From a virus, in the IMG/VR virus record IMGVR_UViG_3300035698_019057, positions 1 through 33,079 of that record: a stretch of DNA of 33,079 nt. The stretch is one strand, 5' to 3'. Each line of letters starts with the position of its first letter. Within the stretch, counting starts at the first letter, position 1. Shown here piece after piece: positions 1 through 33,079 of the stretch. A program made the position numbers and the translations under genes. The notes below the pieces were generated by a model. That model was not told the DNA's origin and did no database searches. It was given only the letters and a program-made list of their open reading frames with translations.

Positions 1-127
1 TCTTTTTTGTTCGACCTTCTTTCTTTCTTTAGTTAATTCCGCTTCTCGTTTTGAGATTTCAGCTTGCTGTGTTCTAAGCGCTGAATCGTCAGATGCTTGT
101 GCTCCACCACCCAACATCCCTGTAACA
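1..127. repeat. Terminal 127-bp direct repeat, left copy (circular overlap)
   Basis: The first 127 bases are identical to bases 32953-33079. The repeat ends exactly at both window ends and lies inside one coding frame that is completed only by joining the ends. This is what an assembler with k=127 produces from a circular or circularly permuted molecule. A genuine T7-type terminal repeat is the alternative. Confidence 0.95.
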
Positions 128-159
128 ATACCGCCAACTGCGCTAGCTATACCGCCCAT
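1..159 (-). CDS. Small glycine-rich virion-cluster protein, N-terminal part (crosses the circular joint)
   Basis: The ATG at 159 is preceded by GAGGAG about 9 nt upstream. The first 53 codons run to base 1 and continue in frame from base 32952 to the stop at 32878, giving 77 aa. The N-terminus is a hydrophobic glycine-zipper-like stretch (residues 1-19, many GG and GxxxG pairs). Residues 31-53 are a charged, probably helical Q/E/K/R region. It lies between a conserved phage protein and the portal, so a virion or assembly role is likely. I do not recognise the family. A small core or tail assembly protein is one possibility. Confidence 0.8.
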   Translation of the reverse strand, partial: MGGIASAVGGIVTGMLGGGAQASDDSALRTQQAEISKREAELTKERKKVEQKR

Positions 160-162
160 AGA

Positions 163-591
163 CTATATCTCCTCAATAGTAACAAATGATTGTTTTTTCA
201 TCTGTTCTTTGTGATGACTCATTAAAATAAGTTTATTGTATAGCTGTCGAGGAGTCAACGAACAACAATTTATGCCAACGATATTTTTTATGAGAGAAAC
301 GCAAGTTCTAGGAGAGATTTTTGGGCAATAAACTGGACGAGTAATTTGATCTTTTTGTATGTGAACTATAATAGAATTCTTTCTCGTAGTAGATCTAACA
401 ATGGAGGGTAAATCATCTTTCTCTTCACATGGAGGTATGGATATTTCCACCCAATTGAAGTGAGGGGAGATGATCATCCAATTGAACTCATCCTTAGTGA
501 TGAGATCGATGTGTGAGAATCCATGCTTAAGAAGATGAAACCTTTTAGGTGCATCACTTTCAGAGAAGACTATCCAGTAATCAATAAGCAC
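163..591 (-). CDS. Conserved phage protein of the terminase-portal cluster, unknown function
   Basis: The product is 142 aa, starting at GTG (591) because no ATG lies near the frame start; GGAT sits about 8 nt upstream. It resembles a small family found beside terminase and portal genes in podovirus-type phages. Family-like features are WIVFSES near the start, a RFHLLKHGFSHI block, an aromatic DEFNWMIISP strand, and a C-terminal cysteine-containing TCVSLIKNIVGI followed by TPRQLYNKL. The function of the family is not known to me. It overlaps the upstream 95-aa gene by 22 nt, consistent with a tightly packed late operon. Confidence 0.75.
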   Translation of the reverse strand: MLIDYWIVFSESDAPKRFHLLKHGFSHIDLITKDEFNWMIISPHFNWVEISIPPCEEKDDLPSIVRSTTRKNSIIVHIQKDQITRPVYCPKISPRTCVSLIKNIVGINCCSLTPRQLYNKLILMSHHKEQMKKQSFVTIEEI

Positions 592-857
592 TTTAATAAT
601 CCAACTAATCCAGTAAACCTTCTAATGTCTTCCTCTTCAAAAATAAGGAATTCAACCCCATAATCTTCGTGAAGACTATCTACTTGTTCAACAACATCCT
701 TCTTTTCCTTATACTCCCAATCATGCACAACACCCTTCCAGGAAATATTTTTTGTCTTACAACAAACATCCTCCCAAAACCCATGATCTAAATTATGCTT
801 GCAATATAGGACCGGAGGCTCCATGTTTAGAAATTGAGATCTATTAACCAATTTCAT
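570..857 (-). CDS. Hypothetical 95-aa late-operon protein
   Basis: The ATG at 857 follows the stop of the preceding 55-aa gene by one base, which suggests translational coupling. The protein has a cysteine- and histidine-containing N-terminal half (YCKHNLDHGFWEDVCC, residues 18-33). The C-terminal half is acidic and ends in a hydrophobic LVGLLKCLLI tail. CxxH and CC pairs could bind metal, but there is no recognisable zinc finger. Function unknown; position between terS and portal suggests a packaging or assembly accessory. Confidence 0.65.
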   Translation of the reverse strand: MKLVNRSQFLNMEPPVLYCKHNLDHGFWEDVCCKTKNISWKGVVHDWEYKEKKDVVEQVDSLHEDYGVEFLIFEEEDIRRFTGLVGLLKCLLITG

Positions 858-858
858 C

Positions 859-1026
859 TCAATAATCCAACGTAAATACCACCACTAGAGAACCCCTATC
901 GTCTATCTTCTTATCTGCTATGAACTGCTCTATGGTCTCAGTGTTATCCCTAATATAGACTGAAACGTTAGGTTTGTAATGTTTAGTCAGTACTTCCAAT
1001 CTGTTCTTGTATTTGGAAAGTGCCAT
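859..1026 (-). CDS. Hypothetical 55-aa protein downstream of terS
   Basis: This frame begins with ATG at 1026, three bases after the terS stop, and ends with TGA at 859. It fills exactly the gap between terS and the next gene. The translation is MALSKYKNRLEVLT, then VSVYIRDN, and ends VVVFTLDY, an alternation of basic and beta-strand-like segments. The Shine-Dalgarno sequence is weak, so coupling to terS translation is likely. No family recognised. Packing and absence of another gene in the gap are the main support. Confidence 0.6.
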   Translation of the reverse strand: MALSKYKNRLEVLTKHYKPNVSVYIRDNTETIEQFIADKKIDDRGSLVVVFTLDY

Positions 1027-1029
1027 CTC

Positions 1030-1650
1030 TTACTTGTTCTGATAATTGAATATCTGATCACATGGATCCTTCTGTTGATTCCTAGAAAGATTCTCAAGCT
1101 CTTCTAATCGCTTCTCAAAGTCCACATGCTCTTTGATCTTGCAGGACCTATCCATAATGCCCAAAACCTTCTCAGCTGTATCAATTGATATCTCCCCATC
1201 CATCAAAGCGGCTAAGAGAGTGTTTACCTTTACCTCAATATCTATGGGTGCTGAATCATTACAAAAGGTCTTAAGAGAGGCAATACCGAAATGTGCCTGT
1301 TGGTAATCCTTGTACATGTAATCACAACGCAGTTTAGATCGATCAACTGCTGCATGATTCGATACCTTAAATCCACCCCTTCCAGGAAGAGTGTCATCAG
1401 CGTCATTTTCCGCAATATCATGGATCCTATCTCTCCATAATAACGTCCGCTTGTCTTGCGCCCGTATGAAGTCGGCGAAGAACCCTTTCTCTGAATATAC
1501 GTTGTGCATAAGTGTAGCTATGTTGCAATCAAGCCTATCTGAGATCTTAGAGATGGTTAAGCCTTCTGTTGACATCATGTCTAGAATATCTTTCTTCTCT
1601 TGTCTGCTAAATAAACGCTCTGGTTGACCGCCTTTAGAATTCTTTTCCAT
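1030..1650 (-). CDS. terS: Terminase small subunit (DNA-recognition)
   Basis: The product is 206 aa from the ATG at 1650, which has GGA just upstream. The frame stays open to a TTG at 1722, but that stretch overlaps the likely late promoter, so I prefer 1650. Residues about 13-60 carry a helix-turn-helix (RQEKKDILDMMSTEGLTISK, then ISDRLDCNIATL) typical of terminase small subunits. Next come the family-like RAQDKRTLLWRDRIHDIAEN and a basic RSKLRCDYMYKDYQQAHFG segment. The role is recognition of viral DNA and delivery to TerL. It is the first gene of the leftward late operon and is about 9 kb from terL on the circle, as happens in T7-like genomes. Confidence 0.8.
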   Translation of the reverse strand: MEKNSKGGQPERLFSRQEKKDILDMMSTEGLTISKISDRLDCNIATLMHNVYSEKGFFADFIRAQDKRTLLWRDRIHDIAENDADDTLPGRGGFKVSNHAAVDRSKLRCDYMYKDYQQAHFGIASLKTFCNDSAPIDIEVKVNTLLAALMDGEISIDTAEKVLGIMDRSCKIKEHVDFEKRLEELENLSRNQQKDPCDQIFNYQNK

Positions 1651-1683
1651 AGTTTCCACTATACCAATAAATTTTACTGACAA

Positions 1684-1712
1684 TAAATAATACCCCATAG
1701 AAAGACAGTCAA
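1684..1712 (-). promoter_or_regulatory. Putative sigma70-type promoter of the late operon
   Basis: On the minus strand TTGACT (1712-1707) is followed after 17 nt by TATTTA (1689-1684). Transcription would start near 1677, leaving a leader of about 27 nt before the terS ATG at 1650. The -35 is strong and the -10 is fair. It is correctly placed to drive the whole leftward virion operon. Confidence 0.55.
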
Positions 1713-1779
1713 CAATAATCAATTCTCATTACCCACCCAATACTGTCCTAAGCTCTACTTTTCCCGTAACATACCTAGG

Positions 1780-1788
1780 TGTTATATA
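1780..1788 (+). promoter_or_regulatory. Possible extended -10 promoter for the 239-aa gene
   Basis: The sequence TG-T-TATATA matches an extended -10 element. No convincing -35 lies upstream. The start point would fall near 1795, leaving a very short leader that begins about at the GAGGA ribosome-binding site (1796-1800). Weak evidence. Confidence 0.3.
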
Positions 1789-1804
1789 TTCAACCGAGGA
1801 ATAG

Positions 1805-2524
1805 ATGAACAAAAGTCAAAGACGATATGAGAAGATGAGAAATGAGGATATGTTTGTGTTTAAGGACATCATAAGGATAGTTGATGAGATCTCTAATATC
1901 TTAGGTAAACCAGTCGAGTACTCTAATAGAATAATAGATAAACTAAGAGAGACCTTAGAAGAAGAAGAAAGATCTAATGATGCCTGCTATAGAGAGATGA
2001 GAGATACCTATAGGGAAATACTAACAACCATGCAAGAGAAGCAAGAGTATAAAAGAAAGAGCTTCAGAGAACTATCCCGCCTAAGTAGTAAAGTGATAGA
2101 TGGATTAGATATGAGCGAAGAAGAAAGACATCTCCAAAAGGATATGGCAATAGAGATTATCAAACGTGGATTAGGTACTAAGGGAAACTTTGCATTAAAA
2201 ATGAAAGAAGAATACGGGAAAGCATTAAGCAGAATAAAATCATCACAAACATCAAAGGATAAAAAATCCTCTAGAGAAGCTAAGGAAGTTATGAAAAAAG
2301 AAGAAAAAGAAAAAAGTAAAAGTATGCCTCTACTACCAGACCGATCATTACTAACAAATAGAATGTGTAATAGGCTATTTGAAATGTTCACTGACAGTCT
2401 ATCGATTGTCTTTCATGAAGAAGCTTCTGACATAGAAGAATTATCTCTAGAGAAGTTCAATGTAGGGAAGGTTCAGAAGACAGACGATGTATTCATGATT
2501 GAAATAATGTTACGCATAAAATAG
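1805..2524 (+). CDS. Hypothetical charged coiled-coil protein (239 aa)
   Basis: The ATG at 1805 has a good GAGGA site 4 nt upstream. The protein is extremely rich in K, E and R. It has long predicted helices at residues about 40-110 (repeated EEER, REMRDTYREI and ELSRLSSKV segments) and a very charged linker at 145-172. The C-terminal part (180-239) is less charged and may be a small folded domain. There are no membrane segments or catalytic motifs. It is the first gene of a rightward cluster divergent from terS, so an early or regulatory role is possible. No family recognised. Confidence 0.75.
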   Translation: MNKSQRRYEKMRNEDMFVFKDIIRIVDEISNILGKPVEYSNRIIDKLRETLEEEERSNDACYREMRDTYREILTTMQEKQEYKRKSFRELSRLSSKVIDGLDMSEEERHLQKDMAIEIIKRGLGTKGNFALKMKEEYGKALSRIKSSQTSKDKKSSREAKEVMKKEEKEKSKSMPLLPDRSLLTNRMCNRLFEMFTDSLSIVFHEEASDIEELSLEKFNVGKVQKTDDVFMIEIMLRIK

Positions 2525-2535
2525 GGATGAATATA

Positions 2536-2736
2536 ATGCAAGACGATATAATGGACCAATTAGTAAGAAAACAAGTTCTTCTGATCATCAAAAAGGATAA
2601 GACCTATGAGGAAGAAAGAGAACTGGGTATCATAAGAGCTGAAATAAATGATCTTGTAATGAATTCAGTACTAGAAAAGCTAAACGGCCTTAGAAGCGTA
2701 ATTGATTGCAGAAGAAGAACTATGGTAGTTAAATGA
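2536..2736 (+). CDS. Hypothetical 66-aa protein
   Basis: I chose the ATG at 2536 because AGGG at 2523-2526 is then 9 nt away. An in-frame ATG at 2527 would sit directly against that site. The product is a short mostly helical charged protein (DQLVRKQVLLIIKKD, EEERELGIIRAEI, a basic CRRRTMVVK tail). Its stop overlaps the next start in an ATGA junction, so the two are probably coupled. It does not show HicA features despite preceding a HicB-like gene. Function unknown. Confidence 0.65.
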   Translation: MQDDIMDQLVRKQVLLIIKKDKTYEEERELGIIRAEINDLVMNSVLEKLNGLRSVIDCRRRTMVVK

Positions 2737-3014
2737 GAACAACTAAGAAAAAGAAACTATACACCTATCCTGTTCTAATCATGAACGTCGAAAAAGGCTA
2801 TTTTGGGTTTTTCCCAGATCTAGGGAAGTGCGATCACTTCTATTGTAGATGGTTAAAGAACGCAGTAATTACAGCAAATAATATCCTAAGCTTATCTTTA
2901 TCAATAAAGCTCGCTACTAAAAAGAGACTGCCAGTCCCAATAAACATAAACACCCACCTGAAAGACAAGCGATTCAAGAAATGCTTCATAATGAACGTAA
3001 CCGTTAAGTTATAA
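2733..3014 (+). CDS. HicB-like antitoxin-fold protein without HicA partner (tentative)
   Basis: The product is 93 aa, starting at the ATGA overlap. Residues about 10-75 resemble the HicB fold: YPVLI, then GYFGFFPDLGKCDHF in place of the usual GY-FPDLPGC, a helix containing LKNAVITANNILSLSL, and LPVPI. The N-terminus is very basic (RTTKKKK) and the C-terminus lacks the usual HTH or RHH DNA-binding domain. HicB normally neutralises the HicA mRNA nuclease. No HicA-like dsRBD protein is next to it. It converges with and overlaps the stop of the minus-strand HTH gene by 6 nt. The family call rests on pattern only. Confidence 0.5.
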   Translation: MRTTKKKKLYTYPVLIMNVEKGYFGFFPDLGKCDHFYCRWLKNAVITANNILSLSLSIKLATKKRLPVPININTHLKDKRFKKCFIMNVTVKL

Positions 3015-3359
3015 CTCCTCTTTATTCCTATTAGCATAAGAAAACAATTCTTCAACCTCAAACCCCTTATCGTTAAAGAAGTTAGCCATACGTTCTAGTA
3101 CTATATTAGTAGGGCAGTTAGTTCCCTCCAAATACTTCTTAATGGATTCTTTCTTAATAAATGTACATCTTTCCATTTCAGAGATAGTAAAGTTTCTATC
3201 AACGATCACTTCTTTTATCTTAGAACAGATTGCTTGAACATCTTTTCCTTTATACCTTAACTGCTTGGGTCTATCTACTCTCATAAGGGGCGCAATATTC
3301 TTGATACTTTTTGATTTCTGACTTAAGAACTTTTCAATAAAATCTGTCATAGACAACAT
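3009..3359 (-). CDS. Small helix-turn-helix protein, possible repressor
   Basis: The product is 116 aa. Residues about 40-105 look like an XRE/Cro-type helix-turn-helix: ICSKIKEVIVDRNFTISEMER, then KKESIKKYLEGTNCPTNIVL and ERMANFF (the later helices of the motif). The ATG at 3359 overlaps the end of the replication-initiator gene by 13 nt, with AAGGAG about 12 nt upstream, so the two are co-transcribed. A role as repressor or replication-control protein is inferred from the fold and the company. The operator-like dyads at 5806-5821 and 5852-5875 are possible targets. DNA-binding specificity cannot be read from the sequence. Confidence 0.65.
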   Translation of the reverse strand: MLSMTDFIEKFLSQKSKSIKNIAPLMRVDRPKQLRYKGKDVQAICSKIKEVIVDRNFTISEMERCTFIKKESIKKYLEGTNCPTNIVLERMANFFNDKGFEVEELFSYANRNKEEL

Positions 3360-4534
3360 GATTGACGTGAACTCCTTCTGTCACTAAGACCTTTGGGTTG
3401 TGTCCACCTATTTTCTTTAACGAGCCTTATGCAACATCGAAGACTGCCCTCAATTGTAAAAATTTTTTCATTCTTCCTAGAAGCATAATTATCGCTCATA
3501 GACCCCTCCATAACCGTCCAATATATTTCATTTTTAGTCTCGTCAGTAAGCTCGGTCTTACTGTCCCTAAGCATTTTATCGATAATTCCTATCGCTGTTT
3601 TTCTATCCGTCAAACTTGAATAATGGCCAGAACGTCCCGTATCGTCATAACGGGCTTCGTGATCATGCCAATCTTTGTGCGGAGGAGGACGAATAGGGGA
3701 ACGAGGAGAGGGAGGCTTTGGATTGATCTTTTTTTGATCAACTATTTTCTTCCCGATCTCGATCATGTCTTTTTCTGCCCCCAGACTCCCTATTTTAGAT
3801 AGGATATCGTTTATCTTCCCAATGTCAGTAAGACCGCCTGGTATGTCTAGAAGCTCATTAAGCCTAGCAAGCTTCTCGTCAATCGATAGATCACTGTGCA
3901 AAATATGGTCAGAATTGTTCAAATTTTGATCAGTTTTCTCGAATCTTTCTTTTATTAGGGTATCAGGCTTTGCCGGTTCTTCAATCGAAAACAACAAATC
4001 TTCCCCCTTCTTGGTTTCTTTTTCTATGTAACTTTCCTTGTTCATACTACGAGTATAGCTACTAGTTATATTATAACTAATATTCCTACTTATGCCCGGC
4101 AAATTCTTTTTCTTGCCGGGGGGTGGTCTGGAAACCATTGCTACGAGCAGAGCTTCAGACCTACTTATACGACCGTATGTTTTTGGTAAATCTGGGACAT
4201 AATCTTTTAAGGTGTCATCCACCATAAAATAACGAAGATAATTTTGAGTTCCCAGATAAAACACCTTCTTTTCAATATACCCATTTTTAACCAAAGCAGC
4301 AGTATACGAACGAATAGTTCTTTCACATCTCCCAAGCTCTAAAGAGATATTACGTAGGGTTCTAAGTGGGTTTTCAAATATATATTTAATAAATTGATAA
4401 GCAAATAGTCGACATCCAGGCTTTAACCTATTGTCATTCAATGCTTTTGTTTGAAGCCTGTTCATTAAAGGTCTTGAAGGTTCCCTTTTTTCTCTGCTCG
4501 TTCTTGTTTGGGCGTAATCAGTAGCTGTTTTCAT
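3347..4534 (-). CDS. Putative plasmid/phage replication initiator with winged-helix domain
   Basis: The product is 395 aa. Residues about 25-110 form a helix-turn-helix or winged helix (FAYQFIKYIFENPLRTLR, ISLELGRCERTIRSYTAAL, VKNGYIEKKVFYLGTQNYL), as in phage O-like and plasmid Rep N-terminal domains. A low-complexity proline/arginine linker (about 275-300) precedes a C-terminal domain of about 90 aa. There is no helicase Walker motif, so it would have to recruit host replication proteins. The ATG at 4534 has only a weak upstream AGAG. A leader peptide with an excellent ribosome-binding site lies 55 nt upstream. That, and the antisense promoter in the leader, support the initiator call. A transcription regulator is the alternative. 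Confidence 0.6.
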   Translation of the reverse strand: MKTATDYAQTRTSREKREPSRPLMNRLQTKALNDNRLKPGCRLFAYQFIKYIFENPLRTLRNISLELGRCERTIRSYTAALVKNGYIEKKVFYLGTQNYLRYFMVDDTLKDYVPDLPKTYGRISRSEALLVAMVSRPPPGKKKNLPGISRNISYNITSSYTRSMNKESYIEKETKKGEDLLFSIEEPAKPDTLIKERFEKTDQNLNNSDHILHSDLSIDEKLARLNELLDIPGGLTDIGKINDILSKIGSLGAEKDMIEIGKKIVDQKKINPKPPSPRSPIRPPPHKDWHDHEARYDDTGRSGHYSSLTDRKTAIGIIDKMLRDSKTELTDETKNEIYWTVMEGSMSDNYASRKNEKIFTIEGSLRCCIRLVKENRWTQPKGLSDRRSSRQSCCL

Positions 4535-4589
4535 AATCTATAATCTCTCGTAAATGATAATAATAAGGTTTCGTAACAGTATTATTGTT

Positions 4590-4619
4590 TTACGGTTGAC
4601 TATTTTTAGATTTTTGCAT
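4590..4619 (-). CDS. Leader peptide upstream of the replication initiator
   Basis: This 9-codon frame (MQKSKNSQP, stop TAA at 4592-4590) has AGGAGGA at 4632-4626, six bases before its ATG. That is the best ribosome-binding site in the region and far better than that of the initiator 55 nt downstream. Its coding DNA also holds the -35 of an opposing promoter, and its ribosome-binding site overlaps that promoter's start. IncFII plasmids place the tap leader peptide the same way, where its translation is needed for RepA synthesis. Confidence 0.55.
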   Translation of the reverse strand: MQKSKNSQP

Positions 4620-4624
4620 ACAAT
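4596..4624 (+). promoter_or_regulatory. Strong sigma70 promoter for the antisense RNA
   Basis: TTGACT (4596-4601), a 17-nt spacer and TACAAT (4619-4624) give a near-consensus promoter on the plus strand, opposite to the initiator gene. Expected start is about 4631, on top of the ribosome-binding site of the leader peptide encoded on the other strand. Confidence 0.75.
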
Positions 4625-4630
4625 GTCCTC

Positions 4631-4750
4631 CTCTCTCTCGTTATCTCGTTTTGGTCTTCAAATTATTATGAGTTATGAAAGAGATTCGGTCGTTATTATG
4701 ATTGATAGCGATTGAGAAAAATACCCACTCTTATCGGTGGGTTTTTTTTA
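4631..4750 (+). ncRNA. Candidate antisense (countertranscribed) RNA controlling the replication initiator
   Basis: A near-consensus promoter ends at 4624 and an intrinsic terminator ends in T8 at 4742-4749, defining an RNA of about 118 nt with no good ribosome-binding site. Its 5' end is complementary to the leader-peptide ribosome-binding site and the rest to the upstream leader of the initiator mRNA. Possible stems besides the terminator are ATCTC/GAGAT and CGTTAT/ATAGCG with an 8-nt loop. This matches the arrangement CopA-CopT-tap-RepA of IncFII plasmids. A P1 c4 or P4 CI type immunity RNA is a related alternative. A 15-codon frame at 4668-4715 ends just before the terminator but lacks a translation signal. 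Confidence 0.6.
4723..4750 (+). terminator. Rho-independent terminator
   Basis: The stem ACCCAC (4723-4728) pairs with GTGGGT (4737-4742) around an 8-nt loop, and a run of eight T bases follows. It has the correct polarity for the plus strand and lies between the promoter at 4596-4624 and the first early gene at 4995. Confidence 0.85.
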
Positions 4751-4994
4751 CATCTTCTATTCTTCGCCTCAGATCCTCTGAATTCTCTCTTCTCTGTAAT
4801 AACAGTAAGACGTGATCCTACTCCAGAACAAAACCATAAGTGAAGCTTTTTAGAAATACTGAGCATTTATTGAACAACTAGCAGTTTTGTCATCCTACCC
4901 ACAATCGAATTAATAGACGGGTATCAATAAATATAAATACATGATATACTACATATTTATAAACTAGTCATAAGAAAAATAGGGTGATAAAACT
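4751..4994. other. Non-coding region upstream of the early operon
   Basis: No gene is visible in these 244 bases. They should contain the leftward promoter of the initiator gene, but I could not find a convincing one on the minus strand. I saw no iterons or DnaA boxes, so the origin is not located. Confidence 0.5.
4942..4950 (+). promoter_or_regulatory. Extended -10 promoter of the early region
   Basis: TG-A-TATACT (4942-4950) is a good extended -10 element; the -35 region is poor, as is usual for this class. Transcription would start near 4957, about 38 nt before the ATG at 4995. Confidence 0.5.
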
Positions 4995-5561
4995 ATGAAA
5001 ATAAGGTTCAAACCAAGAAGCAAAGAAGCTGTAGCAAAATCAACAAGGGCAGCACAAAAGCTAAACAAAGTAGAGGAAGCTAAAGCAGAATCAAAAAAGG
5101 AAGCACAAGAAATAATAAGGGCAGAAGCAGCAAGACAAGCAAAAGAAAAAATAATAGTAGCAGAAGCGACAAATCCAGTCTTCCTATCAGAGCAAGACTT
5201 GGCTGATAGGTGGAACTTAGACAAACATACAATCCGCATTTGGAGATATCATAGAAAGGATTTCCCAGAGCCAATTTTCTTTGGAAGAAGGACAATAAGA
5301 TTCCATCGTTCTGCAATTATTAAATTTGAGAAGCATCTAGCTAAAGAGTCAACAGGTAGAAAAGCATTAAACGAATTATGGTCTGAAGGTCCTATAGAAG
5401 GAAGATGCGCAGAAAGGAAACCGAATAAAACTAAAAGACAGAAGATGGCCGCTTTAAAGAAAGAAGCTCTTAAAAAACCCAGTAAGGATACGGAAAAATC
5501 AAAGAAAGCACTGAAAGATGCCTTTAGGTTGCTAGAGAAGTTTAAATCTAATAAGAGATGA
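4995..5561 (+). CDS. HTH (MerR/AlpA-like) DNA-binding protein with basic coiled-coil N-terminus
   Basis: The product is 188 aa, with AGGGTGA about 8 nt before the ATG. Residues 5-55 form a K/A/E-rich helix, likely a coiled coil or nucleic-acid tether. Residues about 60-115 form an excisionase/AlpA-type winged helix (LSEQDLADRWNLDKHTIRIW, FPEPIFFGRRTIRF, SAIIKFEKHL). The C-terminal 70 residues are lysine-rich. This fold is used by phage regulators and excisionases. As the first gene after the extended -10 promoter it is probably an early regulator. There is no integrase for it to assist. Its last codon overlaps the next gene in an ATGA junction. Confidence 0.7.
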   Translation: MKIRFKPRSKEAVAKSTRAAQKLNKVEEAKAESKKEAQEIIRAEAARQAKEKIIVAEATNPVFLSEQDLADRWNLDKHTIRIWRYHRKDFPEPIFFGRRTIRFHRSAIIKFEKHLAKESTGRKALNELWSEGPIEGRCAERKPNKTKRQKMAALKKEALKKPSKDTEKSKKALKDAFRLLEKFKSNKR

Positions 5562-5803
5562 TTATGAACAAGGATACATTAAAAAAAAACACCACCTTTT
5601 TACACACAATTGGCCCTGCACTTGGAATGACTATAATCACTTGGTGTTGCATATCTACATTGATGTCATTAGTACTATGTATCCTCAAACTACTTGGAAT
5701 TAGTCATCAGTCATGGCTTTCTGTTGCTAATCCAATATTGGTATTTACCGCAACATTAACGTTCATGTTAATTCTTGTTGCAATCGTTTCAAGAAAAACA
5801 TAA
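5558..5803 (+). CDS. Small inner-membrane protein with two membrane segments
   Basis: The product is 81 aa. The ATG at 5558 overlaps the preceding stop; an in-frame ATG at 5564 is also possible and has better spacing to AAGAG. Two hydrophobic segments are clear (about residues 20-43 and 53-76), separated by a short loop (GISHQSWLSV), with RKT at the C-terminus. Small early membrane proteins in phages often act in superinfection exclusion or host takeover, but nothing here identifies the role. Confidence 0.65.
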   Translation: MIMNKDTLKKNTTFLHTIGPALGMTIITWCCISTLMSLVLCILKLLGISHQSWLSVANPILVFTATLTFMLILVAIVSRKT

Positions 5804-5805
5804 AT

Positions 5806-5821
5806 ACATGTTGACACATGT
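5806..5821. promoter_or_regulatory. Operator-like dyad overlapping the -35 box
   Basis: ACATGT-TGAC-ACATGT is a perfectly repeated half-site whose second spacer and arm include the TTGACA box at 5811-5816. A protein bound here would block polymerase. A second imperfect dyad (TGGTAAAC / GTTTAACCA around AGTGT, 5852-5875) lies just after the start point. Likely ligands are the HTH proteins encoded at 3009-3359 or 4995-5561. Confidence 0.5.
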
Positions 5822-5839
5822 TATGCCATATAATATAAT
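5811..5839 (+). promoter_or_regulatory. Consensus sigma70 promoter
   Basis: TTGACA (5811-5816), exactly 17 nt, then TATAAT (5834-5839): both boxes are perfect. The start is expected near 5846, about 60 nt before the ATG at 5906. It is the strongest promoter I see in the window and must be regulated, as the overlapping dyads suggest. Confidence 0.85.
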
Positions 5840-5905
5840 ATCCTCAAGATATGGTAAACAGTGTGTTTAACCAATCGAGATGAGTCAAAAAAAGAGGATG
5901 TAACA

Positions 5906-6061
5906 ATGGAAGCTCTAAATAAGGAAATAAAAGGAACGACCGAATTATGCCGGGATTCTGTTGAAGCAATCGTAAAAGGGAAGTATTCTTTTTTCAAGGC
6001 CCAATCATTTAGAAGCTTTGAAGATAGAAGAGATATTGAATCCAATATCAGTTACAAATAG
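5906..6061 (+). CDS. Hypothetical 51-aa early protein
   Basis: The ATG at 5906 is preceded by AGAGGA at good spacing and lies directly behind the consensus promoter, so it is probably strongly expressed. An upstream in-frame GTG at 5861 would fall in the operator region and is rejected as the start. The protein is small, charged and probably helical (MEALNKEIKGTTELCRDSVE, then a SFFKAQSFRSFEDRRD basic/aromatic patch). Function unknown. Confidence 0.65.
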   Translation: MEALNKEIKGTTELCRDSVEAIVKGKYSFFKAQSFRSFEDRRDIESNISYK

Positions 6062-6073
6062 TAGGAGAATTTT

Positions 6074-6427
6074 ATGATCTATAGAACTTTAGTAAAAGAA
6101 ACGGCAGAGAAAATAGGCGATATAAGCAAATTAACAGATGTTCAAAAAGAAGAATTGTCAGATTCACTATGCCACTCTGTTGATAGCATAGAAGTAGATA
6201 TCCATTTCTCTCTGAATAACTATAAGAACTGTGCTGAATTAGCTCAAGAAACATTGATCAGCGCAATAGAACGAAAGGTTATTGATGATGTTCAAGTAGC
6301 GATAGATGAAAGAGAAATTACAGAATCCACCAATATTTTTAGTATTACACCTAAAAGAGAAGAAAGAGGTGTTTTTGAAATGTTTCAAATGTCACCAAAA
6401 ACAGAAATTGGGGGGATATTGTCATGA
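6074..6427 (+). CDS. Hypothetical 117-aa early protein
   Basis: A strong AGGAG site precedes the ATG at 6074, 12 nt after the previous stop. The protein is acidic and mostly helical in residues 1-80 (TLVKETAEKIGDISKL, QKEELSDSLCHSVDSI, CAELAQETLISAIERKV). A less ordered tail ends EIGGILS. The stop overlaps the next ATG (ATGA). No family recognised. Confidence 0.7.
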   Translation: MIYRTLVKETAEKIGDISKLTDVQKEELSDSLCHSVDSIEVDIHFSLNNYKNCAELAQETLISAIERKVIDDVQVAIDEREITESTNIFSITPKREERGVFEMFQMSPKTEIGGILS

Positions 6428-6555
6428 GTAATGCAGTATTTGTAAGCCCATGCGATGATTGGGATTTAAATAACGAAGCAGAGTTATACAACAAAGGGCT
6501 TCAGAATCATTTAGAGAATGAGGCTGATTCATCATACGGGAACAATGAGGACTAA
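6424..6555 (+). CDS. Hypothetical 43-aa acidic protein
   Basis: The ATG at 6424 overlaps the preceding stop and has a GGGGGGAT site 7 nt upstream. The frame is MSNAVFVSPCDDWDLN followed by an asparagine/glutamate-rich stretch ending YGNNED. Being short and acidic it could be a small inhibitor or adaptor, but there is no homology I recognise. The strong ribosome-binding site and the overlap support it as a real gene. Confidence 0.6.
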   Translation: MSNAVFVSPCDDWDLNNEAELYNKGLQNHLENEADSSYGNNED

Positions 6556-6558
6556 GTT

Positions 6559-6864
6559 ATGAAAAAAGAACTTAAAAGGATAAATCCAAAACTATCTAAT
6601 GATGAGCGAATAACAGGCAATAAATCGAACATTCATGGAGACGCATCTAAACTCCGTGGGGATGTCTCTAATATCTCTGGCAGTGTCAATGGAATATACG
6701 GGGATATTTCTAAACTCCACGGTGATGTTTCTGGAATCATGGGAACTGTCTCTGGAGTCGCTGGGGAAATTTCTAACATCATTGGGGATTTCGATGAATG
6801 TGAGATCTCTGATGAAGATAGCGAGAAAGGTATCGATATTAATGACTTACTAATGGAGGAATAG
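6559..6864 (+). CDS. Heptapeptide-repeat (beta-solenoid-like) protein, 101 aa
   Basis: Residues 25-80 are eight uninterrupted 7-residue units of pattern (I/L/V)xG(D/S/T/E)(V/I/A)Sx: IHGDASK, LRGDVSN, ISGSVNG, IYGDISK, LHGDVSG, IMGTVSG, VAGEISN and IIGDFDE. The tail CEISDEDSEKGIDINDLLME is conserved in other GDVSxL-repeat proteins that I recall from bacterial and phage sequence sets. The periodicity suggests a small solenoid with a hydrophobic residue each turn, not a coiled coil. Function unknown. GAGG precedes the ATG and the gene sits directly before csrA. Confidence 0.75.
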   Translation: MKKELKRINPKLSNDERITGNKSNIHGDASKLRGDVSNISGSVNGIYGDISKLHGDVSGIMGTVSGVAGEISNIIGDFDECEISDEDSEKGIDINDLLMEE

Positions 6865-6866
6865 GA
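6855..6866 (+). promoter_or_regulatory. csrA ribosome-binding site with three GGA motifs
   Basis: GGA occurs at 6855-6857, 6858-6860 and 6864-6866 directly before the ATG at 6868. The first two form the Shine-Dalgarno sequence. CsrA recognises GGA in leaders, so the encoded protein could bind here and repress itself, as is known for several csrA genes. Confidence 0.45.
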
Positions 6867-6867
6867 T

Positions 6868-7137
6868 ATGTTAGTTTTAACTAGAAGAATTGGGGAAAAG
6901 ATAATAATTGGAGACGATATCGTTATTACGGTATTGAGCAATACAGATAATAATAAAACTTATGGATCAGGAACTGTGAGGCTTGGAATAAAAGCACCAA
7001 AGGATTTACCTGTTCATAGAGAGGAAATCTATATCAAGATCAACTCAAAAAAGCCAGTTGATTCAGATAACGACCAATTAGAATATGAAACAACAGTTAC
7101 GCAAGAAGGGTATCAACAAGACAATTATAACAAATAA
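6868..7137 (+). CDS. csrA: CsrA/RsmA-family RNA-binding translational regulator
   Basis: The product is 89 aa and begins with the CsrA signature [20 protein letters not shown]. It contains [20 protein letters not shown] (residues about 39-58), which retains the RNA-contacting N-terminal TRR and the HREEIY element. The loop between strands 2 and 3 is about seven residues longer than in E. coli CsrA ([12 protein letters not shown]). A 28-residue Asn/Gln/Asp-rich tail follows the core. CsrA dimers bind GGA motifs in mRNA leaders and block or promote translation. In Legionella and relatives CsrA controls the growth-phase switch, so a phage copy could retune the host or viral messages. The gene's own leader has three GGA triplets (6855-6866). 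Confidence 0.92.
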
Positions 7138-7151
7138 TGAGGTAACTATTT

Positions 7152-7973
7152 ATGATTACACAACAAGATAAAACGGAAATAAAGATAGCAGATAACGTAA
7201 ATGAAATTAACCATGAGATCGTCTCGTCTTTGATACTAAACAATGACGTCGCAAAGATGACGCCTCAACAAAAGGTTGAGTGTGTTGTGGGTCTATGTAG
7301 ATCACTTGATCTTAACCCACTAACAAGGCCTTTTCAGCTGATATCTTTTAAAGGGAAAGAAATAATCTATGCCACGAAAGACTGTACAGAACAGCTTAGA
7401 AAGATTCATAAGATAAGTGTGGTATCGCTTTCGAATGTCTTCCAGAACGACCTATATATAGTTACAGCTAAGGTAGAGGACGGGAAAGGCAGACAAGACG
7501 CATCTACAGGTGCTGTTTGTACAAAGAATCTGAGAGGAGATGACTTGGCCAATGCCATAATGAAGGCCGAAACGAAGGCAAAACGTAGGGCTACTCTATC
7601 TATCTGTGGTCTAGGAATCCTTGACGAATCAGAGACAGACACTATAGGAGAGTACAAGAAGGTAGAAGTAATTTCTGGTTCGCAAGAAGACAATTTAAAT
7701 AAGTTTGGCGACACGATAATTAGTCCTCCTACGTTTGCGATCAATAATCGAAGCGAAGAACTGTTAATGTTCTTCTCAGATAAAATCAATAGAGCGAGAT
7801 CGACTGATGATTTAGATGATATGACAGATGAGTTATCCGAGATACCTGCAGGACAAGAGATTCAGAAATTAAAGATGATGGGAAAAGACGATCTTGATGA
7901 ATTAAGAAAGCTTTTTACAAAGAAAAGAAAATTCATTTTAAAGAATCAATTACCAAACAGAGGTGAAGGATGA
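7152..7973 (+). CDS. Putative single-strand annealing recombination protein (RecT/Bet-like)
   Basis: The product is 273 aa. Residues about 35-165 match the pattern I recall for phage annealing proteins: TPQQKVECVVGLCRSLDLNP, LTRPFQLISFKGKEIIYATK, then DCTEQLRKIHKISV and KAETKAKRRATLSICGLGIL. The C-terminal 90 residues are charged and variable. Such proteins anneal complementary ssDNA during recombination or circularisation of phage genomes. There is no accompanying exonuclease or SSB nearby, which is unusual for a Red-type pair. GAGG lies 9 nt before the ATG; the stop overlaps the next gene (ATGA). Confidence 0.65.
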   Translation: MITQQDKTEIKIADNVNEINHEIVSSLILNNDVAKMTPQQKVECVVGLCRSLDLNPLTRPFQLISFKGKEIIYATKDCTEQLRKIHKISVVSLSNVFQNDLYIVTAKVEDGKGRQDASTGAVCTKNLRGDDLANAIMKAETKAKRRATLSICGLGILDESETDTIGEYKKVEVISGSQEDNLNKFGDTIISPPTFAINNRSEELLMFFSDKINRARSTDDLDDMTDELSEIPAGQEIQKLKMMGKDDLDELRKLFTKKRKFILKNQLPNRGEG

Positions 7974-8146
7974 GTAATGAATCTAAATTAGTAAACTTAG
8001 GATACCTCGTGTTGTATGGCTTGTTTATCTGGCTCATATGGATTTATTTCTGTGACCTATTTTCTCATTGGACGTTCATGGCAACAGTCTGCGTTATTAC
8101 TTGCTTACTATTGGGGGTGTTTATAAAAAAATCTAGTGTGGACTGA
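7970..8146 (+). CDS. Small two-helix membrane protein (58 aa)
   Basis: The frame starts in an ATGA overlap with the annealing-protein gene, with GAAGG just upstream, and ends at 8146. Two hydrophobic segments occupy residues about 9-30 (VNLGYLVLYGLFIWLIWIYF) and 35-52 (TFMATVCVITCLLLGVFI), followed by KKSSVD. The inner membrane is the expected location. Many early phage proteins of this size act in exclusion or membrane signalling, but I cannot assign one. Confidence 0.65.
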   Translation: MSNESKLVNLGYLVLYGLFIWLIWIYFCDLFSHWTFMATVCVITCLLLGVFIKKSSVD

Positions 8147-8182
8147 TCAACTTATTATTAATGTGTAAAAAGGAGTGTAAAG

Positions 8183-8521
8183 ATGAGTAAGATAACTGAA
8201 AAAAAATTATATCAAATATTGAAAGATCATGCCGATGGGAAAATAGCTAATCTTCATGAAGCTAACCTAGAGGGAGCTAACTTAGCGTGGGCCAATCTTA
8301 AGGGAGCTAATCTTATAGGGGCTAACCTAGAGGGAGCTGATATGAGATATTCATATCTTAGTGGGGCCAATTTTTATGGAGCTAATCTTAAGGGAGCTAA
8401 TCTTAAGGGAGCCGATCTTAATAAAGCTATTCTTTCAACGACTAATATGGAGGGAGCTAATCTTGAAGGGGCTAATCTTGAAGGAACAATACTTGAAAAA
8501 ATGGAGGTGAAAGATGAATAA
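8183..8521 (+). CDS. Pentapeptide-repeat protein
   Basis: The product is 112 aa, with AAGGAG before the ATG. After a 20-residue charged cap, residues about 22-105 are tandem A(N/D)LxG-type pentapeptides (HEANLEGANLAWANLKGANL and onward), some 16-17 units. Such repeats fold as a right-handed square beta-helix. Known members include gyrase-protecting DNA mimics (Qnr, MfpA), but this one is much shorter than Qnr (about 215 aa) and lacks its loops, so that role is not shown. It overlaps the ankyrin gene by 8 nt and is probably co-expressed with it. Confidence 0.85.
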   Translation: MSKITEKKLYQILKDHADGKIANLHEANLEGANLAWANLKGANLIGANLEGADMRYSYLSGANFYGANLKGANLKGADLNKAILSTTNMEGANLEGANLEGTILEKMEVKDE

Positions 8522-8864
8522 CGAATTAATAAGATCAACGATAACTGGTCTTCTAAAAGACAAAAGCTGGGATATACATACTGATAATGATTATGCTCTG
8601 AGATGGGCAGCAGCTAATGGATGTCAAGATTTAATAAAACTTCTTATAAAATATGGTGCATATATTCATTGTGATGATGATTCTCCACTAAGAATTGCGT
8701 CAGCAAAAGGAAATATAGAAGCAGTAGGGATTCTGTTGGAGAACGGAGCAAATGTACATGCAGAAGACGACTATGCTATGAGGTGGGCATTGTCCGGTAA
8801 ACATTACAAAGTAGTAAAGCTTCTATCGAAATATATCGAAGATGGATCTGAAGTGAAAATTTAA
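8514..8864 (+). CDS. Ankyrin-repeat protein
   Basis: The product is 116 aa with about three ankyrin units. Residues 24-55 are NDYALRWAAANGCQDLIKLL followed by IKYGAYIH. Residues 56-88 are DSPLRIASAKGNIEAVGILL followed by ENGANVH. Residues 89-112 are a partial unit beginning DDYAMRWALSGKHYKVVKLL. The DxYALRWAxxNG style resembles ankyrins of amoebal giant viruses and intracellular bacteria more than typical phage proteins. Ankyrins mediate protein binding. No secretion signal is visible. The gene overlaps the pentapeptide gene by 8 nt, with GGAGG upstream inside that gene. Confidence 0.85.
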   Translation: MNNELIRSTITGLLKDKSWDIHTDNDYALRWAAANGCQDLIKLLIKYGAYIHCDDDSPLRIASAKGNIEAVGILLENGANVHAEDDYAMRWALSGKHYKVVKLLSKYIEDGSEVKI

Positions 8865-8923
8865 AGACAATAACAATCACAGGGACCAATAAATCAACTA
8901 AATAATAACAAGAGGTAAATAAA

Positions 8924-9355
8924 ATGATTAAACAAGAAGAAAAGTTACTTGTGAAACCATCAAAGGTAAAATTGATGTTTGAAGAAGCTCAATCATTCAA
9001 CAAACTTGGTCAACAACATTTTTCAAAAAAGGAGTATTGGAATGCTATCTGTGAATTTGATAAATCAAAAGAATCTACTGGTTTAATAGTCACTTCACCA
9101 GCAGATACAGCAGAAAATATCCTAGAAGAAATACGAAAGATTAAAACACAAAGAGATGTTGATCAGTTAGTTTCTTGTCTACAAAACGAGCTAATTCACT
9201 CAAGAATACTTTCAATTTCAGTTGCATGCGCCAAGAATGCATTATTCGACATTAGCCTATTGAGTAGAAGGCGCGCAGAAAAAATCATAGAAGAAGAGAA
9301 AGAGAAAGAGGAATTAAAGAAGACAAACAAAAAACAGGTAAAAATAAAAAATTAG
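8924..9355 (+). CDS. Hypothetical protein with TPR-like N-terminal segment (143 aa)
   Basis: AAGAGG lies 8 nt before the ATG. Residues about 18-50 (FEEAQSFNKLGQQHFSKKEY, then WNAICEFDKS) resemble a single TPR hairpin. Residues 60-115 are helical. The C-terminus is a K/E-rich helix (EKIIEEEKEKEELKKTNKKQ) that is likely disordered or coiled. No catalytic motif or membrane segment. The TPR suggestion rests on a single repeat and is weak. Confidence 0.65.
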   Translation: MIKQEEKLLVKPSKVKLMFEEAQSFNKLGQQHFSKKEYWNAICEFDKSKESTGLIVTSPADTAENILEEIRKIKTQRDVDQLVSCLQNELIHSRILSISVACAKNALFDISLLSRRRAEKIIEEEKEKEELKKTNKKQVKIKN

Positions 9356-9384
9356 TTTTAGAACAAATTAGATTGAACTATAAT
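9356..9384 (+). promoter_or_regulatory. Possible promoter with perfect -10
   Basis: TATAAT at 9379-9384 is preceded after 17 nt by the poor -35 TTTTAG (9356-9361). It lies 40 nt upstream of the small basic gene at 9424. Low confidence because the -35 is weak and TATAAT is frequent in AT-rich DNA. Confidence 0.3.
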
Positions 9385-9423
9385 TGGCCAGGTATTCTCT
9401 ATCAAAGAAGAAGGAGGACCTAA

Positions 9424-9563
9424 ATGCCATTAAAACCAGGAAGAACTAAGACGGTAATCTCAAAAAACATAGAGAAATGGTTAAGTCTGGAAGATCTAAA
9501 GATCAAGCAGTAGCCGCAGCGCTTAACAAAGCAAACTTAAAAAAAAAACGAAAGGTTAAATAA
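9424..9563 (+). pseudogene. Small basic phage protein, interrupted by a one-base frameshift
   Basis: A strong AAGGAGGA site precedes the ATG at 9424. The zero frame reads MPLKPGRTKTVISKNIEK and stops at 9511-9513 after 29 aa. The -1 frame continues as EMVKSGRSKDQAVAAALNKA plus a lysine-rich tail to TAA at 9561-9563. Together they match a widespread small phage family of form MPLKxGxSxKxIxxNIxEMxxxGxxxxQAVAAAL, about 46 aa. One base, probably an A near 9470-9477, appears to be missing. A correctly phased A AAA AAC heptamer at 9462-9468 could alternatively allow -1 frameshifting. The rest of 9356-9657 shows no other convincing gene. Confidence 0.7.
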
Positions 9564-9657
9564 TCTACTTAAAAAGATTAGAAAAGTGCTATATAAGAAA
9601 GAAATACACATTGATTACAGTATGTATGAAATACTTAATAAGAAACCGGAGGGATAA

Positions 9658-9909
9658 ATGCAAAGTTCAATTATAGATTCATTTAAGAAAAGAGGATCAT
9701 TCACATTTGAAAATGGAACGCAGGATAAAGAGCCGTCTTACAATTTTCAAACAATCATCACTTCTTCAATAAACTTTAGTAAAGGAACCAAAGAAGAACA
9801 ACTTACAGAAGAAGACAAAGAAAAACTTCAGAATAGATTGGCTGAGCTAGCATTACAGGCTATTCGTGAAATGCTGGAATCGTTGGAAAAAGGAGAAGAA
9901 TCTAAATAA
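9658..9909 (+). CDS. Hypothetical 83-aa protein
   Basis: The ATG at 9658 has GGAGGGAT immediately upstream, a strong signal. The first half is polar with aromatic residues (SFKKRGSFTFENGTQ). The second half is an acidic amphipathic helix (KEEQLTEEDKEKLQNRLAEL, then ALQAIREMLESLEKG) that could dimerise. No membrane segment or known domain. Function unknown. Confidence 0.65.
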   Translation: MQSSIIDSFKKRGSFTFENGTQDKEPSYNFQTIITSSINFSKGTKEEQLTEEDKEKLQNRLAELALQAIREMLESLEKGEESK

Positions 9910-9940
9910 TCTTCTGTATCACTGAATAGGAAGATCGAGC

Positions 9941-10219
9941 ATGAAAGACAGTAGAAAGTTAAGGATAGGAGAACAACCTATTAAAATTGAAAATCCAGAT
10001 AAAGATCGTGACGCTCACATTTCTAACATTCTTTCTTTTGAATGTATTCAACAAAAAGAATACTGTAAAAAAACAAATTGCCTTAAAAGATGTATATTCT
10101 CATTCCTTTCAGGTGTTTTTGTTAGCTTACTGTGTTTCAAATTGTCAAATACTATCGATTCTCCCTGGGCAGTAATCACAATCCCTATCTGGGCTTGTTT
10201 CATAGTAAATTTTTTATAG
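9941..10219 (+). CDS. Hypothetical membrane-anchored protein (92 aa)
   Basis: AGGAAG lies about 9 nt before the ATG at 9941. Residues 1-48 are polar and contain three cysteines and several basic residues (YCKKTNCLKRC). Residues about 50-67 (IFSFLSGVFVSLLCFKL) and 76-92 (WAVITIPIWACFIVNFL) are hydrophobic, so two membrane segments with the N-terminal half in the cytoplasm are likely. No family recognised. It is the last gene of the rightward early cluster before the recombinase module. Confidence 0.6.
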   Translation: MKDSRKLRIGEQPIKIENPDKDRDAHISNILSFECIQQKEYCKKTNCLKRCIFSFLSGVFVSLLCFKLSNTIDSPWAVITIPIWACFIVNFL

Positions 10220-10246
10220 AAAGATAATAACTCTGTCCGTTCTTCA

Positions 10247-10272
10247 TTCTCGAAAACGCTCGTTTTTGATAA
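10247..10272. promoter_or_regulatory. Hix-like 26-bp crossover site for the serine recombinase
   Basis: The 26-bp dyad has half-sites TTCTCGAAAAC and GTTTTTGATAA around a central GCTC; 10 of 13 positions are symmetric. From memory it agrees with Salmonella hixL at 21 of 26 positions, the differences being one arm base and the four central bases. It lies 122 bp upstream of the recombinase ATG, as Hin-family sites lie next to their gene. I found no second full site in the window. Confidence 0.65.
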
Positions 10273-10332
10273 CAAATCCTAGATAACTAAAACCTGTATA
10301 AATGGTAGCTGATCTATTCTCAAAACCCCTTA

Positions 10333-10360
10333 TTGAATTATTTTCTCAATTGAATACAAT
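10333..10360 (+). promoter_or_regulatory. Putative promoter of the recombinase gene
   Basis: TTGAAT (10333-10338), 16 nt, TACAAT (10355-10360). The start near 10367 falls in GTTTCGAGAA, the inverse of the left arm of the hix-like site, which would allow autoregulation as at Salmonella hixL. An 8-bp inverted repeat CCCCTTAT / ATAAGGGG (10326-10333 and 10380-10387) brackets the promoter. Confidence 0.5.
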
Positions 10361-10394
10361 CCGTACGAGTTTCGAGAACATAAGGGGGGTAATT

Positions 10395-10949
10395 ATGTTG
10401 ATAGGATACGCACGAGTTTCTACTAAAGATCAAAATCTAGAATTGCAACGTGAAGCTTTAATTAAAGTTGGTTGTGAAAAAATATTTGAAGATACGATAA
10501 GTGGTTCAAAAAAAGACCGGCCTGGATTGAATAATGCACTAGAGATGACAAGGAAAGGAGATACTCTAGTTGTTTGGAAGCTAGATCGTTTAGGAAGGAG
10601 CGTTAAACAATTAGTTGATTTAGTAGGTGAGCTTAGTAAACGAGGGGTTCAATTCAATAGCCTTACTGATTCTATCAATACTGCTACCCCGTCTGGAAGA
10701 TTCTTTTTTCATTTAATGGCTAGCCTAGCAGAAATGGAGAGAGAACTAATCATAGAAAGAACACGTGCTGGATTAGCGGTAGCTAGAAAGAATGGTATAA
10801 AATGTGGCAGAAAACCTAAAATGACAGCTTGTAAAATTGAGTCAGCTAAAAAGTTACTTCTTAGTGATACACCACCAAGAGATGTAGCAGCAAACTTAGG
10901 GGTTTCTATTCCAACTCTATATAGATGGATACCAGCATCATCACTTTAG
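10395..10949 (+). CDS. Serine recombinase, DNA invertase (Pin/Hin/Gin) type
   Basis: The product is 184 aa from the ATG at 10395, which follows GGGGGG; the open frame extends to 10302, but that part lacks homology. The catalytic domain starts MLIGYARVSTKDQNLELQRE, with Ser9 as nucleophile and Arg7. VVWKLDRLGRS supplies further catalytic arginines. The invertase-type long helix reads FFFHLMASLAEMERELIIER. A Hin-like C-terminal HTH (DVAANLGVSIPTLYRW) binds the site. Length equals that of Pin. It catalyses inversion or resolution between short crossover sites and is too small for a phage integrase. A 26-bp hix-like dyad lies just upstream. Confidence 0.93.
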   Translation: MLIGYARVSTKDQNLELQREALIKVGCEKIFEDTISGSKKDRPGLNNALEMTRKGDTLVVWKLDRLGRSVKQLVDLVGELSKRGVQFNSLTDSINTATPSGRFFFHLMASLAEMERELIIERTRAGLAVARKNGIKCGRKPKMTACKIESAKKLLLSDTPPRDVAANLGVSIPTLYRWIPASSL

Positions 10950-10950
10950 G

Positions 10951-10979
10951 TTGTTCCACGAAATTGTTCCACTCGGAAC
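10951..10979. repeat. Short repeat and hairpin between convergent recombinase and terL genes
   Basis: TTGTTCCAC occurs twice (10951-10959 and 10964-10972), and GTTCC (10966-10970) pairs with GGAAC (10975-10979) around a 4-nt loop. It fills the 31-bp gap between two convergent genes. No T-run follows on either strand, so it is at best a weak terminator. Confidence 0.4.
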
Positions 10980-10980
10980 G

Positions 10981-11664
10981 TTAGAGATGGTAATCATTTA
11001 GCTTACGTTGTAACGACACCTTCTCCTCTCCCATATAGTCACGAAATCCTATTACTAGGTACCTAAGAGCATCGTTCGCGTGCGACGCAAAGTTATGCTC
11101 TGGTTCTTTATTGAAGATCTTTTTCTCGTTATCCCATTTACGGGTGTAAGACCTTATAGCATTGACTCCTATCTTACATTCAACAGAGTCGATATAGAAT
11201 GATGGCAACATTGTAATGACGGTCTCTATACCGCTTATCAGGCCTATATTGGGGCATATCCTAAACCTTAACCCAAAACTTAAAGCAAGTTCAAATCTAG
11301 TTTTACCACTACCCCATTCATGAACCTTAATATCGTGGGGACCTATATGAACACCGGGTCTTACGCCATTCTTAACACACCATTGAAATACGTAGTTAGT
11401 ATAATGATTGAGACCAACCCTAGTATCTTCATAATAATGAACTAGGTTAAATCTCCCATCCTTTAGATACTGAAAGAACCATATCGCAGTCGCGTCCCCA
11501 TAACCTATATCCCAGGCCGTATGTACGGGGAGGCTCTTATCTACAGTTAATGGTATTACTTGATCGTTCCTCTGCATTACTTCTAATATTGCCCCGTAGT
11601 AAGAACCAACGTTAGATGAGGTGAAAGAGCAATAAAACTCCTGCTGTATAAGCTCTTCAGGCAT
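10981..11664 (-). CDS. terL: Terminase large subunit, C-terminal nuclease part (second half of a split terL)
   Basis: The product is 227 aa from an ATG at 11664, but the homologous frame begins about 11 codons earlier (SEEIERSRKDH before MPEELIQQEFYCSF), so this ATG is probably internal to the original gene. Residues about 48-60 (TAWDIGYGDATAIWFF) hold the first metal-binding aspartate of the RNaseH-like nuclease. HANDALRYL near residue 198 holds the last. The domain cleaves concatemeric DNA during packaging. No Shine-Dalgarno sequence precedes the ATG. The end is complete and converges on the recombinase gene. It is one frame (-1) away from the ATPase part upstream. Confidence 0.85.
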   Translation of the reverse strand: MPEELIQQEFYCSFTSSNVGSYYGAILEVMQRNDQVIPLTVDKSLPVHTAWDIGYGDATAIWFFQYLKDGRFNLVHYYEDTRVGLNHYTNYVFQWCVKNGVRPGVHIGPHDIKVHEWGSGKTRFELALSFGLRFRICPNIGLISGIETVITMLPSFYIDSVECKIGVNAIRSYTRKWDNEKKIFNKEPEHNFASHANDALRYLVIGFRDYMGEEKVSLQRKLNDYHL

Positions 11665-11684
11665 ATGGTCTTTTCTGGACCTTT

Positions 11685-12293
11685 CTATCTCTTCCGACTA
11701 ATTGCTTTGGTCTGATCAACAGTTAGAATCTCAGAGAACCAATCTTCATTATTTAATGAATTCTGATAAAGATCGTAGAAGTGATTCTCACCTCGTGGCG
11801 TACCCTGAAATAAGCACCAGCCGCCATTCTCCATCAGAATCGGTCTCATAAAATCCCAAGACAGGGGATTGGTTAATGAAAACTCACTAAAGATAATTCC
11901 AATTGGGTTAAACCCCATCAAAGCGTTGTAATTGTCTGATCCCAATAAATGAAAGACAGAGCCGTTAATAAGCTCTACCTTCATCTCGGTATTGTTAATT
12001 GATTTAATTAGATGAGGAGGGAAGTGATCTAAGAATTTAAAACCAGACTTGTCCATTCCATTCCATATGATTCTTCTTGCTTGCTTAAGTTCAGGGAACA
12101 AATAAACGTACAGTCCTACTCGCTCTAACATCTTATAGATAATGATGTTAATACAGACTTTATCTTTACCGGCTCGGCGGTGCCAGACTATAACTCCAAA
12201 CCTCTTTTTATCAGTTAGAAAGGATTTTAATAAAGGCTTTTGATATTCTCGTGGAGTAAATAAATAGGGAAGATGGTATTCAAGTAGTGCCAT
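11685..12293 (-). CDS. terL: Terminase large subunit, N-terminal ATPase part (first half of a split terL)
   Basis: The product is 202 aa from the ATG at 12293. Walker A is VWHRRAGKDK (about residues 35-44) and Walker B plus catalytic acid is GIIFSEFSL (about 131-139). A coupling-type FQGTPRGENH lies near 170. This is the translocation motor of the packaging machine and needs the nuclease part to make a full TerL. The frame ends at TAG 11685-11687 after AISRKR. In the -1 frame the same bases read SEEIERSRKDH and lead straight into the nuclease half. One missing base, real or from sequencing, is the simplest explanation. Confidence 0.87.
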   Translation of the reverse strand: MALLEYHLPYLFTPREYQKPLLKSFLTDKKRFGVIVWHRRAGKDKVCINIIIYKMLERVGLYVYLFPELKQARRIIWNGMDKSGFKFLDHFPPHLIKSINNTEMKVELINGSVFHLLGSDNYNALMGFNPIGIIFSEFSLTNPLSWDFMRPILMENGGWCLFQGTPRGENHFYDLYQNSLNNEDWFSEILTVDQTKAISRKR

Positions 12294-12339
12294 AAATGAC
12301 TTTTTTATCGACAGACGATAATTTTGTCGGATTTAACTT

Positions 12340-12747
12340 TTAATGTCTATTATGAATTCCCTTCGCCTTTTCACCGCTCCTTAAAAAAGCAAGTCCTAAT
12401 AACGAAGCAACTATAGAATGTATCGCCGAAGAATCCACTCTCTCAAAATTACATCCTACGCCATTTAATATCGGCATCAATAGTACATCATAAAATAAAC
12501 CGATACCACAAGTCCACCCAATAAAGGGACGCCATCCAGCAACAAATATGCTTTTATGAGTAGCCTCTACCTTGTTAAGACTAACCTGTTGTTCAGCGGC
12601 CTTTTGTCTTAACTTCTCTTTCTCTATTTCTGAGTTAGCCCTTTCCTCATCGCTCGTAAATATCCTGTCAACAGTATTTCCTATTGCATCAATAGGCTTT
12701 GCTATTGCATCCCCAGACGATCCAAGAATTGAAGTTAACAAACCCAT
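12340..12747 (-). CDS. Holin of the 3-TM (GTA-holin-like) family
   Basis: The product is 135 aa from the ATG at 12747; an ATG two codons earlier (12753) is possible, but AAGAG spacing favours the inner one. Residues about 25-67 are charged. The family hallmark HKSIFVAGWRPFIGWTCGIG begins near residue 65 and runs into a first membrane segment. A second hydrophobic stretch (SAIHSIVASLLGLAFLR) and the ending GEKAKGI follow. Holins permeabilise the inner membrane so the muramidase can reach the wall. It lies next to the muramidase in the usual lysis cassette, separated by a 77-nt gap with no recognisable gene. Confidence 0.8.
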   Translation of the reverse strand: MGLLTSILGSSGDAIAKPIDAIGNTVDRIFTSDEERANSEIEKEKLRQKAAEQQVSLNKVEATHKSIFVAGWRPFIGWTCGIGLFYDVLLMPILNGVGCNFERVDSSAIHSIVASLLGLAFLRSGEKAKGIHNRH

Positions 12748-12830
12748 AAACATACTCTTAGTAGTAGTTAGTAGACATTCAGTCTTTAAATATCTACTGT
12801 TTTGTAAACCAACAAAATATTAATAGTAAA

Positions 12831-13307
12831 CTAGTCATAGGCTCTATTTAATAGACCATCTTCGTATGGGTGGTTTAGAGACCTATAGTAACCAGCCAGC
12901 TCACTCTTATAAGCAGCAATCAATGACGTTTCATCACAGACATTAATAGAAGAAGATGTCTTGCTACCCAATACTCCATCTTCTTTTAGAATACGTCCTG
13001 TTACTGCCCTTACAGCTCTTTGTAGACAGATGATCCCGTTAGTAGGGCCAATGTTCACAATAGCTATGATAGCCTTCTCAGCTAAAAAATAATCCAAAAT
13101 ACTATAGATTTTGTACTTATCCCAATAGTCATTCCTATATAGCTGTCTGGCTTCGTCCTTTGTTAAATTCTTAATGTCTAAGTCAGAATATGTGTTCTTG
13201 GAAATACCATATTTCGTTTCACCACCCGCGTCCTTTGGATCGTTAGAATAGCCACCCTCTAGCTTGATAAGTTTGGTACATGCCTGATCGAAATAATCAC
13301 CACCCAT
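12831..13307 (-). CDS. N-acetylmuramidase endolysin (GH108 type)
   Basis: The product is 158 aa, with a GGGGG site about 7 nt before the ATG. The N-terminal catalytic part contains KLIKLEGGYSNDPKDAGGET followed by KYGIS. The glutamate of EGGY is the expected catalytic residue. The NDYWDKY region follows. The C-terminal half (IVNIGPTNGIICLQRAVRAV, then DGVLGSKT) matches the peptidoglycan-binding domain usually paired with GH108. It has no signal peptide, so export would depend on the holin. It cleaves the glycan backbone of peptidoglycan during lysis. Confidence 0.9.
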   Translation of the reverse strand: MGGDYFDQACTKLIKLEGGYSNDPKDAGGETKYGISKNTYSDLDIKNLTKDEARQLYRNDYWDKYKIYSILDYFLAEKAIIAIVNIGPTNGIICLQRAVRAVTGRILKEDGVLGSKTSSSINVCDETSLIAAYKSELAGYYRSLNHPYEDGLLNRAYD

Positions 13308-13664
13308 TTAAATTTCCCCCAAATAATCTTTAATTGATTGCGCTGCCTCTTCTAATGAATAACAAACACAACACTCATAACCTACAGTCTCCATCGATTC
13401 TTTAAACTTCTCTTGATTAGGGGTGAGTTTATTGCCCTTAATCTTAAACTCTATCCAAAGACCATGATAACCATTCGATGGATAAGCACAGAACACATCA
13501 AAGACGCCAGACTTTACACCTTCTTCCTTGAGCTTCCTCGCAACGATAATGTTTCTCTGCCCACCATTTGGTATAGCAAAGATGAACGGGTACTTATCTC
13601 TCGCCGTCCACCACATCATCTCGAAGAAGCTCTTTTGTAATCTGTGCTCTTTTTCATTTCTCAT
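13308..13664 (-). CDS. VRR-NUC domain nuclease
   Basis: The product is 118 aa with the family pattern: FAIPNGGQRNIIVARKLKEE, then GVKSGVFDVFCAYP holding the conserved aspartate, and GLWIEFKIKGNKLTPNQEKF holding the E-x-K catalytic pair (Glu near residue 73, Lys two further on). Stand-alone VRR-NUC proteins act as structure-specific nucleases, and phage members are proposed to resolve Holliday junctions or branched DNA before packaging. Its location among late genes beside lysis and terL fits such a pre-packaging role. The stop abuts the ATG of the muramidase gene. Confidence 0.88.
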   Translation of the reverse strand: MRNEKEHRLQKSFFEMMWWTARDKYPFIFAIPNGGQRNIIVARKLKEEGVKSGVFDVFCAYPSNGYHGLWIEFKIKGNKLTPNQEKFKESMETVGYECCVCYSLEEAAQSIKDYLGEI

Positions 13665-13673
13665 AGATTGTTA

Positions 13674-16600
13674 TTAGATTTCCCATCCTTCTTCATAAAG
13701 AATTAGCCAGAGATTAGCATGTGACGCACTTGCCCTATAACGAGACTGCTGGCCTGTAGTAGTGAAAATATTTAACTCTGAGGCTGTTGATGCATCTAAA
13801 CTTTGACCAATTGCTAACATTGAATTAGTTGCATCGGGGACTAAATCTGCACTATTTAATGATGTTACTCGAGCATAAGATCTTCCTGCAGGAGTGCCAC
13901 CAGTAAAGCCAAATGAAGCGCTCATTTTTAGCTTTACACTCATACCAGGAGGGACACGATTATTAATAGTAACGGCCGTAGTCCCAGTACTATTCTGCCA
14001 AACCGAATTATAACCAGTAGTCCATAATATGTATCTCATACCTGACGCAAAAACATGACAGGTAAATGGCAAGATATTAGCTGATCCATCTGTGAAAACA
14101 GAAGTACCAGAATACGCATATTTTGTATATCCAGTTGCGTCAGCTAGAAGGTTTGTTGCCGTTAGAGAGGTATCATATCCAGCATCAACTGTTCCATCAG
14201 TCTTTCCTATAATAAAGAAGTGGTACCAAGTACTATTAGCTATTGTAAGCCCTGAAGGAAATCCACCCTCATTGGTCCCTTCAGCCCAATCAACATCTAT
14301 TTTCTTAATCAGGTTAGAAGTAGACTTGATATACGAACCAGTATTGTCATAAGCTAACCCTGGTTCTATCTCAATATCATGAGAAGTATCACTTGACTCA
14401 TTGCTTGTTCCTAAGCCAAACCTTGCATTAAGTATGACGCATTCATTAACAGCACCAACTATCGTTTTGTTAGTGGTATCAAATGAAGTATTACTAGAAT
14501 CACCAAGCTTTATAGCCGTCCCAACATCACCATCCTTTAAACCTGCTGTGATTGTTGCCTCACCAGTTAGGGTCGTCGCACCATTTAACGTTTTATTGCC
14601 ATAGATGGTCTGCGCTTGATCATCAATATGGCCATTTGTTATTCCGGTATTTGCCAATTGGATTGTGGCTAATGAGTTATGTGCTAAATCATCAATTGTC
14701 TCTAATGCATTTTGAACGTTCGTATCTGTTCCACTCAAAATACCACCGAAATTAGTCGTAACAGTTGAAACAAGTGAAGCTAGATTTGTAGCACCAGACC
14801 CTGTTGTTCTAGTATTGAGCGTATCTTTTTCAATTTCCAGCTCGACAATATAACCACCAGCAGCGTTGTTTTGGATAATGGCATAACCTAATTGAGCCAT
14901 TTCTAATCCAAACAAAGTAGATGTTGCCTCTGCTACACCAGCATTAATTGCTGTTCTCGCACCAGCCAAGTTATTATATTCTGCTGTGTGCATAACTGAA
15001 AAATAAGTGGGTGTAGCTGCATTCAGATTGTCTTTTGAAACATAAATCCTTTTAACACTATACTTATCAGGACCTGTACTTATAGCAGTTGGAGTACCAG
15101 CACTATTAAAAACCATTGATAACTGAGTTTGGTTTGCTTGTCGTTTCCAATCACCGCTACCATCCGTATACATTTCTATAATTGAAACACCTGCTCCAGA
15201 CGAATCGGGTATTTCTGTATCCACCCCATGATCATCTAACTCAGCTGCTCCAACTATTTGTATTTCTCTATCTCCTGCCGCGGCGCCTGTTCCTGTCGCA
15301 ACACGAGTTATATTGGCGCCACTTTCATGTATAACAGTCCCAATAATCTCATGGGCATAATGGTTTACGGCCATAGGAAAGTTGTATGGATGGTCTTCTC
15401 TAACAGTTATATAGTTCGTACCGTCATACAAACATTCAAATAGAACAATGTTATCAGCAAATAATGCATATGTTCTTGTTGTGGTCTTTTGAATGGCTCC
15501 CGCAGAATCAATATAAATGAAATTCAATGTATTAGCGGCTAATGCTCCGGTTTGTTGAGCCCCTACCCATGTAATCTTTTTGTCATGAATGTACCCATTA
15601 CCAGCACGCAACAGTTCAAAGTTACTACCAGTTATCTGCCAATAAGCTCCTGCACCACCCCATGCTTGGAAACCAGAACGATCAGCATTTGTACAAGGTT
15701 CAAGTAAGACATTAAGCGTTGACATAAGACTTCCATCACCACCTAGATTGGTTGAAATGGTCGTGTCAGATGCTCCACCGAGAAGAACAGCTGCTGTCAC
15801 GTTAGCGTCTTTAAATCCTCCTGTAGCAGTAATCGGCTCATCAAAACTCTTTGCATGCGTAATTGTTTGGATGGTATTCGTTGTGACATAGTTAGCCTCT
15901 ACAGCCCCTAGGTCTGTATCAAGTTCATTCACAGCTCCGCAGATATCTTTCTTTGTAGTTGAGAAAGACGTATCAGTCGCACTACCCAAGTTAACGGCTA
16001 CTGTCACGTTGGCATCCTTTAAACCACCCGTGATAGTCGTTGCTTCAGTAAAGCTTTTTGCCTTTGTTATACCTTGTATAGTATTGGTCGTTACGTAGTT
16101 TGCTTCTACAGCCCCTAGGTCTGTATCAAGTTCATTCACAGCTCCGCAAATGTCCTTTTTAGTTGTTGTAAAAGACGTATCTACTGCGCTTCCCAAGGTT
16201 ATAGCTGTTGTAACATTCGTATCCTTAAAGCCACCAGCTCTTGCGTTATAGTCATCACCGTCTGTAATTGGTCTTACATCGGTACTAGACCTTTCAATAT
16301 AGATTCTACCTAAAGTTTCGTTAATACCACCCAATATGTCCTTCTTGGTTGTATCTAATGATGTGTCTACAGCGCTACCTAGAGTAACAGCTGTCGTTAC
16401 ATTATCGTCTTTAAATCCACCTGATCTTGCATTGTAGTTGTCCCCATCATTTATGGGTTTTACATCTGTACCAACCCTTTCGATTGGTGAGGTTGTTGCA
16501 AGCAGTTCCCATGCATAATCATCAAAGATGTACATAGAATGAACATCTTCCACATAACACAAAGTAACATAGCTAATTACAGTCTCATCCCATGTCGCTC

Positions 16601-17240
16601 CATTCCATTCGTAGATATAATTAATGGTCCAACCGTTCCCTGAGGCTGACGCAATATATCTGTCGCCAACACCAGGACCTACAGGCAACGCGACGCTAGG
16701 GTCAAAAAACGAGAGTACTGCTTCCTCAGAATCAATTAATTCAGGAAGAATAGAGACGTCAATAAGCCCTGTTAGTGGATCTATCCTAAATTCAGGCATC
16801 GTCTGTCTTAAAAGCCTACCGCCACTAGCAACTAATAGAACATTGTTATCGTCGCCAGTTGCTGTTGAGGTAGATGAATAGTTATATAGAGAGGAGTCCG
16901 CTGGGGTTAATTTAACTGCTACAGCATACCCAGTCACATGATTAGTAAAATCATACGCCTTAGCCGCTGTAACGTTTGCGAAGATTTTTAATCCACTACC
17001 ATCTTCCTCTATAGCAATAGATGTAGTGATTGGATCAATACCAGTAACTCTCAAAATAGCCTTGTCATCACTCGCTACAATGGAGAGAACATCATTATCT
17101 TGTATCGTCCAATCGCTAAAATAACCACTTCCCATTACTGTTGATAATGTATCGGTGGACGTATTGTACGAAAACCAAGTACTTACATTCGGATTAACTG
17201 AATAACTCAATGTATCGAAATAATCTTGATTGAATGCCAT
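13674..17240 (-). CDS. Long tail fibre / receptor-binding protein (1188 aa)
   Basis: AGGAG precedes the ATG. Residues 1-75 (MAFNQDYFDTLSYSVNPNVS and onward) share a domain with the capsid-adjacent 396-aa protein. Residues about 250-500 contain related modules of about 70 aa with GGFKDxNVTTAxxLGSAxDT and TTKKDICGAVNELDTD; another copy occurs near 895-940. Residues about 937-1188 share their fold with the end of the neighbouring 503-aa fibre (NARFGLGTSN, KKIDVDWAEGTNEGGFPSGL, ending GWEI). The shaft modules and shared C-terminal domain indicate a fibre that contacts the host surface. No enzymatic motif is seen. Confidence 0.8.
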   Translation of the reverse strand: MAFNQDYFDTLSYSVNPNVSTWFSYNTSTDTLSTVMGSGYFSDWTIQDNDVLSIVASDDKAILRVTGIDPITTSIAIEEDGSGLKIFANVTAAKAYDFTNHVTGYAVAVKLTPADSSLYNYSSTSTATGDDNNVLLVASGGRLLRQTMPEFRIDPLTGLIDVSILPELIDSEEAVLSFFDPSVALPVGPGVGDRYIASASGNGWTINYIYEWNGATWDETVISYVTLCYVEDVHSMYIFDDYAWELLATTSPIERVGTDVKPINDGDNYNARSGGFKDDNVTTAVTLGSAVDTSLDTTKKDILGGINETLGRIYIERSSTDVRPITDGDDYNARAGGFKDTNVTTAITLGSAVDTSFTTTKKDICGAVNELDTDLGAVEANYVTTNTIQGITKAKSFTEATTITGGLKDANVTVAVNLGSATDTSFSTTKKDICGAVNELDTDLGAVEANYVTTNTIQTITHAKSFDEPITATGGFKDANVTAAVLLGGASDTTISTNLGGDGSLMSTLNVLLEPCTNADRSGFQAWGGAGAYWQITGSNFELLRAGNGYIHDKKITWVGAQQTGALAANTLNFIYIDSAGAIQKTTTRTYALFADNIVLFECLYDGTNYITVREDHPYNFPMAVNHYAHEIIGTVIHESGANITRVATGTGAAAGDREIQIVGAAELDDHGVDTEIPDSSGAGVSIIEMYTDGSGDWKRQANQTQLSMVFNSAGTPTAISTGPDKYSVKRIYVSKDNLNAATPTYFSVMHTAEYNNLAGARTAINAGVAEATSTLFGLEMAQLGYAIIQNNAAGGYIVELEIEKDTLNTRTTGSGATNLASLVSTVTTNFGGILSGTDTNVQNALETIDDLAHNSLATIQLANTGITNGHIDDQAQTIYGNKTLNGATTLTGEATITAGLKDGDVGTAIKLGDSSNTSFDTTNKTIVGAVNECVILNARFGLGTSNESSDTSHDIEIEPGLAYDNTGSYIKSTSNLIKKIDVDWAEGTNEGGFPSGLTIANSTWYHFFIIGKTDGTVDAGYDTSLTATNLLADATGYTKYAYSGTSVFTDGSANILPFTCHVFASGMRYILWTTGYNSVWQNSTGTTAVTINNRVPPGMSVKLKMSASFGFTGGTPAGRSYARVTSLNSADLVPDATNSMLAIGQSLDASTASELNIFTTTGQQSRYRASASHANLWLILYEEGWEI
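14235..14296 (-). repeat. 62-bp identical block shared by the two fibre genes, copy 1
   Basis: This block encodes part of the conserved KKIDVDWAEGTNEGGFPSGL segment and the following residues. It is identical, base for base, to 17837-17898 in the 503-aa fibre gene, while flanking DNA has diverged, which points to recent gene conversion. Confidence 0.9.
15898..16148. repeat. Direct repeat inside the long fibre gene
   Basis: A 44-bp block is identical at 15898-15941 and 16105-16148, within a longer, less exact duplication of the shaft module. The exact identity suggests recent duplication or gene conversion and could allow unit-number change by recombination. Confidence 0.8.
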
Positions 17241-17263
17241 AAAATTCTCCTATATTTTAAAAA

Positions 17264-18775
17264 TTAAATTTCCCATCCCCTTGTGTAGATAATCAATCTA
17301 ACACTAGTAGAAGAAGCGCCTAATCTACTTCTTACTTGTGAAGAAGTGTTGGTTGCTATACTTATTTCTGATTGATCACTTATTCCAAGAGAAAGCGCAT
17401 TAACAACTGTCGCTCTCAACTGGCTATTTGTTTGAGTTGGAGCAACATCAGTTATAGTTAATGGGGTTAAAAGTCCGTAATAACTACTATCATTTGTTGT
17501 ATTTGGACAATCAAGTGAAATTTGCAAAATTGCATTTGTTACTATACCTGTTGGTGTGGTTAGAGTTCTAGTCACAGCAGCAGTTCCTGGATGTGCCGCG
17601 TAGACATCCTGAACACCAGTAAGCCAAAGTATTCTTTTCGTTCCAGAAGGAAGGACATTACAAGTAAACTGAGTGATATTAGCCGATCCATCTGTTAAAA
17701 CGGAAGTACCAGAATAAGCATATTTTGAATACCCTACCGCATCAGTTAAAAGATTCGCTGCTGTTAATGAGGTATCGTAACCTGCATCGACAGTACCGTC
17801 TGCTTTTGATATTACAAAGAAGTGATACCAGGTAGCATTAGCTATTGTAAGCCCTGAAGGAAATCCACCCTCATTGGTCCCTTCAGCCCAATCAACATCG
17901 ATCTTCTTAATTAAATTAGAAGTTAAATTGATGTATGTGCTACCACTGTCATAAGCCATTCCAGGCTCAATTAAGATATCATGAGCAGTATCACCAGCAT
18001 CATTACTTGTTGCGAGTCCAACCCGTGCATTATACAAATAGGGATTAGGAGTACTTGCAGCATCGATATAGTCCTGAACAGTAGTACCTCCAAACACACC
18101 AACAAGATCAGCTCCTTTGTTTACAGCAGTAGATGCAACATCCTCAATATAATCTTGTACAGTGCCACCACCCTCTACGCCAATCATTTCCGCACCATCT
18201 CCAGCAGCGTTAGAAGCTAAATCAGCTCTTAGCACTTGAACATCAGAAGATTGGGTTGGATCAAGTGTATAAGCGGAAATCGTAGTACCGGCAGATCCCA
18301 TTCTCCATATCTGAAGCGCTGACAACTTAGGTAGTTCTAAGTCTCCTGTCGCAATGACTTCAGAGGTTTGATAGTAAGGCTGTCTTAAATCGTTCTTACT
18401 TTTGTTCTGCTGAATATTCATTAACTGGCTATTGAAATCTCTGTTGAGGTCGTCAGTACTGAACACCCCACCAACACAAAGATTAGATGCTCTAGCAGCA
18501 GCCCTATCTCTACTTATCGTAACAATATCATTTAAGATAGCACCAGTTGTTAGAGTAATGGTTCCTCCACCAGCATCTCCTACTCCCCCTACGATGTAAT
18601 CAGTATTGAGCACTAATATGTCAGAAGAATCATCTCCTGTTGAACCAGTAGCTCTTTCAAATACATCTAAATCTTCTTCACTATAGATAGGGAAGGTGTA
18701 GGTAAATACTGTTTGGCCGCTTGTTGCAGTATACTGAACAATATTCGGTACATCTGTTATTGCGATTTCAGTCAT
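17264..18775 (-). CDS. Tail fibre with T7 gp17-like N-terminal attachment domain (503 aa)
   Basis: AGGAG lies 9 nt before the ATG. Residues about 1-140 resemble the T7-type fibre N-terminus that binds the tail: FTYTFPIYSEEDLDVFERAT, GGGTITLTTGAILNDIVTIS and a RDRAAAR element, then LNRDFNSQL. A short variable shaft (140-245) contains two copies of a VQDYI motif after GVEGGGT / GVFGGTT. Residues about 247-503 are the C-terminal domain also found on the 1188-aa fibre. It is likely the tail-anchored part of the adsorption apparatus, with the longer protein attached or alternative to it. Confidence 0.82.
   Translation of the reverse strand: MTEIAITDVPNIVQYTATSGQTVFTYTFPIYSEEDLDVFERATGSTGDDSSDILVLNTDYIVGGVGDAGGGTITLTTGAILNDIVTISRDRAAARASNLCVGGVFSTDDLNRDFNSQLMNIQQNKSKNDLRQPYYQTSEVIATGDLELPKLSALQIWRMGSAGTTISAYTLDPTQSSDVQVLRADLASNAAGDGAEMIGVEGGGTVQDYIEDVASTAVNKGADLVGVFGGTTVQDYIDAASTPNPYLYNARVGLATSNDAGDTAHDILIEPGMAYDSGSTYINLTSNLIKKIDVDWAEGTNEGGFPSGLTIANATWYHFFVISKADGTVDAGYDTSLTAANLLTDAVGYSKYAYSGTSVLTDGSANITQFTCNVLPSGTKRILWLTGVQDVYAAHPGTAAVTRTLTTPTGIVTNAILQISLDCPNTTNDSSYYGLLTPLTITDVAPTQTNSQLRATVVNALSLGISDQSEISIATNTSSQVRSRLGASSTSVRLIIYTRGWEI
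17837..17898 (-). repeat. 62-bp identical block shared by the two fibre genes, copy 2
   Basis: Partner of 14235-14296, same orientation, 3.6 kb apart. Homologous recombination between the two would delete or exchange fibre segments. Confidence 0.9.
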
Positions 18776-18787
18776 ATCATTTCGCTC

Positions 18788-21361
18788 CTATTTTGGTTGC
18801 CATAAATAATGCTCATTATGTTTTTTCGCTCTCTCAATCATATGATGCGTATAGTTTGGATCAATTGAGTTCATCACTGAATTATAAAAAGCATGATCAA
18901 TTAATGTTTTTGTGTAGAAATAATTCAACATCGGAATCTGTCTTCTAATGAAATACATAGTCTGCTTCTTAAGACCGCGATCACTATGCAAATCATCTTG
19001 AAATGGCATCTTAGCCGCTGATATCAATAGGCTTCCTAAATTCTGAATGTTTCCTATTCCTGGTCCTGCAGCTCTCATTAGCCAATTATTCTGTCTATTG
19101 AAATCATTTAATAACATTTGACCATATAAGAAGAACGTACCGCCTTGATTAAGTACATCAATCCAGTCTTTCTTTTTGGTCATATCAGGTATAGCCATCC
19201 CCAAAGCAATACTGGACGCGGCTTTGCTAAGATATCCCATAAACATAGAATGCATCATATATTGCATCATTCCGTGATAGTCGACTGTTCCGCTCTTAAC
19301 TGCATCATAAAGGCTATCGGCCCCATGGCCGTAGATGAAGCGACCGAGTGTCCTTCTTGTAGAAGCCACATGGAATGATTTAAACATCATTAGTGTCTTC
19401 CATAACTGTCCAGCGAGTGACCCACTATTAGCCCCCATCATCATAAGGGACATATCTGATGCGTTAGGCATGATCTTTCCGTAGGCTGCCTGATCTGTAT
19501 AATAATTCATCAACGTTTCTTTTAGATTTCTTCTGTATAAGGTTTTCTTTGCGTCACCCTCAACAGGGATATCACTATCCTCTAATAGATCTACATGCTC
19601 TGGAAATAAATACTTTCTCTTACCAACTCTATCGATTTTGTCTGATAGTGTCCTAAGTGTCTCCCAGCCTTGGCTATCAATACCTTCAATGGTTAGGGCT
19701 CTTTGTTCCCCTGGGTGTAATGTCTCCCAAGACTTCGCTAATTGCTTAAATAGATTGTTCCCAAGTAATTGACCCATCGTTGCTCGAGTTACAGAATCAA
19801 ACCATTCAATTCCAGTCAATTTACTGTTGAGCTCCATAAATCTTGCAACCTTTCCATACAGATGATCTTCACCACCGAACTTGTGGAATAGGTTACCCAT
19901 CGAGCTCTCAGCATAGAGCTTCAACGAAAGAGCGGCTTGTTTAAGCTCACCTTTGGCCATACCCTTGCTTAAGTTTTCAAAAACTGATTTATAGACTTCT
20001 AGTGCTGGAATGTTGTGTTCTCTAGACAAGAATGAGGCCATTTGCCCTGCATCAGGAATAGAAGCGAGCGTTACATTTCCCATAAACGTCGCATATGACC
20101 AGGTCCTTAAAGTCCTAAGTGCTTGTCCCACTAAGCCTGAAGAGTCATTGTCTGTTGGAGTCGTTAACATATCAAGAGTATTCCTAGCTCTTCCTAAGAA
20201 TTTCTTATATTGAAGCCCTGTTTCGTCTCTTGAACGCCCTTGTGCCCAATTAAGGATCTTCTCACCCATTAATTCATAGTTAGTGCCAAGAGTTCTTACT
20301 AGCCCTAAGACTCTCGCACTTTGAGTAAGTTGATTCAGTACTGCGTCATGTACATTTTCAAACCCATAGGATTTATTGTATTTAATCCACGCCTCTGGAT
20401 CTTTCCAATGCATTACAGCTGGTTTAGAGAACTTATTACCTGCATTAAAACCTAAACGATAGGGAATTAACTTACCGCTTGCGTCATATCTCTTATGGAT
20501 ATACTCACTGGTTGCGGCATAAAATGATCTTAAGAACTTCTCTTCATCAGCCACATGTTCTAATGTCTTCTCTCGATCAATAAGAGGGGATACAAAATCT
20601 CTCCATTTTTGATACGCCAACTCTTTATATTCAGTATTGGACTTTACGTAATCACCACTATGCTTTAAGAGTAGCTTGGCTCTAACGGCCATGTCCTTAA
20701 GACCATTACCAGCCGCGCTCTTCATTAAGACAGAATTATGCTGCATTCTTGCGATATACCAGTCAGCCTCACCAATAGGGACGCCCTCTTGTCGTAATGC
20801 ACTCTTAAGTGATTCTTGATACTTTTTAACAATAGTAGCGATCTTGTTTGCCCTTGGGTCACCAGTAGATCCAGGACTACCTAGCTCTCTACCAATAACT
20901 TCATCGTTATTTCTACTGTTAAAGAAATGTCTAACTTCATCTTTTTCTAGATCAGCATAGAACGCAGAGCTGAAATCATTGATTACATTAGAGACTCTAT
21001 TCACAACAGAGAATCTAGACTTAGCAACGTTAGATTCTTTTCCATTAAAGAAAGCGTCTACACCCTTAGCGGTTCTAGCTTCTCCTTCTCTTGTCTTAAA
21101 TAGACTAATCTGATCCATAGATTTTTTGAATATCTCCATATTCTTGTAGGCTCTTAACCGGTTAATCTTATTCCTAGCCTTTCTTTCTGTTATTAAATCA
21201 TCAACAGTCTTATGTAATGCACGAGCTCTTGGCTCTAATCTCTTAGTTACTCTAACACCAACGCGAGATTTAACCTCATCAACAAAGTCATCAACCTCTT
21301 CCTTTCTCATCTGTCCCTTGAGAGCTTGTCTTAGATCTGTAATACAAATGTCTCTGCTCAT
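18788..21361 (-). CDS. Large internal virion (core/ejection) protein, gp16-like C-terminal part
   Basis: The product is 857 aa, starting in an ATGA overlap with the preceding gene. It is mostly helical and basic, with hydrophobic stretches such as MGYLSKAASSIALGMAIP near 720-740, typical of T7 gp16-type ejection proteins. These form part of the transenvelope channel for DNA. No transglycosylase motif is evident. Together with the adjacent 416-aa protein its length (about 1270 aa) approaches that of T7 gp16 (about 1318), suggesting the function is split over two genes. Position after gp14/gp15-like genes supports this. Confidence 0.72.
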   Translation of the reverse strand: MSRDICITDLRQALKGQMRKEEVDDFVDEVKSRVGVRVTKRLEPRARALHKTVDDLITERKARNKINRLRAYKNMEIFKKSMDQISLFKTREGEARTAKGVDAFFNGKESNVAKSRFSVVNRVSNVINDFSSAFYADLEKDEVRHFFNSRNNDEVIGRELGSPGSTGDPRANKIATIVKKYQESLKSALRQEGVPIGEADWYIARMQHNSVLMKSAAGNGLKDMAVRAKLLLKHSGDYVKSNTEYKELAYQKWRDFVSPLIDREKTLEHVADEEKFLRSFYAATSEYIHKRYDASGKLIPYRLGFNAGNKFSKPAVMHWKDPEAWIKYNKSYGFENVHDAVLNQLTQSARVLGLVRTLGTNYELMGEKILNWAQGRSRDETGLQYKKFLGRARNTLDMLTTPTDNDSSGLVGQALRTLRTWSYATFMGNVTLASIPDAGQMASFLSREHNIPALEVYKSVFENLSKGMAKGELKQAALSLKLYAESSMGNLFHKFGGEDHLYGKVARFMELNSKLTGIEWFDSVTRATMGQLLGNNLFKQLAKSWETLHPGEQRALTIEGIDSQGWETLRTLSDKIDRVGKRKYLFPEHVDLLEDSDIPVEGDAKKTLYRRNLKETLMNYYTDQAAYGKIMPNASDMSLMMMGANSGSLAGQLWKTLMMFKSFHVASTRRTLGRFIYGHGADSLYDAVKSGTVDYHGMMQYMMHSMFMGYLSKAASSIALGMAIPDMTKKKDWIDVLNQGGTFFLYGQMLLNDFNRQNNWLMRAAGPGIGNIQNLGSLLISAAKMPFQDDLHSDRGLKKQTMYFIRRQIPMLNYFYTKTLIDHAFYNSVMNSIDPNYTHHMIERAKKHNEHYLWQPK

Positions 21362-22608
21362 CCCAGACCCCTCTCATTAACACAACTCACAAAGTTATTA
21401 AGTGACTCTTCAATCTTCTTATCGTTAACGTCTGTTTCGTCTAATTCTTTTAGGAGATCTTTATCTTCATCTGATAGCAGATCATTGTCTTTAAGGTCCT
21501 GTACTTGACGCTCGTACACATCAGTCTCTTCTTCTGGGGTAAGGTATTCATTCTTCACAAACTCAGAAGACTTATATTCGTTAGGGAACACAGAGTGATC
21601 TGATTCAAAAGAAAGCATTTGGTTACGAGCTGTAACCAGTTGTTCTACATCTGGAGCAGCAAGCTTTTCATTAACAAGCTTTTGATAGACATCTGTATCA
21701 CTTGCCATCTTATTTAAAGTCAATTTCTCAGCAACAACATCTGGCGTTTGTTCTACAGTATCTAGCTCTTTAAGCCTTTCCTTTATATTTTCTTGACCCA
21801 TTGTCATTTCGTCTATCTCAGAAGGAACAACCTTAACGTTTCTAGCCAAAGACTCCTGTATTGGCTGCTCTACATTAACAACCTTTCCATTATCTATCTG
21901 ATCTTGAGCGACATTAAATGCTCTTTTCATATCAGAAGAGGCTAGGGGGCTCTTCGCTCCTGCTACAGTATGTAAGACTCCACCGATTCCTGCCATCACA
22001 AAAAGGTTCTTCATGAACTCAGAAGTAGTAAGCGGCTCTTGCATCTGACTTTGAGCAGCATCTTGAGCTTGTAACATAGGCAACACACCAACGCCTGTAG
22101 AAAGCCCTCCCACAGCGGCTCTCCGGCCTATTGCCGCAATACCAATTCCTACTTTTGGTAGCAAATATGAATCTAATAGACTAGCTGTCTTTGTAATCCC
22201 AATTCCAGTGAGTGCTGCAGATGGCATGACAGCCTGCGCTGCTAGAAAGCCTAGGTTGCTAGCGAGCCAAGGGTGGCTACTATTTGATACCAACATTTGT
22301 GTAAAATCATTGCGAGTCTTCATATTAGAAGATCTCGCTATAACGTTCTCATATCCCCCAGTTGGGAAATCAACGTTAGGATAAGAAGTCTTCGCCTCTT
22401 CTGCTGTTAAGTACTTAGATCCATTAAAATGCTTGTCATACCACTGCATGATAGGCGAGACTAAAGAGCCTTCAATCGTCTGATTAATTGAATTTAATTG
22501 TGAAGCTTCAATTCCTTCCATAAGACCAACCTTAGGCATTCCTTCAACAGGAAACCTTGAGTAGTCCTCTCTCGATCCAACCGGTGTGTAGTTCAACAAA
22601 CTAGACAT
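21358..22608 (-). CDS. Internal virion protein, possible gp16 N-terminal counterpart (416 aa)
   Basis: I prefer the ATG at 22608 (MSSLLNYTPVGSRED), 7 nt after GGGAG; the frame extends two codons to a TTG. Residues about 115-235 are rich in Gly, Ala and hydrophobic residues (LGFLAAQAVMPSAALTGIGI and later FVMAGIGGVLHTVAGA), suggesting membrane interaction during DNA ejection. Residues 250-416 are acidic and helical. It overlaps the preceding gene by 8 nt and the next by 4 nt. No lysozyme or transglycosylase motif seen. Assignment rests on order and composition. Confidence 0.65.
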   Translation of the reverse strand: MSSLLNYTPVGSREDYSRFPVEGMPKVGLMEGIEASQLNSINQTIEGSLVSPIMQWYDKHFNGSKYLTAEEAKTSYPNVDFPTGGYENVIARSSNMKTRNDFTQMLVSNSSHPWLASNLGFLAAQAVMPSAALTGIGITKTASLLDSYLLPKVGIGIAAIGRRAAVGGLSTGVGVLPMLQAQDAAQSQMQEPLTTSEFMKNLFVMAGIGGVLHTVAGAKSPLASSDMKRAFNVAQDQIDNGKVVNVEQPIQESLARNVKVVPSEIDEMTMGQENIKERLKELDTVEQTPDVVAEKLTLNKMASDTDVYQKLVNEKLAAPDVEQLVTARNQMLSFESDHSVFPNEYKSSEFVKNEYLTPEEETDVYERQVQDLKDNDLLSDEDKDLLKELDETDVNDKKIEESLNNFVSCVNERGLG

Positions 22609-24877
22609 CACCAACTCCCTTTAGCCTTAGTCTATCTAAGAGTAGCCCCATACTATTTTTAGCTACTTCTTGATTAAATTCGCTTGTTTCATCGACCATA
22701 TCTTTAAATAGAACAACAAATCTTTCTCCTTTAGCATTCACCATAGGAGATCCGCTCTGATCAACTAGTTGAACACCTCTTTGATCTGGGGTTGTTGTAA
22801 TATAAGAAGTACGTTGCATCATCATCTTCACAAGACCCTTACCAAGTGGGGTTTGTTCTAAGAAATGTAATGAAGGAGGGGTCTCAAAATTTGAAGCTCC
22901 TGCATTCCTTAATAAGATGTGGAATGAATTTGTTAACATGCTGTTACTTACTTGCTTAGGTGCAAATAGGGTTTGACCATTAACAGTATGGAAATTGATA
23001 TCTGGTAACATCGTTTTTGCTGCTGTATCTGCTGCATCTTCTGGAGACATCCCCTTACCAATCAATTGAGCAGTGAGAAGTTTTGCATGCTCTATAAACT
23101 GACTATAGAAACCCGCATAATTAACACCACTGGAGGCAAGAGATTGTTGATAAGCTGTCACCGTCTCAGATTGATTCAGATATTTCGTTACATCAGCCAT
23201 TCCGCTCAACCCAGCATTCTTAAGTATAGGATCATACTCTTTGATCGTACTCCCAGTATGACTCCACGCTGCCGCTGCATCTTCTACAAATGGTCTACTA
23301 CTTTGAGTTCTAGCCATTTTTAATAGATATTGCGATGCAATAGGAAGACCAGCTTTTTGTAAATCCTTAGATACATAATCTACGTGATTTGAGTCAAACG
23401 TATCTAGATAAGCAGAAACAGCAATCGGTTGTTCAGCAAGTGGCAATGATTTGATTCTTTGGACAATTCCTGAAGATTCTTGATTAGTTAGAGCTTTAAC
23501 TTGATCATCTGAAAAACCAAAACTTCTCTGTTCTGCAAGACGTGAATCAATACTAGCACTTCTTATTACCTGTTCTTGTCTTGCGGCAGGTAACTCATAG
23601 AAAGGAACGTTTTGATTAGTTGTTGGATCAACGTAAGTCATATGCTTAGCGTTTTCAACAGTCTGATTAGTGGTCGGAGAATTATTGAAATAACCCGCTG
23701 GATCTTCTGCAATAACCTTATTTCTCTTTTCTTTCCAATCCTTTAACGATCCTAAGAATAATTGTTTGTGATAAGCTCCTGGATCTCTTGGATCTATCTT
23801 TATACTACTGATAACAGAATCAACATTTGAATCTGACGTATACTGAAGTTTATTAGTAACCTGACCAAGAGTTGCAAAAGTGTTTTGTGAGGCAGAATAG
23901 TTTAGAGCAGTAGGGGTAGATTTGGTTTGATCAACAGCAGCTTGCGTGGTTCCATCCACTCTACCTGTTCTAGATACAGTCTTTAGATTGTTCTGTAACT
24001 GTTGGTCAAGCATGATCTCCTTTGTGTCCATCTGAGAATGGAAATTATTAATAACAGCAGTACCATTCACCAACACCTTATCTTTTTGTAATTGATTGAG
24101 TTTTGGATCATTCAACACAGAACTCTTCCACTCTTCTACCTTACCAACACCTATCGCCTGATAGAGTTTACCAATGTGGACTTCTTCATTCAGATCATTT
24201 TGGAAATCTACTGAATAAGCATTATAGAATCTTTGATCTACAGTACCGTTCTTTCTGAGTTCCGTTACTTCAGCTAGTCCTTGGTTATAAACCCCCTGAG
24301 CAGCCTCTGGATTGGTTCTTGCGGTATTAAGCACTTGGTCTTTATACTGCTTAAGGCCAGTTTGAATATTAGCCGCTAATGTATTGTGATTAAGTCTAGC
24401 AGTAGACAACATAATCCTACTACTTGCAGAAGTTCCATAACGATCCATCGCCTGTCTTGCAGTCTCTTTAAAGACACCTGGGGTATTTTGCATATACCCT
24501 TGTGAATAAGATAAGAAGTCTTTTTGAAAGTCTTTTAAGCTGCCAGGATGAATAGTTCCTGCATGTTGCGCATATAGCTCTGTTACCTTGTTTTTGATAT
24601 CACTTTCAATAACCGATTGATGAGACGCTACAGCAGCTGATCTCTCAGCAAGAGCAACTTGGGTTAGGGGAGATCCCTGTGGGTTATAATCTTTCTTAGC
24701 GCCTTCTTCTTGCCCTTTAATTCTAGCATCATATCTTTGAGCTATCTGAATGGGCTGACCAACAGTATTAACAAACTGATTTAGTCTATTAGCAAACTGT
24801 TCGTATGAAGAATAAACCTGTGGTTCTCCACGAGCCTCAAATTGAGTTGATCTTCTTAATGTTGGAATATCAGCCAT
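22601..24877 (-). CDS. Internal virion core protein, gp15-like (758 aa)
   Basis: AGGGTG lies just before the ATG. The protein is long, helical, rich in Gln, Asn and Thr, with no membrane segment or catalytic motif. Its length is close to T7 gp15 (747 aa), and it follows a gp14-like gene and precedes gp16-like genes, which is the T7 order. Such proteins stack in the internal core and are ejected into the cell to form a periplasmic tube for DNA. Sequence similarity to T7 itself is not visible by eye, so the call is by size and synteny. Confidence 0.7.
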   Translation of the reverse strand: MADIPTLRRSTQFEARGEPQVYSSYEQFANRLNQFVNTVGQPIQIAQRYDARIKGQEEGAKKDYNPQGSPLTQVALAERSAAVASHQSVIESDIKNKVTELYAQHAGTIHPGSLKDFQKDFLSYSQGYMQNTPGVFKETARQAMDRYGTSASSRIMLSTARLNHNTLAANIQTGLKQYKDQVLNTARTNPEAAQGVYNQGLAEVTELRKNGTVDQRFYNAYSVDFQNDLNEEVHIGKLYQAIGVGKVEEWKSSVLNDPKLNQLQKDKVLVNGTAVINNFHSQMDTKEIMLDQQLQNNLKTVSRTGRVDGTTQAAVDQTKSTPTALNYSASQNTFATLGQVTNKLQYTSDSNVDSVISSIKIDPRDPGAYHKQLFLGSLKDWKEKRNKVIAEDPAGYFNNSPTTNQTVENAKHMTYVDPTTNQNVPFYELPAARQEQVIRSASIDSRLAEQRSFGFSDDQVKALTNQESSGIVQRIKSLPLAEQPIAVSAYLDTFDSNHVDYVSKDLQKAGLPIASQYLLKMARTQSSRPFVEDAAAAWSHTGSTIKEYDPILKNAGLSGMADVTKYLNQSETVTAYQQSLASSGVNYAGFYSQFIEHAKLLTAQLIGKGMSPEDAADTAAKTMLPDINFHTVNGQTLFAPKQVSNSMLTNSFHILLRNAGASNFETPPSLHFLEQTPLGKGLVKMMMQRTSYITTTPDQRGVQLVDQSGSPMVNAKGERFVVLFKDMVDETSEFNQEVAKNSMGLLLDRLRLKGVGDV

Positions 24878-24896
24878 TATTACACCCTATTAAATA

Positions 24897-25337
24897 TTAA
24901 TTTGTGACTGAACTAGAGGTAAACATAGGAACTTCTTTTATAAGGTTTTGACCAAAATTTATCAAAGTACCAAAAGTATCGGAGTTTGCTCTTGCCTGCA
25001 CTGCGTTGATCTCTTCATCACCATAAGCTTTTGCAATACTGCTATTCATGTCTTGAATACGTGAGTCTTCAACATAATTTTGAAAACTCTGTTCATTGAT
25101 AGAAGCAATATTAGGTGAAAGCCCAAGACCTCTAGCAGCACCAGAAGCATTAGCAGAAGCCATTACGCTTTCTAAGTTCTCAGCTCTTCGTTTTGATGCA
25201 TCAAGACCCGCAAGCCTTTGTTGATTCATTCTCATTCTAGTAAGCTCTTGCTGACTACCTGCAGCCTGCTGTGTTCTACTTGCAGACATAACAGAGCCCA
25301 ATAGTTGAGCTCCCATCATTAACGACATCGCTCCCAT
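24897..25337 (-). CDS. Internal virion protein, gp14-like (146 aa)
   Basis: The N-terminal 20 residues are hydrophobic and methionine/glycine-rich (GAMSLMMGAQLLGSVMSASR). A helical segment (QQAAGSQQELTRMRMNQQRL) and an ASANASGAARGLGLSPNIAS region typical of gp14-like proteins of podoviruses follow. Known gp14 inserts in the outer membrane as the first part of the ejection channel. It is shorter than T7 gp14 (196 aa). Located between tail tube B and the gp15-like gene, as in T7-like genomes. Confidence 0.72.
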   Translation of the reverse strand: MGAMSLMMGAQLLGSVMSASRTQQAAGSQQELTRMRMNQQRLAGLDASKRRAENLESVMASANASGAARGLGLSPNIASINEQSFQNYVEDSRIQDMNSSIAKAYGDEEINAVQARANSDTFGTLINFGQNLIKEVPMFTSSSVTN

Positions 25338-25352
25338 AATAAAATACCTCTT

Positions 25353-27272
25353 TTACTCTAGTGGTTGTACCTGGATCATTAAACCTATTGCTAATATGGT
25401 GAATGGCAAAGGATCAGTCTGGGTAATACTAATTAATAAGCTTGCATCATAATTCTGTAATAGATTCACTCGAGCAACTCCTGTTTGAGTAGCTGGGACA
25501 ATATCCATCGAAATGCCATCATACAAATCTGGTAGAATTTGATCGTTCACATAAATCCCTAAAGATTCAAAATAAGAAACATAGACAGATTGAACCCTTT
25601 TCGTATTGTAATAATCGTTTTGATTGTGTGGGGGCATAGGAGAAACTAGTGGTACAACTGCTAGTCCAACTTCTACATCCGTAACTTCCTTCTCTAAAGT
25701 AATAGACCCACCAGTAACTACCTTATCATCAAGTACTGCTCCATCACCTAATACCTTAACAGTCTTTCCCTCTAAGAATGATAAGTTGTTTATTACAGTA
25801 GTTGGTACTGCGAATGTATTTGTGTAGGAACAATCAGTCTTTAGATCGAAATCTAATTGCTCGATATAGAGCTTTGTTACTCCATCAATCTCTCTTTCAA
25901 CTAAGAAATAAGTATCATTCTCATCTGAGGTAATCTGTTTAAAGTTACCATCTGTTGTAGCCAAGCTCCAAGCGTTCACGTTTTGGCTTTGCAAAGATTG
26001 GAATATAGCCATCGTTCCATCTGAGTTGACGTATAAAATGTAATTACCTAAATCTTGGGTAGGATGCTTAAGTGGTCCTACATCAACAGGAGTCTTAATA
26101 AGATGTTGGCTTAATACTGAAATGTCATTAGGAACGAAAGATTGTCTTTGAACTTCATAAATAAGAGACCATACGATCTTTCCACCGCTATCTACGTACA
26201 ACACCTGATTGTCGAAATAGATAGGTTCAACATTAGTATAGATACCATTAGTCGATTGTTGATCAATGAAAGCATTAGTTGGAGTTAATGCAGTCTGCTG
26301 TAAAATTGCAGTTGATAACACTCCATCCGGCGTAAATATCCAAAGAGCTTTAGCACCCAAAATATCCTTAACAATGTTTGATTTACCAACATCAGCAACA
26401 AGAGTAATTGCGCTATCAGCTAAAGCTTGTGAGTCATCAAAGTTGAATATCTCGTTTGTTTTAGATCCCCATATACCTTCAGGTCGACTCTTAGCTCCAC
26501 CAAAGAATAATCTACTTTGATAGAACGCTAGTGATTTAGGGTATCCGAGTGTTGCGCTCCATACGGGTTCTGTTAATACTGAATCTGTACCGAGAATAGC
26601 GCTCGTATTTTTAAAGTCAGCTATCGTATAACCATTCATATGTGTTGTATCGGTATAGACAGTAAGACGCATTGTCCCTTCATTACCGAAGAATAGTCCA
26701 CCAACGTGCTCTGCAGTGAATGGAGTTCCTGCCGCAGCTGTTAATGTAATGCTTCCACTTACAGCACTTGGTGTGAAATTAGCAGCGTCGTAGTCCTGAT
26801 TGAAATCATAGGTTGGAACATTCTTAAGTGATACAGCAGCATAAGACCATACACCAGCAGACAACTCTAATTGATAAGGAAGGTAATCTTCATGAACGCT
26901 AATTAAGGTATCTGAATAGACCTTTTGTTTCATAGCAGCTATTTCAGAAGCGCTATATGGAGAGACAACAGTCGAATTAAGAGAATTATCTCTATAGATG
27001 TCTAGATTAGAATCTTCAAATACGAGTAGGTAATGAGTTGCATCGTTAAAGCTCATTATCTGTAGACGTGCTTCTGTTGCACTTGTCGCAATATCAAGAG
27101 TATCAACATACCTAGTACCGAAACGACGCGTAATACCACCTTGAGGTAGAACCATTACGTTTCTAAGTTTTTGAGCTCCTTTATAGAATCCTTCGTAATC
27201 AATACGAGCAAACAATCTAGGATCTATTTCGCCCAGTGAGAAGTTTGCGCTATGCTTAATGTTTAACGCCAC
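25353..27272 (-). CDS. Tail tubular protein B (gp12-like nozzle)
   Basis: The product is 639 aa. The start is GTG at 27272, 5 nt after GGGGAGG inside the end of the preceding gene. The N-terminus is diagnostic: NFSLGEIDPRLFARIDYEGF, then YKGAQKLRNVMVLPQGGITR and RFGTRYV, the pattern of T7 gp12-family tail tube B proteins. LAFYQSRLFFGG near residue 245 is another family block. It forms the tail nozzle beneath the tail tubular A ring and binds fibres. It is shorter than T7 gp12 (794 aa) but complete. Confidence 0.93.
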   Translation of the reverse strand: MALNIKHSANFSLGEIDPRLFARIDYEGFYKGAQKLRNVMVLPQGGITRRFGTRYVDTLDIATSATEARLQIMSFNDATHYLLVFEDSNLDIYRDNSLNSTVVSPYSASEIAAMKQKVYSDTLISVHEDYLPYQLELSAGVWSYAAVSLKNVPTYDFNQDYDAANFTPSAVSGSITLTAAAGTPFTAEHVGGLFFGNEGTMRLTVYTDTTHMNGYTIADFKNTSAILGTDSVLTEPVWSATLGYPKSLAFYQSRLFFGGAKSRPEGIWGSKTNEIFNFDDSQALADSAITLVADVGKSNIVKDILGAKALWIFTPDGVLSTAILQQTALTPTNAFIDQQSTNGIYTNVEPIYFDNQVLYVDSGGKIVWSLIYEVQRQSFVPNDISVLSQHLIKTPVDVGPLKHPTQDLGNYILYVNSDGTMAIFQSLQSQNVNAWSLATTDGNFKQITSDENDTYFLVEREIDGVTKLYIEQLDFDLKTDCSYTNTFAVPTTVINNLSFLEGKTVKVLGDGAVLDDKVVTGGSITLEKEVTDVEVGLAVVPLVSPMPPHNQNDYYNTKRVQSVYVSYFESLGIYVNDQILPDLYDGISMDIVPATQTGVARVNLLQNYDASLLISITQTDPLPFTILAIGLMIQVQPLE

Positions 27273-27273
27273 T

Positions 27274-27882
27274 TTAACCTCCCCAGGTGATGTCTCTAGA
27301 ACTTGCTCCTCGACACGTTATGAATGGGTTAGACCTAATTGGTCTTGTTAAATTAGATTGTGAATCTGCAAAAATAGCTTTTTGAAACTCTATAGCTGTC
27401 CTTTTTTGCATGATCTCACTTGTTTGAATAGAGTGAGCAACAGACAAAGCAAGTACTGTCGCTAGGCTATATTGAAAGTAATCAACGAAATAGAGAGGTA
27501 AGTCCTCTGGATCTGGAGCGAATCTATATTCTAGAATGAGCTCTTGATCAGAAGGTTGATTACAGTAAAACTTTTTGTTACCAAATATTTGATAAGGAAT
27601 AAGAGGGTGCGTTCTTACAAACGCTAAGTAATCAGTAGGTAATTGATAGATATATAACCAATTGTCTATAATGGGCGTCTCTACCAATAAAGAGATCTGT
27701 TGTAATTTAGTTGCGAATCTCCAATTGTTCTTCGCTATATCGGTTGGAAGAAGATAGTCATAAGCATCACTTGCAGCTCGGGCAACTTCCCCACCTGACG
27801 CAAAAGATGTAATCGCAGGACTGCCTAATAAGTTTAATGCATTAGATACAATCTTTTCTTTTGTTAATGCGAATATTGGCAT
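27274..27882 (-). CDS. Tail tubular protein A (gp11-like adaptor)
   Basis: The product is 202 aa, close to T7 gp11 (196 aa). It starts MPIFALTKEKIVSNALNLLG with the family helix pattern, followed by EVARAASDAYDYLLPTDIAK, then NNWRFATKLQQISL and IYQLPTDYLAFVRTHP. It forms the ring that joins the portal to the nozzle. TAGGAG precedes the ATG at about 11 nt. It is the first gene after the terminator-like hairpin that follows the head genes. Confidence 0.92.
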   Translation of the reverse strand: MPIFALTKEKIVSNALNLLGSPAITSFASGGEVARAASDAYDYLLPTDIAKNNWRFATKLQQISLLVETPIIDNWLYIYQLPTDYLAFVRTHPLIPYQIFGNKKFYCNQPSDQELILEYRFAPDPEDLPLYFVDYFQYSLATVLALSVAHSIQTSEIMQKRTAIEFQKAIFADSQSNLTRPIRSNPFITCRGASSRDITWGG

Positions 27883-28022
27883 AAGTCACAAGCTCCTACT
27901 TTAAAAGACTAAGGGCAGGGAGTGTCTATCAAAGATAAACTTCAAGATGGTTAACCATGAGATGAGTCAAAATGGTTAACCAAAATGAAAGGGTTTACCC
28001 ACCCTTAGCCAATTGTTATGCG
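27883..28022. other. Intergenic region with paired GGTTAACC sites and hairpin
   Basis: This 140-bp gap between head and tail genes holds two identical palindromes GGTTAACC inside ATGGTTAACCA blocks (about 27948-27958 and 27972-27982), separated by GAGATGAGTCAAA. The 14-bp GAGATGAGTCAAAA also occurs behind the consensus early promoter near 5877-5890, again preceded by TTAACCA. A shared regulator site is plausible. Confidence 0.5.
27989..28006 (-). terminator. Possible leaky terminator between head and tail genes
   Basis: On the minus strand AAGGGT and ACCCTT form a perfect 6-bp stem with a 6-nt loop, followed by TCATTTT. The T-run is imperfect. Placed after the capsid and capsid-adjacent genes, it could reduce transcription into the tail genes. 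Confidence 0.45.
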
Positions 28023-29213
28023 TTAGCTCGCAGCTCTCAATGCCTGCCAAGCGACCACTGTTGATGCTCCTGGATCGGCCGACAACAATACAATCACCTG
28101 ATCTGTATTTGGATCTACTTTCTGAACACTTACTGCGTTTGTGCTCTCTTGCACTTGCGCGAAGACAATATCAGTAGATAGAACACCAACTGCAGTAATC
28201 GTGATAGTCGCAGAACCACCACCGTTGTTTTCTTTATCAGCGTATTTCACAAAGTGACTTGGAGCGATTCCAGCTGAAAGCATAGCTAGGTCGATAGTAG
28301 CTGCACCAATTGTGGTTACACCACCGTTAGTACAAGTTATATCACCCGACAGAGCAAATTCATGAGTAGCAGCGTCTCCACCACCAATCAAGAATTTAGT
28401 ATCTGCGCATGAGATCATAGCCGCTTCAACAGCCGCTGCACCGATCGTTACAACACCACCATTGGTACATGTAACGTCTCCCGAAAGAGCAAACTCGTGT
28501 GTTGCTGAATCTGCACCACCAATCAAGAACTTGGTATCAGTACAGGCAATCATAGCCGCATCAACTGCTTTAGCAGCGATAGTCACCACACCACCATTGG
28601 TCATGGTCGCATCCCCTGATAACGCAAATTCATGCGTTGCAGCGTCTGCACCACCAATAAGCACTTTGCCATCGACGCATCCAATCATGGAAGCTTCAAC
28701 TGCAGCAGCCGCAATAGTCACAACTCCGCCATTTGTCATGGTCACATCGCCAGATAATGCGAACTCATGAGTTGCACCATCCGCTCCACCAATTAAGAAC
28801 TTGGTGTCTGCTGTTGCTATCATGGTTGCTTCAACCGCTTTAGCGCCGATTGTTACAACTCCGACATTTGTCATCGTGACATCACCGCTCAAAGCATATT
28901 CGACTGGAGCCGAAGAGGCGTTACCAATCCAAATCTTTGTATTAACAAGTGTGTCTAATGAAGAGTCAGTTGTTTCAGCCGTTGTTACAGGTGTCGCACC
29001 AGACGCTGATGTTACTTTAATAATACCATCACGATCGCTAGCTCTTATCTCCATATGATCGTCAAGATGTAAAATATTGGCGATTGAATTGAAATAAGCA
29101 CTTGCAATAATCGTAGCAAAAGCATCAGTTGAGCTCTTGTAGATATGAGTTAACGGAACATTTTGATTCGTGCTATAGCTATAGCGATCAAAATAATTAA
29201 TACTAAAAGCCAT
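28023..29213 (-). CDS. Capsid-adjacent fibre/decoration protein with five 45-aa repeats
   Basis: The product is 396 aa with an excellent AGGAGG site. Residues 1-70 (MAFSINYFDRYSYSTNQNVP and onward) match the N-terminal domain of the 1188-aa fibre. Residues 86-310 are five 45-aa repeats, each with LIGGADxATHEFALSGDVT and TNGGVVTI; ALSGD recurs at about 107, 152, 197, 242 and 287. This motif is common in phage fibre shafts. Residues 320-396 form a separate C-terminal domain rich in valine and threonine. Lying between capsid and tail-tube genes it may be a head fibre or decoration protein. Confidence 0.72.
   Translation of the reverse strand: MAFSINYFDRYSYSTNQNVPLTHIYKSSTDAFATIIASAYFNSIANILHLDDHMEIRASDRDGIIKVTSASGATPVTTAETTDSSLDTLVNTKIWIGNASSAPVEYALSGDVTMTNVGVVTIGAKAVEATMIATADTKFLIGGADGATHEFALSGDVTMTNGGVVTIAAAAVEASMIGCVDGKVLIGGADAATHEFALSGDATMTNGGVVTIAAKAVDAAMIACTDTKFLIGGADSATHEFALSGDVTCTNGGVVTIGAAAVEAAMISCADTKFLIGGGDAATHEFALSGDITCTNGGVTTIGAATIDLAMLSAGIAPSHFVKYADKENNGGGSATITITAVGVLSTDIVFAQVQESTNAVSVQKVDPNTDQVIVLLSADPGASTVVAWQALRAAS
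28284..28958 (-). repeat. Five tandem 135-bp coding repeats
   Basis: The block encodes the five 45-residue shaft units of the 396-aa protein. The units are similar but not identical at DNA level, with constant unit length, so they are old enough to have diverged but could still vary in number. Confidence 0.85.
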
Positions 29214-29228
29214 AAAGATTACCTCCTA

Positions 29229-30062
29229 TTATGCTGTTTCATCGATTCCAACTTTAACAATACCAACTGCATCTACAGTTATTGCACCTGCATAGATTTT
29301 CGCTAATGCTTGATCGCTATCGTAGTTAGGAACGCGTTCTAGCAAAGTTGCGAAATCACGATATGCATAACCAGTAGATAGACGGTGATAAGCAAAACAG
29401 TCTCTGATATCACCAGTCTTTGGTAAGCCACCTTCAACCATTGTTGGGATAATGTGCCACATCATACCCATCGCGAAGTTACCATTTAACGAACCTCTTT
29501 TGATAAGTTCTAAGTTTAAATATTGGTTGTCGGTAAATTCTTGCTCATTGAATAGTTTCTTAGCACCAGACGCAGAGATTGCGAAGTGTCTGTCCTCAAC
29601 CGGAATAGCCAAAGAATCAAAATATTCATTAACTTCTGTTACTTTTGCATAGGTCAAGTTCGTACCGCCTTCGGCGATAGTGTTCGATGTACCTGATGCA
29701 ATTAACGAATTGATGATGATTTGGTCAGTACGACGCTGGATTGCGCTTGCGAGCATTATGGCGCTCTCTCTACGCTCTTCGACGTTTGTGGTGAATTGTT
29801 CCATAGCGTCAATTGACACTGCACAATTGTATTTGCTGCAAGGACAATTAACTTTATCGAAACCTAAGTCTTGTGGTTGAACGACTTGATGGAATGCAGC
29901 GACATTAGCAACAGCATAATCTGCCTTTCTAAAATCAACTGAAGATCCGACAAAGTCGGTTTTATTTCTGACGGTATTCTTTAAAAGATTACCCTTGGAT
30001 TGATACGCTTCCTTTACGAAGGCATCAAACTCAATTTGATAAACATTTGCCAATGTAGACAT
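29229..30062 (-). CDS. Major capsid protein
   Basis: The product is 277 aa. GAGG lies 8 nt before the ATG. The order portal-scaffold-this gene-tail tubes identifies it. Recognisable features of HK97-fold capsid proteins of small podoviruses include an N-terminal helix (NVYQIEFDAFVKEAYQSKGN), VDFRKADYAVANVA, a long spine-like helix ERRESAIMLASAIQRRTDQI, then IINSLIASG and the ISASGAKKLFNEQEF block. A C-terminal strand region (YAYRDFATLLERVPNYDSDQ) ends the protein. Two cysteine clusters (CPCSKYNC, residues 73-80) are unusual and could link subunits. Confidence 0.85.
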   Translation of the reverse strand: MSTLANVYQIEFDAFVKEAYQSKGNLLKNTVRNKTDFVGSSVDFRKADYAVANVAAFHQVVQPQDLGFDKVNCPCSKYNCAVSIDAMEQFTTNVEERRESAIMLASAIQRRTDQIIINSLIASGTSNTIAEGGTNLTYAKVTEVNEYFDSLAIPVEDRHFAISASGAKKLFNEQEFTDNQYLNLELIKRGSLNGNFAMGMMWHIIPTMVEGGLPKTGDIRDCFAYHRLSTGYAYRDFATLLERVPNYDSDQALAKIYAGAITVDAVGIVKVGIDETA

Positions 30063-30215
30063 GTTTTTAACCTCATTTATATAAAATAATCGTTCTTGAT
30101 TACTTCAAGGTTGTCTAAACATGTCTAAGGCGCAGAGCGTTATCTCTTATTGTTCAGGCCTAGTATCTTGAACACTAATAGATAGAGTTCCTCACTGGAA
30201 CAAAACTATCATGCT
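30063..30215 (-). other. 153-bp leader of the capsid gene with stem-loops
   Basis: The gap before the capsid gene contains two inverted repeats: TGTTCA / TGAACA (30151-30174, 12-nt loop) and GTTCC / GGAAC around TCACT (about 30191-30205). On the minus strand TTGAAG, 17 nt, TTTATA (about 30080-30108) could be a promoter boosting capsid expression, though its boxes are only fair. No gene is visible here. Confidence 0.4.
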
Positions 30216-31019
30216 TCACTTTTTATTATCTACTGCCTTCGATAGTTCTGCAAATAATTTATTACGATAAGATTTATCGCTACTGTACTGTTCCATATTA
30301 CTCATCATCTCACCCCTAATTGCATCAACTCCTCTCCCATGTGAAGCAGAAGATGAAGTGGGTTGAGTATTATTCATGATGGGTCCTTTTCTTAATTTAT
30401 CCATAATCTTAACGAGATTCGCTGAGGACATAACACCAGAAACCTCATTAATCTCATCTGCTGTTAATTTGTTTTGCCACCACTGATAGACTTTCTTAAC
30501 TGATTCCTTTCCTTCCTCTCCTAGTTTTTTCATTTCTTCTTCTACGTTAGGGGCGGATCTTTCCTGTGCCAACGCATAAGTTTTTAATGTAGTCTCAACA
30601 AATTCTTGAGAGGCATTAGACTTATGTGCTGATTCTAAAAACCCAACAAGATCTGGATGATTTTCGTCGAACTGAAACTTCATGTCCTTTGAAAAAGTTA
30701 AGTCATACTTTTCAGGTGCTGACTTAAATGATCCGAATCTCTTTTCTAATTCTGGATAGGCCTTAGCCGCAGCGGTAACTGTATTAAACTTTTTGGGAAG
30801 CCATTCAGGTCTGTCACCAGTACCTTCTATTCCTTCGTCGTAATACCACTTGTTCGGGTCTTTCTTCGAGGCTTCCGGATTAACTTGCTCTTTGGCTTCT
30901 TGTTCTTTTTCAGAGACAACTTCGTCTTTAACAGTATCAAAGATGTTTTGATGACTTGAAGTATTCTCTGATGCATCTTCTGTAGTTTGTTCACTCTCTT
31001 CATTTTCAACCTCGCTCAT
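30216..31019 (-). CDS. Capsid assembly scaffolding protein
   Basis: The product is 267 aa, with AGGGGAT before the ATG. It is highly acidic in residues 1-50 (EVENEESEQTTEDASENTSS). A conserved podovirus scaffold block follows: RPEWLPKKFNTVTAAAKAYP, then ELEKRFGSFK and PEKYDL. A helical C-terminal half ends in a basic KSYRNKLFAELSKAVDNKK tail that would bind the capsid shell. It guides assembly of procapsids around the portal and is removed before packaging. Position directly before the capsid gene is as in T7 (gene 9). Confidence 0.85.
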   Translation of the reverse strand: MSEVENEESEQTTEDASENTSSHQNIFDTVKDEVVSEKEQEAKEQVNPEASKKDPNKWYYDEGIEGTGDRPEWLPKKFNTVTAAAKAYPELEKRFGSFKSAPEKYDLTFSKDMKFQFDENHPDLVGFLESAHKSNASQEFVETTLKTYALAQERSAPNVEEEMKKLGEEGKESVKKVYQWWQNKLTADEINEVSGVMSSANLVKIMDKLRKGPIMNNTQPTSSSASHGRGVDAIRGEMMSNMEQYSSDKSYRNKLFAELSKAVDNKK

Positions 31020-31034
31020 AAATTATCCCCTATT

Positions 31035-31316
31035 TTACTGTTCTTTATCAGATTGTTTCTGTTCGTTCTTAAGTCTTGAAATGTATAGTTTCTCAAATTT
31101 AATAATATCGTAGACAAAGCTTTTCTTACCAAGCATAAACGACATGTATGAAGTGATACCTCCATAAACCTCGAGTGTCTTTTCATTAACGGGAAGCATG
31201 TGTTCTGTATCACCCGACAATTCCTTCAACAGTTCGAGCAGCGCCTCTCCCTCTTTTGTTTTATAGAGTACTCTGTGTACAAGCTCTTCTATAAGCCGAA
31301 CTTTTTGTTCTGTCAT
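31035..31316 (-). CDS. Hypothetical 93-aa protein between portal and scaffold
   Basis: The ATG overlaps the portal stop (ATGA), with AAGGGAT upstream. The protein is helical and charged (EQKVRLIEELVHRVLYKTKE, then a YGGITSYMSFMLGKKSFVYD aromatic segment) and ends in a lysine/glutamine-rich tail. Podoviruses often have a small gene here, but I do not recognise this one. A head-assembly role is inferred only from location. Confidence 0.7.
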   Translation of the reverse strand: MTEQKVRLIEELVHRVLYKTKEGEALLELLKELSGDTEHMLPVNEKTLEVYGGITSYMSFMLGKKSFVYDIIKFEKLYISRLKNEQKQSDKEQ

Positions 31317-32869
31317 TGCATCCCTTGAAATGGAACAGCGGCTGTAGGTGCTTGTGGCAACTGAGCCTGTTGTTGCTGTTGCTGAATCTGCTGCTGTTGA
31401 GCCTGCATCGCTTGATTAATCTCAACTTCTGTATTGTACAATTTAGGATCAACCCCAAGCTGTTCATAAATATATGGTGATGCAGTTTCAGGTTTAAGCG
31501 TAAGCATCGTTAATTGAGGACCCGCTATTGACTGGACCGTCTGAACTGCCTGTAATAACTTATTCACGTTAGAAAGCCCTTGCGATTTAACAGCTGGAAC
31601 TTCATATTGAATTGCCATCAGCCTACCGTCTAACTCTAAGGATGGAATCAGTCCTTTCTCAGATAAGATAAATAGGACCTTCTCTATTACTTGAGATAAG
31701 AACTCAGCCTGAATTCTAACAAACGCAGGTTCACGAGCTTCTAGCATCTGTTGATTTCTGATCATCACTTCAGTTGCAGTCATCTTAGGACTATCGAGAC
31801 CACCAAGAGGTTCAGTGAAGAACATCTTATTGAGCTGCATTCTTACATCAGAGATAGTGAGCTGAGCAAAATTAACATTTCCAGCCTGAGGGAGTGCCTG
31901 GAGTGGGAATACCTGCCCAGCTTCTATTCTCTCTACAGGGATAACAGTATTAGGTTCAAGTACAACTGTTTCAGGGTTGAACATACCATCTGAATATCCC
32001 ATATAGATCGGATATGCTTGGCTCGCAGCAGCTGCCAATTCATACTCTGCCATCTTATTAAGAGTTTTAATGGTTGGTAGGGCATCCATAATGACGCCAG
32101 TTCCGTACGTTTCCATAGGTCTAACCGAGTATCTGGCGATAATCCACTTAGACTTCTTCATTCCCTCTACGCTATAGAGAACTTCTCTAGTTCTGCTATC
32201 GATCACATAATACGAATAGGTCTTATTCTCTTCATCAAATACAGTCATCTCTCTAATGTTTACTGTATGTTCGTCGTTATCTGGATCCATTGTCATGGTT
32301 TGTGGGATCTCAGCATTAGGCCAAAGATTCTTTATATCTCTGATCTTAACGTCTTCGAAGTTTCTAAATACGTTTCTTGGTTCACCACTCGTTTGCTCTA
32401 AGATCAATTGATTAAGAGGAACAGCTGTAAACTTAAAAGGCGCTTTATCATCATCATCATCATCACTAATAAGGAGAGCGAGTGTTCCAATAGACAAGTC
32501 GTACAGAGCTTCATTTGATGCGATATCCCAGTTTGATGCGTATAGATATCTAAAGAAGAGCTTAGTAATTTCACTAAGGTTTTCATTGATCTGATCTTTA
32601 AACTGATCTGGAACTTCAGAGCCCGCAACAAATGTAGCCCAATGTATTCCAGTAGGGATAAGAGTTGCATGAAGCTGCGCAACAAAAGAGTTGGTATTGA
32701 TAATCGCTGTATTATCGTAGATCTTCCTGTTTCTAGTTTGATCCGTTATATAGTATGGATTTCTAGAAGGGATAACGAATTTATAGCAATCTTCAAAGGT
32801 TTGTCTGAAAGTATCTGCATACGATTTAGCATTATCAAATCGTTTTAATAGCTTTTGAATATCTGCCAT
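31313..32869 (-). CDS. Portal (head-tail connector) protein
   Basis: The product is 518 aa, close to T7 gp8 (536 aa). The N-terminus (LKRFDNAKSYADTFRQTFED, then CYKFVIPSRNPYY) and the blocks FVAQLHATLIPTGIHWATFV, YGTGVIMDALPTIKTLNKMA and DSPKMTATEVMIRNQQM are those of the T7-type head-to-tail connecting family. It forms the dodecameric ring through which DNA is packaged. Odd points are a run of six aspartates near residue 140 and a glutamine-rich C-terminus (about 485-505). AGGG lies 11 nt before the ATG. Confidence 0.95.
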   Translation of the reverse strand: MADIQKLLKRFDNAKSYADTFRQTFEDCYKFVIPSRNPYYITDQTRNRKIYDNTAIINTNSFVAQLHATLIPTGIHWATFVAGSEVPDQFKDQINENLSEITKLFFRYLYASNWDIASNEALYDLSIGTLALLISDDDDDDKAPFKFTAVPLNQLILEQTSGEPRNVFRNFEDVKIRDIKNLWPNAEIPQTMTMDPDNDEHTVNIREMTVFDEENKTYSYYVIDSRTREVLYSVEGMKKSKWIIARYSVRPMETYGTGVIMDALPTIKTLNKMAEYELAAAASQAYPIYMGYSDGMFNPETVVLEPNTVIPVERIEAGQVFPLQALPQAGNVNFAQLTISDVRMQLNKMFFTEPLGGLDSPKMTATEVMIRNQQMLEAREPAFVRIQAEFLSQVIEKVLFILSEKGLIPSLELDGRLMAIQYEVPAVKSQGLSNVNKLLQAVQTVQSIAGPQLTMLTLKPETASPYIYEQLGVDPKLYNTEVEINQAMQAQQQQIQQQQQQAQLPQAPTAAVPFQGMQ

Positions 32870-32877
32870 GATGTGTA

Positions 32878-33079
32878 TTACCCTAGAGTAGTTTGTCTAT
32901 TCTCGTCAGAAGAAGTACCTGCCGAACCCAGTCTAGATCTGATCGAAGAGATTCTTTTTTGTTCGACCTTCTTTCTTTCTTTAGTTAATTCCGCTTCTCG
33001 TTTTGAGATTTCAGCTTGCTGTGTTCTAAGCGCTGAATCGTCAGATGCTTGTGCTCCACCACCCAACATCCCTGTAACA
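32878..33079 (-). CDS. Small glycine-rich virion-cluster protein, C-terminal part (crosses the circular joint)
   Basis: This is the same gene as at 1-159. The window end cuts it. The true start is the ATG at 159, not the internal methionine near 33069. The last 24 residues after the joint are ISSIRSRLGSAGTSSDENRQ followed by TTLG. The stop at 32878 lies 8 nt before the portal start. Confidence 0.8.
   Translation of the reverse strand, partial: VTGMLGGGAQASDDSALRTQQAEISKREAELTKERKKVEQKRISSIRSRLGSAGTSSDENRQTTLG
32953..33079. repeat. Terminal 127-bp direct repeat, right copy (circular overlap)
   Basis: Identical to bases 1-127; see the left copy. Only one copy should be counted in the circular genome. 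Confidence 0.95.

Follow-up and report, generated by a model that had tools for sequence, protein, structure and literature searches.

A predicted antisense RNA and leader peptide upstream of a putative replication initiator gene in a podovirus-type phage genome

The control circuits of plasmid R1 and of the IncL/M plasmids have been summarised previously (PMC5717011; PMC12365149). In the IncFII plasmids R1 and R100, use of the downstream start is proposed to depend on translation of a short leader. Pseudomonas plasmids carry exchangeable antisense/leader control modules before non-homologous Rep genes (PMC5304414). The REx-C element (Pseudomonas RepJ and RepA-PFP; ColE2-like) comprises portable stem-loops, a putative antisense RNA with an internal promoter and a stem-loop terminator, and a leader ORF, repI, that is described as translationally coupled (PMC5304414). 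Phage-plasmids are also known to employ RNA. P4 CI and P1/P7 c4 are small phage RNAs that silence replication or antirepressor genes in phage-plasmids. The c4 immunity RNA of P1/P7 is processed from the transcript that it controls. Likewise, the CI RNA of P4, which silences replication genes, arises by processing of an untranslated leader transcript, within which it acts on termination (PMC4825925). Some mycobacteriophage extrachromosomal prophages have a RepA and others have RNA-based origins (PMC7157519). Eight well-defined groups of phage-plasmids are sipho- or myophages with genomes of 55-111 kb, and phage-plasmids typed as IncFII occur in the P1 and pMT1 groups (PMC11652158). In the part of the literature covered here, no podovirus-type phage was reported to rely on a CopA/tap-like circuit as its primary control. 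We describe a locus that we read, with a probability of about 0.5, as cis-antisense/leader-peptide control of a 395-aa gene, most likely for a replication initiator, in a podovirus-type phage-plasmid.

The window, that is, the whole stretch of DNA analysed, is the complete IMG/VR record IMGVR_UViG_3300035698_019057 (33,079 bases, 38% GC). The 127 bases at either end (1-127 and 32953-33079) form an exact direct terminal repeat, and because of this identity the record is most likely a circular contig closed by assembler overlap. A length of 127 bp is a common assembler k-mer. About 22 kb encode a podovirus-type virion, for which family scans recognised a head-tail adaptor (phrog_332), a tail protein (phrog_376), Phage_capsid_2, GTA_holin_3TM and Glyco_hydro_108. 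The connector relatives that carry names belong to Methylophilales, Pelagibacter and Vibrio podoviruses and are about 30% identical. An earlier note on this DNA had called the genome T7-like. This description suits the virion, with its phrog_332 and phrog_376 proteins and podovirus relatives, but the family scans recognised no T7-type polymerase. The other 10 kb contain a weakly matched Bet/RecT-like protein, a CsrA homologue, pentapeptide and ankyrin proteins, a small serine recombinase, and the antisense/leader region. Family scans of the genome recognised no polymerase, helicase, primase, integrase or ParAB. No integrase was found besides the small resolvase/invertase-type recombinase, which is possibly a multimer resolution enzyme, and no convincing iterons, origin or partition genes (parABS) were recognised in the genome. 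Thus the features of a phage-plasmid that are present are the virion genes and the circular ends; the replicon and the plasmid state of the prophage are putative, and partition genes were not recognised. The features on which the argument rests are the following.

3009..3359, minus strand: 116-aa regulator of the XRE/Cro type, whose gene lies downstream of the 395-aa gene and overlaps it (HTH_19, E 1.8e-4; phrog_3 transcriptional repressor, E 3e-5)
3347..4534, minus strand: 395-aa winged-helix protein (weak profile matches)
4537..4611, minus strand: predicted imperfect hairpin; the leader ORF forms its 5' arm and the start region of the 395-aa gene its 3' arm
4590..4619, minus strand (read 4619-4590): leader ORF of nine codons, MQKSKNSQP, from ATG to TAA
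4596..4624, plus strand: sigma-70-type promoter of the small RNA, TTGACT-17-TACAAT, 10/12; -35 TTGACT at 4596-4601 and -10 TACAAT at 4619-4624
4626..4632, minus strand: Shine-Dalgarno sequence of the leader, AGGAGGA, 6 nt before the leader ATG
4631..4750, plus strand: predicted antisense RNA of about 120 nt with hairpins at 4632-4684, 4686-4715 and 4716-4749
4716..4749, plus strand: intrinsic terminator with eight T (also delimited as 4723-4742 and 4723-4749), whose stem is weaker on the minus strand
4995..5561, plus strand: divergent gene for a 188-aa DNA-binding protein with an excisionase-like HTH (phrog_4745, E 1e-6; phrog_66, E 1.7e-4)
10302..10949, plus strand: small serine recombinase of the resolvase/invertase type (PF00239, E 5e-48; phrog_125, E 4e-79)

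Several other genes of the window deserve mention. The large terminase (minus strand, 10981-12293) is divided between the ORFs 11685-12293 and 10981-11664, which lie in different frames, and about 10 residues are absent at the junction compared with the single 441-aa ORF of a virion relative (L002); it could be a two-part terminase, an assembly error or the sign of a defective virus. The virion genes 28023-29213 and 13674-17240, both on the minus strand, have a similar N-terminus (MAF..xYFD.yS) and their products are probably paralogous tail or decoration proteins; the former gene contains strongly folding, highly repetitive sequence. The phage-borne CsrA homologue (6868-7137, plus strand; PF02599, E 4.5e-21) finds its best plasmid match, at 57%, on a Legionella plasmid; this match, taken with the presence of pentapeptide and ankyrin proteins, hints that the host may be Legionellales-like. 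A 101-aa protein of short repeats of the GDVSGI-G type (6559-6864, plus strand) shows weak similarity to the RiPP precursor TigB. A possible lone HicB-like antitoxin (2733-3014, plus strand) matches at E 0.016, below cut-off, and no recognisable HicA adjoins it.

The plus strand carries a small-RNA gene between the 395-aa gene and its divergent neighbour. The near-consensus promoter that the earlier note had pointed out is present, with its -35 within the leader ORF and its -10 over the leader start codon. It is the second of the 54 promoter-like sites listed for the first 20 kb, with only a 12/12 site at 5811 ahead of it. Across the genome and on both strands, it is the sole promoter of at least 10/12 that is followed by a terminator within 250 nt, and such a promoter-terminator pair arose in 0/3000 dinucleotide shuffles of the 460-bp spacer. 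The RNA 4631-4750 folds with -42.3 kcal/mol (z -6.47), and none of 200 shuffles was as stable. The terminator is not the sole cause of this stability, since the remainder without it keeps a z of -4.3; the second hairpin by itself has a z of -5.9. The complementary strand of 4631-4750 reaches -22.0 kcal/mol (z -3.2), and the plus-strand fold includes 10 G-U pairs, which become mismatches in the complement, versus 1 on the minus strand. The weaker complement and these G-U pairs show that selection acted on the fold of the plus-strand RNA. The RNA had been described as beginning at the leader ribosome-binding site and stopping at an intrinsic terminator. The terminator is found at 4723-4742, but its stem is bidirectional (-9.7 kcal/mol with AUUUUU on the minus strand), and the predicted RNA covers just the first 1-2 bases of the leader Shine-Dalgarno sequence. 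The predicted start at about 4631 lies in a pyrimidine run without a purine, which is unusual as a +1 base.

The bidirectional stem bears on the sense transcript. The promoter scan found no convincing minus-strand promoter; the best candidates lie at 4971-4941 (9/12, with a 19-nt spacer) and at 4844-4815 and 4693-4665 (8/12). Because the stem can act in both directions, it would partly terminate any sense RNA initiated beyond 4742. Hence a weak promoter within the antisense gene would have to drive the sense RNA, unless attenuation forms a second layer of control. Attenuation could even be the whole mechanism, in the style of pT181 or pIP501, with the antisense RNA and the stem affecting elongation on the minus strand, or converging transcripts could simply share a terminator, the leader being incidental in both cases. 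The minus-strand strength of the stem and the candidate sense promoters beyond it speak for such an arrangement, which nevertheless leaves the strong Shine-Dalgarno sequence with its start codon and the leader/start hairpin unexplained; moreover, upstream of the stem the minus-strand RNA shows only modest structure (z about -2). We regard it as improbable.

The leader ORF is probably real. Its nine codons, the AGGAGGA, the gap of 55 nt to the 395-aa ORF (ATG at 4534) and the lack of a good ribosome-binding site on that ORF are all found in the sequence, as the earlier note had reported. The leader is not an N-terminal extension of the 395-aa ORF, since the frames differ and that of the 395-aa ORF already closes two codons before its ATG. 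An AGGAGG followed by an ATG at 3-9 nt occurs at three sites in the genome, namely the leader, a virion gene and a 29-aa ORF, and a comparable pair of strong Shine-Dalgarno sequence and ATG appeared in 37/3000 dinucleotide shuffles of the spacer. The 29-aa ORF, at 9424 on the plus strand in a spacer with the site AAGGAGGA, is, besides the leader, the sole AGGAGG start in the genome that lacks an explanation. CsrA might target the GGA motifs of the leader Shine-Dalgarno sequence. With the RNA gene, its antisense placement and the leader all present, the earlier observation is confirmed.

The leader is predicted to fold onto the start of the gene that follows. When windows of 30 nt were masked along the mRNA, the start region of the 395-aa gene opened only with masks touching the leader or the hairpin 4537..4611, and its mean unpaired probability rose from 0.36 to at best 0.60 on masking the leader. 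Of 400 shuffled versions of leader and spacer, 2.3% closed the start at least as tightly, and 3.3% equalled or exceeded its leader-dependent opening. Leader-dependent opening counts as moderate evidence, because the total fold energy of the leader/start stretch is ordinary (z 0.04). The predictions therefore support, in silico, a leader whose translation would open the downstream start, which would be the CopA principle realised through a different geometry.

Plasmid R100 served as a direct control, and the Rfam CopA model matches it at 6728-6638, on the antisense strand, with 106 bits. In the copA promoter of R100 (TTGAAC-17-TATACT), the -35 falls within tap and the -10 immediately precedes the tap start, which is the placement seen on the phage leader. 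The antisense 5' end lies 18 nt before the leader ATG in R100 CopA and about 12 nt before it in the phage. Folding is asymmetric between the strands in R100 (z -4.4 for CopA versus -2.3 for CopT), and the phage likewise favours the antisense strand. The CopA/CopT/tap topology that the earlier note had proposed thus holds, in that the layout of promoter, leader and antisense RNA agrees with R100 within a few bases. Membership of the IncFII family does not hold. The tap and repA genes of R100 overlap by 8 nt (gap -8), whereas in the phage the leader stop and the next start are separated by +55 nt, with no stop/start overlap. In R100 the repressor gene copB/repA2 lies upstream and in line, whereas the upstream gene of the phage (4995-5561) is divergent and no copB-like gene is found. 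The phage RNA has three hairpins including a separate terminator and does not adopt the CopA fold; the CopA family RF00042 has no gathering match in the window and is absent among the Rfam matches at E<=10. The 395-aa protein is non-homologous to IncFII RepA, with no detectable sequence similarity, and no plasmid relative was found. The phage module is not a member of the IncFII family.

It could be argued that no antisense control exists at all, the plus-strand RNA ending by chance in a shared spacer and the minus-strand leader being a chance ORF. In favour of this argument, the scan yielded no convincing sense promoter, and the pieces were all chosen post hoc; the joint rarity of the pieces in shuffles and their agreement with the R100 geometry make coincidence very improbable.

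By computation, then, the window holds an RNA gene, its antisense placement, a leader ORF and a leader/start hairpin. From these elements we infer a mechanism. The plus-strand RNA, if made, would base-pair with the leader at the 5' end of the minus-strand mRNA, reaching the border of the AGGAGGA, and would inhibit by blocking ribosome entry at the leader ORF. When the leader is translated, the ribosome would melt the leader/start hairpin and render the weak start of the 395-aa gene usable; with the antisense RNA bound, the gene would stay shut. A relay such as the leader would be needed because about 97 nt separate the end of the RNA from the 395-aa start. Since every genome copy would make antisense RNA, synthesis of the initiator would fall with rising copy number, provided that the 395-aa protein initiates replication and the prophage is a plasmid. 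Whether the phage module works like the CopA/tap circuit is, in our judgement, about an even call.

Much depends on the 395-aa protein, which the earlier note had taken for a winged-helix initiator. Its best profile is phrog_270, a replication initiation protein (E 0.001), followed by MarR-type regulators (E 0.008-0.011) and by the replication initiation profile phrog_428 (E 0.06), with a DnaD-like loader profile also in the weak list. HTH_36 matches one domain at E 0.014, below cut-off. Because phrog_270 also matches in 14/14 control genomes, including archaea, its match reports a winged helix and not a family. No Pfam or NCBIfam family scored above cut-off, and no IncFII RepA was recognised. 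The protein has no relatives in viral contigs, GTDB genomes, phages, 72,556 plasmids or the virion relatives, and phmmer found none among the ORFs of 82 loci; against plasmids at E up to 10 there were just two chance-like matches. AlphaFold without an alignment, applied to the whole protein and to its N-terminal domain, gave poor models and no fold match. The winged-helix similarity therefore stands, weakly, and an initiator is plausible, but the protein is an orphan and its best profile is unspecific. Judging from the profile ranking, the length and the absence of another recognised replication gene, we lean slightly towards a replication initiator (or loader).

The same antisense/leader circuit might instead govern a winged-helix transcription regulator that acts in immunity or as a lysis-lysogeny switch, so that the RNA would set a lysogeny decision and not copy number. 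MarR-type and other regulator profiles match the protein nearly as well as those of initiators, the gene overlaps that of the XRE-type repressor and faces a divergent HTH gene (for which no relatives were found in the collections searched), and a phage precedent for a leader ORF with a small RNA exists in IsrK/orf45/anrP of Gifsy-1 (PMC4825925). However, a regulator of this kind would be long at 395 aa, a replication initiator gives the best profile with phrog_428 and a DnaD-like loader in the weak list, and the family scans recognised no other replication gene. A regulator is accordingly the less likely identity, though it is the closest competitor to the initiator that we prefer.

The earlier note had also raised a c4/CI-type immunity RNA. 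More broadly, the small RNA could act in trans, as a phage small RNA or a c4/CI-like immunity RNA, on rightward early transcripts, and its overlap with the leader would then be secondary. The strongest sigma-70 promoter in the genome (12/12; 5811-5839, plus strand) precedes a 51-aa ORF (5906-6061) whose function is not assigned. The early codons of this ORF contain a complement of hairpin 2 of the small RNA, 11 nt perfect (5935-5945) and 16/20 overall, which would fit such a role. Yet chance alone would produce a match of roughly 11 nt when 120 nt are compared with 33 kb, and the duplex score is just about 2 sd below those of other genes, so that the complement counts as no more than a lead. 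Above the Rfam threshold, the small RNA matches no known phage or plasmid RNA family. It is a separate gene on the opposite strand with its own promoter and terminator, unlike CI and c4, which are processed from the transcripts that they control. Both an immunity RNA and action in trans appear improbable next to the cis-antisense circuit.

Among the loci and collections compared, no relative carries the module. A covariance model of the small RNA matches nothing but itself in 1.49 Mb of compared loci; a second weak match, on the minus strand, was rejected as the bidirectional terminator stem. The virion relatives (L002, L003, L092-L097) share structural genes only, and the antisense/leader region is absent from them. 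DNA searches of phages and of plasmids (PLSDB) with the module were empty. A scan for the pattern of promoter and leader picked nine viral contigs, all of which were rejected as starts of longer ORFs without such an RNA. In Rfam, ColE1 RNAI (RF00106; 16.6 bits versus 47 required) and Phe_leader (25.5 bits versus 55 required) were likewise rejected. This absence of relatives is not proof, because near-identical records of this virus may be missing from the collections.

A more far-reaching picture can be drawn, tentatively, since we consider the odds to be against it. A 33-kb podovirus-type phage would persist as a plasmid, and its initiator, unrelated to known Reps, would be under a CopA/tap-like circuit that evolved independently and whose leader ORF itself serves as the 5' arm of the hairpin concealing the initiator start. 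The RNA would also make related phages incompatible and thereby confer immunity to them. If true, an antisense/leader-peptide copy-number switch of the plasmid type has arisen or been captured in a small podovirus without homology to known replicons, phage-plasmids extend beyond the large sipho- and myophage groups (PMC11652158), and this locus is a compact case in which one RNA serves phage immunity, incompatibility and copy control.

Among the described systems, R100 agrees in layout, and REx-C has a comparable set of parts. All REx-C-type elements are present in the phage (antisense RNA, promoter, terminator and leader ORF, with a putative Rep), and they show no similarity to PLSDB plasmids. 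The REx-C leader is described as translationally coupled, whereas the phage leader is separated from the next gene by its gap; here, as proposed for IncFII, the downstream start is predicted to depend on leader translation. The 33-kb podovirus-type genome without recognisable parABS also differs from the established phage-plasmid groups of 55-111 kb sipho- and myophages. The best reading is an analogous system, that is, a variant of known antisense/leader control in a probable phage-plasmid.
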